A DNA stretch of 64,000 nt, taken from Halostella limicola (GTDB lineage Archaea > Halobacteriota > Halobacteria > Halobacteriales > Natronoarchaeaceae). Numbering within the stretch: position 1 is the first letter of the stretch; every line of letters starts with the position of its first letter. Shown one piece after another: positions 1 through 64,000 of the stretch. The position numbers were made by a program, and so were the translations under genes. A model generated the notes under the pieces. That model was not told where the DNA came from. It saw only the letters and a program-made list of their open reading frames with translations, and made no database searches. The stretch lies in assembly GCF_003675875.1 (NCBI RefSeq), contig NZ_RCDI01000001.1, positions 1,178,001 through 1,242,000 on the forward strand. The letters are read 5' to 3'.

Positions 1-520
1 GTACACCTCGTACGGGAAGTCGAGCCACTGGGACTCGATCTACTCCGGCGGCGCGCGGCGGCCGTTCGTCCTCGCCGACGACACCGGCCGCCTGCTGGTC
101 GAGCCAACGGGCGCGTCGCTGGCGCTGGACGAGGACGACGTGGTCCGCGTCGACGCCGGCGACCGACCGCCGGAGCGGATCCGCCGCTGGATCGGTGAGA
201 CGCCGGAGGTGGACTCCGAAGAGGGGTCGTGGGACCTCGGACCGCTCTCGATCGCCACCGGCAACGACCGCAAGTACGTCGAGCGGCGGCTCGATCCCGG
301 TGAAACCGTCCACGTCTACGGCGTCACCGAGTTCCGGCGCTGGTCGGACGCGGGCGGCACCGTCAACGCCGTCGTCAGAGGGGAGGGCGCGCCCTTCTTC
401 CGGATCACCGACGGGAGCGAGCGCGAGGCGGTGCGGCGGCTGGCGACGCCGGCGCTCTACCGCTTGGCCGCGGCGGCCGTCTGCGCGGTGGCCGTCACGT
501 ACGCCGGGATCGCGCTGTGA
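1..520 (+). CDS. GIDE-domain membrane protein, C-terminal part (partial)
   Basis: The gene begins before the window; 172 codons are visible, read in the frame starting at base 2 and ending in TGA. The visible part has a stretch around FVLADDTGRLLVEP, then YVERRLDPGETVHVYG, and ends in one hydrophobic segment (about the last 20 residues) that would anchor it in the membrane. This order resembles the GIDE domain found in the eukaryotic mitochondrial E3 ligase MULAN and in many archaeal membrane proteins. No RING finger is visible in this part. The role in archaea is unknown. The family assignment rests on pattern only; a generic membrane protein is the alternative. Confidence 0.7.
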   Translation, partial: YTSYGKSSHWDSIYSGGARRPFVLADDTGRLLVEPTGASLALDEDDVVRVDAGDRPPERIRRWIGETPEVDSEEGSWDLGPLSIATGNDRKYVERRLDPGETVHVYGVTEFRRWSDAGGTVNAVVRGEGAPFFRITDGSEREAVRRLATPALYRLAAAAVCAVAVTYAGIAL

Positions 521-584
521 CCGCGGGACGCGGACTCGCGCTCCGATCGCGGGCTTTTTCGCCCCGGACTCCCAACGCGTACGT

Positions 585-947
585 ATGTCAGCGCTGCGTG
601 ACGCCTTGCGCGACCTGCCCGACGCCGTGTTCGCTGACCTCCTGGAGAGCGACGACGCCTACCTGCTCGTCGTCGACCTCCCGGGGGTGACGGCGGACAC
701 GGTCGACGTCGCCGTCGAAGGCACCCAGCTTCGGATCGAGGCGCGGCGCGAGAAGGACCTCCCGACGGAGTTCCGCTACGTCACCGAGGACCGGTCCCTG
801 TTTCTCGACGCGGAGCTCCCGCTCCCGCCGGACGCGACCGATGCCGGCGCGGAAGCCACCGTCGACCGCGGCGTGCTCGAACTCCGCCTCCCCAAGCGCG
901 GAACGGGGGCTACGGGGACGACTATCGAGGTCACCGAGGGCGCGTAG
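585..947 (+). CDS. Hsp20/alpha-crystallin-type small heat shock protein
   Basis: A 120-residue protein that would act as an ATP-independent holdase chaperone in the cytoplasm. After a short N-terminal arm the alpha-crystallin domain runs from about residue 20: YLLVVDLPGV opens it, RIEARREK follows, and the late strand GVLELRLPK is the usual domain end. There is no I-x-I tail that I can see. The ATG at 585 was chosen because the residues before it in the same frame are Arg-rich and unlike a coding region. The UbiB-type gene starts 7 bases downstream, so the two may be co-transcribed. A second Hsp20 lies at 24082-24450. Confidence 0.88.
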   Translation: MSALRDALRDLPDAVFADLLESDDAYLLVVDLPGVTADTVDVAVEGTQLRIEARREKDLPTEFRYVTEDRSLFLDAELPLPPDATDAGAEATVDRGVLELRLPKRGTGATGTTIEVTEGA

Positions 948-953
948 CGCGGG

Positions 954-2633
954 GTGGTGACGCTGGTCAACCTCCGTGCATACTGGCGGTTTTTCGTCGT
1001 CGCGCGGCAGTTCCTCCCGTTGCTCCTGGCGTACGCGCGGGACCGCCGCCGGTTCGTCCTCGTCGGCGGCCGCCGTCGGGTCGACGCGGAGACGCGTCGC
1101 CGGCGCGCGGACCGCCTGCTCGACTCGCTGCTGACGCTCGGCCCGACGTTCATCAAGCTCGGCCAACTGCTATCGACCCGGCCGGACATCCTGCCGCCGG
1201 AGTACATCGACGTGCTCTCGCAGCTGCAAGACGAGGTGCCGCCCGCGGAGTGGTCGGCCGCACGGGAGGTAATCGAGGCGGAACTGGGACCGGTCGACGA
1301 GGTGTTCGACGACTTCGACCCCGACCCCATCAGCGGGGCCAGCCTCGGACAGGTGTACACCGCGAAGGTCGACGGCGACGAGGTCGCCGTGAAGGTCCGC
1401 CGCCCGAACATCGAGCCGCTCGTGGAGTCCGACCTGCGCGTGATCCGCTGGTCGCTGCCGATCCTGCTGACGTTCATCGACGAGTCCCGGGCGTTCTCGC
1501 TGGAGAACCTCGCCGACGAGTTCGCGAAGACCATCCGCGAGGAGATGGACTACGAGCGCGAGGCCGAGATGCTCCGCGAGATCAGCGAGAACTTCGAGGG
1601 TGACGACGCCGTGGTCATCCCGCCGGTCGTCGAGGACCGGTCCGGCCCGCGGGTGCTGACGATGCGGTACATCCCCGGGACGAAGATCAACGACCTGGAG
1701 GCGCTGAAGTCGAAGGACCTCGACCGCACGCGGATCGCGGAGAACCTCCAGCGGGCCTACCTCCAGATGATCATCGAGGACGGGATCTTCCACGCCGACC
1801 CCCATCCGGGCAACCTCGCGGTCACCGACGAGGGCAGCATCATCTTCTACGACTTCGGGATGAGCGGCCGCGTCGACGACTTCATCCAGGACAAGATCGT
1901 CGACTTCTACGTCGCCGTCGCCAACCAGGACACCGACGCCATCCTCGACGCCCTCATCGAGATGGGGACGCTCTCGCCGGAGGCCGACCGGCAGGTGATG
2001 GGCGAGGTGATGGAACTCGCCATTCAGGACGTCCGCGGCGAGGACATCGAGCAGTACCGCGTCCAGCAGATCGTCGGCCAGATCGAGGACTCGATCTACG
2101 ACTTCCCGTTCCGCCTGCCGAAGAACCTCGCGCTGGTGCTGCGCGTCGCGACGGTGGTCGAGGGCGTCTGCGTGACGCTCGACCCCGACTTCGACTTCAT
2201 CGCCATCGCGACGGACTACCTCACCGAGCAGGGCTACCGCGAGGAGAGCATCCGGCAGTACGTCGATGAGGCGGGCGACCAGATACAGGAGTCCGCGCTG
2301 GCGACGGTTCGCACCCCGCCGAAGCTGGAGAGCGCGCTCGACCGGATCGAGCGCGAGAACTTCCACATGCGGGCGGAGATCGAGGACCCGAACGACGTGT
2401 TCGACACGCTGGCCAAGCGGATCGTCTACGGCCTCCTGCTGACCGCCGGCGTGCTCTCGACGGCAGTGCTTTACTCGTTCGCCACGGTCAGGTCGACCGC
2501 GGTCGCCGCCGCGTTCTCGTTCGGCGTCGCGGTCCTGCTGTACCGGTCGCTCCGCGAGCGCAAGGGGATCCGCGCGAAGCCGCAGTTCACCCGACAGAAC
2601 CTGAAGGAGCGTCGGCGCCGCGAGAGCGACTGA
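954..2633 (+). CDS. ABC1/ADCK/UbiB-type atypical protein kinase
   Basis: This 559-residue protein belongs to the UbiB/ADCK family, which supports quinone biosynthesis in bacteria and mitochondria; a link to menaquinone in haloarchaea is inference. The family KxGQ motif is at about residues 68-71 (FIKLGQ), the Ala-rich loop SGASLGQ replaces the normal P-loop near residue 126, and VAVKV carries the ATP-binding Lys (about 147). HADPHPGN (280-287) and YDFG (300-302) form the catalytic and metal-binding loops. Two hydrophobic segments near the C-terminus should anchor it in the membrane. The start is GTG at 954 or the adjacent GTG at 957. Confidence 0.93.
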   Translation: MVTLVNLRAYWRFFVVARQFLPLLLAYARDRRRFVLVGGRRRVDAETRRRRADRLLDSLLTLGPTFIKLGQLLSTRPDILPPEYIDVLSQLQDEVPPAEWSAAREVIEAELGPVDEVFDDFDPDPISGASLGQVYTAKVDGDEVAVKVRRPNIEPLVESDLRVIRWSLPILLTFIDESRAFSLENLADEFAKTIREEMDYEREAEMLREISENFEGDDAVVIPPVVEDRSGPRVLTMRYIPGTKINDLEALKSKDLDRTRIAENLQRAYLQMIIEDGIFHADPHPGNLAVTDEGSIIFYDFGMSGRVDDFIQDKIVDFYVAVANQDTDAILDALIEMGTLSPEADRQVMGEVMELAIQDVRGEDIEQYRVQQIVGQIEDSIYDFPFRLPKNLALVLRVATVVEGVCVTLDPDFDFIAIATDYLTEQGYREESIRQYVDEAGDQIQESALATVRTPPKLESALDRIERENFHMRAEIEDPNDVFDTLAKRIVYGLLLTAGVLSTAVLYSFATVRSTAVAAAFSFGVAVLLYRSLRERKGIRAKPQFTRQNLKERRRRESD

Positions 2634-2673
2634 GATCCCCGCCGGTTTTGTCGCGCCCGTCGTACTCCGTCCC

Positions 2674-3744
2674 ATGGACATCGCCGAGTTCGGTCTGGAG
2701 CGCTGGTTCGCGAAGCACGAGCACGAGGCGGATATCATGCTCGCCGAGAGCGGTATCCGGAGCCTCGACGCCGACCGGTTCGACACCGACCCCGGCGAAC
2801 TGGGCTACGTCATCCCCACCAACGGCGACCCCGAGTTCCGCGCGCGGATCGCACGGCGGTACGACCGGTCGGCCGACGAGGTGCTTTTCACCTGCGGCGC
2901 GCAGGAGGCGAACTTCCTCACCTTCCTCTCACTGCTCGACGAGGGCGACCACGCCGTCGTCGTGACGCCGACGTACCAGGCGCTCACCGCCGTCCCCGAC
3001 GCCGTCGCCGACGTGACCGAGGTCCCGCTGTCGCCGCCGGACTGGGAGCTCGACGTCGACGCGGTGGCCGACGCGGTCCGCCCCGAGACGGAGGTCGTCG
3101 TCGTCAACAACCCGAACAACCCGACGGGGCGCTACCACCCCGAGGAGACGATCCGCGCGCTGTACGACCTCGCCGAGGACGCGGACGCCTACCTGCTCTG
3201 CGACGAGGTGTACCGGCTGCTCGCCGAGGAGCCGCTCTCGCCGGTCGCAAGCATGGGGCGGCGGGGGATCAGCACCGCGAGCGCGACGAAGTCCCACGGC
3301 CTCGCGGGCCTGCGCTTCGGGTGGGCCGTCCTCCCCGAGGAACTGGTCGAGACCGCCTGGAACTGGAAGGACTACACCACTATCTCGCCCTCCATCTTCG
3401 GCCAGCACGTCGCGAAGCAGGCCCTGGGAGACCAGGAGGACGAAATTCTCCGGGAGAACCGCGAGCACGCCCGGCGCAACCACGAGCGGGTGCGGGCGTT
3501 CCTCCACGAGCACGAACTCGACTGGTACGACCCGGTCGGCGTGAACGGGTTCGTGACGGTGCCGGACGGGTTCGACGACGCCCGCGAGTTCTGCACCGCC
3601 GTCGTCGAGGAGGAGAGCGTCGTGCTCGCGCCCGGCGACCTGTTCGGCCACCCGGACCGCTTCCGGATCGGCTTCGGACTCCCGGCCGACGAACTCGACG
3701 AGGGGCTGGAACGGGTGGGCCGCGTCGTCGAGCGGCGCGCGTAG
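2674..3744 (+). CDS. Pyridoxal-phosphate-dependent aminotransferase (class I/II)
   Basis: A 356-residue fold-type I aminotransferase. Visible landmarks are the NNPNNPTG loop, DEVYRLL with the cofactor-binding Asp at about 177, and SATKSHGLAGLR where Lys 206 would form the Schiff base with PLP. The substrate cannot be told from the sequence; relatives act on aspartate, aromatic or branched-chain amino acids. ATG 2674 follows the UbiB-type gene by 40 bases. An 18-base sequence at its very end is repeated right after the stop codon (see the repeat at 3724-3761). Confidence 0.9.
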   Translation: MDIAEFGLERWFAKHEHEADIMLAESGIRSLDADRFDTDPGELGYVIPTNGDPEFRARIARRYDRSADEVLFTCGAQEANFLTFLSLLDEGDHAVVVTPTYQALTAVPDAVADVTEVPLSPPDWELDVDAVADAVRPETEVVVVNNPNNPTGRYHPEETIRALYDLAEDADAYLLCDEVYRLLAEEPLSPVASMGRRGISTASATKSHGLAGLRFGWAVLPEELVETAWNWKDYTTISPSIFGQHVAKQALGDQEDEILRENREHARRNHERVRAFLHEHELDWYDPVGVNGFVTVPDGFDDAREFCTAVVEEESVVLAPGDLFGHPDRFRIGFGLPADELDEGLERVGRVVERRA

Positions 3745-3761
3745 TCGTCGAGCGGCGCGCG
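3724..3761. repeat. Two-copy tandem repeat across the aminotransferase stop codon
   Basis: The 18 bases gtcgtcgagcggcgcgcg occur at 3724-3741 and again at 3744-3761, a period of 20. The stop codon TAG (3742-3744) lies at the junction. The second copy is non-coding. It looks like a slippage duplication of the gene's 3' end, and similar arrangements occur at 24963-25078 and 46689-46778. Confidence 0.85.
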
Positions 3762-3903
3762 AAAGCCGCCACGCGTCGCGGGCCGGCGGCGGACGAGCGG
3801 GGTCCGCCGCTGACGATCGGGAGAGCGCCGTCGGGGCATTTTCTGGCGGCGGACCGTGAAACGAAAACCGTAAGAAGCGACGGTAACGCAAAATATACGT
3901 TAC

Positions 3904-5415
3904 ATGACAGAGGTAGACAACGATTCCGTCGAGGAGCCGGACGTGGACGACCTGGACATCGCGCCCGAGGACGGGTGGAACGCGCTGTACGTCGACGGCG
4001 AGTGGGAACCCGCGGGCGACCGGGACGCGATCGAGGTCGAGAATCCCGCGACGCGTGCGACGCTGACGACGGTCCCCTCGGCCACGGAGGACGACGTCGA
4101 CGACGCCTACGCGGTCGCGGCCGCGGCGCAGGAGGACTGGGCCGACCGCCCGCCGCAGGAGCGCGCCGCCGTCGTGACGCGAGTCGCGGACCTGATGGAC
4201 GAGTACGCCGACGACCTCGCGACGCTGTTCGCCGTCGAGTGCGGCGGCGTCGGGCTGAAGGCCGGGTTCGAGACCGAACTCGCTCGGAACACGACGGAGG
4301 TCGGCGGCGGCCTGGCCATGCGCAGGACCGGTCGCCACCAGGAGTCCGTGACGCCGGGCAAGGAGCACATCGTCGTCCGGGAGCCGGCCGGCGTCGTCGG
4401 CGTCATCACGCCGTGGAACTTCCCGCTGTATCTCACCAGTCGGGTCGTCGCGCCCGCCATCGCGCTCGGCAACAGCGTGGTGCTCAAGCCCGACGAGAAC
4501 ACGCCGATAACGGGCGGACTCGCGCTCGCGGCGCTGTTCGAGGAGGCCGGCCTCCCGGACGGCGTGCTGAACGTCGTCCCGGGCTACGGCCACGAGATCG
4601 GCGACCACTTCTCGGGGCACCCGGTCCCGTCGGTGATGTCGTTCACCGGCTCGTCCGAGGTCGGCCGCGGCGTCGGGCAGCGCGCGATCGGCCAGTACAC
4701 GGACCCGGCGCTCGAACTCGGCGGGAACAACGCGCACGTCGTCCTCTCCGACGCCGACTTAGAGCGGGCGGTCGACGCCGGCGCGTTCGGGTCGTTCACC
4801 CATCAGGGGCAGGAGTGCATCTCCATCAACCGCCACCTCGTCCACGAGTCGCTGTACGACGACTACGTCGCGGCGCTGGCCGACCGCGCCGAGCAGCTCC
4901 CGATCGGGGACCCGCGCGAGGAGGGCGTGATCGTCGGCCCGGTCATAAACGAGTCTCAGCGCGACAAGATCGTCGGCTTCATCGAGGAGTCGGTCGAACA
5001 GGGCGCGACCGTCGAGGCCGGCGGCGACCACGACGGCCTGTTCGTCGAACCGACGGTGCTGTCCGGCGTGACCAACGACATGCCGACGGCGTGTAACGAA
5101 CACTTCGGTCCCGTCGCGCCGGTCATCCCCTTCGAGAGCGACGAGGAGGCCGTCGAGATCGCCAACGACACGGAGTACGGCCTCTCCGGATCCGTTCACT
5201 CGTCGGACGTCGGACGAGCGCGGGACGTGGCCGACGCTCTGGAGACGGGCATGGTCCACATCAACGACCAGCCGCTGAACGACGAGCCGCACGTCCCGTT
5301 CGGCGGGGTCGGCGCCTCCGGGGTCGGGCGGTACAACGACGAGCAGATCCTGGACACCCTGACGACGCTGAAGTGGATCTCCGTCCAGCGCGAACCGCGA
5401 GAGTACCCCTACTGA
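3904..5415 (+). CDS. NAD(P)-dependent aldehyde dehydrogenase
   Basis: A 503-residue member of the aldehyde dehydrogenase superfamily that would oxidise an aldehyde to its acid in the cytoplasm. PWNFPLY carries the oxyanion-hole Asn (172), FTGSSEVGR is the cofactor loop, ELGGNN holds the general base Glu (271), and GQECIS holds the catalytic Cys (305). The first 20 residues are an acidic extension typical of halophiles. The substrate is not evident. The upstream region has an AT-rich stretch (aaaatatacg) just before the ATG and a weak TATA-like element around 3869, suggesting its own promoter. Confidence 0.92.
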   Translation: MTEVDNDSVEEPDVDDLDIAPEDGWNALYVDGEWEPAGDRDAIEVENPATRATLTTVPSATEDDVDDAYAVAAAAQEDWADRPPQERAAVVTRVADLMDEYADDLATLFAVECGGVGLKAGFETELARNTTEVGGGLAMRRTGRHQESVTPGKEHIVVREPAGVVGVITPWNFPLYLTSRVVAPAIALGNSVVLKPDENTPITGGLALAALFEEAGLPDGVLNVVPGYGHEIGDHFSGHPVPSVMSFTGSSEVGRGVGQRAIGQYTDPALELGGNNAHVVLSDADLERAVDAGAFGSFTHQGQECISINRHLVHESLYDDYVAALADRAEQLPIGDPREEGVIVGPVINESQRDKIVGFIEESVEQGATVEAGGDHDGLFVEPTVLSGVTNDMPTACNEHFGPVAPVIPFESDEEAVEIANDTEYGLSGSVHSSDVGRARDVADALETGMVHINDQPLNDEPHVPFGGVGASGVGRYNDEQILDTLTTLKWISVQREPREYPY

Positions 5416-5473
5416 TTCGGGAGGGACGCACCGCGGTTCGGCGTTCGAACGGGACGACCGATAGCCGGCGGGC

Positions 5474-6133
5474 TCAGGTCCACTCGATGCGGAACGTGCA
5501 GTGCCGTCCGCCCTCCGCCCGGCACTGATCGCCGACTTCCTCCACGTTCACGAAACTGTCCGTGAAGTTCTCGGCGACGCCTCGGAGCAGTCCCTGGTCG
5601 AACTCGCACGGATACGGGTTCTCACAGACCATCTCCCCCTCGCAATCCCCCGTCTTCCGGAACTCGTAGGAGCCGATGTCCATGCCGCGGTGGTTGTGCT
5701 GGTACGCCTGGTCGACCGACTGCAGGGCCTCTTCGGCGCCCTCGATGCCCGGCGGGAACTCGACGTGTTCGGGGATGTGTCGCCCCATGTTCTGCATGCT
5801 GCTCTCGCCGTAGTCGTCCCGCATGTCGAACAGCATCGCGAGCGGGGCCTTGAGCGGGTACCACTCGTCCGGCTCTAGCTCCTCGATGCCGTAGTTCGCG
5901 AGCTTGTGTTTGGTCTGTTTCCCCATGAACTCCGTGATGGACTCGCTCGCCGCGACGTACGACATCGGACTCCGACCGATCACCTCGGAGCCATCGAGGT
6001 TCCCCTCGAACCCGGTCCGGTCAGCGACGGTCGGGAGGGCGACGTCGTTCGCGTCGTCCCCGTCGTCGTCGCCGAAACCCACGAACCGTTTTATCGTGTC
6101 GCTTGCATTAGATATCGAATGTCCGAATACCAT
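5474..6133 (-). CDS. V4R (4-vinyl reductase)-domain protein
   Basis: A 219-residue soluble protein. The C-terminal part (GVAENFTDSFVNVEEVG followed by CRAEGGRHCTFRIEW) matches the closing strands and paired Cys of V4R domains, which bind small molecules and often act as sensors. It has an acidic N-terminal tail and no DNA-binding or enzyme domain I can recognise, so a sensory or stress role is inference. It is convergent with the aldehyde dehydrogenase and divergent from eIF5A. A TATA box (ATTTTTAATG on the coding strand, about 6154-6163) lies some 26 bases upstream, pointing to a leaderless transcript. Confidence 0.7.
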   Translation of the reverse strand: MVFGHSISNASDTIKRFVGFGDDDGDDANDVALPTVADRTGFEGNLDGSEVIGRSPMSYVAASESITEFMGKQTKHKLANYGIEELEPDEWYPLKAPLAMLFDMRDDYGESSMQNMGRHIPEHVEFPPGIEGAEEALQSVDQAYQHNHRGMDIGSYEFRKTGDCEGEMVCENPYPCEFDQGLLRGVAENFTDSFVNVEEVGDQCRAEGGRHCTFRIEWT

Positions 6134-6141
6134 CGTATTCG
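6124..6141. promoter_or_regulatory. Palindrome over the start codon of the V4R gene
   Basis: The 7-base arms cgaatac (6124-6130) and gtattcg (6135-6141) are perfectly complementary around a 4-base centre that contains the ATG of the V4R gene. With the TATA box about 26 bases upstream, the palindrome coincides with the expected transcription start. It could be a repressor site or a hairpin in the leaderless mRNA. Confidence 0.45.
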
Positions 6142-6504
6142 AAAGGATACGTATGCATTAAAAATGGTTTCCGGTTCGACAGGCGGCGCCCTCTGTGGAT
6201 CACACGGGCGGAGAAGCGTTACTTTTGACCGTGGAAACGGACGCTGGCGAGGCAACGATACACATCGTTCTATTGGCAATTACTCTCATAATACGAGAAT
6301 TTCCGCGGCTTTGCTACGGAGGCGTAAACCCGGGACTCGTTCCGGTAATCGCGACGAGACGGGACCGACCGCGCGCGTTCGGCATTCCGAAGCGTGGATC
6401 GGCTCCTCACGAGCGAGTTCCCCCGTCAAAAGGACGCTAACCCCCGTAGCTCGGCGCTATGCGCTTCCAAATCGTTTATACTCTTACGTTGATTAAGCCG
6501 CCCT
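6134..6504. other. Divergent intergenic region, V4R gene / eIF5A
   Basis: This 371-base region holds the leaderless promoter of the V4R gene at its left edge and the eIF5A promoter at its right edge. The middle is less GC-rich than its neighbours (around 6250-6310). I see no convincing gene, RNA or long repeat in it. Confidence 0.6.
6468..6504 (+). promoter_or_regulatory. Promoter of the eIF5A-agmatinase operon
   Basis: A BRE-like ccaaatcg is followed by the TATA box tttata at 6475-6480. The spacing of about 27 bases from the box to the ATG at 6505 predicts that transcription starts at or next to the start codon, giving a leaderless mRNA. Confidence 0.7.
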
Positions 6505-6882
6505 ATGGCGAAACAGCAGAAGGAAGTCCGCGACCTTCAGGAAGGCAACTACGTGATGATCGACGACGCGCCGTGCCAGATCAACTCCTACAGCACGGCG
6601 AAGCCGGGCAAGCACGGCAGCGCCAAGGCCCGCATCGAGGCCGAGGGCGTCTTCGACGGGAAGAAGCGCTCGCTCTCCCAGCCCGTCGACGCGAAGGTGT
6701 GGGTCCCGATCATCGAGCGAAAGCAGGGCCAGGTCGTCAGCGTCGAGTCCCCGACGGTCGCGCAGGTGATGGACCTGGAAACGTACGAGACGATCACGAT
6801 CTCCACGCCGGAGGACGCCGACCTCTCGCCCGACGACGACATCGAGTACCTGGAGATGGAAGAGCAGCGGAAGATCATATAA
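6505..6882 (+). CDS. eif5A: Translation initiation factor aIF5A (hypusine-containing)
   Basis: A 125-residue eIF5A, the factor that rescues ribosomes stalled at difficult peptide bonds. The loop [13 protein letters not shown] is at residues 30-42, and Lys 36 (PGKHG) is the position modified to hypusine or deoxyhypusine. The C-terminal OB-fold follows ([18 protein letters not shown]). Its stop codon shares one base with the ATG of the agmatinase-like gene (TAATG), so the two are translated from one mRNA. Deoxyhypusine synthase lies 2.9 kb downstream. Confidence 0.98.
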
Positions 6883-7700
6883 TGCTTCCCGGGGCCGCCG
6901 CCGACCGCGACGAGGCGTCGTACGTGGTCGTCGGCGCCCCGCTCGACGTCTCGACGACGTTCCAGCCGGGCGCACGGTTCGGCCCGGACCGCGTGCGTCG
7001 CTTCGCCGAAACGTACGACGACTTCGACCGTCGAACCGACCTCCGTTTCTCGGAACTCTCGGTACACGACCACGGCGACGTCCGCGCGTGGGACGACGCC
7101 GCCGAGTACCTGGAGTACCTCGAAGGCGTCGTCACCGACGTCGTGTGGGACGACGCCGTCCCCCTCCTCGTCGGCGGCGAGCACACCGTCTCCGTCGCCG
7201 GTGTCCGCGCCGTCGACCCGGACGCGGTCGTCGTCCTCGACGCCCACCTCGACCTGCGCGAGGACTACGACGGCAACGAACTGAGCCACGCGACCGCCAC
7301 TCGCCACGCGCTCGACGTGGCGGACGAGGCCGTCGTCGTCGGCGCGCGCACCGGGAGCGAGGCGGAGTGGGAGCGCGCCGCCGAGGGCGACGTGACCGTC
7401 GTCCCGCCGGAGGACGCGGCCGACTGGTCGCCGGATTTCGACGAGGAGTCGGTCTACCTGAGCGTCGACGTGGACGCCGCCGACCCCGGGTACGCGCCCG
7501 GCACGGGGACGATGGAGCCGTTCGGCCTGCACCCCCGCGAGATGCGCGACATCGTTCGCGCCGTCGCGCCCCATGCGGACGGCTTCGACGCGGTCGAGGT
7601 CAACGACCGCGACGACGGGCAGGCCGCGGCGCTGGCCGGCAAGCTCCTCCGCGAGTTCGTCTTCGAGCACGCCCGCTCGCGCCGCGACGGGCGGTCGTAG
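6882..7700 (+). CDS. speB: Agmatinase-family ureohydrolase
   Basis: A 272-residue binuclear-manganese ureohydrolase. Metal ligands are seen in GGEHT (His 101), DAHLD (Asp 120, His 122, Asp 124) and SVDVDAADPGYAPGTGT (Asp 196, Asp 198). The ATG at 6882 overlaps the eIF5A stop. In Haloferax volcanii an agmatinase-like protein has been linked to hypusine formation, in which agmatine rather than spermidine is proposed to be the donor. Being in one operon with eIF5A here fits that role better than general polyamine synthesis. Simple agmatine breakdown to putrescine and urea remains possible. Confidence 0.92.
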   Translation: MLPGAAADRDEASYVVVGAPLDVSTTFQPGARFGPDRVRRFAETYDDFDRRTDLRFSELSVHDHGDVRAWDDAAEYLEYLEGVVTDVVWDDAVPLLVGGEHTVSVAGVRAVDPDAVVVLDAHLDLREDYDGNELSHATATRHALDVADEAVVVGARTGSEAEWERAAEGDVTVVPPEDAADWSPDFDEESVYLSVDVDAADPGYAPGTGTMEPFGLHPREMRDIVRAVAPHADGFDAVEVNDRDDGQAAALAGKLLREFVFEHARSRRDGRS

Positions 7701-7738
7701 GGAGGGATTTTTACCCCGTCGCGGAGAGGCTTCGTAGC

Positions 7739-8500
7739 ATGACCCTGTCGTCGTGTTACTTCTGCGGCACCGCCATCGAGCAACCGCTCTCGGAGTACCC
7801 GGTCGTCCCGGACGCGCTCGGCCCCGCGCCGGGCGACCAGCAGACCGTCGTCCTCTGTCCTGCCTGCCACCGGAAACTGTCCACCGTCACGGACCACATC
7901 GTCGCGGCCGTCGACGACCGCCAGCGGACGCTGGACGAGGCGAGCGCCGGCGGGGGCCGCGGAGCCGGAGACGGCTCGGCCGGCGACGAGAGCGCCGATG
8001 GCGGACGAGACGGCCCCGGCGACGACAGCCCGGCGATCGACGAGAGCGCCGCCGAGAGCCTGCTGGAGATGGGTACTTCGCGGACCGATTCGGCCGACGA
8101 CGCGTCCGGCGACGGGGACGACGGCATCGTCGTCACCGGCCCGTCCGACCGGGGGAGCGGCCCGGCCGGCGACGATGCCGGTTCGGCGGCCGGCGCGGAC
8201 GGATCCGCGCCGACTGACGAGGGGAGCGCCGCCGGTTCGCCGACGGACGCGGGCGAGTCCGACGAATCGGCGAGCGATTCGACCGGCGAGATCGGCGAGG
8301 ACGGCCCGCCACAGGCCACGTACAACCGCGTCGTGCGACTGCTCCAGAACCGCGAGTTCCCGGTCGAGCGCGACGAGATCGCGACCGTCGCGATGAACGC
8401 CTACGAGATCCCGCCCGAGGACTTCGACGCCGTCATCGAGACGGCCGTCGACCGCGGCCTGCTCGAAGAGGAGCGGGGCTACCTGAAGCGCGCGGAGTAA
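7739..8500 (+). CDS. Zinc-ribbon protein with a disordered acidic middle and a C-terminal helical domain
   Basis: I do not recognise a named function. The 253-residue protein has an N-terminal zinc site (CYFCGTA and, some 40 residues later, CPACHRK), an HNH-like or treble-clef pattern. A low-complexity Asp/Gly/Ser linker of about 110 residues follows, then a C-terminal domain of about 60 residues (TYNRVVRLLQNREFPVERDE) that reads like a winged helix. The layout suggests nucleic-acid binding, which is inference. ATG 7739 follows a purine-rich stretch 38 bases after the agmatinase-like gene. Confidence 0.75.
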   Translation: MTLSSCYFCGTAIEQPLSEYPVVPDALGPAPGDQQTVVLCPACHRKLSTVTDHIVAAVDDRQRTLDEASAGGGRGAGDGSAGDESADGGRDGPGDDSPAIDESAAESLLEMGTSRTDSADDASGDGDDGIVVTGPSDRGSGPAGDDAGSAAGADGSAPTDEGSAAGSPTDAGESDESASDSTGEIGEDGPPQATYNRVVRLLQNREFPVERDEIATVAMNAYEIPPEDFDAVIETAVDRGLLEEERGYLKRAE

Positions 8501-8577
8501 GGCTGTCGCGCAGGGAGTGCGGCGCGCCCGCCGCGGGAGAGCGCAACGCCTACGGCCGCGCTCCGGGTAGGGACGGT

Positions 8578-9345
8578 ATGGACCTGAGCGAGTTCCGCGA
8601 CCGGTTCGACGAGCGACTGCGCGTCGACGACTACGCCGACGTGGACGCCGCGGCGAACGGCCTCCAGGTCGGCCCCGAGGAAGCGACCGTCGAGCGCGCC
8701 GTCTTCGCCGTCGACGCCGCCGTCGAGACGATCGAGGAAGCGATCGACGCCGGCGGCGACGTGCTCGTAACGCATCACGGCGTCTCCTGGGGCGGGTTCG
8801 ACCGCGTCACCGGCCGCAAGTACGACCGGATCGCGCCGCTGATCGAGGAGGACCTCGCGCTGTACGCCGTCCACCTGCCGCTTGACGGCCACGTGGAACT
8901 CGGCAACGCGGCCGGCGTCGCGGACCTGCTCGACCTGACCGACCGCGAGCGCTTCGGCGCCGTCGGGCCGGAGTACATCGGCCTCCGCGGACGGGCGTCC
9001 GAGAGCTTCACCGCAGAGACGCTGCGCGAGCGGCTGGGCGACGCGCTCGACACCGGTGGGCGCGACGTGCAGGTGCTCGACTTCGGCCCGAAGACGATCG
9101 AGGACGTGGCGGTCGTCACGGGCAGCGGGACCGACTGGATCGACGAGGCCGAGTCGAAGGGCGTCGACGCGCTGGTGACCGGCGAGGGCAAGCAGAAGGC
9201 GTACCATCAGGCCCGGGAGGCCGGGATCACGGTCGCCCTCGCCGGCCACTACGCGACGGAGACGTTCGGCGTCCGGGCGCTCCGGGACGTCGCCGAGGAG
9301 TGGGGATTGGAAACCGCGTACGTCGATCGCCCGACTGGGCTTTAG
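8578..9345 (+). CDS. Nif3-like dinuclear metal centre protein (DUF34)
   Basis: A 255-residue protein of the Nif3/YbgI family, which forms hexameric toroids with a two-metal centre; the molecular function is still debated (a GTP cyclohydrolase I-like or metal-chaperone role has been proposed). LVTHHGVSWGG supplies two metal ligands (His 66, His 67), HLPLDGH a further set, and the C-terminal part VTGEGKQKAYHQARE with LAGHYATE completes the site. The stop overlaps the stop of the convergent HalOD1 gene by 4 bases. Confidence 0.92.
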   Translation: MDLSEFRDRFDERLRVDDYADVDAAANGLQVGPEEATVERAVFAVDAAVETIEEAIDAGGDVLVTHHGVSWGGFDRVTGRKYDRIAPLIEEDLALYAVHLPLDGHVELGNAAGVADLLDLTDRERFGAVGPEYIGLRGRASESFTAETLRERLGDALDTGGRDVQVLDFGPKTIEDVAVVTGSGTDWIDEAESKGVDALVTGEGKQKAYHQAREAGITVALAGHYATETFGVRALRDVAEEWGLETAYVDRPTGL

Positions 9346-9644
9346 GCGGTCGGCCCGTCAGCGCCCGCTTCGTCGGTGACCACGACCTCGAAGCTCCCCC
9401 GTACGGAGACGACGTACCCCTGATACTCGAACGAGAGCGCCATCGGGACGCAGTCGGGGTCGTCGAAGAGGTGGTTGAGCGCGTCGGGATCGACGACCTC
9501 GTAGAGCGGATCCAGGTCCTGCGGCTCGACGTTCGCCGCGGCCGCGACCGCGAGTACCACCGCCGTGCTGGCGTCGGTGGTCGCCGGATCGAACTCGTCG
9601 CTAACGATCGTCCCGCCGTCGTCGTCGTACTGATCGTCAGGCAT
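9342..9644 (-). CDS. HalOD1 output-domain protein
   Basis: A 100-residue single-domain protein. The pattern STAVVLAVAAAANVEPQDL, then LYEVVDPDALNHLF, then a strand pair ending in VSVRGSFEVVV is that of the haloarchaeal output domain HalOD1. These are small stand-alone proteins, often near signal-transduction genes, whose partners are mostly unknown. The gene is convergent with the Nif3-like gene, sharing bases 9342-9345 so that both stops overlap. Confidence 0.88.
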   Translation of the reverse strand: MPDDQYDDDGGTIVSDEFDPATTDASTAVVLAVAAAANVEPQDLDPLYEVVDPDALNHLFDDPDCVPMALSFEYQGYVVSVRGSFEVVVTDEAGADGPTA

Positions 9645-9769
9645 CCACCGATCGATTAGACGGCAGCGGGCATAACAGCCGGGGCTATAGTGTAAACCGG
9701 CAGCGACGTTTCGGGCGAGCGCGAGCGGCGATCGCGGCGTTCAAATCGCTGGCCCGCGCAGCCCGAACC

Positions 9770-10798
9770 ATGACCGACGACAGCGGTCCGGCGGACGGCG
9801 AGCCGGAGCGAGAGACGTTCTCCCACGACCCGGTGGCCCACGCGGAGGTCCGCGCGGGGATGACCGTCGACGAACTCGTCGCGGAGTACGGCCACGCCGG
9901 TATCGGCGCGACGGACCTCCACGAGGCCGTCGACGTGTACGCCGAGATGATCGGCGACGACGACGTGACCAACTTCTTCGGCCTCGCCGGCGCGATGGTG
10001 CCGACGGGGATGCGCCGCATCGTCGCCGACCTGATCCGGGACGGCCACGTCGACGCGCTGGTGACGACCGGCGCGAACCTCACCCACGACGCCATCGAGG
10101 CCATCGGCGGCAAGCACCACCACGGGCAGGAACACGACCCGGACCCCGACGCATCGCTGCGCGACCACGACGAGCAGCTCCGCGACGAGGGGGTCGACCG
10201 CATCTACAACGTCTACCTCCCGCAGGAGCACTTCGCGCTGTTCGAGGACCACCTGCGCTCGCGCGTGTTCCCCGAGTGCGAGGGGACCGTGAGTATTCAG
10301 GAACTCACCGCCGAACTCGGCCGCGCCAACGCCGCGGTCAACGACGCCGAGGACGTCGGCGAGGGTCCCGGCATCGCCGCCGCCGCGTACGAGCACGACG
10401 TGCCGATCTACTGCCCGGCGATACAGGACTCCGTGCTCGGCCTGCAGGCGTGGATGTACTCCCAGACGAACGACTTCTCGCTCGACGCGCTCGCGGACAT
10501 GACGCCGCTGACGGACCTCGCGTTCGAGGCCGAGAAGGCCGGCGCGATGGTCGTCGGCGGCGGCGTCCCGAAGAACTTCGTCCTCCAGACGATGCTCGTC
10601 GCGCCGAGCGCGTACGACTACGCGGTCCAGCTGACGATGGACCCGCCGAACACCGGCGGGCTCTCCGGCGCGACTCTCGACGAGGCGCGCTCGTGGGGGA
10701 AGATCGAGAAGGCGGGCCGCAACGCCAGCGTCTACGCCGACGCGACGATCACGCTCCCGCTGGTCGTCGCCGCCGCCCGCGAGCGGATCGGCGAGTAG
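9770..10798 (+). CDS. dys: Deoxyhypusine synthase
   Basis: A 342-residue deoxyhypusine synthase, which transfers an aminobutyl-type group to the eIF5A lysine (Lys 36 of the protein encoded at 6505). The active-site Lys is in GGGVPKNF (Lys 268), and the family motif DEARSWGKI near residue 305 helps bind the amine. TGANLTHD and GLAGAMVPTGM mark the NAD-binding fold. The His-rich stretch GGKHHHGQEHDPD is a local insertion. The substrate in haloarchaea may be agmatine rather than spermidine. Confidence 0.95.
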   Translation: MTDDSGPADGEPERETFSHDPVAHAEVRAGMTVDELVAEYGHAGIGATDLHEAVDVYAEMIGDDDVTNFFGLAGAMVPTGMRRIVADLIRDGHVDALVTTGANLTHDAIEAIGGKHHHGQEHDPDPDASLRDHDEQLRDEGVDRIYNVYLPQEHFALFEDHLRSRVFPECEGTVSIQELTAELGRANAAVNDAEDVGEGPGIAAAAYEHDVPIYCPAIQDSVLGLQAWMYSQTNDFSLDALADMTPLTDLAFEAEKAGAMVVGGGVPKNFVLQTMLVAPSAYDYAVQLTMDPPNTGGLSGATLDEARSWGKIEKAGRNASVYADATITLPLVVAAARERIGE

Positions 10799-10901
10799 AC
10801 GATCCGCACGACGGAGTAGTCCCCCGCGCGACCTGTTTCGCGCCGGAACCCCTCGCCTCGCTCATGCGGGCACCTATCCCGCTCGGCGGCGTACGGCGGG
10901 T

Positions 10902-11309
10902 ATGGCACAGGACGAACTCGACGTGGACCCGCCGTCGTTCGGCGACGGTTCGACCGGCGAGGCGATCATCGGCGACCAGGAGTCGGCGTTGAAGCGGATG
11001 CGGATGGTGGGCACGCTCCTCGACGACGCGATCCGCGTCCCGGGAACGGACTTCCGGGTGGGCATCGACCCCATCGTCGGCATCCTGCCGGTCGCCGGCG
11101 ACTCCGTGATGTCGGTGATCTCGATGTACATCGTCCTCGAAGCGGCCAACCTCGGCGTGCCGATGTCGACCGTCGCGAAGATGGTCCTCAACATCGCAGT
11201 CGACACCGTCTTCGGCTCCGTTCCGGTGATCGGGACGCTGTTCGACGCGGGGTGGAAGGCGAACAAGCGGAACGTGAAACTGGTCGAGCAGCACCTCGAC
11301 GCGGTGTAG
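10902..11309 (+). CDS. DUF4112 small membrane protein
   Basis: A 135-residue protein. From about residue 40 it reads LLDDAIRVPGTDFRVGIDP then IVGILPVAGDSV, the hallmark of DUF4112, followed by two hydrophobic segments broken by a short loop (SVPVIGTLFDAGWKANKRN). The family is widespread in bacteria and archaea with no known function. The N-terminus is acidic and cytoplasmic in type. It is convergent with the glycosyltransferase gene. Confidence 0.85.
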   Translation: MAQDELDVDPPSFGDGSTGEAIIGDQESALKRMRMVGTLLDDAIRVPGTDFRVGIDPIVGILPVAGDSVMSVISMYIVLEAANLGVPMSTVAKMVLNIAVDTVFGSVPVIGTLFDAGWKANKRNVKLVEQHLDAV

Positions 11310-11324
11310 CGGGTCGGACCCTTC

Positions 11325-11993
11325 TCAGTAGTTCGCTCGCACCCGCCCCCAGTCGAGCCGGAGGTAGTGATACAGCGTGCCGGTCAGCCCCGCGGCCGCG
11401 ACCCGCCGGCCGGAGCTCTCGACCAGCACCGCGGGGCAGTAGCCCGTTTCGACGGACCGGCCGAGCCGACGGCTGAACGCGGTGTCCTCGTTCGGCACGT
11501 TCGGGAACCCGCCCGCCGCGCGGTACGTCTCGGCGTCGACGAAGAAGTTGAAGCCGGGCAGGACCGGCCACTCCAGCCGCGGGAAGACGTGGTTTATCGT
11601 CCACTCCACCAGCTTCGCCCGCCGCGGCCCGGTCATCCGACAGCGCGACGAGGCGGCGTCGAGCCCCTCGTGCCCGACGTGAGCGAGCATCGTTTCGAGG
11701 TAGGACGGGTCGAGCGCGGTGTCGGCGTCGACGAACGCTAGCCACTCGCCGCGGGCGTGCTCGGCCCCGATGTGGCGCGCGTCGCCGATGCCCCGCCCCG
11801 CCTGCCGGTACACTCGCGCGCCGTAGTCCCGGGCGATCTCCGCCGTCCCGTCGCGCCGCCCGCCGACCACGACGACCGCCTCGTAGTCCCGGTCGGTCGC
11901 CTGATCGCGAATGCTCGACAGCGTCGACGGCAGGTACGCCGCTTCCTCCCGCGCCGGCACGACGAAGCTCACCTGTGGGTCCCCGTCGTCCAT
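11325..11993 (-). CDS. Family 2 glycosyltransferase
   Basis: A 222-residue GT-A fold glycosyltransferase. VSFVVPAREEAAYLPSTL opens the nucleotide-binding half, WLAFVDADTALDP carries the DxD-type metal site, and GFPNVPNEDTAFSRRLG supplies the later acidic motif with the catalytic base region. A hydrophobic patch in the middle could associate with the membrane. Acceptor and sugar are unknown. ATG 11993 was chosen because the frame further upstream is Arg-rich and unlike a haloarchaeal protein. No other sugar genes are adjacent. Confidence 0.87.
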   Translation of the reverse strand: MDDGDPQVSFVVPAREEAAYLPSTLSSIRDQATDRDYEAVVVVGGRRDGTAEIARDYGARVYRQAGRGIGDARHIGAEHARGEWLAFVDADTALDPSYLETMLAHVGHEGLDAASSRCRMTGPRRAKLVEWTINHVFPRLEWPVLPGFNFFVDAETYRAAGGFPNVPNEDTAFSRRLGRSVETGYCPAVLVESSGRRVAAAGLTGTLYHYLRLDWGRVRANY

Positions 11994-12683
11994 CGATCGG
12001 TTCTCCCACGGAACCCCTGTTAGGTCTTGCGCCGAGGCGCTTCGGCCGTCCTCCTCTGGTCGCGACCGCCCCGCTCGGCAAGCGCTGTTCGAACACGAAC
12101 GATTATTAAGGAATGGCACGAACGGAGAGATAGACGATGAAACTGGTCGTACCCGTACGCGCCTGATTCTCCCGTCCGACGACCAGCCTCTCGACCGTCC
12201 CGCTCCGCCGCTTCCGCTCAATGCACACCCAGACCACCCGACCCCGATCCGACGCCAGTATCGACGCCGAACCGACGCCGCAGTCCGAGTCCTCGCGGAC
12301 GACCCGCGAGCGTGCCGCCAGCGCCGACGCGCCGGCGACGTTCTCGCCCTTCTCCGAGTCCCGGCTCCCGAACGCGTTCGACGACGAGAACCAGTCGATG
12401 CCGGGCTCCCGAAACTGAACGGAACCGTCTTTACGCGCACCGGCGTACGTCCGCCCGGCCGATGACGAGGGGACCGTCCCGAGCCGGCTGGCACCCGGCG
12501 ACGACGAGCCCTATGAGTGCCGAGGCCGAACTTTCGCGATGCGTCCTCGCCGACGCGAGCGACGACCTTTAAGAACCGTTTCCGCCGCTGTTGACGCGTT
12601 AAATCGCAACGCCCTCGGGCATTTTTCATAAGTACTCTCACGCTGCCGTTTATGCAAGTGGCTGCGCTACCGAAGGACGCACC
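11994..12683. other. 690-base stretch without a confident gene; several tiny open frames
   Basis: Between the glycosyltransferase start and the DUF892 gene I find no gene I can name. It contains a 9-codon frame at 12137-12166 preceded by a TATA-like gattattaagg, a 65-codon frame at 12221-12418, and a 36-codon frame at 12462-12572 that has a TATA-like tctttacg about 30 bases upstream. A clear promoter for the DUF892 gene (tttatgc around 12650) is at the right end. Confidence 0.5.
12221..12418 (+). CDS. Possible small disordered protein, unknown
   Basis: A 65-residue frame that starts with ATG and is rich in Ser, Thr, Arg and Pro, ending SPFSESRLPNAFDDENQS plus six residues. It has no recognisable domain and is less acidic than typical proteins here. 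The frame may be chance in a GC-rich genome. It is listed because the area otherwise lacks genes and the C-terminal third looks protein-like. Confidence 0.25.
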   Translation: MHTQTTRPRSDASIDAEPTPQSESSRTTRERAASADAPATFSPFSESRLPNAFDDENQSMPGSRN

Positions 12684-13175
12684 ATGACTACTGACTCGAC
12701 CGAGGAGCTACTCGTTCAGGGCCTGCAAGAACTGTACTACACCGAACAGCAGCTGGTCGACGCGCTCGACACCCTCGCCGAGCAGACGGAGGACGAGACG
12801 GTAAGCGAGGGCTTCGCAGAGCACCGCGAGGAGACGGAAGAGCACGTCGACCGGCTGGAGCAGGTGTTCGACCAGATCGGCGAGGAGCCGCAGGAGCGGC
12901 AGGAACAGGTCGTCGACTCGCTGATCGACGAACACGAGCAGTTCGCGCGGGAGAACGACGGCACGGTCCTCGACCGGTACAACATCTCCGCCGGACAGAA
13001 GACCGAGCACTACGAGATCGCCGCGTACGGCAACGTCACGTCGCTCGCCGGCAAGCTCGGCTACGACGAGGCCGCCGACGTGCTGGAGGAGACGCTCCGC
13101 GAGGAGGAGGCGGCGCTCGACGAGCTGTCGCAGGCCGGCGAGCAGTTCGACGAGCAGCAGGTCGCCGGCGACTGA
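12684..13175 (+). CDS. DUF892 (YciE/YciF-like) ferritin-like protein
   Basis: A 163-residue all-helical protein of the DUF892 family, related to ferritin-like four-helix bundles and associated with stress in bacteria. LLVQGLQELYYTEQQLVDAL is the first helix with the family's YYTE motif; GFAEHREETEEHVDRLEQVF gives helix two with metal-ligand-like Glu/His; EHYEIAAYGNVTSLA and DEAADVLEETLREEEAALDE give helices three and four. A TATA box near 12650 lies about 30 bases before the ATG, so it is probably monocistronic with little or no leader. Confidence 0.9.
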   Translation: MTTDSTEELLVQGLQELYYTEQQLVDALDTLAEQTEDETVSEGFAEHREETEEHVDRLEQVFDQIGEEPQERQEQVVDSLIDEHEQFARENDGTVLDRYNISAGQKTEHYEIAAYGNVTSLAGKLGYDEAADVLEETLREEEAALDELSQAGEQFDEQQVAGD

Positions 13176-13224
13176 GGGCTCGCCGCGATTATCACTCTGT
13201 TTCTTTCCGATCCGGTCCGAGCAG

Positions 13225-13440
13225 TCACAGCCGTGGACCGTCCGCGACTGTGCGGATACGGACCTCCTCTCGGTCGTCGGCGAGCAGCGTCTCTGCGAGT
13301 TCGGGTCGGTCCCGCCGAGGAGCGCTCGACGAGGTCGCGCAAGAACGCCTTGCTCTCGTCGGGGAAAGGGCAGACGCCCCCACTCTCGCGCGTCGGTCGG
13401 ACGCGACGAACTGGGCCGTCCCGGTCACGTGCGGGCGAAC
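13225..13440 (-). pseudogene. Decayed fragment of a pyridoxamine-phosphate-oxidase-like gene
   Basis: Bases 13250-13370 align almost base for base with 15995-16116, the 3' part of the intact flavin-oxidoreductase-like gene at 15926-16381. In coding terms the copy gives DESKAFLRDLVER in one frame and ETLLADDREEVRIRT in another, matching DEGKAVLRDLVER and EWLLGDDREEVRIRI. Two single-base losses near 13300-13321 break the frame, and the 5' half is missing or unrecognisable. The sequence sits 2.6 kb from its intact relative, on the same strand. Confidence 0.8.
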
Positions 13441-13554
13441 CCGCCATGGAGCGAATGTAGCCCGTTTCGAGAGGAAATTTGAACGGAGACGAAGCGACTC
13501 CGAACGGAGTTTGAAAAATTTTCTCCCCCGGTTCGTCCGCAGATAAAGGCGGCG

Positions 13555-13583
13555 TCTCTGGCCTCCGCAGAGAGAGCCAGAGA
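13555..13583 (+). promoter_or_regulatory. Stem-loop in the 5' leader of the spondin-domain gene
   Basis: The arms tctctggc (13555-13562) and gccagaga (13576-13583) pair perfectly over 8 bases with a 13-base loop, ending 16 bases before the ATG. It may be an mRNA hairpin or a protein site; there is no direct evidence for either. Confidence 0.4.
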
Positions 13584-13599
13584 GGCCGACATACCGACA

Positions 13600-14445
13600 A
13601 TGTCAGACGACAGCTCTCGACTCGACATTTCGCGGCGGCGAGCGCTCAGTGGAATAGCTACGGTCGGCGCTTTGAGTGCCGTTCCCGGTATCGGTGCGGC
13701 GACCTCCGGACGCGGCGGGGAGACGACCCGGTTCACCGTCCGCGTCGAGAACGTGGCGTCGCTGGACGAGTACCCCACGGCGCCGGACCCGCCGCTCTCG
13801 ACCGGCGGAGCGGTCTGGATCACGCCGGGTGCCTACGCCATCTACAGGGGCCAGAACCCGATTCTCGGACGGAACAAGGCCGCCAGCCCCGGACTCGAAG
13901 CCATCGCCGAGGCCGGCAGGCCAGGCGGAACGCCGGAGAACGACTCGCTCGTCGCGGAACTCGGACAGTGTTCGAACGTCGCCCACGCGGGGGCGTGGAC
14001 GCCCGCGGACACCGTGGCGGATCCGAACGACCCGTTAGGAGAGGTTCCCGGCGCGCCGCCGATCGCGCCGGGGGGAGCCTTCGAGCTCGATATCGAGGCC
14101 GAACCCGGACGGAAACTGGCGTTCGCGACGATGTTCGTCCCCTCGAACGACGCGTTCTTCGCTCCCGGCCCCGGCGGCATCGGGCTGTTCGACGGCGATG
14201 CCCCGGTCGACGGCTCCGTCACCGACGACGTCATCCTCTGGGACGCCGGGACCGAACCGAACGAGGACCCAAGTAGCGATAGCCCCAACCAGGCCCCACG
14301 ACAGGGACTGGAGTTCGGAAATCCGGACAAGGGACCCGACGAGGACGGCGTCGTCCGCGAACTCCGCCCGACGGACAAGGTCGGCGACGGCTACAGCTAC
14401 CCCGATCCGAGCGACGCGATCGAGGTGACGATCACGCCGCAGTAG
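13600..14445 (+). CDS. Tat-exported spondin-domain protein
   Basis: A 281-residue secreted protein. The N-terminus has SRRRALSG followed by a hydrophobic stretch, a twin-arginine signal peptide. After the signal, TRFTVRVENVAS begins a spondin-type domain (FTVRVEN..., then WITPGAYAIY, and LVAELGQCSNVAHAG); spondin domains in bacteria and archaea are surface or secreted modules of unknown ligand. The C-terminus is acidic and Pro/Asp-rich. It stands alone, with a hairpin in its leader. Confidence 0.85.
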   Translation: MSDDSSRLDISRRRALSGIATVGALSAVPGIGAATSGRGGETTRFTVRVENVASLDEYPTAPDPPLSTGGAVWITPGAYAIYRGQNPILGRNKAASPGLEAIAEAGRPGGTPENDSLVAELGQCSNVAHAGAWTPADTVADPNDPLGEVPGAPPIAPGGAFELDIEAEPGRKLAFATMFVPSNDAFFAPGPGGIGLFDGDAPVDGSVTDDVILWDAGTEPNEDPSSDSPNQAPRQGLEFGNPDKGPDEDGVVRELRPTDKVGDGYSYPDPSDAIEVTITPQ

Positions 14446-14554
14446 GCGGGCGACGGCGACCGGCTTCCCTGCCTTCTCACTCGACGAGCGCTCCCAGCCG
14501 CGGCGAACCGGAGAGAGCGGGACGCCGAGCGCGAGTGATCGTTCCGAGCCGGGG

Positions 14555-15805
14555 CTACGGTTGATCGGGGAACAGCGCGAGGTGACTGACGATGAGCCGG
14601 CTCTCCAGTCCCCCCGCCAGCGCGCCGGAGAGCACGCCGATCGTACTGATGAACGCGCCGGTTCTGACGAGGTCGACGAACCCCACCGTCGGGTCCTCCA
14701 GGCTCGGCCAGTTCGACATCAGGTTCGCGGGGAAGACGACGAGTTCGATGACGAGGATGATCCCCCAGACGAGCGCGAACAGGCCGGCCATCGCCAGCAG
14801 GAGGACGAGAAAGACGGTCACGTTGACCAGCGCCGTGTGCTCGGTGACGACACGGTGGCGCTTTCGGGGGAAAGAGAGGTTCTGGACGAACAGAAGGTAG
14901 AGCGCGGCCGCGACGACGCTGACGACCGCGAACAGCGCCGCCGTCACGTTCGCCATGTGGAACCCGACGTCCCAGGACTCGGCGCTGAAGACGATGACGA
15001 GCGTCGGGGTCAGCGCCGCCGTCGACAGCTTCGGCAGGGAGAGCGGCAACAGCGGCGCTCGGCTGTTGGCGAGCGCCTGCAGAACCTGCCCGGGGCTTCG
15101 CCCGGCACTGCGGAGGTGGAAGGCGAACCGCGACAGCGAGCCTTGCGGCCGGGCTTCGTCCGCCGGGATCTCCCCGGCGATCCGGCGGAGGTGGCGCTCG
15201 ACGTCCGCGTCGACCGGGGGGACTGACCGCCGCTCCGGATCGAACCGAAACGGCTCCATGACGCCGCCGTCGGCGTCGCGGTGGCGAGCGCCCAGCACGT
15301 GGCCGACGAGGTGAATCAGCAGCGTCGCCGCGTTCCACCGGACGGCCTCCTGGTCGAGCGCGCGTCGTGGCTCGCCGCGGGGTGCGCTCCTGAGGTCCCG
15401 GGTCGAGACGACGGCGATGCGGGAGAGCGGCGACGCGAGGCCGGGGACGAACCGCTCCCCGCTCGTGACGAGCGGGACGTCCGTGACGACGAGAACCAGG
15501 TCGTACGGCCCCTCGACCATCCGGTGAGTGGCGCGGTCGAGGAACTCCGAGGGGCGGCGACGGTCGTGGTCGGCGAGCCGCGCGGGGCCGTCGAGGTAGA
15601 ACCGCCAGCTGACGTCCGTCGCGGACGCCAGTTCGTCGACCGCGTCCTCGGCCGCCCTCGAAGCGAACGAACGGAGTTCGTCCGGATCGCTCCCTGGAGC
15701 GTGCGCCACGAGCACGCCGACGTCCACTCGGAGGTCGGCCGATCCCTCCCGCTCGGCGGCCACCATCTCGCGGTCGTCGCCTCGGCTAGCTGGGGAAGTA
15801 CCCAT
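14555..15805 (-). CDS. Metzincin-like membrane protein lacking the catalytic Glu
   Basis: A 416-residue protein. The N-terminal 200 residues look like an archaemetzincin-type protease: LVLVVTDVPL and RIAVVSTRDL are followed by HLVGHVLGARH (residues 165-175), the metzincin HExxHxxGxxH spacing with Leu at the Glu position, and GGVM (Met 183) as a possible Met-turn. All three zinc His are kept but the general base is gone. The C-terminal half has about four transmembrane segments. The likely role is a zinc-binding but non-proteolytic membrane protein; this is inference. No family name is known to me for the fusion. Confidence 0.7.
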   Translation of the reverse strand: MGTSPASRGDDREMVAAEREGSADLRVDVGVLVAHAPGSDPDELRSFASRAAEDAVDELASATDVSWRFYLDGPARLADHDRRRPSEFLDRATHRMVEGPYDLVLVVTDVPLVTSGERFVPGLASPLSRIAVVSTRDLRSAPRGEPRRALDQEAVRWNAATLLIHLVGHVLGARHRDADGGVMEPFRFDPERRSVPPVDADVERHLRRIAGEIPADEARPQGSLSRFAFHLRSAGRSPGQVLQALANSRAPLLPLSLPKLSTAALTPTLVIVFSAESWDVGFHMANVTAALFAVVSVVAAALYLLFVQNLSFPRKRHRVVTEHTALVNVTVFLVLLLAMAGLFALVWGIILVIELVVFPANLMSNWPSLEDPTVGFVDLVRTGAFISTIGVLSGALAGGLESRLIVSHLALFPDQP

Positions 15806-15925
15806 TACGAAGGCAGTTCACTGCGAACGGACTTAACGGCCGGTGGCCGGCACTTGCGTTCTCGTCGTTCGCAGCGGAGAAAACGCGGGGGTAACGCATC
15901 GTCCCCGTGACGCCGTTGCGCTACT

Positions 15926-16381
15926 TCATCCGTCTCCGGTCTCGCCCATCCGCTCGGAGTAGTCCCAGCTGTAGACTTCCCGTGGCTCGATTCGGATGCG
16001 GACCTCCTCCCGGTCGTCGCCGAGCAGCCACTCGCCGAGTTCGGAGTCGGTCCCGCCGAGGTAGCGCTCGACGAGGTCCCGCAGGACCGCCTTGCCCTCG
16101 TCGGGCGAGAGCGCGGCGGTGCCGTTCCCCCTGACCCCGCGGTAGGGAACGTCGTTCGTGGAGACCTCGAAGGCGACTCCCGAATCGTTGCGGAGGTACC
16201 GGACGACGTCCGCGGTCGCGCCCGTCGCGCACTCGAACGCTCCGTCGCGGTAGCGGTACCACAGCGCGACCATCCAGAGCGACTCGTCCGGCCGGTGGGC
16301 AGCGATCCGGATCGGGATCGTCACCTCCTGAAGGAACGCCTCGACCTCGCCTTCCGTCCACGCGCCGCGGAAGTCGGTCAT
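15926..16381 (-). CDS. Pyridoxamine 5'-phosphate oxidase-like flavin/deazaflavin-binding protein
   Basis: A 151-residue split-barrel protein. RIAAHRPDESLWMVALWYRYRDGAFECAT (seen in parts) is the typical start of the PPOX-like fold, and YRGVRGNGTAAL is the strand that contacts the phosphate of FMN or F420. Such proteins in halophiles are mostly uncharacterised oxidoreductases. ATG 16381 was preferred to an in-frame ATG 21 bases upstream because MTDFRGAW begins the conserved part. A decayed copy of its 3' half is at 13225-13440. Confidence 0.85.
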   Translation of the reverse strand: MTDFRGAWTEGEVEAFLQEVTIPIRIAAHRPDESLWMVALWYRYRDGAFECATGATADVVRYLRNDSGVAFEVSTNDVPYRGVRGNGTAALSPDEGKAVLRDLVERYLGGTDSELGEWLLGDDREEVRIRIEPREVYSWDYSERMGETGDG

Positions 16382-16463
16382 GGGGGATAGTTCGCGCGGC
16401 ACGCTGAAAAAGCTCCACCGGGCGCGAAACGCCGTGGCTCCGGGCCGGGCACTCGGCTCGGTG

Positions 16464-17078
16464 TTACGCCGGACGAAACGCCCGGACGGTGTCCCGGTCC
16501 CCCGACTCGGCGGCGACCTCGACGAGGCCGAGGTCGGTGAAGACGCGGTTCCAGTCGCGGTAGTAGAGGGGGACGTCCTCCCTGACGTAGTTCACCTCGG
16601 GGTCCGTCGCGTTCGGGTCGCCGTCGCCCTCGTTCTCGACGGTGACGACGAGGTCGTCCGCGATCCGGACCAGTTCCTCGAACACCCACTCGACGTCGGG
16701 GTGGAGGTGCTGGAGCGTCTCCACGGAGTAGACGGCGTCGAACTGCCCGTCGTCGAAGTCGCGGACGACGTCCTCGATCGCGTCGACGTAGAACGTCCCG
16801 TCCCCGTAGAGGTCGGGGTAGGCGTCCGCCATCACGTCGAACGCGTCGGCGTTGACCTCGATCCCCGCGAGGTTTTCGAAGCCGCCCTCGTAGAGGTGCG
16901 AGAGGTGTCGGCCCGAACTGCAGCCGAGTTCCAGGACGCGCGCGTCCCGGTCGAGGAAGCGATCGAGGAGGCTGCGAACCGACTCGCTCCGCTCGTCCGG
17001 GCCGTAGTAGGCGTAGTACTCCGGCGAGTACTCACCGGAGCGTTCCGCCCACTGTCGGCGAACCTCGTTAGAATTCAC
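16464..17078 (-). CDS. Class I SAM-dependent methyltransferase
   Basis: A 204-residue Rossmann methyltransferase. RVLELGCSSGRHLSHLYEGG is SAM-binding motif I, NLAGIEVNADAFDVM is motif II, and DAVYSVETLQHLHPDVEWVF is the motif IV-V region. The target is unknown; the N-terminal YSPEYYAYYGPDE stretch resembles methyltransferases that act on small molecules or membrane lipids. Its end lies 82 bases from the flavin-oxidoreductase-like gene, on the same strand, so they may share a transcript. Confidence 0.9.
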   Translation of the reverse strand: MNSNEVRRQWAERSGEYSPEYYAYYGPDERSESVRSLLDRFLDRDARVLELGCSSGRHLSHLYEGGFENLAGIEVNADAFDVMADAYPDLYGDGTFYVDAIEDVVRDFDDGQFDAVYSVETLQHLHPDVEWVFEELVRIADDLVVTVENEGDGDPNATDPEVNYVREDVPLYYRDWNRVFTDLGLVEVAAESGDRDTVRAFRPA

Positions 17079-17432
17079 GTATAGGGACTCCCGCGTACAC
17101 GTAAAGTCTCGTCGGACTCCCCCTTAGCCCTCATCGGCGGTCGTCGGGTATTTCCCGACCGCGGACACGTCATCGCGTCTCAACGGGGGGTTGCCGAATA
17201 CGCCGCGGATGTCCGAGGGTACCGCGTCCGCGTCTCCGGCGGCTCGATGGGTGGTGTTCACTGGTCCCGCCCTCTCCGGGACGTACACGGCGTGGGAACC
17301 GCTCGCAGTCGTCGGATGGGTATCGGAACGGCTGGATCGAGCGCCGAGCGGTCGGCCGCAGTTCGAGGCGCCGTACCGACCTCCGCACGCCAGCGGCCAG
17401 AGTTAAACGTTTCCCGAAAGTACCCAGACCTA
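17079..17432. other. Divergent intergenic region, methyltransferase / histidine kinase
   Basis: In 354 bases I see only promoters: gttaaacg at about 17402, some 30 bases before the kinase ATG, is its likely TATA box. A 66-codon frame from the ATG at 17209 is possible but reads unlike haloarchaeal protein. Confidence 0.55.
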
Positions 17433-20252
17433 ATGAACCAGCAAGTCGACCCGAACGGCCGGCGGGGGGCGCCGGCTCCCGGGGGGGAACTCTCGGCACT
17501 GCGGGAGAGTCCGGAGTTCCGCGGCCCGATCGAACCGGGCGACGACCACGACCACTCCAACGACCATCTCGCCCTGCTCTACGAGACTCGCGACGAGCAG
17601 TTCGACGCCGTCGTTCCGTTCCTCCGAGAGGGGTTAGAGCGGGGCGAGCGGTGTCTCTACGTTGCCGACCAGCGCTCCCGGGAAGCGGTGCTCGCGGCGA
17701 TGCGGGACCGCGGTGTCGACGCCGACGCCGCCGTGGAGTCCGGCGCGCTCACCGTCCTCACGCCGTCGGAGACGTACCGCAGGACCGGGGAGTTCGACCG
17801 GGACGCGATGCTCACGTTCTGGGAAGACGCCCTCGACGAGGCGAAAAGCGACGAGGGCTACGAAGGGGTCAGGGCGGCCGCCGAGATGACGTGGGCGCTC
17901 GACGGCACCGACTTCGAGTGTCTGGTTGAGTACGAAGCCGTGCTCAACGACCTCTACGAGGGCGAGGACTACGTCGTCATGTGCCAGTACGACCGCGAGC
18001 GGTTCCCGGCGTCGGTCGTCCGAGACGTCGTCGAGACCCACCCCCACGTCGTCAGCGGCGGCACCGTCTCGCGGAACTTCTACTACACGCCGCCCGAGGA
18101 GTTCTTCGCCCCCGAGGACCCGGAGCGCGAGGTCGAACGGATGGTACAGACGCTGCAGGCGCACACCGAGGCGAAGACGGGGCTCCGGGAACACCGGCAG
18201 TATCTCCGCGAACTGTACGAAATCACTGCCGACGGCGACCTCTCGTTCGACGAGAAGATGGACCGCCTGCTTGATCTGGGGTGCGACCGGTTCGACCTCG
18301 ACATGGGGTTTTTCCTGAAGCTGGAGGGCGACGAGTTCCGGGTGGTCAGGACGCGGGGGACGGACCTGGAGGAGGGCGTCGCGACGCTGTCGGCGTGTCC
18401 CGGCCAGTACTGCAAGCAGACGATCACGGTGGAAGAGCCGGTCGGCGTCGAGGACGTCGCGGCCGCCGGCTGGGACGACGACCCGCTCTATCGTGAGCAC
18501 GGCCTCGGCTGCTACCTCGGTTCGCGCGTGACGGACGGCGACGGCGTCTTCGGGTCGGTGTGTTTCTCCGCCGGGACCTCGCGCGAGGTCGAGTTCGCAG
18601 ACGCCGAGTACGCCTTCCTCGACCTGATGGGCCAGTGGGTCAGCTACGAACTCGAACGCGAGCAGCGCGAGGCGGCGCTCCAGCGGTCGAAAGATCGCTT
18701 CGAGGGGATCTTCGAGAACAGCCTCGACGGTATCTTCATCAACGACCCCTACGCCGACGAGATGATCGACGCGAATCCGGCGGGCTGCGAGATGCTCGGC
18801 CACTCGCGGGAAGAGGTCCTGTCGAAGGGACCCTCGGACTTCCACCCCGACGAGATGGACCGCTTTCAGGAGTTCGTGGAAGAGGTCTACGAGGAGGGGT
18901 CCGGATGGACGGACGAACTGACCTGCCTCCGCAGCGACGGCCGGCGGATCCCGGTCGATATGTCGGCGTCGCGGCTCGACTACGACGACCGGTCGGCCAT
19001 GCTCGCCATCGTCCGGGACATCAGCGAGCGAAAGGAGCACGAGCGATTCCAGCGCCGGTTGTACGACGTCGCGGCCGATCCCGACCGGTCGTTCGACGAG
19101 AAGCTGCAGGCGATGCTCGATCTGGGGTGCGAGCGGTTCGGGACGGACCTGGGCGGGATCGCCCGCGTCGATCCGGACACCGACCTCTTCGAGGTGGAGG
19201 CGACGAACGGGGACCACGAGTACCTCGTCCCCGGCGACCGGTACCCGTTCTCGGAAACCTACTGTCGGCTGGTGACGGAGGACGGCCAGACGGCCGGCGT
19301 CGCCGACCCCGATCCGGAGGAGTACGAGGGGCAACTCTGCTACGACCGGTTCGGCGTCCGCACGTACCTCGGGACGTACCTCGAAGTCGACGGCGACGTC
19401 GACCGGACGTTCTGGTTCGTCTCGAACGAGCCGCGAGACGAGGCGTTCTCGGAGGCGGAACGGACGTTCCACCGCCTGATGGGCCAGTGGGTCAGCTACG
19501 AACTCGAACGGAAGCAGTACGAGGACGAACTGGAGGGGACGGTCGAGCGGCTTCAGCAGTCGAACGAACGGCTGGAGCAGTTCGCATACGCCGCCTCCCA
19601 CGACCTGCAGGAGCCCCTCCGGATGGTGTCCAGTTACCTGCAGCTTATCGAGAACCGGTACGGGGAGGACCTCGACGACGACGCTCGGGAGTTCCTCGAC
19701 TTCGCCGTCGACGGCGCGAACCGGATGCAGGCCATGATCGAGGGCCTGCTCGAGTACTCGCGGATCGAGACCCGCGGCAATCCGTTCGAGCCGGTCGAAC
19801 TCGACGCCGTCCTCGAGGACGTGCGGGCGGACCTGCAGCTACAGATCGCGGAGAGCGGCGCCGAGATCGAGGCCGACGAACTGCCGCGCGTCCGGGGCGA
19901 CGAGAGCCAACTGCACCAGCTGTTCCAGAACCTGCTCTCGAACGCGATCGAGTACAGCGGCGACGGCCCGCCGCGGGTGAGCGTCTCGGCCGAGCGGACC
20001 GGCGGGCGGTGGGTGATCTCGGTCAGCGACGACGGGATCGGTATCGACCCCGACGACGCGGACCGGATCTTCGAGGTGTTCCAGCGCCTGCACGCCCGCG
20101 ACGAGTACGAGGGGACGGGGATCGGGCTCGCGCTCTGCAAGCGGATCGTCGAGCGCCACGGCGGCGACATCTGGGTCGATTCCCACCCCGGTGACGGGGC
20201 CACGTTCTCGTTCACCCTGCCCGACTCCCAGCCCGAATCGTCGTCCGACTGA
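17433..20252 (+). CDS. Multi-sensor histidine kinase (MEDS-GAF-PAS-GAF-HisKA-HATPase)
   Basis: A 939-residue soluble sensor kinase. After an acidic tail, residues about 40-230 form a MEDS domain (HLALLYETRDEQFDAVV, GERCLYVAD), a methanogen/methylotroph-type DcmR sensory module. GAF follows at about 265-405, PAS at about 420-535 (FENSLDGIFINDP), and a second GAF at about 545-690. The dimerisation helix has FAYAASHDLQEPLRMV with phospho-acceptor His 723. The ATPase has LLSNAIEYS, DDGIGIDP and GTGIGLAL (about 830-900). No receiver domain or regulator lies nearby, so the partner is unknown. Both GAF domains end in the same MGQWVSYELER sequence, pointing to internal duplication. Confidence 0.93.
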   Translation: MNQQVDPNGRRGAPAPGGELSALRESPEFRGPIEPGDDHDHSNDHLALLYETRDEQFDAVVPFLREGLERGERCLYVADQRSREAVLAAMRDRGVDADAAVESGALTVLTPSETYRRTGEFDRDAMLTFWEDALDEAKSDEGYEGVRAAAEMTWALDGTDFECLVEYEAVLNDLYEGEDYVVMCQYDRERFPASVVRDVVETHPHVVSGGTVSRNFYYTPPEEFFAPEDPEREVERMVQTLQAHTEAKTGLREHRQYLRELYEITADGDLSFDEKMDRLLDLGCDRFDLDMGFFLKLEGDEFRVVRTRGTDLEEGVATLSACPGQYCKQTITVEEPVGVEDVAAAGWDDDPLYREHGLGCYLGSRVTDGDGVFGSVCFSAGTSREVEFADAEYAFLDLMGQWVSYELEREQREAALQRSKDRFEGIFENSLDGIFINDPYADEMIDANPAGCEMLGHSREEVLSKGPSDFHPDEMDRFQEFVEEVYEEGSGWTDELTCLRSDGRRIPVDMSASRLDYDDRSAMLAIVRDISERKEHERFQRRLYDVAADPDRSFDEKLQAMLDLGCERFGTDLGGIARVDPDTDLFEVEATNGDHEYLVPGDRYPFSETYCRLVTEDGQTAGVADPDPEEYEGQLCYDRFGVRTYLGTYLEVDGDVDRTFWFVSNEPRDEAFSEAERTFHRLMGQWVSYELERKQYEDELEGTVERLQQSNERLEQFAYAASHDLQEPLRMVSSYLQLIENRYGEDLDDDAREFLDFAVDGANRMQAMIEGLLEYSRIETRGNPFEPVELDAVLEDVRADLQLQIAESGAEIEADELPRVRGDESQLHQLFQNLLSNAIEYSGDGPPRVSVSAERTGGRWVISVSDDGIGIDPDDADRIFEVFQRLHARDEYEGTGIGLALCKRIVERHGGDIWVDSHPGDGATFSFTLPDSQPESSSD

Positions 20253-20335
20253 TCCCCTGCAGGGACGGGTTTCCGTCCTCTCACCCGTCCGAACGCTCCC
20301 CGAAGACGCTTACCCGCGCGCGGCGAACGGTACCC

Positions 20336-20815
20336 GTGGCTCGTTTACTATCGTCGTTACGGGGGGAGAGCGAGGAAACGGAAACGACGCTCGACGTGAC
20401 CGTCGAGCGGGAAGACCCGACGCCGTCGCCGCGGAAGGGGTTGCGGAAGGCGGCGCTCGGACTCGGCGTTCTGGCCCTGGCGTACGTCGCGTCGCGTCGT
20501 GCCGGCTCCGGGGAGGTCGTGCCCGACGAACTGCGCGAGAAGGCGAGCGACGCGCTGCCGACGGACACGGGCGAGTCGACGGGCGAACCCGAGTCGGGGG
20601 CCGCGATCGTCGAGCGGATGCACGGTGGTGATGGAGACGGTACGGCCGGCGCGGAACCGATCGCCAACTACCTCTCGGGCGAGGGGCCCTCCGACGAGGT
20701 GATAGCGGGCCGAGCCGAAGAAGAGGTCGACGAGGAACCCGCCGAGCCGGGCGAGATGAACGTCGACGAGGAGGTCGTCGACGAGATCATCGACGACGAC
20801 GAGGAGAGCACGTAA
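20336..20815 (+). CDS. Hypothetical acidic membrane-anchored protein
   Basis: A 159-residue protein starting with GTG. Residues about 35-55 (RKAALGLGVLALAYVASRR) form one membrane-spanning segment with flanking basic residues, and the remaining 100 residues are extremely rich in Asp and Glu, ending EEVVDEIIDDDEEST. No family is recognised. Similar short anchored acidic proteins are common in haloarchaea. The 83-base gap to the kinase and the lack of a strong promoter leave open whether they are linked. Confidence 0.7.
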   Translation: MARLLSSLRGESEETETTLDVTVEREDPTPSPRKGLRKAALGLGVLALAYVASRRAGSGEVVPDELREKASDALPTDTGESTGEPESGAAIVERMHGGDGDGTAGAEPIANYLSGEGPSDEVIAGRAEEEVDEEPAEPGEMNVDEEVVDEIIDDDEEST

Positions 20816-20841
20816 GGCTCCGGGCGACCGCGGCGCCCACC

Positions 20842-20850
20842 TTTATTTTT
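20842..20850 (+). promoter_or_regulatory. TATA box of the tandem universal stress protein gene
   Basis: tttattttt precedes the ATG at 20873 by about 27 bases, giving a leaderless start. This is why the ATG at 20873 was taken and not the in-frame GTG at 20855. Confidence 0.65.
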
Positions 20851-20872
20851 CTATGTGATCGACTACCACACG

Positions 20873-21781
20873 ATGGAGAACGCTCGCACCGTCGTCCGGG
20901 ACGACGCCGGATCGGCGGGGTACACGCTCGTCGTCGCGGTGTCTAACCCCGACAACGTCGAGCAGTTGATGCGTACCGCGGTCGACGTCGCCGGGAGCAA
21001 CGACGGGGAGATCCGCGTCGTGAGCGTGATCCACAAGCCCGCCACGTCGCCGTTCCTGCTGTTCGCGGAGGAGGACATCAAGCGGGAGTACGCCGACGGG
21101 CAGGGGGCGGTCGCCGATCGGGCGGTGGCCGCCGCCGACGAGTCGTCGGTCCCGGTCCGGCGGAGCGTCGTGGTCGGCAGCGACGTGGCCGACGCCATCC
21201 TCTTGACGGTCGAGGAGGCCGACGCGGACGCCCTGCTGATCGGGTGGCAGGACCGCCCGCGGCCGGTCGACATCGTCCTCGGGACGACGGTCGACCCGGT
21301 CATCCGGCGCGCGCCCTGCGACGTGTTCGTCGAGCGCGTCGGGACGACCGCCGACGGGATCGACCGGGTCCTCCTGCCGACCGACGGCGGCCCGCACGTC
21401 GACCTCGCGGCGGACGTAGTCGACGCGGTCGCAGTCGCGAACGACGCGGCTGTCACCGTCGTCTCCTACGCCGGTAGTGGCGCCCCGGAAGCCGACTTCC
21501 GAACCGCCCGGGAGCACGTCGAGCGCGCGAGCGATCGGCTGTCGGTCGACGAGGTCGAAGCGAGCGTCCGCGAGACGACCGACCCGGCGAACGCGATCGT
21601 CTCGCTGGCGGCGGAGCACGACCTGGTCGCGCTCGGGGCGACACCCGAGGGGGTCGTCCGGGACCGAGTCGTCGGCTCGGTCGCGGAGACCGTCGGCGGG
21701 CGCGCCGCCCCGCCGATCGTCATCGCGAAGCGAGACACCGGACGCTCGTTCGTCGAGCGGACGCTCGGCCGGCTGCGGTGA
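20873..21781 (+). CDS. Universal stress protein with two UspA-like domains
   Basis: A 302-residue protein made of two Rossmann-like Usp domains in tandem (about 10-145 and 155-300). The first has YTLVVAVSNPDNVEQLM and LLIGWQDRPRPVDIVLGTT; the second has RVLLPTDGGPHVDLA and LVALGATPEGVVRDRVVGS. ATP-binding G-2x-G-9x-G(S/T) motifs are partly kept (GATPEGVVRDRVVGSV). Such proteins are often linked to permeases in haloarchaea; none is present here. Convergent with the CDC48 gene, stop to stop within 3 bases. Confidence 0.88.
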   Translation: MENARTVVRDDAGSAGYTLVVAVSNPDNVEQLMRTAVDVAGSNDGEIRVVSVIHKPATSPFLLFAEEDIKREYADGQGAVADRAVAAADESSVPVRRSVVVGSDVADAILLTVEEADADALLIGWQDRPRPVDIVLGTTVDPVIRRAPCDVFVERVGTTADGIDRVLLPTDGGPHVDLAADVVDAVAVANDAAVTVVSYAGSGAPEADFRTAREHVERASDRLSVDEVEASVRETTDPANAIVSLAAEHDLVALGATPEGVVRDRVVGSVAETVGGRAAPPIVIAKRDTGRSFVERTLGRLR

Positions 21782-21784
21782 GGG

Positions 21785-24598
<2,814 letters not shown>

Positions 24599-24883
24599 TT
24601 AGTCGATGTGGCCTTCGCGGCGAAGCTGGTCGGCGTCCTGGCCCGAGTAGCGCCACTCGATGTTGGCCTTCTCGTCCTGCCAGTCCCACGGCTCCACGAG
24701 CACGACGTCGTCCTCGTTGATCCAGGTCCGGTACTTCATGCGGCCGGGGATCCGGCCCATCCGGTTCTTGCCGTCCTCGCAGCGGACGCGGACGTGGTTA
24801 CCGCCGTTGTGTTCGGTGACGACGGCGAACAGCTCGTCGTCGTCGGGCATGCGAAGGTTCTTTCGCTGGGATTCTTCAGTCAC
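24599..24883 (-). CDS. eif1A: Translation initiation factor aIF1A
   Basis: A 94-residue eIF1A, which binds the ribosomal A site during initiation. [16 protein letters not shown] opens the S1/OB fold, [19 protein letters not shown] is the RNA-binding centre, and [16 protein letters not shown] closes it. The GTG at 24883 is chosen as the start: [13 protein letters not shown] is the usual N-terminus, and a TATA-like cttaaat at about 24909-24915 sits 28 bases upstream, giving a leaderless mRNA. A longer frame from 24904 would run into the promoter. Confidence 0.95.
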
Positions 24884-24962
24884 TACTACGTATAGGGCCT
24901 CCACTCATTTAAGTCATCGGAGAGATGTGATATCGTTTACCACGACGCGGCCGCCGCGTCGT

Positions 24963-25078
24963 CGCTCACTCGTCTTCCAGCAGCGCGTCGTCGCTCACTC
25001 GTCTTCCAGCAGCGCGTCGTCGCTCACTCGTCTTCCAGCAGCGCGTCGTCGCTCACTCGTCTTCCAGCAGCGCGTCGT
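24963..25078. repeat. Four perfect 29-bp tandem copies over the E1-alpha stop codon
   Basis: Identical 29-base units start at 24963, 24992, 25021 and 25050, with a further partial copy (cgcgtcgt) at 24955-24962. The stop codon of the E1-alpha gene (25053-25055) is inside the unit nearest the gene, so each unit, read on that strand, encodes DDALLEDE and a stop. Three full copies lie beyond the stop codon and are not translated with the gene. The period is not a multiple of three, so expansion inside the coding region would shift the frame. Confidence 0.95.
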
Positions 25079-26162
25079 CGCCGTGGCGCTCGCGGAGGTC
25101 CGCCAGATACGCCCGCTGCTCCCGCAGGCCGTCGGTCGGCTCCGCGTAGACGTGTTCGAACATCTCCGCCGGGTTCCCCTCGAACGCCTCCGCTTCCTCG
25201 ATCAGTTCCGATAGCGTCGCGTCGATCGCCTCGTCCATCGCGGCGACGCGGTCGTCGTCGACGATCCCCCGGTCCCGGAGAAACGCCTCGAAGCGGTCGA
25301 GCGGATCCCGCTGTTTCCAGCGCTCGACTTCCTCGTCCTCGCGGTAGACGGAGGGGTCGTCCGCCGTTGTGTGCGCGCCGAAGCGGTACTGAACGGCCTC
25401 GATCATCGTCGGCCGCGGCTCGTCGTCGGGGGCGACGGCCTTCTCGCGGGCCGCCTTCGTCGCGACGAACGTCGCCAGCGGGTCCATCCCGTCGACCTGA
25501 ACCCCCTCGAAGCCGTAGGCGTGGGCCTTCTGCGCCAGCGTCTCGCTCGCGGTCTGCTTCTCGCGCGGGACCGAGATGGCCCACTGGTTGTTGTTGCAGA
25601 AAAACACCGTCGGCGTGTCGAACACGCCGGCGAAGTTCATGCCCTCGTGGAAGTCGCCCTCGCTGGTCGCGCCGTCGCCGAAGTGGACCAGGCTGGCGCG
25701 CTCGTCGCCGTTCAGCTTCGACGCCCAGGACCAGCCGACGGCGTGGGGGACGTGGTCGCCGATGGTGATGTTGAGCGGGAAGACGTTCGCCTCGGCGATG
25801 GCCGAGTTGCCGCGCTCGTGGCCCATCCAGTAGATCAGGTACTCCCAGGGCATCTCGCGGGCGGCGACGGCCCCGTGCTCGCGGTACTGGTAGAAGATCG
25901 TGTCCTCGTCGGCGAGCGCGTACGTCGAGCCGATCTGCGACCCCTCCTGCCCGGCTAGCGAGGAGTAGGTGCCCATCCGTCCCTGCCGCTGGAGGCTGGT
26001 CATGCGGTCGTCGAAGCGCCGGCAGAAGCGCATGTCCCGGAGCATCGACGCCAGCGTCTCGTCGTCGAGGTCCGGGACCAGATCCGGTGCGACGACGTTC
26101 CCGCCGGCGTCGAGAACACGCACCGTGTCGTCGGGAGCCCGGTCGAAGAGGTCGCGTGGCAT
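25053..26162 (-). CDS. 2-oxoacid (pyruvate-type) dehydrogenase E1 component, alpha subunit
   Basis: A 369-residue TPP-dependent E1-alpha. The thiamine diphosphate motif is GDGATSEGDFHEGMNFAGVF to NNQWAIS. QYREHG and HVPHAVG are typical of the active-site region, and YRFGAHTTADDPSVYR carries the phosphorylation-loop equivalent. In haloarchaea such proteins act with E1-beta, E2 and E3, but no such genes are beside it, so the substrate (pyruvate or branched-chain 2-oxoacid) is uncertain. The ATG at 26162 was preferred because MPRDLF fits the family. The 3' end is part of a 29-bp tandem repeat. Confidence 0.92.
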   Translation of the reverse strand: MPRDLFDRAPDDTVRVLDAGGNVVAPDLVPDLDDETLASMLRDMRFCRRFDDRMTSLQRQGRMGTYSSLAGQEGSQIGSTYALADEDTIFYQYREHGAVAAREMPWEYLIYWMGHERGNSAIAEANVFPLNITIGDHVPHAVGWSWASKLNGDERASLVHFGDGATSEGDFHEGMNFAGVFDTPTVFFCNNNQWAISVPREKQTASETLAQKAHAYGFEGVQVDGMDPLATFVATKAAREKAVAPDDEPRPTMIEAVQYRFGAHTTADDPSVYREDEEVERWKQRDPLDRFEAFLRDRGIVDDDRVAAMDEAIDATLSELIEEAEAFEGNPAEMFEHVYAEPTDGLREQRAYLADLRERHGDDALLEDE

Positions 26163-26268
26163 GCTGCCAGTACGGTGGTGAACGAGGACCAAAAAGGTGG
26201 GTTCGCGGGCAATACGCACCGAGCGCCGCGGAGACGGGAGCCGTCCCCCGTCCCGTGCCGGCGGGAGT

Positions 26269-26659
26269 TTACCGCTTCTCGAACCGGTGGAGCACGACCT
26301 CGCTGTCGTCGTGCCACTCGAAGTGCTCGTGGGCGTGGTTCAGCATCCGGCGGTACTCCTCCAGGTCGTCGAAGCCCTCCTTCCGCGCGTCCGCGTCGGT
26401 CAGGTCGCCGAGCGTCCGCTCGGTCACCGCGACCACCTCGAACGACTCGCCGTCGACGGTGAACTCGTCGCCCTCGTCGGCGTACTGGTGGCCGCGATGG
26501 ACCTTACTGTCGGCTGTAACCCCCTGAACGATATCGCCGCTCCGAGCGGCGATGACGTTCGCGTAGTTACAGCCGACAGTACTGCGTCACGTCGCCCTCG
26601 GCCGCGCCGGTGCGCATCCGCTCGCTCGGGAGCAGTTCGTCGGCGTCGATCTCGCTCAT
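26269..26659 (-). pseudogene. ASCH-domain protein gene interrupted by a 77-bp palindromic element
   Basis: Read on the minus strand, the gene begins with an ATG at 26659 and gives MSEIDADELLPSERMRTGAA, then EGDVTQ, and soon meets a TAA inside the inserted element. After the element the same protein resumes as VHRGHQYADEGDEFTVDG, FEVVAVTERTLGDLTDADA and finally DDSEVVLHRFEKR, a clear ASCH domain (an RNA/nucleoside-binding fold related to PUA). Removing 77 bases of element plus one 2-base copy restores 312 bases with no stop, a 103-residue protein, so the insertion alone explains the break. Confidence 0.93.
26505..26581. mobile_element. 77-bp palindromic MITE-like element
   Basis: Perfect 16-base inverted ends lie at 26505-26520 (tactgtcggctgtaac) and 26566-26581 (gttacagccgacagta). 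The 45-base centre contains a second palindrome, atcgccgct-ccg-agcggcgat (26533-26553). The dinucleotide AG (minus strand) flanks both ends, consistent with a 2-base target duplication. No coding capacity is present and no transposase was seen in the window. It is probably a non-autonomous element mobilised by a transposase elsewhere; the family is unknown. Confidence 0.85.
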
Positions 26660-26755
26660 GGTCTGACCGTAGGACCGACCGACCAAAACTGACGGGGTCC
26701 CGCGTCGCCTTCCGCGACCGAAAACCATTGCCGTCGCTCGCCCGAACTCGGCGTC

Positions 26756-27478
26756 ATGCGACTCGCACGCGTTCGAACCGACGACGGCGCGGTGACCGGC
26801 GAGTACGAGGACGGCGTGGTTCGCGCGGACGGCGAGGAGTACGCCGTCGGCGGACCAGACGGCGCCGACCTGCTCCCGCCCTGCGTCCCGTCGGCGATGT
26901 ACTGCGTCGGCCGGAACTACGCCGAGACGCTCGACCAGATGGACTACGAGCGCCCCGAGCAGCCGGACTGGTTCATCAAGCCGCCCGCGTCCGTTCACCC
27001 GCCGGGCGAGCCCGTCGAGTACCCCGAGTGGACGGACGAACTGACCTACGCCGGCGAGCTGGCCGCGGTCATCGACGAGACGTGCGCGGACCTCGCGCCC
27101 GACGAGGTAGACGACGTCGTCCGCGGGTACACCATCATGAACGACCTCGACGCGCTCGACCAGCCCGGCCGCACCGCCCGGAAGGCGTTCGACGGGTCGG
27201 GACCGCTCGGGCCGTGGATCGAGACCGACGTCGACCCGGAGAACCTCGACGTGACGACGCACGTGGGCGGCGAGTTACGACAGGAGGCGAACACCGAACT
27301 GATGCTGTTCCCGCCGCGGGAGACGATCGCCTTCCTCTCGGAGCGGTACACGTTCCGGCCGGGCGACGTGGTCGCGTTCGGTAGCCCGGCGAATCCGGGC
27401 CTCGTCGAACCGGGAGAAGAGGTCGAGATCCGGTACGAGGGGATCGGGACGCTCCGGAACGAAGTCGTCTCGGAGTAG
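26756..27478 (+). CDS. Fumarylacetoacetate hydrolase-family protein
   Basis: A 240-residue FAH-fold protein. YCVGRNYAETLDQM starts the catalytic domain, WFIKPPASVHPPGEPVEYP is the substrate-side loop, and the metal ligands fall in ELTYAGELAAVI (two Glu) and GYTIMNDLDA (Asp). FGSPANPGLVEPGEEVEIRY closes the domain (in most relatives GTPAGVG appears here; this one has FGSPANPG). Family members hydrolyse C-C bonds in acylpyruvates or decarboxylate oxaloacetate; which applies here is not visible. Confidence 0.9.
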   Translation: MRLARVRTDDGAVTGEYEDGVVRADGEEYAVGGPDGADLLPPCVPSAMYCVGRNYAETLDQMDYERPEQPDWFIKPPASVHPPGEPVEYPEWTDELTYAGELAAVIDETCADLAPDEVDDVVRGYTIMNDLDALDQPGRTARKAFDGSGPLGPWIETDVDPENLDVTTHVGGELRQEANTELMLFPPRETIAFLSERYTFRPGDVVAFGSPANPGLVEPGEEVEIRYEGIGTLRNEVVSE

Positions 27479-27489
27479 TCGAAGCCGGG

Positions 27490-27708
27490 TCAGTTCAGCG
27501 ACTCGACCTCCTCCGTGAGGTCCTCGGGCTCGTCGACGGGACCGTTGACGAACATCCCGTGGGCCATGATGAGGATGGCGACGAGCCCCGCGACGCTGAC
27601 CGCGATGCGGACCGACAGCGAGGTGAGGAGCCCGATGGTTCCCCCGAGCAGCATGCTCAGCCCGACGCCGATCAGGACGAGATCGTAGTATTTCCACGTG
27701 TATCCCAT
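27490..27708 (-). CDS. Small two-helix membrane protein, hypothetical
   Basis: A 72-residue protein with two membrane segments (YYDLVLIGVGLSMLLGGTIG and IAVSVAGLVAILIMAHGMFV) and an acidic C-terminus (DEPEDLTEEVESLN). ATG 27708 was chosen because MGYTWKYYDL is a natural start; an ATG 21 bases upstream is possible. Compact membrane proteins of this kind are common in haloarchaea and have no assigned function. It converges on the FAH-family gene, their ends 12 bases apart. Confidence 0.72.
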   Translation of the reverse strand: MGYTWKYYDLVLIGVGLSMLLGGTIGLLTSLSVRIAVSVAGLVAILIMAHGMFVNGPVDEPEDLTEEVESLN

Positions 27709-27845
27709 ACTGAACAGTACGACGGCCATCCGTGAAGTTCTGTCGGTGGTGAGGTCTTCGTTCTCCGGGTTTCCGCCGCACTCGCTACCGAACACCCGTA
27801 CCCGAGGCCTGCCTCTCCGGCGGCGCTCGCCGCTCCGGGAGCCTG

Positions 27846-28958
27846 TCACTCCTCCGTCTCGGGGTCCGCGCCGATGGACTCACCGGCGTTCACCCGCGGC
27901 GTGACGGCGTCGCCGTGGATCAGTTCGGTGAACCCGATACGCAGGAGCTGGATGCCGAGAACCAGCACCAGCGGGCCGAAGAAGAGCCCGTACCACCCGA
28001 ACAGTACCGGGCCGAGCACGTACGCCAGGAGCACGAGGCCGACGTGGGTCTTGCGGCCGGCGATCCGGGGCAGCAGGTACGTCATGGGCAGCAGGTCGAG
28101 GACGGCCAGACAGACCGCGAACAGCACGACAGGGAAGACGAGCAGCGCCGGGTCCGTCCGCACCGCCATCGCCGCCAGAGCTGCCGTCAGCGGCACGTAC
28201 ACGACTTTCCCGACCACGAGGGGGACCAGGCTGGCGAAGCCGGTCAGCATCGCCAGCGCGGTCGGCGCAGGGATCGCGACCGCCGACGGCGCGACGAGGT
28301 TGTACCCGTGGTAGACGACCGTCGCCATCGCGGCGACGAGGCCGAGAAGCACGACGTTCCCGAAGTAGATCGTCGCGAGGTCGCTGTCGACGGCGGTGAG
28401 GTACGCGAACAGCGCGTCCCCCTCGTCGGCGACGTTGTCACAGAACCACGACCGGATGCTGTCGTCGTCCCGGAGGAGGTAGAAGGCGATGGCGAGCGCG
28501 ATGACGACGTGGAGGAGGCCGTCCGCGAGAAAGGCCAGCGCTCCGGCGCCGGTCGTAGCGATCCCTATCGCCGAGTCGGTGTCGGCGTCCGCGGCCAGCG
28601 TCTTCAGTTCGTCCACGGGGTTCCGCGTGGGGTCGATCCCGACGTACGACTCCAGCGCGCTCGCCACCGCGTCGACCCCGCTCGGCCCGAGTTCCTGGAT
28701 CGCCACGACGATGACCGAGCCGACCAGCACCAGCACGGGAACGGCGATCGCGACGAGCGTCAGGCCCGCGGACGCCCCGCGTGACAGGTGCCCCCTGAAC
28801 CGGCGGTCCAGCGGCCGCATCCCGTAGTAGACGAACAGGCCGAGGACGAACGTCCCGACGAGCTCGTGGAGGACGAACGCGAACGCCGCCGCGAGCACGA
28901 GCGTGAGGAACCACCACCCGGCGCGGGACCGGTCGACGGCCGGCAGTGCAGGCGTCAT
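27846..28958 (-). CDS. AI-2E/PerM-family transporter
   Basis: A 370-residue polytopic membrane protein with about seven to eight membrane segments. LGLFVYYGMRPLDRRF near residue 40 and the C-terminal LLPRIAGRKTHVGLVLLAYV with GWYGLFFGPLVLVLG are typical of the AI-2E exporter (PerM) family. The long loop between the third and fourth segments (about 80-130) is extracellular and acidic. Family members export small signals or act as Na/H antiporters; the substrate here is unknown. Confidence 0.9.
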   Translation of the reverse strand: MTPALPAVDRSRAGWWFLTLVLAAAFAFVLHELVGTFVLGLFVYYGMRPLDRRFRGHLSRGASAGLTLVAIAVPVLVLVGSVIVVAIQELGPSGVDAVASALESYVGIDPTRNPVDELKTLAADADTDSAIGIATTGAGALAFLADGLLHVVIALAIAFYLLRDDDSIRSWFCDNVADEGDALFAYLTAVDSDLATIYFGNVVLLGLVAAMATVVYHGYNLVAPSAVAIPAPTALAMLTGFASLVPLVVGKVVYVPLTAALAAMAVRTDPALLVFPVVLFAVCLAVLDLLPMTYLLPRIAGRKTHVGLVLLAYVLGPVLFGWYGLFFGPLVLVLGIQLLRIGFTELIHGDAVTPRVNAGESIGADPETEE

Positions 28959-29046
28959 GGGAGCGATACCCCGCGGCGAGGGAAAAGCGTCGCCCCGCCG
29001 CGCACGAGGGCCCCGCGGAGAGCCGCCGACCTGCCCGGTCGTGCGG

Positions 29047-30030
29047 CTACGCCAGCCGATCGCCGAGGCGTCGGAGCGTCTCCGGCCCGCCCGCTTCCCC
29101 CTCCAGTTCCGGCAGCTCGACGACCTCGCGGCCCGGGAACCGCTCGCGGATCTCCGCGAGCCGCTCGGTGTGGCGCTCCTCCAGCGACCGGCACCGCGAG
29201 CAGTCGCATCCGGTGTCCCGGAGCACGCGGTTGACGACGAGCCGGCCGACCGGCACGCCGTCCTCGCGGAGCGTCTCGACCAGCCGCTCCGTCTCCGCGA
29301 TGGCCATCGCCTCCGGCACCAGCACCGGGCGGAACTCGGTCCGGTCGGGGTCTCTGAGCACCGTCCCGGCGCGTTCGAAGCGCGCCCGCACGTCGTCGAT
29401 GTCGTCCCCGTCGTCGCCGCCGAAGAACGCGGCGGGGCCGAACACCACGCTCCGCGCGGAGTCGACCATCCGGCTCACCTGCCCCCGGAGCTTTCCGGCG
29501 GCGGCGAGCGAGGCGTCGAGCACGTCCGGCAAGTCGAGCAGGCGGAGCGTGTGGCCCGTGGGAGCGGTGTCCAGAACGACCGCGTCGAACGCGGGCGCGT
29601 CGCCGGACGCCTCTCCGTCCTCGGCTCTGTCGCCGGGCCCCTCCGCCGCGTACTCCGCGAGCAGGTCGAGCGCGGCCGCCTCGTCGCCGCCGGGGAGCAC
29701 GCCCGCGCCGAACAGCGCCTCCATGTCCTCCTCGTCCATCCGCAGCCCCGCCGAGCGGAACTCGTCCGCCAGCGCCTCGACCACTCGGCGGTAGGCGGCC
29801 TGCCCGCGCTCGGGGCCGACCTCGACGGCGTGGAGGCCCGGCGTCACGTCGCGGAGTTCCCGCACCTCGTCGCCGACCGCGACGCCGAGCGAGTCGCCCA
29901 GCGAGTGCGCCGGGTCCGTCGAGACGACGAGGGCGCGCTCCCCCCGGTCGGCGAGGACGAGTGCGGTCGCCGCGGCGCAGGTCGTCTTGCCGACGCCGCC
30001 TTTCCCGCCGTAGCAGACGACGCGGGTCAC
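29047..30030 (-). CDS. ArsA/GET3-type ATPase
   Basis: A 327-residue ATPase of the ArsA/Get3 family. YGGKGGVGKTT at residues 7-17 is the deviant P-loop, STDPAHSLGDSLG is switch I, and VVLDTAPTGHTLRLLDLP is the family signature. GCDCSRCRS near residue 275 resembles the CxC/CxxC metal-binding set used by Get3 for dimerisation. GTG 30030 overlaps the stop of the ParB-like gene by 4 bases, so the two are translationally coupled. A tail-anchored protein targeting role is more likely than arsenite pumping, since no arsB is nearby. Confidence 0.93.
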   Translation of the reverse strand: MTRVVCYGGKGGVGKTTCAAATALVLADRGERALVVSTDPAHSLGDSLGVAVGDEVRELRDVTPGLHAVEVGPERGQAAYRRVVEALADEFRSAGLRMDEEDMEALFGAGVLPGGDEAAALDLLAEYAAEGPGDRAEDGEASGDAPAFDAVVLDTAPTGHTLRLLDLPDVLDASLAAAGKLRGQVSRMVDSARSVVFGPAAFFGGDDGDDIDDVRARFERAGTVLRDPDRTEFRPVLVPEAMAIAETERLVETLREDGVPVGRLVVNRVLRDTGCDCSRCRSLEERHTERLAEIRERFPGREVVELPELEGEAGGPETLRRLGDRLA

Positions 30031-30623
30031 GGCTCCGTCCGCACCGGGCGAACGCCCAGATACGCCCTCTGTCCCGGGTACGCCTCGCCGCGGAGCGCGG
30101 CGAGCAGCTGCGCCGCGGCGGTGTGGTTCCCGTCGGCGACCCACGGGAGTTCGCCGGGGCGGTCCTGCACGAGTATCAGGTCCTCCGGCGGTCCGTCGTC
30201 GCCGATGTCGTCCGCGATGTCGGCGACCTCCGCTAGGTCGTGGGCCGTCTCCCGGTCGACGCGCTCCGGGTCGTCCTCGAACAGCCGGTACGCCGCGGTG
30301 ACCAGCATGCCGTCGTTGACGACCCGCCGCCACTCGTCGTCCTCCGGCCCCTCGACGACGCGCAGGTCGGCGAGTTCGGCCGCCGACAGGTCGAGGCCGA
30401 ACCACTCCAGCCGCTGCGGTCGAAACGCCCGGGCCGCGATCGGCTTACGGTCGACCAGCTCCGCGACGAGTCGCTCCTCGTCGTCCACGGCGGCAGGGTC
30501 GAGGTCCGGTTCGTTCGGGTCGAGTTCGTTCTCCAGCCAGTACCGGACGACCTCCGCTCGCGACGCCGGCTCCATCCCGTCGCGGTCGGCGATGCGCTCC
30601 CTGAGGTCCGTGCGGCGGTCCAT
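30027..30623 (-). CDS. ParB-nuclease-like protein
   Basis: A 198-residue protein. The C-terminal region contains WVADGNHTAAAQLLAALRG, which resembles the DGNHRxxAA motif of ParB-like/sulfiredoxin-fold domains that bind nucleotides. The first 100 residues are a helical, acidic part (RERIADRDGMEPASRAEVV) without a known domain. The stop overlaps the ArsA-type gene start (GTGA), so the two are almost certainly co-expressed. I do not know a described function for this pair. Confidence 0.75.
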   Translation of the reverse strand: MDRRTDLRERIADRDGMEPASRAEVVRYWLENELDPNEPDLDPAAVDDEERLVAELVDRKPIAARAFRPQRLEWFGLDLSAAELADLRVVEGPEDDEWRRVVNDGMLVTAAYRLFEDDPERVDRETAHDLAEVADIADDIGDDGPPEDLILVQDRPGELPWVADGNHTAAAQLLAALRGEAYPGQRAYLGVRPVRTEP

Positions 30624-30747
30624 CGTCCGCCGTACCACGGCCGGCGGGGTAACTGTTCGCCCACCACATGCGGGCAATCGCGTCGGCCGGCGTCTCCGTA
30701 CCCGGCCCGCAATAGATAAGTGGACAGGTGTTATAGAGAAATAAAGA

Positions 30748-31620
30748 ATGTCCCGAACGATGGGGATAGTCCCCCGTCCGCGGGGAGCCTTGTTGGAAGT
30801 TAGCACCGACCACATAATGCACACGGGCGGCGGCGTCCGGACGACGCTGGAGGTGTTCCGGGAGATCTTTCTGGTCTTTCTCGCCCTCGGGACGGTCGTC
30901 GGCGTCGTCGTCGTGGGATACATGGTGTACAACGCCTACCGGTATCGGGACGGCAACGGCGACGTCTCCGCCGACGTCGACCGGCCGCGACTGGGTGAAC
31001 TCCCGGGGGGCGGGGGGAGCGGGAAGAAGCTGTTCGTCTCGTTCGGCATCAGCGCCTTCATCGTCGTCTCGCTCATCGGCTGGACGTACGGCACGCTCCA
31101 GTACGTCGAGGACGGCCCGCCGGAGGCGGAGGCCCAGGAACCGCTGGAGGTGGAGGTGACGGGCTACCAGTTCGGCTGGCGGTTCGAGTACCCGAACGGC
31201 CACACTAACTCCACGCTCCGGGTGCCGGCGGACCGTCCGATACGGTTGATAGTGACCTCCGACGACGTGTTCCACACCCTCGGCATACCCGACCAGCGGG
31301 TCAAGACCGACGCCATCCCCGGCCAGACGACGCGGACGTGGTTCGTCGCCGAGGAGACCGGCGAGTTCGAGGTCCGCTGCTACGAGCTCTGCGGCGAGGG
31401 CCACTCCTACATGGTCGCCGACGGCGTCGTGATGGACCAGTCCTCCTTCGACCGGTGGTACGCGAACGCGAGCGCCGACGGCGAGGAGTCGGACGAGTCC
31501 GCCTCGAACGAGACGGACGACTCGGCGACGAACGAGTCGACCGCGATCGACGACGGCGCGGCGGTGGCCGCGCCTGGACCGACCCCCTTCGAGCTAACGA
31601 CGTTCCCCATCGAAGCATGA
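30748..31620 (+). CDS. coxB: Cytochrome c oxidase subunit II
   Basis: A 290-residue subunit II. Two membrane helices (about 35-65 and 95-118) precede the periplasm-side cupredoxin domain. The CuA ligands are His 176 (VFHTLGIP), Cys 211, Cys 215, His 219 and Met 222 in VRCYELCGEGHSYM, with Glu 213 between the Cys, so the copper centre should be intact. The last 40 residues are an Asp/Glu/Ser/Thr-rich tail. The ATG at 30748 (with aatagata about 33 bases upstream) was chosen; an ATG at 30817 is possible. It overlaps the next gene by 4 bases (ATGA). Confidence 0.94.
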   Translation: MSRTMGIVPRPRGALLEVSTDHIMHTGGGVRTTLEVFREIFLVFLALGTVVGVVVVGYMVYNAYRYRDGNGDVSADVDRPRLGELPGGGGSGKKLFVSFGISAFIVVSLIGWTYGTLQYVEDGPPEAEAQEPLEVEVTGYQFGWRFEYPNGHTNSTLRVPADRPIRLIVTSDDVFHTLGIPDQRVKTDAIPGQTTRTWFVAEETGEFEVRCYELCGEGHSYMVADGVVMDQSSFDRWYANASADGEESDESASNETDDSATNESTAIDDGAAVAAPGPTPFELTTFPIEA

Positions 31621-34184
31621 CGGAGGACGCTCACGCCGGCAACGGCCACGACGGACTGCCCCCCCAGAGTTCGGTGAAGCGATGGCTCATCACGACGAAC
31701 CACAAGGACGTCGGCATCCTGTACATCGTCACCTCGCTGTTCTTCCTCGTGTTCGGCGGCACCCTCGCCCTGCTCATGCGGGTCGAACTGCTCTCGGCCA
31801 CGCAGACCATCATCGCGCCCGGCGCGTACAACGAGGCGGTGACGGCCCACGGCCTCATCATGGTCTTTTTCTTCATCTCGCCGTTCGCGTTCGGCTTCGC
31901 CAACTACGTCGTCCCGCTCCAGATCGGGGCGGAGGACCTCGCTTTCCCCCGACTGAACGCGCTGTCGTACTGGCTGTACCTCTTCTCGGGCCTGCTGTTC
32001 GGGGCCTCCTTCTTCCTCGGCGGGACGTTCTCCGGCGGGTGGACGATGTACGCGCCGCTGAATATGCCGGCGTACACGCCGACGGTCGGGGGGACGACCG
32101 CCGTCCTCGCCCTGATGCTGTTCGTCGCCTCGGTGACCGTGTCGTCGGTGAACTTCCTCACGACGATGCACCGCATGCGGGCGGAGGGACTGAAGACGCT
32201 GAAGCTCCCGCTTTTCACGTGGACGATCCTGCTGACGGTGTGGATGATGCTGTTCGCGTTCGCGGCGCTTCTGGCCGCCCTCATCATCCTCTCGGCCGAC
32301 CGCATCGTCGGCACGGTGTACTTCCAGGCGACCGAGGGCGGGTCCCTGCTGTGGGCGCACCTGTTCTGGTTCTTCGGCCACCCCGAGGTGTACATCGTCT
32401 TCTTCCCGGCGCTGGGCGTGATGGCCGAGTGCTTCCAGACGTTCTGCGGCCGGCGGATCGTCGGCCGGAAGTGGTTCATCGCGGCGATGGTGCTGGTGGC
32501 GCTCCAGAGCTTCTTCGTCTGGATGCACCACATGTTCCTCACGTCGATCAACCTGCCCATCAAGACGCTGTTCATGGCGACGACGATCGGCATCTCGCTG
32601 CCGTTCGACCTGATGGTGTTCGCGCTGATCTACACGATGGTGAAAGGGAAGATCCGGTACACGACGCCGTTCCTGTTCTCGTTCGGCGCGCTCGTGCTGT
32701 TCATCATCGGCGGCATCACCGGCGTGTTCCTCGGCGCGGTCGTGCTCGACTACGAGTTCCGCGGCACCTACTGGGTCGTCGCGCACTTCCACTACGTGAT
32801 GGTCGGCGGCGCGACGGCGCTGTTCGGCGGCCTCTACTACTGGTACCCGAAGATGACCGGGAAGATGTACGACGAGTTCCTCGGGAAGGTCCACTTCGCG
32901 CTGTACTTCGTCGGCTTCAACCTGCTGTACTTCCCGATGTTCGTCGCCTGGGAGACGCCGCGGCGCGTGTTCGAGTACAGCCAGAGCTTCGTCGCGTGGC
33001 ACCAGCTCGCGTCGATCGGCGGCTTCGTCCTCGGCGCGGGCTTTCTCGTCATGTTCTACAACCTCTTCGTCAGCCTGTTCAGGGGCGAGGAGGTCGACGG
33101 CAACCCCTGGGAGTACGCCTCCTCGGCCGAGTGGACCGTCCCGTCGCCCCCACCGTTCGAGAACTTCCCCGGCCTCCCGTCGTACGCCGACGGCAGCCTG
33201 AAGTTCCTGAACGCGGGGGAGTCGGGCGGCCTCGTCGAGGGCGGTCCGGAGTCGGCGCTCGGTCCCGGCGCCAGCAAGGCCGACGGCGGCACCGCGCCCG
33301 GCGAGGAGTCGGTCCCCGGCGACGCGCTGACCGGCGACGAGCGCACCGACGGCGGCGTGACCGCGACGCCCGACACCGTAGCTGCGACCGACGCCGAACT
33401 CCCGGAGAGCGACGAGCACGAGGAGCACGCCGACCACGCGAGCCCGTGGCCGCTCGCCATCGGCTTCGCGGCGTTCGTCACGTTCCTCGGTCTCTCCGGG
33501 GTGAGAGGCGGCGGGGTGGCCTACCCCGCGCTCACGGTGATCGGCCTCGGTCTCGGGACGGTCTCGTTCGTCTCGATGGGGCTGGAGTCGTTCCACGTCC
33601 CGGAGATGGCGGTCGCGGAGCGGTGGCCGTTCGAGGGCGTGGAGAACGGGAAGCTCGGGATGTGGATCTTCCTCGCGTCCGACGTGGTGCTTTTCGGCGC
33701 GCTGATCGGGTCGTACGCGTTCATCCGCGTCGCCTACGGCTGGACCTCCTGGCACGTCGTCCCCCACGACCCCATCCCGGGACTGATCAACACCTACCTG
33801 CTCCTGACGAGCAGCTTCACCGTGGTCCTGGCGCTGGTCGCCGCGGAGCGCGGGAGCACGCGGGGACTGGTCGGCAGCCTCGGGATCACCGTGCTGTTCG
33901 GGGTCGGCTTCCTGTACAACAAGGCCATCGAGTGGCAGGCGCTGTTCCACGAGGGCGTCACCGTCGGGAGCGGCGTCGAGGCGTCGACGTTCTTCCTCAC
34001 GACCGGCCTGCACGCCGCCCACGTGATCATCGGCCTGCTCATCGCGCTGTTCATGATCGCGCGGGCCGCGAGGGGCGCGTACCTCGGCGAGGAGGGGAGC
34101 CGCCCCGTGGAGTACTTCGGGCTGTACTGGCACTTCGTGGACATCGTCTGGCTGTTCCTGTTCCCGCTGTTCTACATCCTGTAG
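31617..34184 (+). CDS. coxAC: Cytochrome c oxidase subunit I fused to subunit III
   Basis: An 855-residue fusion. The first 560 residues form subunit I with twelve helices: heme a ligand His 78 (AHGLIM), CuB ligand His 255 with Tyr 259 in HPEVY, CuB His 304-305 (MHHM), heme ligands His 390 and His 392 (HFHYVM). A hydrophilic Asp/Gly linker of about 90 residues (near 565-650) leads to subunit III, with its helices and LHAAHVIIGL and YWHFVDIVWLFLFPLFY at the end. It pairs with coxB upstream (4-base overlap) and subunit IV downstream. The fused I+III arrangement is known in haloarchaea. Confidence 0.95.
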   Translation: MTEDAHAGNGHDGLPPQSSVKRWLITTNHKDVGILYIVTSLFFLVFGGTLALLMRVELLSATQTIIAPGAYNEAVTAHGLIMVFFFISPFAFGFANYVVPLQIGAEDLAFPRLNALSYWLYLFSGLLFGASFFLGGTFSGGWTMYAPLNMPAYTPTVGGTTAVLALMLFVASVTVSSVNFLTTMHRMRAEGLKTLKLPLFTWTILLTVWMMLFAFAALLAALIILSADRIVGTVYFQATEGGSLLWAHLFWFFGHPEVYIVFFPALGVMAECFQTFCGRRIVGRKWFIAAMVLVALQSFFVWMHHMFLTSINLPIKTLFMATTIGISLPFDLMVFALIYTMVKGKIRYTTPFLFSFGALVLFIIGGITGVFLGAVVLDYEFRGTYWVVAHFHYVMVGGATALFGGLYYWYPKMTGKMYDEFLGKVHFALYFVGFNLLYFPMFVAWETPRRVFEYSQSFVAWHQLASIGGFVLGAGFLVMFYNLFVSLFRGEEVDGNPWEYASSAEWTVPSPPPFENFPGLPSYADGSLKFLNAGESGGLVEGGPESALGPGASKADGGTAPGEESVPGDALTGDERTDGGVTATPDTVAATDAELPESDEHEEHADHASPWPLAIGFAAFVTFLGLSGVRGGGVAYPALTVIGLGLGTVSFVSMGLESFHVPEMAVAERWPFEGVENGKLGMWIFLASDVVLFGALIGSYAFIRVAYGWTSWHVVPHDPIPGLINTYLLLTSSFTVVLALVAAERGSTRGLVGSLGITVLFGVGFLYNKAIEWQALFHEGVTVGSGVEASTFFLTTGLHAAHVIIGLLIALFMIARAARGAYLGEEGSRPVEYFGLYWHFVDIVWLFLFPLFYIL

Positions 34185-34194
34185 GTGAGCAACA

Positions 34195-34455
34195 ATGAGC
34201 AAGGTCAAACTGTACGCGATAATCTACGTGGCGCTGTTCGTCCTGGCGACCGTGCAGGTGCTGGTGGAGTTCGCCGGGCTGACGTACTGGACGGGCTTCG
34301 GCCTGATCATGGTGCTGTCGGCCGTGAAGGCCGTCCTCGTCGCCGGGTACTACCAGCACCTGGTCGACGAGCCGAGGTCGATAACGTACATGATGCTCGC
34401 CGCCCTGTTCGTCGCGGTCGTGCTCACCTCGGCCTCGGCGTACTCGATCGTCTGA
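34195..34455 (+). CDS. Cytochrome c oxidase subunit IV-like protein
   Basis: An 86-residue protein with three membrane helices, matching the small subunit IV (CyoD/CtaF-like) family: KLYAIIYVALFVLATVQVLV, FGLIMVLSAVKAVLVAGYYQ and TYMMLAALFVAVVLTSASAY. It stabilises CuB binding in relatives. It begins 10 bases after the oxidase fusion and is plainly part of the same operon, with a ggtgag Shine-Dalgarno-like stretch in the gap. Confidence 0.9.
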   Translation: MSKVKLYAIIYVALFVLATVQVLVEFAGLTYWTGFGLIMVLSAVKAVLVAGYYQHLVDEPRSITYMMLAALFVAVVLTSASAYSIV

Positions 34456-34488
34456 GCGAAGGGGGCGGCGGGGCCGCCGCCCGCGACC

Positions 34489-35151
34489 TCACCGCCGCGT
34501 CCACGGCCGGTAGTACAGCAGCGCGACGGTCGCGACGAACGCGGCCGTCGCGAGGTCGAGCGAGTGCGCGTACGCCGCGGCGACCCCGGCCGCGCCCGCG
34601 AGGCTCCCGGCAAGCGTCGTCAGTATCGGGACGCTGCACCCGGCGCAGGCGACGAGACCGAGCGCCCCCAGCGGCGTGGCGGCGAGCGCGTCGACCGCGG
34701 CTGCGTACAGCAGGTACGACAGCGACAGGTACCCCACTACCAGGTACGGGACGAACGTGACGTAGAACGCCGGCGAGACGTAGGCGACGACGGGGCCCCA
34801 CCCCGGCGAGCGCAGGGCGAACCGGAGCCCGAGCGGCCCCTCCGCGCCGCCGGTCAGGCCGACGAGGCCGCCGAGAGTCGCGAGCGTCGCGGCGTACGCC
34901 ACGGCGAGGACGAGGGCGACCGCTTCGCGCCGGGGGCCAGCGGGGTCGGGAGTCGTCTTCGCCACTGCCCAGACGGAGACGTTGATCCAGACGAACGGGT
35001 ACAGCACGTAGCGCAGGGTCGTCGGCTCGCCCGGTCGCACAGTGAAGTGGACGGCGACGAGCAGGACCTCCGCGACCGCGGCGAGCGCGAGCAGGCGCAC
35101 GTCCCGGCGGGCGACCGCGCGCTCCAGGCGCGGCGCGGTCGCCCCGCTCAT
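34489..35151 (-). CDS. Polytopic membrane protein, hypothetical
   Basis: A 220-residue protein with about seven membrane segments. The motif ACAGCSVPILTTLAG near residue 165 places two Cys in a membrane-proximal loop. It converges on the oxidase genes and is followed upstream by another membrane gene. Membrane proteins of this type often lie beside oxidase operons in haloarchaea, so a role in oxidase assembly is possible but not shown. No family is recognised with confidence. Confidence 0.7.
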   Translation of the reverse strand: MSGATAPRLERAVARRDVRLLALAAVAEVLLVAVHFTVRPGEPTTLRYVLYPFVWINVSVWAVAKTTPDPAGPRREAVALVLAVAYAATLATLGGLVGLTGGAEGPLGLRFALRSPGWGPVVAYVSPAFYVTFVPYLVVGYLSLSYLLYAAAVDALAATPLGALGLVACAGCSVPILTTLAGSLAGAAGVAAAYAHSLDLATAAFVATVALLYYRPWTRR

Positions 35152-35197
35152 CGTCCCTGCGGCCGTCGCGCCCGACGGCCGTCTGCGCGCCCCGTCA

Positions 35198-35641
35198 TCA
35201 GCCGGTGACGAGCCGGAAGAGGACGCCGACGATCAGCGCGACGCCGAAGGCAGTGGCGCTCTCCGCGACGGCCAGCGCCGTCGAGTGGCCGCGCTGCCGT
35301 CCGAGGAGGTACACCCCGGCGAGCAGGTACAGCACCAGCAGCGCGACGAACAGCGCCGTCATGCCGCCGAGCAGGGTCGGGTCCCCCAGCGCCAGCACCG
35401 TCGCGCCGCCGAACCCGACAGCCAGCAGGAGGAAGCCGGCGATCCACGCCGCCAGCTCGCCGCGGAGGGCGGCGACGAGGTGCTCGCCAGGGACGTAGTG
35501 CTCGCTCCTCCCGGCCGCCGTCTCCGCCCGAGAGCGGCGTCCCCCGTCCGAGGCCGCGCGCCGCGAACTGACGACCGTCGCGGCGATCACGGCGACGAGG
35601 AACAGCCCCGTGATCACCGTACTCGTGGTGAGTGTTACCAT
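35198..35641 (-). CDS. Membrane protein, hypothetical
   Basis: A 147-residue protein with about four membrane segments (VITGLFLVAVIAATVVSS, AAWIAGFLLLAVGFGGA, ALFVALLVLYLLAGVYLLG and a final hydrophobic helix). A charged cytoplasmic loop (RRAASDGGRRSRAETAAGRS) separates the first two. It is 46 bases upstream of the previous gene and on the same strand, so the two are probably co-transcribed. No function is known. Confidence 0.68.
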   Translation of the reverse strand: MVTLTTSTVITGLFLVAVIAATVVSSRRAASDGGRRSRAETAAGRSEHYVPGEHLVAALRGELAAWIAGFLLLAVGFGGATVLALGDPTLLGGMTALFVALLVLYLLAGVYLLGRQRGHSTALAVAESATAFGVALIVGVLFRLVTG

Positions 35642-35740
35642 AACACTATCATCTTACTCGTCATCGTCCCGCTACATTAAGCGTTCGCCCGTTCGCAGCG
35701 CCCCCGACTACTAAGCGCGGGTTCGTCGTAGGAACGTTCC

Positions 35741-36550
35741 ATGGACTCGTCCCACGAGGAGCTACGCGGCGTGACGGTGTCGGGTGACCCGGACGGCCGG
35801 CCGATCGTGTTCGTTCACGGGGTGACCCTGACCGGGTCGATGTGGCTCCCGCAGGTGAACAGGCTCCCGGACGACCTGCGACTGATCAGCTTCGACCTAC
35901 CGGGTCACGGGGCGCGCGCGGACGAGACGTTCCAGTTCGAGCGCGCCGTCGACCTGCTCGACCGGGTCGTCGAGCGCGAGGCGGACGGCGAAGCGGTCGT
36001 CGTCGGCCTGTCGCTTGGCGGTTACCTCGCGACGAGCTACGCCGGCCGGTACCCGGACAAGGTCGACGCGCTGATCATCTCGGGCAGCAGCGCGAACCCG
36101 ACGGGACTGCTCGGCGTCGTCACGCGGGTCGTCAGCGCCGTCTCCCGCGCGGCCGCCGAGAGCAAGCTCGTCCGGAAGGCGTACGCGGGCCTGTGGAAGC
36201 GGCTGATCCGTCAGCTCCACATCTCTCCCGAGGAGAAGCGCGCGATCATCGACGACGGGTTCTACTTCGAGCGGTTCGGCGAGGCCGGCCGCGACCTCGC
36301 CGGGCGGGACTTCCGCGCGGAATTCAGCGCCTACCCCGGCCCGGCGCTCGTCCTCAACGGGGAGAAGGACCTCCTCTCCCGCCGCAGCGAGGACGAGCAC
36401 GCGGCGGCCGCGCCGGACACCAGGGTCGAGGTCGTCGCCGACGCCGGCCACACCGCCAACCTCCACCGGCCCGCGGAGTACACCAGGTCCGTCGAGCAGT
36501 TCTACCGCGAGGCGTTCCCGGAACCGACGGCGGACGGCGACGATGCCTGA
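35741..36550 (+). CDS. Alpha/beta hydrolase
   Basis: A 269-residue alpha/beta hydrolase. VFVHGVTLTG is the oxyanion strand, GLSLGG carries the nucleophile (Ser 91), NGEKDLL the acid (Asp 210), and DAGHTANL the His (237). The cap between about 130 and 190 is helical and Arg-rich. Its end overlaps the next gene by 8 bases, so the two are co-translated. The substrate is unknown; haloarchaeal relatives act on esters or on acyl-lipid pieces. Confidence 0.92.
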   Translation: MDSSHEELRGVTVSGDPDGRPIVFVHGVTLTGSMWLPQVNRLPDDLRLISFDLPGHGARADETFQFERAVDLLDRVVEREADGEAVVVGLSLGGYLATSYAGRYPDKVDALIISGSSANPTGLLGVVTRVVSAVSRAAAESKLVRKAYAGLWKRLIRQLHISPEEKRAIIDDGFYFERFGEAGRDLAGRDFRAEFSAYPGPALVLNGEKDLLSRRSEDEHAAAAPDTRVEVVADAGHTANLHRPAEYTRSVEQFYREAFPEPTADGDDA

Positions 36551-38489
36551 GGACGCGCGCCGCGGCGTCTCACGGCGGGACTGGCTCCGGGCCGGGAGCA
36601 GCGTGGTCGGCGGAACGGTGTTTGCTGCGGCCGGGGCGACCAGTCTCGGCGTCGACGAAGGGAGATCACGACGGGGCGACGCCGAAGCGGATCGGACCGA
36701 TTTCGTCTGGCTCAGCGGGCCACTACGGAACGTGAGAAACCTTCGCGACAACGTCCTCGCCTTCGCCGCTCGCCACGATCTCGCCGTCGTGCTGGTCGTG
36801 ACGAACCTGGACAACCCGGCTCTCGTTGACGACTTCCTCGACGACGCAGACGCGGCCGCTGAGCGGGGGGTGGATGTCTGGTTGAACGTCGGGATCATGA
36901 AAGCGGTGACGTCGAAGGAGTTCGTGAACGACGCTGAGGAGAGAGAGCAACATTTGAATCGACTCGATCGGATCGTCGAACTGTACCACGACCGCTTCGG
37001 CGACGGCCGGATCGTCCTCTGGCAGGAGGCGCCCGTCTCCGGCCGCTGGGCCGAGGGCGGTAAGTGGACCGCCGAGTCCGTCGACAACCTGCTGGAGCAC
37101 GGTCCGGCGGTGTTCGCGGCCCAGCGTCGCGTGATCAAGGACGTCTCCGATGGGATCGACGTGGGAATCTTCGTCCACTTCCCGTACCTCGTTGACTCGA
37201 AGAGCCCGGAGACCTACGAGCGACTGACGACCGCTCTCCGCGAGCGCGGAGCGACACCCGACTTCGCGATGGTCGACTTCTACCGCGGGTGGTACGAGAA
37301 AGACGTCGGACCGACGGCCGCGAACGACGCCGTCCGGAGCCTGATCGGGAACGCCCGCGAGGGGGTGGACGGGAGGGACGTGTTCTACATGGGCCAGGCC
37401 CACACGATCAACCCGAACCACACGCCGAGCAAGACGGCGATGCGGCTGGACCTCCGAACCGCGATGGACGCCGACGCGAGGGGGATCGGCTGGTACTCCC
37501 GGAACAATTACAAGAAGACCGAGGTCGGCTTCGACCCGTTCGTCCCGAACGTCGCCGATCCCGACAAGTTCGCCGAGCGCGGGGAGGTCGCCACCTACAC
37601 AATCGCCCGTGACCGCTACCTGTTCGCCTGGCGCGGCACACTGGGGACGCGACCGGGCTACGGGCCCGGGGACCGCTTCGACCTCTGGCTCCGCACCGAC
37701 GACGTGGGCTTTCACGACCACCGGCTCTGGCTCCAGACCGCGGAGGGCGACTGGGAGTACGTCGGCGACTTCGGCGGCTACCTCGACGGGGACTACCCCT
37801 ACGACGGCGGCGCCAGCGCGTCGATCTTCCACGCGCTCGACCGGGAGCGGTTCCTCGACGGCGACCTCGAACTCCGGATTGCGTCGGAGGGCGAGACGAC
37901 GCTCCGGAACATCGCCGTCCGCCCGTTCGACCCCGGCGCGTACGTGACGGAGCGGGAAGCGGCGTCGCTCGCGGCCGCGTCGCCGCTCGACCGCTTCGGC
38001 CTCGCCGACGCCGCGCCGGACGTGGAACTCTCGCCCGGCGAGGAGCGGACGGTGACCGTCCCGGTCGCCGTCGGATCGGCGCTGTCAGACGTCGCGCTCG
38101 GCGGCCTCGAACACCGCGAGGCCCGCGCCGCGCTCCCCTCGGCGACCGACGCGGATTACGCCGTGCTCGACCGGTTCGACCTCTGGGCTGTCGGGCCGGA
38201 GGCGGGGTCGATCGAGGGCGCGGCGCTCGGCGACCGCGACGCGGGCGCCGCCGCCGAAGCCGTCGCCCGGGGCGACGGGGCGACCGTCTGGTACGGCCTC
38301 CCCCGGTCGCTGCTCGACGGCGGCCGGACCCTCGCTCGCGCCGACTTCCGGGGCGGCAGCGCCCAGTCGATCTACGCGATGCCACACGCAGGCCGGGACG
38401 CCTTCGTCCCGCCGCACCGGGCGCGCGAACTCGTCGCGGACGACCCCGAGGCCGCGGCGACGTTCAGTCTCGCCTCCGATCGCCGGTAG
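36543..38489 (+). CDS. Tat-exported protein, TIM-barrel-like, unknown
   Basis: A 648-residue exported protein. The N-terminus has RRDWLRAGSSVVGG, a twin-arginine signal followed by a hydrophobic stretch. From about 50 to 330 there is an alternating strand/helix pattern (LAVVLVVTNLDNPALVDDF, GVDVWLNVGIMK, IVLWQEAPVSGRW, GIDVGIFVHFPYLVD, FAMVDFYRGWY, VFYMGQAHT, GIGWYSRNNY) like a (beta/alpha)8 barrel of glycoside-hydrolase type; WQEAP might hold a catalytic acid. The second half has beta-sandwich-like repeats. I do not recognise the family. It overlaps the alpha/beta hydrolase start, which suggests joint expression but not a shared substrate. Confidence 0.7.
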   Translation: MPEDARRGVSRRDWLRAGSSVVGGTVFAAAGATSLGVDEGRSRRGDAEADRTDFVWLSGPLRNVRNLRDNVLAFAARHDLAVVLVVTNLDNPALVDDFLDDADAAAERGVDVWLNVGIMKAVTSKEFVNDAEEREQHLNRLDRIVELYHDRFGDGRIVLWQEAPVSGRWAEGGKWTAESVDNLLEHGPAVFAAQRRVIKDVSDGIDVGIFVHFPYLVDSKSPETYERLTTALRERGATPDFAMVDFYRGWYEKDVGPTAANDAVRSLIGNAREGVDGRDVFYMGQAHTINPNHTPSKTAMRLDLRTAMDADARGIGWYSRNNYKKTEVGFDPFVPNVADPDKFAERGEVATYTIARDRYLFAWRGTLGTRPGYGPGDRFDLWLRTDDVGFHDHRLWLQTAEGDWEYVGDFGGYLDGDYPYDGGASASIFHALDRERFLDGDLELRIASEGETTLRNIAVRPFDPGAYVTEREAASLAAASPLDRFGLADAAPDVELSPGEERTVTVPVAVGSALSDVALGGLEHREARAALPSATDADYAVLDRFDLWAVGPEAGSIEGAALGDRDAGAAAEAVARGDGATVWYGLPRSLLDGGRTLARADFRGGSAQSIYAMPHAGRDAFVPPHRARELVADDPEAAATFSLASDRR

Positions 38490-38585
38490 GTGGTTTCGGC
38501 CACGGCGGGAAACCGCCCGACAGCAGTATTAACTCGATTTCGAATTACAGTACACTTTTACCCGTCGCGGTCGGATCAACGCTTG

Positions 38586-38714
38586 ATGCCCGAAATCACG
38601 GTGTCCGAACACCTGTACGAGAAACTCGAAGAGGCCGCCCAGGACAGCGACATGGACCAGGCGCTGTGGCAGATGGTGTACCTGCACGAGCGCGGCAACA
38701 ACCCCGCGCAGTAA
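38586..38714 (+). CDS. Small conserved haloarchaeal protein (DUF7557-like)
   Basis: A 42-residue protein, ITVSEHLYEKLEEAAQDSDM in its first half and LWQMVYLHERGNNPA near its end, of a type found widely in haloarchaea. The first half resembles the ribbon-helix of antitoxin-like or CopG-like proteins. ATG 38586 is preceded by an A/T-rich block (aattacagtacactttta) containing a TATA box about 30 bases upstream. Function unknown. Its end is 9 bases from the convergent YchF gene. Confidence 0.75.
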   Translation: MPEITVSEHLYEKLEEAAQDSDMDQALWQMVYLHERGNNPAQ

Positions 38715-38723
38715 GTCGAGTTT

Positions 38724-39920
38724 TCACTGGTTGGTCGACACGATTTCGACGACGTCGCGGTTCTCTAGTTCTTGGTCCGCGCCGATCTGGCGCTCGGACC
38801 GACAGTCGATGGCGTGCAGGAAGCCGTCCCCGATGTCCGAGTGCAGGTGGTAGGCGAAGTCCTCCGCGGTCGACCCCTCCGGGAGGATGAAGCAGTCGCG
38901 CAGCACCGTCCCGTCGTCGGTGACGACGCCGTTCGACGACCCGGGGAACACGGCGACGCCGCCCAGCTCGTCGAACAGCGCGGTTTCGAGGGTCCGCTGG
39001 ACCCCCGTGCCGCCAAACGCGGCGACGTACTCGCGGATCTGCTCCAGTCCCGCCGCCTGTTCGTCGCCGAGGTCGCCGACGACCTCGAACTCGTCGTCGC
39101 CCGGCCGGTAGTCGACGGCGCCCTGCTCCGACGCCGTCTTCAGCGCCTTCTCGGCGTGGGCGCTCGTCGGCACGAACGTCAGGTGGTCGTACTCGGGGTC
39201 GTTCGCTATCTCCTCGTAGTTGGCCTGCGCCTCGGGCGTGTCCATCTTGTTCGCGGCGATCACCATCGGCTTCGTGCGCTTGCGGATCTCGCGAGCCAGC
39301 GCCGCGCGGTCGTCCTCGTCCCACTCGTCCGGGTCAAGCGGCATGTTTAGCCAGAGGATCGTCCGCTTGATCTCGTCTTTGTTCGTCCCGAACGCGCTCA
39401 TCTGCTCCGCGAGGTCGACCTCGACGTCCGAGTCCTCGCCGTCGTAGCCCGAGCGGTAGCGCTCGATGCCCTTCTCCAGCACGTCGAGGTACCACATGTC
39501 GAGTTCGTTCTCCAGGAAGTCGACGTCCTCCCGCGGGTCGTGGTCCTCCGTCGGCTCGCCTTCGAGGTCCGTCTTCCCGGAGAAGTCGACGACGTGGACC
39601 AGCACGTCCGCCTCGTTCAGATCCGTGAGGAACTGGTTGCCGAGCCCGTTGCCCTCGTGTGCGCCGGGGATCAGTCCGGCCACGTCGACGAGCTTGACCG
39701 GGACGAACCGCGTGCCGTCCTCGCAGTAGCCAGTCTCGGGTGTACAGGTCTCGCCGAACTCCGGAGCCGCGCAGTCGACGCGGACGTACGCCTCGCCGAC
39801 GCTCGGGTCGATGGTCGTGAACGGGTACGCGCCCTCCGGTACGTCGTTCATCGTCGCCGCGTTGAAGAAGCTCGACTTGCCGACCGATGGCTTCCCCACC
39901 AGGCCGATCTTGTAGGTCAT
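38724..39920 (-). CDS. ychF: YchF/OLA1-type nucleotide-binding protein
   Basis: A 398-residue Obg-like P-loop protein, universally conserved, that binds ATP better than GTP and associates with the ribosome. GKPSVGKSS at about 8-16 is the P-loop; FTTIDPSVG is the switch I region, VDVAGLIPGAHEGNGLGNQF the switch II region, and NKMD the G4 motif. The C-terminal TGS domain (about 315-398, LPEGSTAEDFAYHLH) binds RNA. The ATG at 39920 is the usual start, beginning MTYKIGLVG. Confidence 0.95.
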   Translation of the reverse strand: MTYKIGLVGKPSVGKSSFFNAATMNDVPEGAYPFTTIDPSVGEAYVRVDCAAPEFGETCTPETGYCEDGTRFVPVKLVDVAGLIPGAHEGNGLGNQFLTDLNEADVLVHVVDFSGKTDLEGEPTEDHDPREDVDFLENELDMWYLDVLEKGIERYRSGYDGEDSDVEVDLAEQMSAFGTNKDEIKRTILWLNMPLDPDEWDEDDRAALAREIRKRTKPMVIAANKMDTPEAQANYEEIANDPEYDHLTFVPTSAHAEKALKTASEQGAVDYRPGDDEFEVVGDLGDEQAAGLEQIREYVAAFGGTGVQRTLETALFDELGGVAVFPGSSNGVVTDDGTVLRDCFILPEGSTAEDFAYHLHSDIGDGFLHAIDCRSERQIGADQELENRDVVEIVSTNQ

Positions 39921-40039
39921 TGACTCCTCTGGTCGGTCGCCGCACGAAAGGGTTACCAAAACGAGCGCGCCCTGTCAGTCGGTGACAGCCGGGCCGCGCG
40001 AGGCGGTTCGTCGCGCCGGTCGGACGCTCCCGCCCGGGG

Positions 40040-40618
40040 CTACTCCTCCTCGTCTTCGTCCGCGCTCGTCTCGTCGGACTCGTCCCCGCCGAGGTCGATG
40101 CCCGACTCCTCGCCCTCGGGCGCCTCGCCGATGTCCGTCTCGTGCTCGTCGGCGTCCGCGTCGGTCGCCGACTCCCCGGCCGTCGCCTCCTCGTCGGTCA
40201 GTTCGTCGCTCGCCTCCATGTCTGTCTGCATGTCCTCGGGCGGTTCCTCGGTGTCCTGCTCGCCGAACTCGACCTCGGTCATGCCCGTCTCGCTGACGCT
40301 CTCCGAGACGTCCGTCGACGGGTCGACGGTCTCTTTCCCCGCGTCCGCGGGGAACTCGATGTCGCTCGCGCCGCGTCGGGACCGGCGCTGGAGGAGGCCG
40401 ACGACGAGGGCGAGCGAGCCCATCGCGAGCCGGCGCTTGCGGCCCCGCTTCGAGCGGAGGCCGCGGACGATCCACAGCACCCCCGTGCTCATGGCGAGGC
40501 GCCCGGACCGGAGCTGCTCGCCGATCCGGCCGGGGATCATCCCCTGCGACCCGCTCGCCGCCCCTTCGCCCGCCCGTTCGTTTCCGGTCGCCGTTCCGAT
40601 GATGTCTTTGAACAGCAT
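40040..40618 (-). CDS. Hypothetical acidic protein with a basic helical segment
   Basis: A 192-residue protein. The first 85 residues include a basic, partly hydrophobic stretch (RSKRGRKRRLAMGSLALVVG) and the last 110 are very acidic and low in complexity (ASDELTDEEATAGE, ending ADEDEEE). No family recognised. It is divergent from the thioredoxin-reductase-like gene, with a shared 78-base promoter region. Confidence 0.65.
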   Translation of the reverse strand: MLFKDIIGTATGNERAGEGAASGSQGMIPGRIGEQLRSGRLAMSTGVLWIVRGLRSKRGRKRRLAMGSLALVVGLLQRRSRRGASDIEFPADAGKETVDPSTDVSESVSETGMTEVEFGEQDTEEPPEDMQTDMEASDELTDEEATAGESATDADADEHETDIGEAPEGEESGIDLGGDESDETSADEDEEE

Positions 40619-40696
40619 GTGCCGAGCGAACTACCACGGCGACGCAGTTAAACGCCGGACCCCGCCAGTCAACTGCGTCGGGATCGTACGCCGCCC

Positions 40697-41749
40697 ATGG
40701 ACCGACAGCCGGCCTACGAGGTAGCCGTGATCGGCGGGGGACCGGCCGGGCTGACCGCCGCCCTGTACGCCACCCGACTGGGGCACCGGACGGCGCTCAT
40801 CACCAGGGAGGGCGGCCGCCACGAGCTCGTCGACTCCGTCCACAACCTTATCGGCGTCTCGGAGGAGACGTCCGGCGCCGAACTGGCCGCGGTCGCCGCC
40901 GCCCAGCTGGAGGAGTACGGGACGGACTACTACGAGGACTCGGTCACCGCCCTCGGGCGCGCGGACGACGACCGCTTTCGGATCGAGGCGACCCACGCGG
41001 ACCTGCTCGCCGAGCGGGTCGTGCTGGCGACCGGCTTCTCCGACAACGCCCCGCGGGTCCCCGACCTCCAGCGGTTCACCGGGCACGGCCTGCACTACTG
41101 CCTGCACTGCGACGCCTACACGCTCGCGGACGCCCCGGTGTTCGTCCTCGGGCACGACGAGGAGGCAGCCCACGTGGCGATGACGCTGCTCAACTTCACC
41201 GGGGAGGTGGACCTGATACTGAACGGGGAGCGACCGACGTGGGGCGACGACACGGCGACGCAGGTCGAGACCCACCCGGTCGAGGTGCTCTCACGGTCCG
41301 TCAACTCGGCGTTCGCAGAGAGCGAGAGCACGGAGGCGTGGATCGGCGGGCTGGAGTTCGCCGACGGCACCGAGCGCGAGTACGTCGGCGGGTTCGCCGT
41401 CTACGGCCGGGAGTACAACGCTGCGCTCGCCGAGGACCTGGGCTGCGAGCTCAACGACGACGGCTCCGTCGCGGTGGACGAGGACTTCGAGACCAGCGTC
41501 GACGGCGTCTACGCGGTCGGCGACGTGACCCACGGGCAGAACCAGACGCCGGTCGCCGTCGGCGACGGCGCGCGGGCGGGCATCGCCGTGCACCACGACC
41601 TCCGGCGGTTCCCGCTGTCGGCCGAGGAGTGCGCGGACCGCGACCCGGGCGACCTGAGCGCCCCCGCCGTCGCCGACGACCTGCGGGCGCGGATGCGCCG
41701 CCACCGCTCGCGCGACGACTACGCCGGCATGACGCCGGACGGCTCCTGA
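40697..41749 (+). CDS. Thioredoxin reductase-like FAD/NAD(P) oxidoreductase
   Basis: A 350-residue flavoprotein. VIGGGPAGLTAALYATRLG is the FAD-binding site, YCLHCDAYTL carries the redox-active pair Cys 135 and Cys 138 (CLHC instead of the usual CATC), VFVLGHDEEAAHVAM the NAD(P) site, and GVYAVGDVTHGQNQTP the second FAD motif. The C-terminus is longer than in E. coli-type enzymes by about 30 residues (RMRRHRSRDDYAG). No thioredoxin gene is adjacent, so its partner is unknown. Confidence 0.92.
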   Translation: MDRQPAYEVAVIGGGPAGLTAALYATRLGHRTALITREGGRHELVDSVHNLIGVSEETSGAELAAVAAAQLEEYGTDYYEDSVTALGRADDDRFRIEATHADLLAERVVLATGFSDNAPRVPDLQRFTGHGLHYCLHCDAYTLADAPVFVLGHDEEAAHVAMTLLNFTGEVDLILNGERPTWGDDTATQVETHPVEVLSRSVNSAFAESESTEAWIGGLEFADGTEREYVGGFAVYGREYNAALAEDLGCELNDDGSVAVDEDFETSVDGVYAVGDVTHGQNQTPVAVGDGARAGIAVHHDLRRFPLSAEECADRDPGDLSAPAVADDLRARMRRHRSRDDYAGMTPDGS

Positions 41750-41854
41750 CCGGCGTATACACTCTGGCCTAGCGTCGTCGACCCGTCCATGTCCGAATCG
41801 ACCAACGAGTGCGGCGGCTGGGGCGGTGCGGAGAGCGGCGGCTCGCGGCGGCGA

Positions 41855-42283
41855 TCAGGCCTCGGCGATCGCTCGCTCGGCGTACCAGACCAGCGAGAAG
41901 TCCTGCGGGGAGGGGAGCGCGCACGCGAACCAGGCGACGGCCGCGGTGACGAGGTAGGGGTTCCCGAGAGTGGCGGGGTCCGGGAGGACGCCGGCGGCGA
42001 CGAGGACGAACGGCGTCGCGAGCGTGAGCGGCATCAGCGCCGAGACCCGGAGCAGCCAGGGGGAGGTGTCCGCGGGGAGGTCCCGCGGCGTCACGGAGGC
42101 CCAGGTGCCGAACGCGCCGGCCCGGAGGTAGTCGCTCCCGTCGCTGTCCGGTAGCCACTCCGTGTCGTAGGGGATGCCGGCGAGCGAGAGCACGGCGGCG
42201 TGGGCGTACTCGTGGGCGACAGTGCCGACGCCGAGCGTCACGAAGAGGGCGAGCGCGGCACCGAGTAGCTGGAGGACGTCCAT
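41855..42283 (-). CDS. Small M50-like membrane metalloprotease-type protein
   Basis: A 142-residue membrane protein with about four segments. HEYAH at residues 24-28 lies in the first membrane helix, as in site-2 (M50) proteases, and is followed by AAVLSLAGIPYD. The NxxPxxxD motif of M50 is not obvious (LPSPQDFSLVWY may correspond). Such short relatives are found in haloarchaea; activity is uncertain. A TATA-like cacattaaagag lies about 50 bases upstream. Confidence 0.72.
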   Translation of the reverse strand: MDVLQLLGAALALFVTLGVGTVAHEYAHAAVLSLAGIPYDTEWLPDSDGSDYLRAGAFGTWASVTPRDLPADTSPWLLRVSALMPLTLATPFVLVAAGVLPDPATLGNPYLVTAAVAWFACALPSPQDFSLVWYAERAIAEA

Positions 42284-42489
42284 CGAAATGCTGCCTTACT
42301 GTTCCCATCAGAGTGGCTGTCGCTCTTTAATGTGTCGTTTCCGAGGGTAGGGCGGCTACGGTGTCAACACTCCTCCGGTAAGACCGCCTTATTTCCCGTT
42401 GCGCCGATCGCTCCCTCCTTTTCATCGTCGAACGCCGCCGTTCCACCGCGGCGTGTCGTTTCAAGTGCGAGGGACGAGAACGTCCCACT

Positions 42490-42927
42490 ATGTACGACGA
42501 CGTACTGATGCCGACGGACGGGAGCGAGGGGACGGTGACGGCGCTCGAGCACGCCCGCGAGATCGCGGGCAACCACGACGCGACCCTCCACGTGGTCCAC
42601 GTCGTCGACCGGCGGGTGTACCTCGCGGCGGGCAAGGACGAGCAGGACGAGGTGCTCGACGGTCTCCAGTCGGACGGCGAGGACGCCATCGACACCGTGG
42701 TCGACCGGCTCGGCGGTGACGGGCTCGACGTGGTGACGGAACTCCGGGAGGGCGTCCCGCACCGCGAACTGCTCGACTACGCCGAGGAACACGACATCGA
42801 CCTGATCGCGATCGGCACCCACGGCCGTTCGAGTCGCGACCAGATCGTCAACATGGGCAGCGTCACCGAGAAGGTCGTCGACAACTCCGAGCGCCCCGTT
42901 CTGGTCGTCCACATCGAGGAGAGCTAG
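42490..42927 (+). CDS. Universal stress protein (UspA family)
   Basis: A 145-residue single-domain Usp. VLMPTDGSEGTVTALEHA starts the fold, IDLIAIGTHGRSSRDQIVN and MGSVTEKVVDNSERPVLVVH complete the ATP-binding motif G-2x-G-9x-G(S/T), all of which is present. Members respond to stress and nutrient state. It stands alone, 48 bases upstream of the amine-oxidase-like gene, on the same strand. Confidence 0.94.
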   Translation: MYDDVLMPTDGSEGTVTALEHAREIAGNHDATLHVVHVVDRRVYLAAGKDEQDEVLDGLQSDGEDAIDTVVDRLGGDGLDVVTELREGVPHRELLDYAEEHDIDLIAIGTHGRSSRDQIVNMGSVTEKVVDNSERPVLVVHIEES

Positions 42928-42974
42928 GGGATCTCCCTACAGGCATTTCCGCCGGCGGTCCTAAGGTGAGACCC

Positions 42975-44018
42975 ATGCAGTCGATCGCCATCGTCGGGGC
43001 CGGCGTCGCCGGACTGGGTGCCGCCTACGCTCTTCGGGACCGGGACGCGACCGTCACGCTGTTCGAGCGCGCGGACCGAGTGGGCGGGCGCTCGGCCACG
43101 CGCCGGACCGACGGGTACACGTACGACACCGGCGCGAACTACCTGAAGGACGGCGACGACCGCGTGACCGATCTGGTCACCGGCCCGCTCTCGTCGGGAC
43201 TCGTCGAGGTCGAGGGCCCGGTCTGGACGTTCGACGCGGACGGCGCGGTGTCGCCCGGCCGCGACGAGGACGAGCGCAAGTGGACCTACGAGGGCGGTAT
43301 CGCGACGCTCGCGACTCGTCTCCGGGACGCCGCCGACGCCGCCGTCGAGACGGGGACGCCGGTGGAACGGCTCCGGCGGGCCAGCGACGAGTGGGTCGTC
43401 GAGACGGCGATGCGCGGCGCTCCCGGGGTGAGCGACGACGGTTCAGCGGCGTTCGACGACGTCGTGCTGACGCCGCCAGCGCCCGAAACGGCCGCCCTGC
43501 TCGCCGACGCCGAGTGGGACCATCCCGACCGCGAGCGGATCCGCGAGGCCGCCGCGGCGGTGCCGTACCGCTCCATCCTCTCGGTCGCGCTCCATTACCC
43601 CGCCCCGGTCGAGCGCCCGTACTACGCGCTGGTAAACACCGATCGCGAGCACGCGGTCGGGTGGCTCGCCCGCGAGGAGTGCAAGCCCGGACACGTCCCC
43701 GACGGCGAGTCCCTCCTGATCGCCCAGATGGCGCCCGACTGGTCCGCCGACCGGTTCGGCGATGACGACGACGCGATCGCCGCCGACGCGGCGCGGCACG
43801 CGGCCGCGCTCCTCGACGAGGACCGGCTACGGTCCCCGGACTGGACGGACGTCGCGCGGTGGCGGCGCGCGCTCCCGGACGCGGGCGTCGCCGCGGACGC
43901 CGTCGCGGCCGCGCGGGACCACGACCTCTACCTCGCGGGCGACTGGGTCGCGGGCGAGGCCCGCCTGCACGCGGCGCTGTCGAGCGGGCTGAAAACGGGA
44001 GAACGCGTCGTCGATTAA
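42975..44018 (+). CDS. FAD-dependent amine-oxidase/renalase-like protein
   Basis: A 347-residue flavoprotein. IAIVGAGVAGLGAAYALRD is the FAD-binding motif, VGGRSATRR follows, and LYLAGDWVAGEARLHAALSSG near the end is the second FAD motif. The middle is less conserved (YDTGANYLKDGDDRV). Renalase-type enzymes oxidise dihydronicotinamide forms; amine oxidation is the alternative. The stop overlaps the convergent PGF-CTERM gene by 4 bases. Confidence 0.88.
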   Translation: MQSIAIVGAGVAGLGAAYALRDRDATVTLFERADRVGGRSATRRTDGYTYDTGANYLKDGDDRVTDLVTGPLSSGLVEVEGPVWTFDADGAVSPGRDEDERKWTYEGGIATLATRLRDAADAAVETGTPVERLRRASDEWVVETAMRGAPGVSDDGSAAFDDVVLTPPAPETAALLADAEWDHPDRERIREAAAAVPYRSILSVALHYPAPVERPYYALVNTDREHAVGWLAREECKPGHVPDGESLLIAQMAPDWSADRFGDDDDAIAADAARHAAALLDEDRLRSPDWTDVARWRRALPDAGVAADAVAAARDHDLYLAGDWVAGEARLHAALSSGLKTGERVVD

Positions 44019-45286
44019 CCTCGGCGGCGGAGCGCGACGAGCGCCCCGGCCAGCGCGACCACGGCCGCGCCGGCGGTGAACCCGGGGAGGCCGCCGCCGT
44101 CGCTCTCGTCAGACTCGGTGTCGTTCGTCGCCGCGGTCGTCGCCGGCGTCTCGTCGCCGCCCTCCTCCACGCCGCGGACGGCCACCGGGTCGGAGGCGAG
44201 GTCGTCCGTCTCCGCGGTGATCTCGAACTCGCCGGCCTCGGTGATGGGGACGTTCAGCACGCCGTTGGCGTCGGTCTGCCCGACCTCCTCGCCGTCGCGC
44301 AGGACGGTCGCGCCCTCGACGGTCTGGTTGTACTCGTCGGTCACCTCGACGCGAACCGTCTCGCCGACGACGACGCGCTCCTGACCCGCGTCGACCGAGA
44401 GCGTCGGCGTCCGCGTCACGTTGTACGTGACCGCGACCGCGTCCTGCTCGTCGATAGAGAGTTCGCGCTCGATGCTCTCGTAATCGGGGTGGTCGACGAC
44501 GACGGTGTACTCCGTGTTGACGCCGAGGCGGGTCGCCGCCTCGCCGTTCCGCCCGTCGGTCCGGGCCGCCGCGACCTCTTCGCCGTCGTTGCGCACCGAG
44601 ATCCGGGCGTCGCCGACCGGCCGCGGGTCGTCGAAGAACGCGTCCTGCACGACGAAGTCGACGTTCGCCCGGGCGCTCTCGATCGTGACCGACTTGACGG
44701 TCGTACCGTCCGCCTCGAACTCGATCGTCCGCTCCAGGTACCCCTCGCGCTCGACCGTCGCGGTGTACTCGCCGGCCTCGACGGCGACGCTCTCGTAGGT
44801 CCCCTCGGCGTTCGTCCGGCCGCGGTCCACGGTGCGGGCGTCGCCCTCTTTCTTCAGCGAGACCCGCGTGCCCTCGACCGCGCCGGTGTCGTCGCTCACG
44901 TCGACGACGGCGGTCGCCCGGGGGTACACGGTCACGTCGACCGTCTCGCTCTCGGTCATCTCGCCGACTCGGACGGGGAAGTTCCGAACGTAGTCGTCGT
45001 GGGTCACGCGCACGGTGGGGGACGCGTTCCGCGGCACGTCCACCAGAGCGCGACCGTTCGAGAAGGTCGTGGTCCGGTTCTCGCCCGCGTCGTAGGTGAC
45101 GTTCACTCGCGCGTTCCCGACGGGGTCGCCCTCGTCGTCCGTGACCGCTATCTCCAGCGTCACGAGGTCGGCCGTCGCGTCGGCGGTCGACGCGGGGGCC
45201 GCCGGTCCCGCGGCGCCGGCGACCGGGGTCGCGGCGCCGACGGCGCTCGCGACGAGCAGCGCGACGACGGCTACAGTTCTATTCAT
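44015..45286 (-). CDS. PGF-CTERM surface protein with repeated beta domains
   Basis: A 423-residue secreted protein. A Sec signal peptide (about residues 1-25) is followed by several carboxypeptidase-regulatory-like or Ig-like repeats, each with a G-V-x-V-T core (EIAVTDDEGDPVGNARVNV, VVDVSDDTGAVEGTRVSL, VRVEVTDEYNQTVEGATVL). The end reads GGGLPGFTAGAAVVALAGAL with Arg after the helix: a PGF-type sorting signal that is cut by archaeosortase ArtA and lipid-anchored. A Thr-rich stretch before it is a likely O-glycosylated spacer. A TATA box (tttaagtaaa) is 27-30 bases upstream. Confidence 0.9.
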   Translation of the reverse strand: MNRTVAVVALLVASAVGAATPVAGAAGPAAPASTADATADLVTLEIAVTDDEGDPVGNARVNVTYDAGENRTTTFSNGRALVDVPRNASPTVRVTHDDYVRNFPVRVGEMTESETVDVTVYPRATAVVDVSDDTGAVEGTRVSLKKEGDARTVDRGRTNAEGTYESVAVEAGEYTATVEREGYLERTIEFEADGTTVKSVTIESARANVDFVVQDAFFDDPRPVGDARISVRNDGEEVAAARTDGRNGEAATRLGVNTEYTVVVDHPDYESIERELSIDEQDAVAVTYNVTRTPTLSVDAGQERVVVGETVRVEVTDEYNQTVEGATVLRDGEEVGQTDANGVLNVPITEAGEFEITAETDDLASDPVAVRGVEEGGDETPATTAATNDTESDESDGGGLPGFTAGAAVVALAGALVALRRRG

Positions 45287-45423
45287 ATTCGCGGTGTTAT
45301 TTGCTGTTTACTTAAACCTCTCCCATAGCTCGGCGATCCGCGCCGCGGGGACGGCCGTCTCCCCGCTCGCCAAGACGGGCCGCCTTCACAACGCTCTTGT
45401 CGGCGTCTCGCCATTGCTCCCCC

Positions 45424-46713
45424 ATGACTGCGACCCGCACGGTCGAGCTCGAGGGCCACATCATCGACTCCGGGATGATGGGCCGCTGTTTCGGCCTCAT
45501 CATGGACATGGGCGGCTCCTTCGAGGTCGAGCAGTTCGACATCGGCCGGCACAAGCACGCCGAGTCGTACGCGCGCCTCGCCGTCTCGGCGGAGACGGAA
45601 CACGAGCTGCAGGGCATCCTGCACGAACTGCACCAGAACGGCGCGACGCTGCTCGACCCGTCCGACGCCGACCTCGAACCGGCCCCCGCGGACCAGGTCG
45701 TGCCGACCGGCTTCTACTCGACGACCAACCACCCGACGAAAGTCCGTATCGACGGGGAGTGGGTCGAGGTGGACAACATCGAGATGGACTGCGCCGTCGT
45801 GGTGGAACGCGGGGCGCAAAGCGCCCCGGAGAACGGGAGCGGTGACGACGAGGAACCGGGAGCGCGCGGCGAGGAGGGCCCGCGCGCCTACACCAAGGTG
45901 CTCAACGCCATCGAGGAGGGCGACATGGTCGTCACCGGCGAGGCGGGCATCCGCGTGGAACCGCCGGAGCGCCCGCGCGGCGACGAGGGCGGCGCGTTCG
46001 GCTTCATGCAGGGCGGCGTCTCCAGCGAGCGCCCGTCGGAGTCGCTCATCGCGAAGGTCGCCGACGCCGTCGAGGAGACGAAGAAGGAGGGCGGGAACGT
46101 GCTCGCGGTCTGCGGCCCGGCGGTCATCCACTCCGGCGCGGCCGACGACCTCGCCCGACTGGTCCGCGAGGGCTACGTCGACGCCATCAGCGCCGGCAAC
46201 GGCTTCGCCGTCCACGACATCGAGCGCGGCCTCTACGGCACCTCGCTCGGGATGGACGTGGAGACGATGGAGCACCCCCGGAAGGGCCACAAGCACCACA
46301 TCTACACCATCAGCGAGGTGATCCGTGCGGGCGGCATCGAACCGGCCGTCGAGGACGGCGTCATCACGGAGGGGATCATGTACGAGTGCGTCGAGAACGA
46401 CGCCCCCTACGTCCTCGCCGGGTCTATCCGCGACGACGGGCCGCTTCCGGACACCATCACCGACGCCGTCGAGGCGCAGAACGCCATCCGCGAGCAGGCC
46501 CGCGACGCCGACATGGTGCTGATGCTCGCGACCCTGCTGCACTCGGTCGCGGTCGGCAACTGCCTCCCCTCGACGACACGGGTCGTCTGCGTCGACATCA
46601 ACCCCTCGACGGTCACCCAGCTGCTCGACCGCGGCAGCGCGCAGGCCATCGGCATGGTGTCGGACATCGGCACGTTCGTCCCGCTGCTCGCGGACAACCT
46701 GCTGGACGAGTAA
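45424..46713 (+). CDS. TIGR00300 family protein (archaeal ornithine cyclodeaminase type)
   Basis: A 429-residue protein. The N-terminal 100 residues (VELEGHIIDSGMMGRCFGLI) match the LOR/SDH-type domain seen in lysine-ketoglutarate reductase/saccharopine dehydrogenase proteins, and the rest (GNVLAVCGPAVIHSG, NGFAVHDIERGLYGTSLGMD, VVCVDINPSTVTQLLDRGSAQ) the NAD-binding part of the archaeal ornithine cyclodeaminase (ornithine to proline plus ammonia). A short extra loop rich in Gly/Glu (near 135-160) is halophile-specific. The end is part of a degenerate 30-bp tandem repeat. Confidence 0.88.
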   Translation: MTATRTVELEGHIIDSGMMGRCFGLIMDMGGSFEVEQFDIGRHKHAESYARLAVSAETEHELQGILHELHQNGATLLDPSDADLEPAPADQVVPTGFYSTTNHPTKVRIDGEWVEVDNIEMDCAVVVERGAQSAPENGSGDDEEPGARGEEGPRAYTKVLNAIEEGDMVVTGEAGIRVEPPERPRGDEGGAFGFMQGGVSSERPSESLIAKVADAVEETKKEGGNVLAVCGPAVIHSGAADDLARLVREGYVDAISAGNGFAVHDIERGLYGTSLGMDVETMEHPRKGHKHHIYTISEVIRAGGIEPAVEDGVITEGIMYECVENDAPYVLAGSIRDDGPLPDTITDAVEAQNAIREQARDADMVLMLATLLHSVAVGNCLPSTTRVVCVDINPSTVTQLLDRGSAQAIGMVSDIGTFVPLLADNLLDE

Positions 46714-46778
46714 GCGGCCGCAGATAAGCCGCTCGACCAGTAAGTCACCGCGGATAACTCGCCCGACCAGTATCCCTC
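46689..46778. repeat. Three degenerate 30-bp tandem units over a stop codon
   Basis: Units lie at 46689-46718, 46719-46748 and 46749-46778; all align without gaps. Shared blocks are cgc-.ga-.aa near the start and cga-cca-gta near position 20. The first unit contains the TAA stop of the TIGR00300 gene. About 22 of 30 bases agree between the second and third. The pattern resembles an old duplication of the gene's 3' end. Confidence 0.75.
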
Positions 46779-46838
46779 CCGAGGCGTTGCCCTACGCCTA
46801 TTACGCTCGCGGGCGGAGTCACACCCGGGTGGGGAGTT

Positions 46839-48152
46839 ATGAGAGAACAGGAGTTCCTAGAGCGACGCACGTACGGACCGGACGAACAGTTCGAGGGCGA
46901 CGCCGTCACCGAGGAGCACGGCAACATGGGCAACCTCCTGCACGGCGGGCAGGCCCGCCACCATCCCGGCGAAGGCACGCACGAGGGATGGACGGAGAGC
47001 GACATGAACCGGCAGGAGGGCGGTCAGCACCGACAGGCCGGCGGCCGCGACCAGAGCGACCGGTCGGGCCAGCAGGGCGGTCGAAGCAGGCGGTACGGCC
47101 GCCGGTCGCGCGAACTCTCGGACCGGACACCCGGACAGAGCGGCCGGAGCGGCGGCGAGAGCCGCGGCACGGGGACCCGAAGCGGAGAACCCCAACGCAC
47201 GGGAGACATCGGCGACACCGCCCGCACCGGCAGCAACGAGGTCGGCGAGTACGCCCGCCGGAGCCGCGACACGCCGCGGCATACGGAAACGAGCGGAACG
47301 CCCGGCCTCGGATCCGACGAGGGCGACCAGCGGACGACCCGCCAGCACTCCGGCACGGACGAGGAGGGGCGAACCGATCGCCCGGACTTCGGCGACGTCG
47401 GGCCGATGGGCGGCGAGGGCGCGCGCCGCACGGCCCGACAGCAGGGTCACGGCGGCGAGACGCCGGACGAGTACGACGCGACGCGCCGGAGCGGCGACAT
47501 CCCCGAGACCGGTCGACAGGGGGACGTGACCGAGGACACCCTCGACCGCGGCACGACGAGCCACTCGCACCGGTTCGACGAGTCCGGTAGCGACCGCGCC
47601 CAACAGGGCGACGCGTTCGTCAGCGAGGGCTCCCCGTTCACGCATCAGGAGGACTACGGCGAGCAGCACGGCTCACAGCAGTCGGAGAACCGGGGCGGTT
47701 CGGCGTCCCAACGCGGCTCGCGGCAGGGCGAGCGCCGCGGCGGTTCGGGCGCGCTCCACGGGTCGGACGACACCGACCGGAGCGGCCACTACGCGCGCCG
47801 CGACACCGCGCAGACGGACCGCGGGACGGAGAACCGCTCGACCGACACCGGCGCGACCGAGCGCGGGGGGATGCAGTCGAACCGCCAGCACGGCAACCGC
47901 CGGCAGAGCCGCCGCAGCAGCGAGAACGTCCGGGGGAGCCAGCGCGGGAGCGAACACGAGAGCGACCTCGCCGGCGTCCTCGGCGGCCACTTCGGCAGCG
48001 ACTCGGCGAACGAGCGAACCGAAGGGAGCGGCGAGCAGCGCCACGGCGGCGAGCGCGGCGTGAGCGACCGCGACCACCAGTTCGGCAGCCGTCACGGCCA
48101 CGGTAGCCGCCGGCGCGAGCGACCGTCCAACCGCGAGACCGAGAACCACTAG
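46839..48152 (+). CDS. Intrinsically disordered Arg/Gly/Ser-rich protein, unknown
   Basis: A 437-residue protein almost wholly made of Arg, Gly, Ser, Asp, Glu, Gln, Thr and His. Only the first 55 residues look ordered (EQEFLERRTYGPDEQFEGDA, NMGNLLHGGQARHHPGEG). Motifs such as RGGSG, GERRGG and SRRYGRRSRE recur without strict periodicity. Unlike almost all other proteins here it is rich in Arg and not net strongly acidic by eye. No membrane segment or signal. It could bind RNA, DNA or polyphosphate, or act as a desiccation/stress protein; I do not know. Promoter not obvious. Confidence 0.75.
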   Translation: MREQEFLERRTYGPDEQFEGDAVTEEHGNMGNLLHGGQARHHPGEGTHEGWTESDMNRQEGGQHRQAGGRDQSDRSGQQGGRSRRYGRRSRELSDRTPGQSGRSGGESRGTGTRSGEPQRTGDIGDTARTGSNEVGEYARRSRDTPRHTETSGTPGLGSDEGDQRTTRQHSGTDEEGRTDRPDFGDVGPMGGEGARRTARQQGHGGETPDEYDATRRSGDIPETGRQGDVTEDTLDRGTTSHSHRFDESGSDRAQQGDAFVSEGSPFTHQEDYGEQHGSQQSENRGGSASQRGSRQGERRGGSGALHGSDDTDRSGHYARRDTAQTDRGTENRSTDTGATERGGMQSNRQHGNRRQSRRSSENVRGSQRGSEHESDLAGVLGGHFGSDSANERTEGSGEQRHGGERGVSDRDHQFGSRHGHGSRRRERPSNRETENH

Positions 48153-48197
48153 ATCACACATCGACCGGTACCGGGCCGGTCGAGTGTGTCGTCGCGT

Positions 48198-48584
48198 TCA
48201 GTTACTACTTGAGGCGAGCGGCACGACGGCGACGGGCCGCGTCGCGTCCGCGAGCAGGTCGACGAGCGTTCCGCCGGGCGCGCCGTCGAGGTCCGGGTCG
48301 CCCCGGTGCGGGCCGACCACGAGTTCGTCGGCGTCGCGCTCGTCGGCCGCGGCGAGCAGTTCCGCGGCCGCGTCGCCGTCTCGCAACGCCGTTTCGGGGG
48401 CCGCGGCGGGCAATCGCACCCGGAAGACGTTCAGCGCCTCCTGCCGGTCGCGTCGCTCCGCGTCGTCGCCCGACTCGACGACCGCGACCGCGACCACCTC
48501 GTCTCTGTCGGCCAGTCGCGGCTCCAAATAATCACACGCTGCTGCGCTCGTGTGGACCGAATCGGTCCCGACGAGATACTGCAT
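48198..48584 (-). CDS. Universal stress protein-like (UspA) single domain
   Basis: A 128-residue Usp-fold protein. MQYLVGTDSVHTSAAACDYL starts the fold and ADELVVGPHRGDPDLDGAPGGTLVDLLAD shows a remnant of the ATP-binding loop; the usual G-2x-G-9x-G(S/T) spacing is only partly met, so ATP binding is uncertain. ATG 48584 was chosen since a longer start would overlap the divergent leader of crtB. Confidence 0.82.
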   Translation of the reverse strand: MQYLVGTDSVHTSAAACDYLEPRLADRDEVVAVAVVESGDDAERRDRQEALNVFRVRLPAAAPETALRDGDAAAELLAAADERDADELVVGPHRGDPDLDGAPGGTLVDLLADATRPVAVVPLASSSN

Positions 48585-48648
48585 GCGGGAGGGTGACCGC
48601 CGGAGCGGCAAAGCGTTGCCGGCACCGGTGGCCGTCGGGGGTATTATT

Positions 48649-48744
48649 ATGGTAGATGAATCCCTAGCGAAGGAGGATTACATGCACGGTCGACAGTGTC
48701 CTCACGCAAGACGCGCCGCGACTCGACCATCGACCCATGGCTAG
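48649..48744 (+). CDS. Small upstream frame running into crtB (possible leader peptide)
   Basis: A 31-codon frame from the ATG at 48649 ends in TAG at 48742-48744, overlapping the crtB ATG (48737-48739) in another frame. Inside it, a perfect aggagg at 48671-48676 sits 5 bases before a second in-frame ATG at 48682, which would give a 20-residue peptide (MHGRQCPHARRAATRPSTHG). Such a strong Shine-Dalgarno is unusual in a genome dominated by leaderless starts. The arrangement would allow translation of crtB to be coupled to the small frame. The peptide itself looks unlike a stable protein. Confidence 0.35.
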   Translation: MVDESLAKEDYMHGRQCPHARRAATRPSTHG

Positions 48745-49690
48745 GGACCGCCGCGTGGCGAAGAGCAAGGCGATACAGCGCCGGACCGGGAAGACCTTCC
48801 ACTTCGCGACGCGGGTACTCCCCGAGCGTGTGCGGCATCCGACGTACGTGCTGTACGCCTTCTTCCGCATCGCGGACGAGGTCGTCGACGACGCCGAGGG
48901 CGTGCCCCCCGAGGAGCAGGCCGCGCGGCTGGAGGAACTCCGCGAGGAGGCGCTCGGCCGCGCCGAGACCGACTCCGACGTGATGGCGGCGTTTCAGGAC
49001 GTGCGGGAGGAACGCGGCGTGCAGGACGGCGAGATCAACGCCTTCATCGAGGCGATGAAGACCGACATCGACAAGAGCCGCTACGAGACGTTCGATGAGC
49101 TCCGCGGGTACATGCGCGGGTCCGCGGCCGCCGTCGGCGCGATGATGACGTCGATCATGGGCACGGAAGACGCCGAGGTCGCACACCCCCACGCCGTCGC
49201 GCTCGGGGAGGCGTTCCAGATGACGAACTTCCTCCGGGACGTGCGCGAGGACGTCGTCGACCGCGACCGTATCTACCTGCCGAAATCGACGCTCGACCGT
49301 CACGGGGCGACCGTCGAGCAGGTCGAGAACTTGGAGTTCTCGCCCGCGTTCGCCGACGCGATGCGGGCGGAGCTCGACCGCACGGAACGGCTCTACCGCC
49401 AGGGGGTCGCCGGGATCCAGTACCTCCCCGAGGACTGCCAGTTCGCCGTGCTCCTGGCGGCCGTGCTGTACGCGGACCACCACCGGCTCATCCGGAAACT
49501 GGACTACGACGTGCTCTCCGCGGAGCCGAGCCTCGGCACCGCCCGGAAGGTGTGGCTGGCAGCGCGCACGCGGTGGCACTGGCAGTGGAACCGCGACCCC
49601 GTCACCGTGTTCCGCCGCGTCAGCGCGCTGCCGGACGCCGCAGTTGAACGCTACGACACGGAACCGCCGGACCCGCTGCCCGTGCCGTGA
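48737..49690 (+). CDS. crtB: Phytoene synthase
   Basis: A 317-residue squalene/phytoene synthase that joins two geranylgeranyl diphosphates to phytoene, the first step of carotenoid synthesis. The two Asp-rich motifs RIADEVVDD and NFLRDVREDVVDRDR bind the Mg-diphosphates. YLPEDCQFAVLLAAVLYADH is the family's late helix. It converges on cruF, the last gene of the carotenoid cluster. The ATG at 48737 is preceded by the small frame described above. Confidence 0.96.
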   Translation: MARDRRVAKSKAIQRRTGKTFHFATRVLPERVRHPTYVLYAFFRIADEVVDDAEGVPPEEQAARLEELREEALGRAETDSDVMAAFQDVREERGVQDGEINAFIEAMKTDIDKSRYETFDELRGYMRGSAAAVGAMMTSIMGTEDAEVAHPHAVALGEAFQMTNFLRDVREDVVDRDRIYLPKSTLDRHGATVEQVENLEFSPAFADAMRAELDRTERLYRQGVAGIQYLPEDCQFAVLLAAVLYADHHRLIRKLDYDVLSAEPSLGTARKVWLAARTRWHWQWNRDPVTVFRRVSALPDAAVERYDTEPPDPLPVP

Positions 49691-49699
49691 CCGACGCGG

Positions 49700-50536
49700 T
49701 CACCGTCCCGGCCACCTGCCCGGCGCCCGGACCACGTCGAAGTCGAACTCGTCGGTGCTGAGCAGGCCGCCGAACAGGCCGACCGCGATCAGCACCGGCA
49801 CCCAGTTCCCGTAGACGGCGTTCACGCCACCCCAGAGGACGACGAAGCTCACCAGGTCGTCGAGCGCGAACTCGCAGGACTGGAGACGCGCGAGCAGCGC
49901 GGTCCGGTCGAAGGCGAGATCCAGCGCGACGACCGCCACCGCACCCGAGAGCACCCACCCCGCGTAGTTCGACGCCGGGACGCCGTAGTACGCGCCGCCC
50001 GCGCCGTACGACCAGAAGCCGAGCGCGACCGCGCCCGGATCCAGCACGAGGTCGACCGCGAGCACCGTCGCGAGCGTCGCCGGCAGGCGGACGAGGCGTC
50101 GCCGCGCTGCGGGGCCGAAAAGGAGCGCGACGAGCAGGTAGCTGTTCATCACCAGCGGCAGGAAGAAGACGGGCAGGCCGACCGGTACCTCGCCGAACAG
50201 CATCGGGCCGAGGTCGATCCCGTACTCGAACTCGCCGTAGGGCCACCCCGTGCGGACGCCGACGAACTCGATGCCGTAGGAGTAAGCGGCCAGCGCGAGG
50301 ATGGCCGCGACCGCGCGGCGGTCGAGGAGGGGGCCGACGCCGACGATGAGCGGCAGGCGCATGACGAGCGTCCCGAACAGGATCAGCGTCGGTTCGAACG
50401 CGAGCGGCGGCGGGACGAGCCTCTCGGCGCTCGCCAGCAGCAGGGCCGCGCCGACGGCCGGGAAGACGACGGCGATGGTGAAGCGGTTCTCCCGAACGAG
50501 GTCGTCGAGCCGGCGCTGGAGGGCGTCCCTATCCAT
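49700..50536 (-). CDS. cruF: Bisanhydrobacterioruberin hydratase
   Basis: A 278-residue membrane protein of the CruF family with seven or eight segments. In Haloarcula japonica CruF adds water to the 2'',3'' ends of bisanhydrobacterioruberin, the last step to bacterioruberin. Conserved stretches are IEFVGVRTGWPYGEFEYG and LVLDPGAVALGFWSYGAGG, which match the family. Its start overlaps the end of lyeJ by 8 bases, so it is translated from the same mRNA. Confidence 0.94.
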   Translation of the reverse strand: MDRDALQRRLDDLVRENRFTIAVVFPAVGAALLLASAERLVPPPLAFEPTLILFGTLVMRLPLIVGVGPLLDRRAVAAILALAAYSYGIEFVGVRTGWPYGEFEYGIDLGPMLFGEVPVGLPVFFLPLVMNSYLLVALLFGPAARRRLVRLPATLATVLAVDLVLDPGAVALGFWSYGAGGAYYGVPASNYAGWVLSGAVAVVALDLAFDRTALLARLQSCEFALDDLVSFVVLWGGVNAVYGNWVPVLIAVGLFGGLLSTDEFDFDVVRAPGRWPGR

Positions 50537-51368
50537 TGGCGAACCTCCACAGGCCGCCCATCGTCAGGGCCGCGCCGACGACGGCGTTTATCGCGGGGAA
50601 GTACCAGTACGCCCGGTCGACCGCCACCTCAGAGAGCGCGACGGCGGCGCAGACGACCGGATACGCGCCGAGCAACGCGCCAGCCCGCCAGTCCAGCGCG
50701 GCGAACGCGAGCGCGGCGAGCGTCCAGCAGGCCGCGCAGTACGCGTACGCCCCGCGCTCGCCCAGAACGGTCGCCGTGGTCCGGATGCCGGCCCGACGGT
50801 CCGGTTCGATGTCGGGGATGGCGGAGAAGGTGTGCATCGCCATCGACCAGAGCCACCCGCCGGCCACGGCGAGCGCGGCGGGCTGTTCGCCCGCGACGGC
50901 GGCGTAGGCGGCCGCGCCCGGCAGGACGTAGAGGCCGTTGGACAGCGAGTCGAGGAACGGGGTCGTCTTGAACCGCAGCGGCGGTGCGCTGTACTCCGTC
51001 GCGAGCAGGAGGAACGCGGCGAGCCACGGGAGCGCTTTCGACGGTGCGACCGCGGCGGGGACGGCGATGAGCGCCCCCGAGACGACGACGGCGGCGACGA
51101 CGAACCCCTCGCCGCCGTAGCGCACCTCCCGCCCCTCCTTCTTCGGGTTCTCAGCGTCGACGTCGGCGTCGAACACGTCGTTCACCCCGTAGAGGAACAC
51201 GTTCGCGGGCACGAGGAAGTACGCGAACAGAGCGACCCCCGCCGGCGCGAGCAGGTCCGCCGGGTAGCGCGCGCCGAAGGCGACCCCGACCAGAACCGGG
51301 CCGGCGAGGTACAGCCAGAAGCGCGGGCGCGAGAGCTTCAGCAGGTAGCGGAGGCGGCCCCGGCTCAT
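50529..51368 (-). CDS. lyeJ: Lycopene elongase/hydratase (UbiA prenyltransferase)
   Basis: A 279-residue UbiA-type membrane prenyltransferase. YGVNDVFDADVDAENPKK and FSAIPDIEPDRRAG are the two Asp-rich motifs that bind the dimethylallyl diphosphate and Mg. In haloarchaea LyeJ adds C5 units to both ends of lycopene and hydrates them, giving the C50 skeleton. ATG 51368 shares one base with the stop of crtD (TGATG), so coupled translation is likely. Confidence 0.95.
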   Translation of the reverse strand: MSRGRLRYLLKLSRPRFWLYLAGPVLVGVAFGARYPADLLAPAGVALFAYFLVPANVFLYGVNDVFDADVDAENPKKEGREVRYGGEGFVVAAVVVSGALIAVPAAVAPSKALPWLAAFLLLATEYSAPPLRFKTTPFLDSLSNGLYVLPGAAAYAAVAGEQPAALAVAGGWLWSMAMHTFSAIPDIEPDRRAGIRTTATVLGERGAYAYCAACWTLAALAFAALDWRAGALLGAYPVVCAAVALSEVAVDRAYWYFPAINAVVGAALTMGGLWRFANG

Positions 51369-52849
51369 CACTCGGCGTCGTCGACGACCATCTCTGCCGT
51401 CACGTCACCGCTGATGATGCACATCGGGACGCCGATGCCGGGCGTCGTGTACGACCCCGTGAAGTAGAGGCCGTCGACCTCCTTCGAGCGGTGCGACGGC
51501 CGGAACGCGGCCGTCTGGGAGAGGGTGTGGGCCATCCCGAGCGCGGACCCCTCGACGCTGTTGTAGCGCTCGGCGAAGTCCGCGACGGAGAACCGCTCCT
51601 CGACGACGATGCGGTCCCGAAGCTCCGCGCCGGTGTGCTCGGCCACGTCGTCCAACACCACGTCGCGGTACTCCTCGCGGATCTCGGGGGTGTCCTCCAG
51701 CCCCGGCGCGATCGGCACGAGCACGAACAGCGCGCTGTGGCCCTCCGGCGCGACGCCGTCGTCGGTCTTCGACGGGACGCAGACGTAGTACGCGGGGTCG
51801 TCGGGCCACGCGGGGTCCTCGAACACCTGGTCGAAGTGGCCGTGCCAGTCCGTCGGCAGGACGAGCGTGTGGTGGGCCAGCTCGGGGACGTCGCCCTCGA
51901 CGCCGAGATAGAGGAGGAACGCCGAGGGGGCGTACGTCCGCGACTCCCAGTAGTCGGCGTCGTAGCCGCGCTTCTCCGGCGGCAGGAGCTCCTGCTCGGT
52001 GTGAGCGTAGTCGGCGTTGCTGACGACGACGTCGGCGAGGTGCTTCTCGGACTCGGTCTCGACGAGGAAGCCGCCGCGCCGCCCCTTGATCTCGGTGACC
52101 GGCCGACCGGTGCGGAAGTCGACGCCGAGTTCCTCGCCCATCTCCACGATGCCGTCGACGACGCTCCCGATGCCGCCGTCGGGATACCAGACGCCGAGGT
52201 TGAAGTCGACGTGGCTCATCAGGTTGTACAGCGCCGGGGTGTTCGTCGGCGACCCGCCGAGGAAGACGAGCGTGTACTGCATGATCTGTTGGAGCTTCGG
52301 GTGGTCGAAGTACCGCTCGACGTGGTCCTGCATCGTCCCCAGCAGCGAGAGGCCGTCGGCGTGCGTCGCGAGCGAGGGGTCGACGAAATCCCGGAAGCGG
52401 CTCCGGTCCTCGTAGACGAAGTGCTCCATCCCCACGTCGTAGGTGTACTCCGCCTCGTCCAGGTACGCCTCCAGCGCCTCGCCCGCGCCCTCCTCGTAGG
52501 ACTCGAAGATGCGCTTCGACTCCTCCTTGTCCGCGGGGATATCCACCCGGTCGCCGTCCTTGAAGAAGATCCGGTAGTGGGGGTCGAGCCGCTCCAGGTC
52601 GTAGTAGTCGCCGGGAGACCGGTCGAAGTGACCGAAGAAGCGCTCGAACACGTCGGGCATGAGGTACCACGACGGCCCCATGTCGAAGGTGAACCCATCG
52701 ACCTCCAGGCGGCTGGCGCGGCCGCCGATCTGGTCGTTTTTCTCCAGGACGGTGACGTCGGCCCCGGCGTCGGCCAGGTAACAGGCCGTCGACAGGCCAC
52801 CGAACCCGCTTCCGACCACGACCGCGGACTCGCCCGCGAGCGGTTGCAT
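51368..52849 (-). CDS. crtD: Carotenoid desaturase, CrtI/CrtD family (probably 3,4-desaturase)
   Basis: A 493-residue FAD-dependent phytoene-desaturase-type enzyme. VVVGSGFGGLSTACYLADAG is the FAD motif, YLMPDVFERFF the family region after it, and YFTGSYTTPGIGVPMC the closing FAD-binding motif. Its place directly before lyeJ and cruF is that of the Haloarcula japonica crtD (carotenoid 3,4-desaturase), which extends conjugation during bacterioruberin synthesis. A phytoene-to-lycopene desaturase is the alternative; sequence alone does not separate them here. Confidence 0.9.
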   Translation of the reverse strand: MQPLAGESAVVVGSGFGGLSTACYLADAGADVTVLEKNDQIGGRASRLEVDGFTFDMGPSWYLMPDVFERFFGHFDRSPGDYYDLERLDPHYRIFFKDGDRVDIPADKEESKRIFESYEEGAGEALEAYLDEAEYTYDVGMEHFVYEDRSRFRDFVDPSLATHADGLSLLGTMQDHVERYFDHPKLQQIMQYTLVFLGGSPTNTPALYNLMSHVDFNLGVWYPDGGIGSVVDGIVEMGEELGVDFRTGRPVTEIKGRRGGFLVETESEKHLADVVVSNADYAHTEQELLPPEKRGYDADYWESRTYAPSAFLLYLGVEGDVPELAHHTLVLPTDWHGHFDQVFEDPAWPDDPAYYVCVPSKTDDGVAPEGHSALFVLVPIAPGLEDTPEIREEYRDVVLDDVAEHTGAELRDRIVVEERFSVADFAERYNSVEGSALGMAHTLSQTAAFRPSHRSKEVDGLYFTGSYTTPGIGVPMCIISGDVTAEMVVDDAE

Positions 52850-52924
52850 GGGTGACCCTATGGAGGAGTGATACTAAGTGCTGGCGTCCCGGACCTTTAC
52901 GCTCGCATCGCTCCTAGCGGGGGT

Positions 52925-53620
52925 ATGGACGGAGACACCGCCGTGGTGACGGGAGCGACCCGCGGCATCGGGCGCGCAGTCGCGCGGGAGTTCGCCGACG
53001 CCGGCGCGGACGTGGTGATCGGCGCGCGCGACGCCGACGAGGTGGACGAGACGGTCGACGAGATCGAGGCGGCGGGCGGCTCAGCGTCGGGGGTCAGGAC
53101 CGACGTGCGCGACGAGTTCGACGTGGAGCGACTGCTGGAGACCGCTGCCCGCTTCGGCGACGCCGGCGTGGACTTCGTCGTCGCGAACGCGGGCGTCTAC
53201 CACGGTGAACCGGGAGAGACGCCGCTCTCCGGCGAGTCGTACGCGGCGTTCGACGACCACCTCCGCACGAACGCCCGCGGCGTGTTCGCGACGGTGCGCG
53301 AGGCGATCCCCCACCTCGCCGAGGACGCGCGAGTGCTCGTGCCCACCGGGTCGGTCGCTCGCGAGGCGAAGCCCGGAACGGGGTCGTACGCCGTCTCGAA
53401 GGCCGGCGCGGAGGCGGTCGCGCGGGGGTTCGCGGCCGACCTCGACGTTCCGGTCGGCTGCGTCGACCCCGGCGTCGTGGCGACCCGCCTCTCGGGCGAC
53501 GGCGGCCGGGACCCAGCGGAGGTCGCGCCGATGTTTCGCTGGGCCGCGACGGAGGCGGACCCCGAGACGCTCGACGGCTCGGTACTTGACCTCCGCGCGT
53601 GGCGCTCGGCGACGCGATAA
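52925..53620 (+). CDS. Short-chain dehydrogenase/reductase
   Basis: A 231-residue SDR. TGATRGIGRAVAREFADAG binds the nucleotide cofactor, VANAG is the structural motif after strand 4, and SYAVSKAG holds Tyr 155 and Lys 159 of the active site. The substrate cannot be told. ATG 52925 is divergent from crtD; two TATA-like stretches (atactaag near 52880 and tttacgct near 52900) lie in between. Nearness to carotenoid genes is suggestive only. Confidence 0.92.
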   Translation: MDGDTAVVTGATRGIGRAVAREFADAGADVVIGARDADEVDETVDEIEAAGGSASGVRTDVRDEFDVERLLETAARFGDAGVDFVVANAGVYHGEPGETPLSGESYAAFDDHLRTNARGVFATVREAIPHLAEDARVLVPTGSVAREAKPGTGSYAVSKAGAEAVARGFAADLDVPVGCVDPGVVATRLSGDGGRDPAEVAPMFRWAATEADPETLDGSVLDLRAWRSATR

Positions 53621-53659
53621 CCGTGGATTTATTATTGACGCGCGCCGCGTTTCTGTCGA

Positions 53660-54535
53660 ATGGGTATTAATTCGAACGGGAGAATTATTAACGTTCTCCG
53701 CGACAGCTCCGGCGTCGGGCTCACCGCGGTCGCTGTGCTGTGCGCGCTGACGGCGCTCGCGGCGGTCACGGCCGAGCGGAACCCGGAGATGTGGAAGCTG
53801 ATCGGTATCTCGTGGGTGGCGTTCGCCGCCATGGCCGGCGCGGCTCCGCTCGGCGCGCGCAGCGCCGGCCGGGAGCGCGCGCTGACGCTCGTCTGGGGCT
53901 ACGGGCTCGCCAGCGGCGCGATGGTGACCAGCGCGGCCGTCTTCCTCCTGCCGCAGGCGTTCGGCCTCGACCCGAAGATCGGCGGGTTCGGCGTCGCCGC
54001 CGGCGTCCTCACCGGCTTCGGCGCGCACACGGTCGGCCACCGCTTCACCCACGCCGACCTCGGGTTCGACCACACGGCGCTGGAGCTGTCGGCGCACGCG
54101 CTGTCCGCCGGCGCGATCATCGGCATCATCTACGGAAACATGCCGGAACTCGGGCCGCTGCTCGGCCTCGCGATCGTCTCGCACAAGGGGCCGGCCGGCT
54201 ACGCCGCCGCGCGCCGCCTCGCGAGTGACGACCGGCCCGTCTCCGTCCTCCTGCTCCCGGCGGCGGGCGTCGGTCTGACCGCCATCCCGTCCGCGCTCGT
54301 GCAGCTACCGGCAGACCAGACGCTCAACGCCGCCGTCTTCGGCTTCGCCGCCGGCGTGTTCCTCCACGTCGCGCTCGACTTCCTGCCGGAGTGCGAACTC
54401 GGCGGTGAGGTGTACGAGGTGGCACAGGTCAGCGACGACGCGCACCACCTGCTCGACCGCCTCCGCCTGCACGCTGTCGGTAGCACGGCGCTCGGCGGCG
54501 CCGTCGTCTTCGCGGCGTGGGTGGCGCTGGGCTGA
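53660..54535 (+). CDS. ZIP-family metal transporter
   Basis: A 291-residue membrane protein with eight likely segments. The helix with ELSAHALSAGAIIGIIYG and the helix with VSHKGPAGYAAARRLA match the paired metal-binding helices of ZIP proteins (HxxxxG... and HKGP). GVFLHVALDFLPECELGG is the last segment. It would take up zinc or another divalent cation. The His-rich loop common in other ZIP proteins is reduced to a short stretch (CELGGEVYEV). A TATA-like gatttattattg is about 35 bases upstream of the ATG. Confidence 0.9.
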   Translation: MGINSNGRIINVLRDSSGVGLTAVAVLCALTALAAVTAERNPEMWKLIGISWVAFAAMAGAAPLGARSAGRERALTLVWGYGLASGAMVTSAAVFLLPQAFGLDPKIGGFGVAAGVLTGFGAHTVGHRFTHADLGFDHTALELSAHALSAGAIIGIIYGNMPELGPLLGLAIVSHKGPAGYAAARRLASDDRPVSVLLLPAAGVGLTAIPSALVQLPADQTLNAAVFGFAAGVFLHVALDFLPECELGGEVYEVAQVSDDAHHLLDRLRLHAVGSTALGGAVVFAAWVALG

Positions 54536-54541
54536 GAACCG

Positions 54542-54850
54542 CTACTCCTCGTCGCCTTCGAGGTGCTTCCGCGCGAAGTCCGAGAGCGACTCCCACCCGG
54601 TCGCGTCGCCGAACTCCTCCAGCGCCTCGCCGAGCTTCTGCTCGGCGTCCAGCGGCCGCTCGTTGGTCGGCCGCACCCGCTGGTTGTCGTGGTCCACCTC
54701 GCCCTCGAACGTCGCGTGCTCGTTCCTGTCGTAGTACGCGGGCGTCCCGTCGTCTTTGGTCCCTAAGAACTCGACGCCGCTGACCTGCCGGTTCTCCAGG
54801 GTCCACGCGCTGTCTTTCTCGTGCGCTCGCGGAATGTCGCGTCCGGACAT
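54542..54850 (-). CDS. Conserved haloarchaeal hypothetical protein
   Basis: A 102-residue soluble protein. VSGVEFLGTKDDGTPAYYDR and HATFEGEVDHDNQRVRP are a strand-rich core, and LGEALEEFGDATGWESLSDF followed by ARKHLEGDEE is a helical C-terminus. It resembles widely distributed haloarchaeal proteins without a named function. The gene converges on the ZIP gene with a 6-base gap, and the YkgJ-type gene lies 32 bases upstream on the same strand. Confidence 0.78.
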   Translation of the reverse strand: MSGRDIPRAHEKDSAWTLENRQVSGVEFLGTKDDGTPAYYDRNEHATFEGEVDHDNQRVRPTNERPLDAEQKLGEALEEFGDATGWESLSDFARKHLEGDEE

Positions 54851-54882
54851 AGCGGGATCGCTACGCCTCGAACGCGGAAAAA

Positions 54883-55422
54883 TCACAGCTCCCGGTCGGA
54901 CGAGGGGTCGTCGAGCTCCCAGAGGTACTCCGGGAGGAAGGCGTCGAGCTCGTCGACGACGCGGCGCTCGCTCACGTTCAGGCCCTCGCAGTGCTCGTGC
55001 GCGGAGTCGCGCACGTCGACGTGGATCTCGCCGTCCTCGACGGTGACGGCGAGCGGGAAGACGGAGCAGCGCGCCGGCTTCCAGTCGTGCTCGTCGTGGA
55101 GGGCACAGAGGCCGTCGTCGCGGAGGAAGTAGCAGGCCGCGCCGTCGTCGGCGACGTGCTCCTCGCGGTCTTTCTCCTCGCGGCGGACGAAGTCCTCGCC
55201 GCGGAACTGCGTGGTCGCCTGATTGACGCTCTCGCGCTCGGCGAGTTCGAGGAAGTCCTTGTCGTACAGGAGGACACCGTGCTGGCAGCACCACGTGCAG
55301 TCGTCGACGCACTCGAAGGTGAGATCGAGGTCGAAGTCGACCACGGCTTCCCTGCCGGGGTACACCTCGACGCGGCGCTGCTCGTCCGCGCCGCCGTCGG
55401 GGGTCCGGTCGTCTGCGCTCAC
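54883..55422 (-). CDS. YkgJ-family cysteine-cluster protein
   Basis: A 179-residue protein that probably binds metal, perhaps zinc or an iron-sulfur cluster. FECVDDCTWCCQHGVLL holds the first Cys set and CALHDEHDWKPARCSVFPLA the second, the arrangement of the YkgJ (CxxCC...KPxxCxxFP) family. The sequence before and after is acidic. The molecular function is unknown. It is followed downstream on the same strand by the conserved hypothetical gene. Confidence 0.9.
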   Translation of the reverse strand: MSADDRTPDGGADEQRRVEVYPGREAVVDFDLDLTFECVDDCTWCCQHGVLLYDKDFLELAERESVNQATTQFRGEDFVRREEKDREEHVADDGAACYFLRDDGLCALHDEHDWKPARCSVFPLAVTVEDGEIHVDVRDSAHEHCEGLNVSERRVVDELDAFLPEYLWELDDPSSDREL

Positions 55423-55452
55423 ACGGCGCAGTGGGGGCCGCGGGGGGAAAGG

Positions 55453-56301
55453 CTACTCGGTCTCGACGGCGATCTCCCGCGACAGCGACCCGTCCCGCCA
55501 CCGCAGGCGGACGATCATCTGAAGGCCCTCGCTCCCGTCGCTCGGGTCGGCGTACCGGTCGTCGGGGCCGCTCTCGTACACCCACGTCGTCGTCTCGCCG
55601 GCGGGAACGTCCAGCGAGATCCTCGCCTCGGGCGTGTACGCGATGGACGGCCCGGTCCGGTTGACAGCGGCGACGAACGTCCCGTCGGCGTCGCCGACGT
55701 TCGCCACGGTCAACTCGGCGGTCACCGTCTCGTCGAGCGCCATCGACTCGGGAGCGTCGAAGCCGCGCACCTCGAAAGTCGTCGGGGGCCGCGACAGGCG
55801 CTCGACGGCGCCCTCGTCGAGTTCGTGCCCGCCGCCGGGCCAGGTGAGCCTCGCGCCCTCTGCGTCGAGCGGTTTCGCTACCTCGAACGCGACCCAGCCC
55901 TCGCCGTTCTCGCTGTCGTACGGGTCGCCGTAGTCCCAGAGTCGTTCTCCCATCCCGCCGACCTCCGTCGTCGGCGGGATCGATCGATCGCCGATCCGGA
56001 GCCTGAACGCCGCCCGCGGCGGCGCGGGCGTCCCGTCAGCGGTCACGGACGCTATCACGTACTGCTCGTCGCGCTCGCCGTAGGTGCCGATGGAGTCCGG
56101 GGAGTTCGACGCGACGTACTCCGGCGTTGCCTCGGCGCGCTCGACCGTCACCCCCGCGTACGCCCCGTCGTCGTCGGTCGTCCCGTCGGTGCTCGTCTCG
56201 TCGTCGGTCGCCGTTCCGGGGTCAGACCGGGCGCGGTCGAGGCAGCCGCCGAAGGCGCCGACCCCGGCGGTGAGCGCCCCGAGCAGGCGTCGTCGTCTCA
56301 T
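55453..56301 (-). CDS. Tat-exported lipoprotein with a beta-sandwich domain
   Basis: A 282-residue protein. RRRRLLGALTAGVGAFGGCL is a twin-arginine signal with a lipobox Cys at about residue 20, so the protein should be lipid-anchored outside. A Thr/Asp-rich spacer (about 25-45) precedes a beta-rich body that includes FEVRGFDAPESMALDETVT followed by AELTVANVGDADGTFVAAV, an Ig-like fold common in halophile surface proteins. No ligand is known. It lies between the YkgJ-type and PEP carboxylase genes. Confidence 0.82.
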   Translation of the reverse strand: MRRRRLLGALTAGVGAFGGCLDRARSDPGTATDDETSTDGTTDDDGAYAGVTVERAEATPEYVASNSPDSIGTYGERDEQYVIASVTADGTPAPPRAAFRLRIGDRSIPPTTEVGGMGERLWDYGDPYDSENGEGWVAFEVAKPLDAEGARLTWPGGGHELDEGAVERLSRPPTTFEVRGFDAPESMALDETVTAELTVANVGDADGTFVAAVNRTGPSIAYTPEARISLDVPAGETTTWVYESGPDDRYADPSDGSEGLQMIVRLRWRDGSLSREIAVETE

Positions 56302-56414
56302 ACGCGGACTCACGGCAGTACTGCGTAAAGGTCTTGAGAAGGCACAAACCGGCGTTTGAGTTACCGCCGCGGCGGCGGGACGGTTCGGGGGGCCGACGGC
56401 GGCCAAAAACCCGT

Positions 56415-59105
56415 TTATCCCGTGTTCTTCATCCCCGCGGCGATCCCTTTCACAGTCAGCCGGAGGGTACGCTCCTCCTCCTCGGTCCGGTGGGTCTGGC
56501 CGAGCAGGTGCGTCTGGAGCAGGTTCAGCGGGTCGACGTAGGGGTTGCGACGGCTGAGGCTCTCCCGGAGCCAGTCGCGGTCGATGGCGTGGTCTCGGCC
56601 GGCGATCTCGGTGACGAGGTCGACCGCCTCCTCGTACTCCTCGCTGACCCGCGGGAAGAACTGCTCGCGGAGGTCCGCCGTCGCCAGACCGGCGTACTCG
56701 GCGGCGATCTCCATGTCCGTGCGGCCCAGCGCCATCGCGGCGTTGTCGATCCGCGTCCGGAAGAACGGCCACTCCTCGTACATCGTCTGGAGCGTCTCCA
56801 CGTCGCCGCCGTCGTCGAGGTACGCCCGGATGCCGGTCGCGAGCGCGTACCAGCCGGGCAGGATACAGCGGGACTGCGTCCACGAGAACACCCACGGGAT
56901 CGCCCGCAGGTCCTCGACGTTGCGCTCGCCGGATCGCGAGGCGGGCCGGGAGCCGAGGTTCAGGTCCTCGATGACGGTGATCGGCGTCGCCTGCTCGAAG
57001 TACTGGACGAACCCGTCGGTCTCAAGCAGGTCGCGGTACTCGTCGCGGGCGGCGTCGGCCATCGTCTCCATCGCCTCGATCCACTCGTCCTCGACGTCCT
57101 CGACGGGGTTTTTCAGCGACCGGTAGCGCGACCGGATCTGAGCGTTGAGCATCTGCTCCATGTTGCGCTCGGCGACGCGCGGGTTGGCGTACTTCTCGGC
57201 GATCGCCTCGCCCTGCTCGGTGAACTTCACCTGGCCGGTGACGGTCTCGTTCGGCAGCGCCAGCAGCGCGTCGTTCATCGGCCCGCCGCCGCGGGAGATG
57301 GAGCCACCCCGGCCGTGGAACAGCCGCATCGTCACGTCGAAGTCGTCGCAGATCTCCGCGAGGCGGCGCTGGTTCTTGTACAGCGACCAGTTGGCGGCGA
57401 GGAAGCCGTTCTCCTTGTTCGAGTCGGAGTAGCCCAGCATGATCTCCTGAGTGTTGCCGCGGGCCTCCAGCGCCTGCGCGTACGCCTCGTTCTCGAACAG
57501 CGTGCCCATGATGCGCCGCGCGCCGGAAAGCGCGCGCTCGGTCTCAAGCAGCGGGACGATGTCGAGGCCGCAGTGCCCCGGCAACTCGATCACGTCGGCC
57601 TGGTCCGCGAGGAACAGCACTTCGAGCACGTGGCTCGGCTCGTCGGTCATCGAGATGGCGTACGTGTCGATGGCCTGAACGCCGTACTCCTCGTGCCACT
57701 CCGAGAGCGACTCGAACCGGTCGAGGACGCGCGCCGCGGTGTCGGAGACGTCGCGCGTGTCGCTCACGTCGACGACGCGCTCGTCCTGCAAGATGCACTC
57801 GGTGAGCACGTCGACGCGCTCGTCCTCGTCCATGTCGGCGTAGTCGATCCCCTCGCGGGCGAGCGCCTCGGCGACCGTCTCGGTGTGGTTCTCCTGGTGG
57901 TCGCGCAGGTCGAGGCTCGCGAGGTTGAACCCGAACGTGTCGACGCGCCGCCGGAGCGGGTCGACGTGGGCCTCGGCGACGCTGTCGGCGCCGTTCTCGC
58001 GCAGGCTCTGGGCCAGCACGGCGAGGTCGTCCTGCAGCTCGGAGACGTCCTCGTAGCCGCCGGGACGGACGTCGCCGACGCGTTCGAGGCGCTCGCGCAT
58101 CAGCTTCAGCTTCTGGCGGTAGGGCTCGCCGGGGTAGCGCTCTTCGCCCTCCTCGGCGATGCCGGGGAGCCGCTCGCGGTCGGCCGCGAGCGACTTCTCG
58201 AAGCGCTCGCCGACCTGGATGCGGCTCCCGTCCTGGCTGAGGACGCCCGAGAGCTCCTTCAGCTGCTCGCGGTAGCGGTCGAGGACGACCGCGCGCTGGC
58301 GCTCGAGCGTGTTCTCCGTCACCTCGGGCGTGACGTACGGGTTCCCGTCGCGGTCGCTCCCGGCCCACGAGCGGAACTCGAACAGCTTCGGGATGTCGAC
58401 GTCCCCGTCGAACTCGTCGTCGAAGGCGTCCTCCAGTTCGTCGTACACCTCGCCGACGATGTCGAACAGGGTGTTCTCCAGGTACCACTGGACGTTACGC
58501 GCCTCGTCCTCGGGGTTCGGGCGGCGCTTGCGCACCTGCGGGGTCTGCCAGAGGCTCGTCACCTCGGCGTCGACGTCGCGCTCGACCTGCCCCCGCTCCT
58601 TGTCGGTGAGCAGGCGCTCGTCGAGGGTTTCGAGGTGGTTCGAGATCTGGCGGAGCTTCGACTTCACCGTCTTCCGCCGGGCCTCCGTCGGGTGAGCGGT
58701 GAACGTCGGCTCGATGAGGACGTCGTCGAGCACCCGCTCGACGGTGTCGACGTCCTCGTCGGCGAGTTCGGCGGCGGCCGTCTCCAGGCTGTCCTCCAGG
58801 TCGCCGTCCTGTGAGCCCTGGCGGATGGCCCGGACCCGCTCGCGCTCCTCCGCGAGGTTGATGAGCTCGAAGTAGGTGGTGAACGCGCGGGCGACGACGC
58901 TCTCCAGTTCGGGCGTGAGCGTGTCGAGTTCGTCGTGCAGGGCGCCGCGGGAGTCGAGTTCGCCGTCCCTGTAGTCGATAGCGGACGTGCGGAGCGTCTC
59001 TACCGTCTCGAACGCGGAGTGAGAGGCCTGGTCGGCCAGAACGTCGCCGAGGAGCGCCCCGAGCTCCCGGACGTCCTGCCTGACCTCCCTGTTGTGCAAT
59101 TGCAT
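56415..59105 (-). CDS. ppc: Phosphoenolpyruvate carboxylase
   Basis: An 896-residue PEP carboxylase, which makes oxaloacetate from PEP and bicarbonate for the TCA cycle. TAHPTEARR near residue 137 has the catalytic His; GYSDSNKENGFLA (about 560) and FHGRGGSISRGGG (about 595) are the PEP and Arg loops, and the C-terminus ends NTG as in most relatives (QNTG). Length fits the bacterial-type PEPC. Its presence says the organism replenishes C4 acids from PEP. No regulators seen nearby. Confidence 0.97.
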   Translation of the reverse strand: MQLHNREVRQDVRELGALLGDVLADQASHSAFETVETLRTSAIDYRDGELDSRGALHDELDTLTPELESVVARAFTTYFELINLAEERERVRAIRQGSQDGDLEDSLETAAAELADEDVDTVERVLDDVLIEPTFTAHPTEARRKTVKSKLRQISNHLETLDERLLTDKERGQVERDVDAEVTSLWQTPQVRKRRPNPEDEARNVQWYLENTLFDIVGEVYDELEDAFDDEFDGDVDIPKLFEFRSWAGSDRDGNPYVTPEVTENTLERQRAVVLDRYREQLKELSGVLSQDGSRIQVGERFEKSLAADRERLPGIAEEGEERYPGEPYRQKLKLMRERLERVGDVRPGGYEDVSELQDDLAVLAQSLRENGADSVAEAHVDPLRRRVDTFGFNLASLDLRDHQENHTETVAEALAREGIDYADMDEDERVDVLTECILQDERVVDVSDTRDVSDTAARVLDRFESLSEWHEEYGVQAIDTYAISMTDEPSHVLEVLFLADQADVIELPGHCGLDIVPLLETERALSGARRIMGTLFENEAYAQALEARGNTQEIMLGYSDSNKENGFLAANWSLYKNQRRLAEICDDFDVTMRLFHGRGGSISRGGGPMNDALLALPNETVTGQVKFTEQGEAIAEKYANPRVAERNMEQMLNAQIRSRYRSLKNPVEDVEDEWIEAMETMADAARDEYRDLLETDGFVQYFEQATPITVIEDLNLGSRPASRSGERNVEDLRAIPWVFSWTQSRCILPGWYALATGIRAYLDDGGDVETLQTMYEEWPFFRTRIDNAAMALGRTDMEIAAEYAGLATADLREQFFPRVSEEYEEAVDLVTEIAGRDHAIDRDWLRESLSRRNPYVDPLNLLQTHLLGQTHRTEEEERTLRLTVKGIAAGMKNTG

Positions 59106-59482
59106 GTCTCGGTCATGTCTTCCCGGGGGCTAAAACGCACCGAATAGTGGCGAATACTACCCTCGTGAACCGAAATTAGTGATAGTTCGTCGATAGCAGG
59201 ATCACCGGATCCCGAGTCCTCCGAACCGCCGTCCCCGCGGTGCCGGAGCCACCGGAACACCCTGAACCGGCTGGCGAACCGTCTCTCAACGGGTCTGTGA
59301 GGGCGGCCAGCAAAACATGCCGGCGCGCAACCGCGTGGAGAGAGTGAGAACTCGCGGGTTCGGAGTCAGTCAGGTAGCGCCGGAGCAGGACCGTTGGAAC
59401 GGCGCGATCACCCTGCCGCGGCGATTTAGGCGATCACGCTCGGGAAAGTTACTTGTCTGCGGTCCGGTTATACTGTGGAAAG
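59106..59482. other. Intergenic region, ppc / hypothetical membrane gene
   Basis: The left part is the ppc upstream region with an AT-rich stretch (gaaattagtgatagttcg near 59170). The right edge carries ggttatactg about 15 bases before the ATG at 59483. No gene I can support lies between. Confidence 0.5.
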
Positions 59483-59812
59483 ATGGGCCGGAACGTCGAT
59501 CTCTCGGGCAGTTGGCTCAGACTCCTGCTCTACGCGTTCCAGCTGGCCGGGCTTCTGCTGGCTCTGCTCTTCGTGGCGGGTCCGCTCGACAGTCCCGCCA
59601 GCGTCCTGTTAGCCGCCCTGTTCGCGGTACTCGTGACCGCGACGGCGGTCGGCCTGTGGCGGTCGACGACCGACGGCGACGGGGGAGACCATCTCGGTAC
59701 GACTGAGGACATCACGTACGACCCGTTCGCTGACCCCGGGCAGGCGGCCCGGGACAGGTGGGAGAAGGCCGTTCGTCGACTCCCCGGCGGGGGCGACGGG
59801 CGGGACGATTAG
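59483..59812 (+). CDS. Small membrane protein, hypothetical
   Basis: A 109-residue protein with two membrane segments (LLLYAFQLAGLLLALLFVAG and LLAALFAVLVTATAVGLW) and an acidic, Gly-rich cytoplasmic tail (DPGQAARDRWEKAVRRLPGG). No family is recognised. Its stop TAG shares four bases with the stop of the convergent transcription factor S gene (59809-59812). Confidence 0.72.
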   Translation: MGRNVDLSGSWLRLLLYAFQLAGLLLALLFVAGPLDSPASVLLAALFAVLVTATAVGLWRSTTDGDGGDHLGTTEDITYDPFADPGQAARDRWEKAVRRLPGGGDGRDD

Positions 59813-60132
59813 TTGTATTCCCGCCACCGGTTCCCGCACTCCTGACACTTGAAGAACCGCGTCGGCGGCTCGTCCGCGGACCCGGTCTGCTTGATGGTGT
59901 ACCAGGCCTTCGTGTGGCCGCACTCGTCGCAGACCACGTCGTCCGCGGTCGGTTTCCCCTCGAAGTTGGCCCCCTCCTCGGTCTCGATCACGTCGTCTTC
60001 GGTCTGGCGCTCCGTCGAGACGAACTGGGCGGCGCGGTCCTCGTCACGCTCGACGGTCGCGCCGCAGCTGGAACAGACCATCTCGCCGTCCCGGGACTTC
60101 ATCATGGAACCGCAGTCGTCGCAGAACTGCAT
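59809..60132 (-). CDS. tfs: Transcription factor S (TFS, TFIIS-like)
   Basis: A 107-residue archaeal RNA polymerase cleavage factor. An N-terminal zinc ribbon (CDDCGSMMKSRDGEMVCSSCG) is joined by an acidic linker to a C-terminal ribbon (CDECGHTKAWYTIKQTG... FFKCQECG). The catalytic hairpin keeps the Asp-Glu pair in TGSADEPPTRFF, so transcript cleavage should be intact. ATG 60132 is the natural start. Its stop overlaps the convergent small membrane gene. Confidence 0.95.
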   Translation of the reverse strand: MQFCDDCGSMMKSRDGEMVCSSCGATVERDEDRAAQFVSTERQTEDDVIETEEGANFEGKPTADDVVCDECGHTKAWYTIKQTGSADEPPTRFFKCQECGNRWREYN

Positions 60133-60187
60133 GCCTCGGCGTACTCGCTCGGGTGGCAAAAGCGGACCGCTCGGGCGTCGCCGGCGG

Positions 60188-60730
60188 CTACTCCCCGTCG
60201 GCGCGGCCGGGGCTGGCCTTGCCCAGCCGCTCGTCCTCCTTGACGACGGGACAGTTGACGACCCGGAAGTGTTCGAGGTCGGTCGCTTCGAGGATCTCGG
60301 TCCCCTCGTGGCCGCAGCTGACGTCCGGCGGGTCGGAGAAGTACTCGCAGCCCTGGCAGTACGTCCGCTTCGATATCTCGCGGACGTCCCGCTCGTCCTC
60401 GGCGGCGGTCTCGGTGGGTTCGTCCGCGGTGACCTGCTCCCAGAGCGTCTCCCGGTCGAGCTCGTCGGTCCGGTGCTCGGTAAACAGGTCGTCGTACTCG
60501 CCGCCCGCGTCGCGCTCGCGTCGGCGGTCCTCGACGCGGGCCGCGAGGTCGCCGAGCGGGGCGTCCGGGTCCCGAGCCAGCGCGTCCGGGACCGGGTCGC
60601 TCCCGACCGAATCGTCCGCGGCGTAATCGTCCGAGTCGTCGGCCTCGTCCGTGTCCCTCTCCGCGCCGTCGCCCTCGTCGCCGACCGCGGCGGCCAGGTC
60701 CGACAGCGGCTCGTCGGAGTCGCTCGTCAT
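60188..60730 (-). CDS. Acidic protein with a C-terminal Cys-rich module, hypothetical
   Basis: A 180-residue protein. The first 110 residues are acidic and low in complexity. The C-terminal part (YCQGCEYFSDPPDVSCGHEG, then FRVVNCPVV) holds four Cys and a His in a spacing fit for one zinc site. The function is unknown. It lies 43 bases downstream of a gene for a coiled-coil zinc-ribbon protein on the same strand, and the RAD55-like gene is next upstream, so the three may form one transcription unit. Confidence 0.7.
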   Translation of the reverse strand: MTSDSDEPLSDLAAAVGDEGDGAERDTDEADDSDDYAADDSVGSDPVPDALARDPDAPLGDLAARVEDRRRERDAGGEYDDLFTEHRTDELDRETLWEQVTADEPTETAAEDERDVREISKRTYCQGCEYFSDPPDVSCGHEGTEILEATDLEHFRVVNCPVVKEDERLGKASPGRADGE

Positions 60731-60773
60731 CGCTCGCCCCCGTCGTCGACCTGTTCGTCGCGCGTTGCGGCGC

Positions 60774-61673
60774 TCACCGGCCGTCACCTCCGTCCACGCC
60801 GTGGCTCCCCGTGCCGTCGGGCTCGCCGCGGTCGTCGCCGCCGGTCACGAGGTCGTCGAGCGACGAGTCCAGGTCGGTTTCGACCCGCCCCTCCAGCGCC
60901 GGGGGGTCGCCGGTCGCGAGCGTCGCGGACCCGAAGATCCCCCGCTTCGGCTCCACGTCGTTGAACGTGCTCGCGCAGTGCGGACACTTCGGCGCGGTCA
61001 GGAGCGCGACGTCGACCTCGGCGTCGCAGTCCCCGCAGCTCGCCGTCCGAACGCCGGAGCGGTTGGCGGCCCGTTTCAGGGAGTCCGCCTCCGAGCGCGT
61101 CGCCGCCTCGCCGGCCAGTCGACGCACCTCTCGGCGGACGTCGACGACGGCCCGCGCGAGCAGGTCCGTCCGCTCCTGCAGGTCGTCGGTGGCGTCGGTG
61201 AGGTACTCCAGGACGTCCTCGTAGTTCTCGAAGCCCGCCTCGACCCGTCGGTCGACCTCGTCGACGCGGTCCTTCAGCCTGTCGACCTCGTCGGCCAGAC
61301 GGTCGGCCGTCGCGGCCGCGCCGTCGACTCGGGAGGCGAGGTCCGGGTGCCCGTGGTCGGCGGGAGCCTTCGCGTCGGCCTCGCGCTTGACCTGGATGAC
61401 CCGCTCGCGGACGTCTTCGATGAGGTCCATGAACTCGTCGTCTATCTCGTCGAGGCGCTCCTCGACGGCGGCGGGAACGCCGTCGGGGTCGACGTGCTCC
61501 GCCACGTGGGCCCGGTCGCCGTTCTCCATCCGTTCGACGGCGTAGTGGGACTCGACGAGCCGTCGGAGCACAGTCTCCCGGTCGGCCCCCCCGCCGGCGG
61601 CCTGGTTGTCGAGCCACTCGCGGACCTCGGGGGGTACCGTGACCGAGAGCTCCCCCGACTCTTCACTCGCCAT
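60774..61673 (-). CDS. Ribbon-helix-helix-like, coiled-coil zinc-ribbon protein
   Basis: A 299-residue protein. Residues about 6-45 (ELSVTVPPEVREWLDNQAAG) resemble a CopG/ribbon-helix-helix DNA-binding region. Residues about 70-190 are heptad-like coiled coil (RVIQVKREADAKAP, ADEVDRLKDRVDEVDRRVE). A zinc ribbon follows (SCGDCDAEVDV then KCPHCASTF), and the tail is disordered. It could be a DNA-bound scaffold. ATG 61673 was preferred to a GTG 24 bases upstream. Confidence 0.75.
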   Translation of the reverse strand: MASEESGELSVTVPPEVREWLDNQAAGGGADRETVLRRLVESHYAVERMENGDRAHVAEHVDPDGVPAAVEERLDEIDDEFMDLIEDVRERVIQVKREADAKAPADHGHPDLASRVDGAAATADRLADEVDRLKDRVDEVDRRVEAGFENYEDVLEYLTDATDDLQERTDLLARAVVDVRREVRRLAGEAATRSEADSLKRAANRSGVRTASCGDCDAEVDVALLTAPKCPHCASTFNDVEPKRGIFGSATLATGDPPALEGRVETDLDSSLDDLVTGGDDRGEPDGTGSHGVDGGDGR

Positions 61674-61728
61674 TCGTCCGGCTTTCGTGAGGGACACTCT
61701 TAAGGGTTATTGCAATTCTGATAATCGC

Positions 61729-62565
61729 TCACCGGATCTTCCTCACGTTGCTGATGTTGAACCCGTCGTCTTCGATCTCGGTCTCGAACTGGACGATGTT
61801 CTCCTCCTCTAGTCGGGAGAGGACGCCGCGAAACTGCTGAACGATCATCGCCCGGTCGCGCTCGCTCCCCCCGCTCTCCCACTTGAAGCGGATCGTCCCG
61901 TCGGTCGCGTCGCTGAGGCGGCCGAGCTGGGTGGCTGTCAGCGCCTCGACGTTAACGTGGAGCAGGATGAGGCCGCCCCATTCCTGGGAGGCTTTCTTGA
62001 GGCCCTTCATCAGGAGAGTGATGTCGGACCAGTCCATCTGCTCGCTGGCCGCGCTGACGAGGTCGGTGAGGGAGTCGACGAGCACGAGGTTGCCGGAGGC
62101 ATTCTCGCTGAGGTAATCGCCCATCGCGTCGAGGACGTTCCGCCGCTCGTGGCGCTCGCCGAGCGAGGTGATGTCCTGGGGCTCCTTCGCGTACCAGTCG
62201 GTCGGCACGGGCGAGAGCTGGAAGTACTCCGGCGAGAGGTCCGCGAACTCGACGGGCGCCGCGGCCGCCTCGACGATGTCGTCGTCCATCGTGAACGCCA
62301 TCTCGTCGACGAGCGCCGGTTCGTCGCTGGTGAAAGAGAGGTAGTGGATCTCCTCGGGGACGACGGAGTTCTCGTGGAGCGAGCCGTAGTAGAGGTCGAA
62401 CAGCTCCGGGTCGGCCTCGACGAGGCCGTTCATCGCCGCGCTGGTGTACATGAACTCCCGCCCGCCCGCCCCGATGTCGCCCGCGAGGAGGACGACGCTC
62501 CCCGGCGGCGCGCCGCCGTCGATCATCGAGTCCAGTCGGGAGATCCCGAACGGAATGCGTTTCAT
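61729..62565 (-). CDS. RAD55-like/KaiC-type protein with a degenerate P-loop
   Basis: A 278-residue RecA-fold protein of the haloarchaeal RAD55-like group. The P-loop position (residues 29-36) reads GDIGAGGR: the Lys and Thr of GxxGxGKT are Gly and Arg, so ATP binding by the usual contact is lost. The Walker B-like strand GNLVLVDSLTDLV is kept. The C-terminal part includes GGLILLHVNVEALTATQ and ends in a short acidic tail. Relatives with an intact P-loop regulate transcription or motility; this one is probably a regulator or a pseudo-ATPase. Confidence 0.85.
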   Translation of the reverse strand: MKRIPFGISRLDSMIDGGAPPGSVVLLAGDIGAGGREFMYTSAAMNGLVEADPELFDLYYGSLHENSVVPEEIHYLSFTSDEPALVDEMAFTMDDDIVEAAAAPVEFADLSPEYFQLSPVPTDWYAKEPQDITSLGERHERRNVLDAMGDYLSENASGNLVLVDSLTDLVSAASEQMDWSDITLLMKGLKKASQEWGGLILLHVNVEALTATQLGRLSDATDGTIRFKWESGGSERDRAMIVQQFRGVLSRLEEENIVQFETEIEDDGFNISNVRKIR

Positions 62566-62638
62566 AGCCCGACGTGGTGTCGGATTCGCTTACGTGTTAC
62601 GGCGGATCGCCGCGGGGGAGCGCGGTCGAGCGGCCCGC

Positions 62639-63610
62639 TCACCGACGCTCGCGGACGGACGCGCCCTCGTTGCGGACGCGCGAGACGAACACGTCGCCGT
62701 CGACGCCGGCGGCGCCCAGCGCGTCGCGGGCCGCCTCGCGCGCGGCGCCGGCCCCGTCTGCGTCGGTGACGCCGTACACCGTCGGCCCCCACGAGGACTG
62801 CCCGGCGCCCGCGACGGCGGAACAGTCGGTCAGTTCCTCGACGATGGTCCCGACGGGCGGTCGAAACACGCCGCCCTGGGCGTCGGCGTACCAGGCCCCG
62901 TTGAGGCGTCCGATCTCCGCGACGGCGTCGCCGAACGCGGAGCGTCGCCCCTCGGCGGCGGCCGGGAGCAGGCGGCGCGAGACGACGCCGCTTATCTGGT
63001 CGGCGATTCCGGGGTCGGCGCGCTCTATCACCGACCGCATGCTCGACTCCTCCTCCTCGCCGCTCCGTCCCGGGTCCGCGTCGGGGATGGCCAGCACGAA
63101 CCGCCAGTCGTCGGGGAGTTCGTGGCGCGACACCACCGCCGGCACGTCCCACTCGCCGTCCGCCGGGCGGTCGGTCGTGAACCGCCCCGTCGGGTGCCCC
63201 GCGTCGACGACGAACCCGCCGCGCTCGAACCCGGCGATGCCGACGCCGCTCCGGCCGCCGCGACCCAGCGCGGGCGCGGCCTCCCGGACGTCGAAGTCGG
63301 CGTCGTGGGCGCGCGCGACGGCGGCGTACACCGCCAACGCGAGTTGCGTGCCGCTCCCGAGGCCGACGTGGCGGGGGAGTCGCTCCCGGACCGACACCGT
63401 CGCGCCGGGGACGCCGAGCACCTCCGACGCCCGACGGGCGTACTCGCGGGCGGCCTCGTCGTCGGCCGTCACCTCCGCCGCCGGCGTCGCCTCGACCGCT
63501 AGTCGCGGCTCGGCCAGCGCGACGCCGAGGCTCCCGTACAGTCGCTCGTGGGCGAGCGAGAGGTTCTGGAAGCCGAAGTGAAGTCGCGCCGCCGTCTCGA
63601 CCGTCGCCAT
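62639..63610 (-). CDS. GHMP-family beta-ribofuranosylaminobenzene 5'-phosphate synthase-like protein
   Basis: A 323-residue GHMP-superfamily protein. ARLHFGFQNLS near the start and PRHVGLGSGTQLALAVYAAV (the GHMP nucleotide loop) match beta-RFAP synthase, which condenses PRPP with 4-hydroxybenzoate or p-aminobenzoate at the head of methanopterin synthesis. RSGVGIAGFERGGFVVDAGH is also conserved. Haloarchaea use folate rather than methanopterin, so its role may be in a related pterin or in another pathway. A GHMP kinase is the alternative. Confidence 0.88.
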   Translation of the reverse strand: MATVETAARLHFGFQNLSLAHERLYGSLGVALAEPRLAVEATPAAEVTADDEAAREYARRASEVLGVPGATVSVRERLPRHVGLGSGTQLALAVYAAVARAHDADFDVREAAPALGRGGRSGVGIAGFERGGFVVDAGHPTGRFTTDRPADGEWDVPAVVSRHELPDDWRFVLAIPDADPGRSGEEEESSMRSVIERADPGIADQISGVVSRRLLPAAAEGRRSAFGDAVAEIGRLNGAWYADAQGGVFRPPVGTIVEELTDCSAVAGAGQSSWGPTVYGVTDADGAGAAREAARDALGAAGVDGDVFVSRVRNEGASVRERR

Positions 63611-63667
63611 TGGCGACGCTACGGCGCCGAGGGGGTTTTCGGTTTCGACACTGGCAACCCGACGGGT

Positions 63668-63976
63668 CTACCGGACCGACTCCGCCCTCTGGAGCGAGGA
63701 CGAACCGCGCTTGAGAGCGTCGGCGACCACGAAGAGGTACAGCGCCGCGAGGTTCCAGACGACAGGGACGAGACCGACGGCGAAAGCGCCCTCGACCGTT
63801 CGGAGGTACGCCGCAGTCACCGGCGTCACCGCCGGGACGACCGGGACACAGACGAGGAGATAGGCGACCAGCAGCGGCCCGGCGTACGTACCGAAGTACC
63901 GTACGAGTCGGCGCTCGATGGCGCGCCCGAGCCGGGCGTTCCGACCGTCTCGCGTGAGTGGGTGAGAGTTCGTCAT
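63668..63976 (-). CDS. Small membrane protein, hypothetical
   Basis: A 102-residue protein with two membrane segments (YAGPLLVAYLLVCVPVVPAV and AFAVGLVPVVWNLAALYLFV) and a basic N-terminus (RNARLGRAIERRLVRY). No family recognised. The start at 63976 is 24 bases from the window edge, so the true start could be elsewhere. Confidence 0.68.
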   Translation of the reverse strand: MTNSHPLTRDGRNARLGRAIERRLVRYFGTYAGPLLVAYLLVCVPVVPAVTPVTAAYLRTVEGAFAVGLVPVVWNLAALYLFVVADALKRGSSSLQRAESVR

Positions 63977-64000
63977 GGAACTGCGATCGAGTGTTCGACG

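Follow-up and report, generated by a model that had tools for sequence, protein, structure and literature searches.

Mycobacterial MIRUs are short dispersed repeats that are linked to stop codons; they are not palindromes and are not known to be accompanied by a TNA duplication. The small mobile repeats (SMRs) of Haloquadratum walsbyi comprise SMR-A, of ~110 bp, and SMR-B, which is as short as 80 bp, and their mobiliser is unknown (PMC3119063). Members of the IS1031 group of the IS5 family are reported to insert at TNA and to generate exclusively 3-bp direct repeats (PMC12016507). Here, we examine a 77-bp palindromic element in a 64-kb stretch of DNA (the window) from a haloarchaeal genome of 4.1 Mb (G000). 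We consider it highly probable that this element is an unusual copy of a non-autonomous, MITE-like haloarchaeal family that is moved in trans at C-TNA-G, often onto stop codons. The features of the locus are as follows.

26505 to 26581, unstranded: the whole palindromic mobile element, 77 bp (covariance-model score 80 bits; missing at the orthologous site of relatives)
26505 to 26520, plus strand: left terminal inverted repeat, TACTGTCGGCTGTAAC
26566 to 26581, minus strand: right terminal inverted repeat, the exact reverse complement of the left
26533 to 26553, unstranded: central 10-bp palindrome, ATCGCCGCTC-C-GAGCGGCGAT (arms 26533-26542 and 26544-26553)
26503 to 26504, unstranded: left-hand CT of the 2-bp direct repeat (coding-strand AG), where relatives have a single AG
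26582 to 26583, unstranded: right-hand CT of the 2-bp direct repeat
26584 to 26659, minus strand: 5' part of the ASCH-like gene, comprising codons 1-25 plus the first base of codon 26
26269 to 26504, minus strand: 3' part of the ASCH-like gene, from the remainder of codon 26 to the stop, including the AG at 26503-26504

The initial annotation described perfect 16-base inverted ends bounding 77 bp, which the exact reverse complementarity bears out, and a 9-bp palindrome at the centre, which is present but extends to 10 bp. Self-complementarity covers 64 of the 77 positions, and the region, taken as single-stranded DNA, folds 8 SD better than its shuffled counterparts. The 16-bp end has no further occurrence in the 64-kb window when up to three mismatches are allowed. 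The window also encodes no relative of the PF01609 transposases that we fetched, and the earlier statement that it lacks a transposase holds with respect to these proteins. Elsewhere in the window, a perfect 29-bp tandem repeat (24955-25081; 4.4 copies, 100% match) lies at the 3' end of a predicted minus-strand ORF (25053-26219), with the repeat unit covering the stop region of the ORF.

Removal of the 77 bp together with one CT (coding-strand AG) yields an open frame of 103 codons that reads D-V-T-Q|V-H-R-G across the junction. An intact orthologue from the same genus (G002) is 91% identical, reads D-V-T-Q-V-H-R-G, and has a single AG, which together with the open frame confirms the proposed in-frame fusion of the two gene halves into a 103-residue protein. 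The empty site of the closest relative is GACGTGACGC-AG-GTACACCG, relative to which the window has gained 77 bp and one AG. In ten other, more distant relatives in the alignment, the gene is also intact, with one AG at the junction. A single AG in relatives versus AG-[77]-AG in the window indicates an insertion in the window lineage rather than a fixed structure; the same palindrome recurring at this site in many species, which the initial annotation named as the sign of a regulatory structure, is not what the relatives show, as their sites are empty. With the insertion in place, the frame ends at codon 31 with a TAA contributed by the element end, a truncation that probably abolished function. 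Comparison with G002 gives 11 synonymous and 9 non-synonymous substitutions in the gene, too few for dating its inactivation. The assignment of the gene to ASCH, also made in the initial annotation, is borderline. The score of the fused protein, 20.3 bits, falls short of the Pfam cut-off of 21.2, and no ASCH match is obtained for three distant orthologues.

The earlier suggestion to search the source genome and its relatives for the end sequence led to a dispersed family. A covariance model built from 20 copies detects members of this family in 158 of the 392 genomes searched within the order (~40%) and in 52 of 95 genera. Genome-wide copy counts, which derive from sequence searches, show additional copies with related ends in the source genome, at least 15 copies in another genome of the same genus (G004), and about 45 copies with 86 ends in a complete genome (G108), the highest number per genome. 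Thirteen haloarchaeal plasmid records also carry the family. The phage records searched gave no match, and viral contigs gave just single, unpaired end matches, as expected of chance 15-mers. Most copies are palindromic forms of 76-81 bp, and forms of 102-109 bp with the same ends also occur. Diverged end types (TAGGGACTGTTGTAA and TACGGACTGTTGTAG) retain both the ~78-bp length and the palindromic form. Compensating changes of stem pairs are found in 32 cells, versus 9.4 in shuffles.

The 77-bp element thus belongs to a dispersed haloarchaeal family. The initial view of a MITE-like mobile element disrupting a gene is strongly supported by the vacant sites of relatives, by the many dispersed copies of the family, and by the direct repeats that flank its insertions. 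The window copy has the short length (77 bp) and 16-bp perfect terminal inverted repeats of a MITE and carries no transposase gene; the family adds numerous dispersed copies, target duplication, and empty sites, the repeat of the window copy itself being 2 bp. Literature searches, including by end sequence, returned nothing relevant and no description of the family, which is widespread, of a known kind, and apparently undescribed.

The element could also be a non-mobile structure retained at gene ends, either a regulatory hairpin in RNA or a terminator of transcription. The hairpin is strong, its stem pairs covary, and a stop codon directly precedes about 44% of copies. However, relatives have the same site without the element, the target bases are duplicated, and no Rfam family reaches its gathering score. 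In copies lying between tandem genes and read in the direction of transcription, G.T (19) and A.C (28) mismatches are similarly frequent, with no excess of G.T of the kind expected from G.U-tolerant RNA pairing; the pairing is therefore not RNA-specific and looks like a DNA-level constraint, which argues against a role as an RNA hairpin. The empty site in relatives and the mismatch counts largely refute an RNA or terminator origin, which we regard as very improbable.

The target of the mobile family was examined by compiling 164 distinct insertions from the loci fetched. Of these, 123 are flanked by exact direct repeats of 3 bp, and in all 123 the repeat is TNA (57 TGA, 46 TCA, 10 TAA, and 10 TTA), mostly preceded by C and followed by G (C-TNA-G). 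For four loci (L255, L264, L266, and L090), the orthologous sites of sister species, which are 92-97% identical, are cleanly empty and have a single TNA. One family copy lies within an IS transposase gene whose homologues are empty and ungapped, and an aligned empty homologue lies on a Halomicrobium plasmid. At L280 (2066-2240), a member with TAGTGGTTGTTGTA ends is nested in another member at TCA, with the TCA duplicated. The sister-species empty sites and this nested insertion confirm the 3-bp duplication. At L089, L111, and L125, the ends match perfectly and the flanking triplets differ (TGA/TAA, TAA/TGA, and TGA/TTA, respectively), as expected if copies have recombined with one another.

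The window copy, at C-AG-G with a 2-bp repeat, does not follow the TNA rule. The 2-base duplication proposed initially is therefore correct for this copy and does not extend to the family, in which all 123 exact repeats are 3-bp TNA. Given this uniformity, the window copy either inserted off-target or lost one base. Loss of a base after a 3-bp duplication of CAG or AGG is a tentative reading, to which we give somewhat less than even weight. Every exact repeat elsewhere is 3 bp, and a single deleted base would reconcile the window site; however, no 3-bp reading of that site gives TNA, and none of the aligned relatives has the same insertion for comparison. Another copy in the source genome (L075, G000:C3:1035647-1035725), with good ends and GCG/CAT flanks lacking a TNA repeat, is a second exception to the rule.

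Insertion sites were then placed relative to genes predicted by a simple codon-usage gene caller, whose stop positions agree with an annotated plasmid. Among 129 insertions outside gene calls, 56 adjoin a gene end exactly, and the duplicated TNA is the stop codon. Reconstructed empty sites with valid repeats outside coding sequence fall at a stop codon in 42 of 94 cases (45%), against an expected 7% calculated from non-coding and stop TNA sites, or 17% with flanking-base weighting. On the annotated plasmid NZ_CP044130, 6 of 12 copies adjoin annotated stop codons. Because the copies are related to one another and the genes are predictions, p-values for this excess are to be read loosely.

The excess could reflect targeting by the enzyme or preference combined with selection. 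Under the latter, a preference for TNA with GC-rich, coding-like flanks would bring insertions into genes everywhere, selection would purge those within genes, and stop codons would be the sole coding-like TNA sites able to tolerate one; we put the chances of this account at about even. Consistent with it, the flanks of non-coding insertions are GC-richer than background, and allowing for the C-TNA-G preference lifts the fraction expected at stops from 7% to 17%. The observed 45% is nevertheless well above that value. The excess also persists in convergent regions (17 of 29 insertions at a stop versus 77 of 322 sites), where promoter damage offers no explanation, and 56 insertions lie at distance 0 from a gene end versus none at 1-9 bp. 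A stronger proposal, that these order-wide ~78-bp palindromic elements are inserted by machinery that actively prefers stops and duplicates them, leaving the host gene unharmed, and persist without an identifiable autonomous transposon, strikes us as doubtful.

Which enzyme moves the family was addressed through its ends. Elements of 102-109 bp (L287, L288, and L298 in G004; L292 and L299 in G046; L290 in G117) combine the ~15-bp ends and TNA repeats of the family with unrelated, mostly non-palindromic interiors, which implies that the mobilising enzyme works on the ends in trans. An autonomous partner with such ends, which the initial annotation advised looking for, was sought by mapping ends in 40 genomes, fetching and reading many unpaired ends, inspecting PF01609 transposase loci, and scanning 1.2 Mb of fetched sequence for TNA-flanked inverted repeats. 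None turned up in the genomes and loci covered, and 30 PF01609 loci in 8 genomes have ends that differ from those of the family. Because a MITE in the strict sense shares its ends with an autonomous transposon, and these genomes and loci yielded no such partner, we use the term MITE-like, the strict definition being not fully established.

The following leads were rejected. A 1,491-bp end pair (L113 1558-3048; G108:C1:2844057-2845547) is a family copy into which a PF01609 IS has inserted, and a 1,392-bp end pair in G315 consists of two family ends around an unrelated gene. The end variant TACGGACTGTTGTAG, fetched at ten places, gave just ~80-bp copies where the partner end was seen. The PF01609 IS in L113 encodes a 437-aa transposase, and CTTTACGAAC is seemingly duplicated around it, suggesting that its insertion made a 10-bp duplication.

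Because TNA and a 3-bp duplication are typical of IS5/IS1031, an enzyme of this type most likely moves the family, whose 3-bp TNA duplication is that expected of an element mobilised by an IS5/IS1031-type transposase. The mobiliser could instead be a host enzyme or a transposon of another class, as may be the case for the Haloquadratum small mobile repeats. The genomes and loci covered yielded no partner IS, and length and palindromic form are kept over very diverged end types. Moreover, G276 has near-identical family copies yet just two weak PF01609 hits, and intact PF01609 transposases are thus scarce there. We nevertheless judge a mobiliser of this kind rather unlikely. IS200/IS605-type and REP-type movement is not known to leave a duplication. 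The regular 3-bp TNA duplication is the pattern reported for IS1031-group DDE transposases (PMC12016507).

These observations allow us to propose a mechanism for the family. A trans-acting enzyme, most likely a DDE transposase of the IS5/IS1031 type as judged from the target pattern, would recognise the ~15-bp inverted ends (TACTGYCGGCTGTAA and its diverged variants). The element would then be inserted at C-TNA-G, with TNA copied as the 3-bp duplication seen against empty sites. Many insertions coincide exactly with a TGA or TAA stop, as the statistics on predicted genes show, and the upstream gene thereby retains its stop. The window copy landed instead within the ASCH-like gene at C-AG-G, is flanked by a 2-bp repeat, and truncates the frame at codon 31.

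The family is thus a common haloarchaeal mobile repeat with a simple landing rule, unnamed in the literature searched. For annotation, it accounts for hairpins that recur directly behind stop codons and for at least one broken gene. If the enzyme itself prefers stops, this would represent a natural "safe-site" insertion strategy that is directly assayable.

Among described systems, the IS1031 group consists of full IS elements with a transposase, and the 17-bp ends of its member ISLrh, GAACCTGTCTAGTATCT, differ from those of the family (PMC12016507); the genomes and loci examined here yielded no IS1031-group IS with family ends. The SMRs resemble the family in being haloarchaeal and short, with prominent inverted ends, many copies, and no transposase (PMC3119063). 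By description, the two are set apart: SMRs are reported to lack a target duplication and SMR-A to target PATE/IS605 palindromes, whereas the family duplicates TNA and occupies stop-codon sites (PMC3119063). PATEs and other IS200/IS605-derived elements lack terminal inverted repeats and target duplication (PMC3119063), both of which the family has. REP palindromes are likewise short, dispersed, and associated with stop codons, but they are 20-40 bp long, one superfamily supplies a TAG stop, and, unlike the family, they lack a TNA duplication (PMC3733652). ERIC/RU, RUP, and comparable palindromic MITEs of bacteria are also similar, being ~100-bp intergenic stem-loops with terminal TA and inverted ends that are presumed to be moved in trans (PMC2759123, PMC3049150). 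These elements duplicate TA, whereas the family is haloarchaeal, differs in sequence, duplicates TNA, and prefers the exact stop codon (PMC2759123, PMC3049150).
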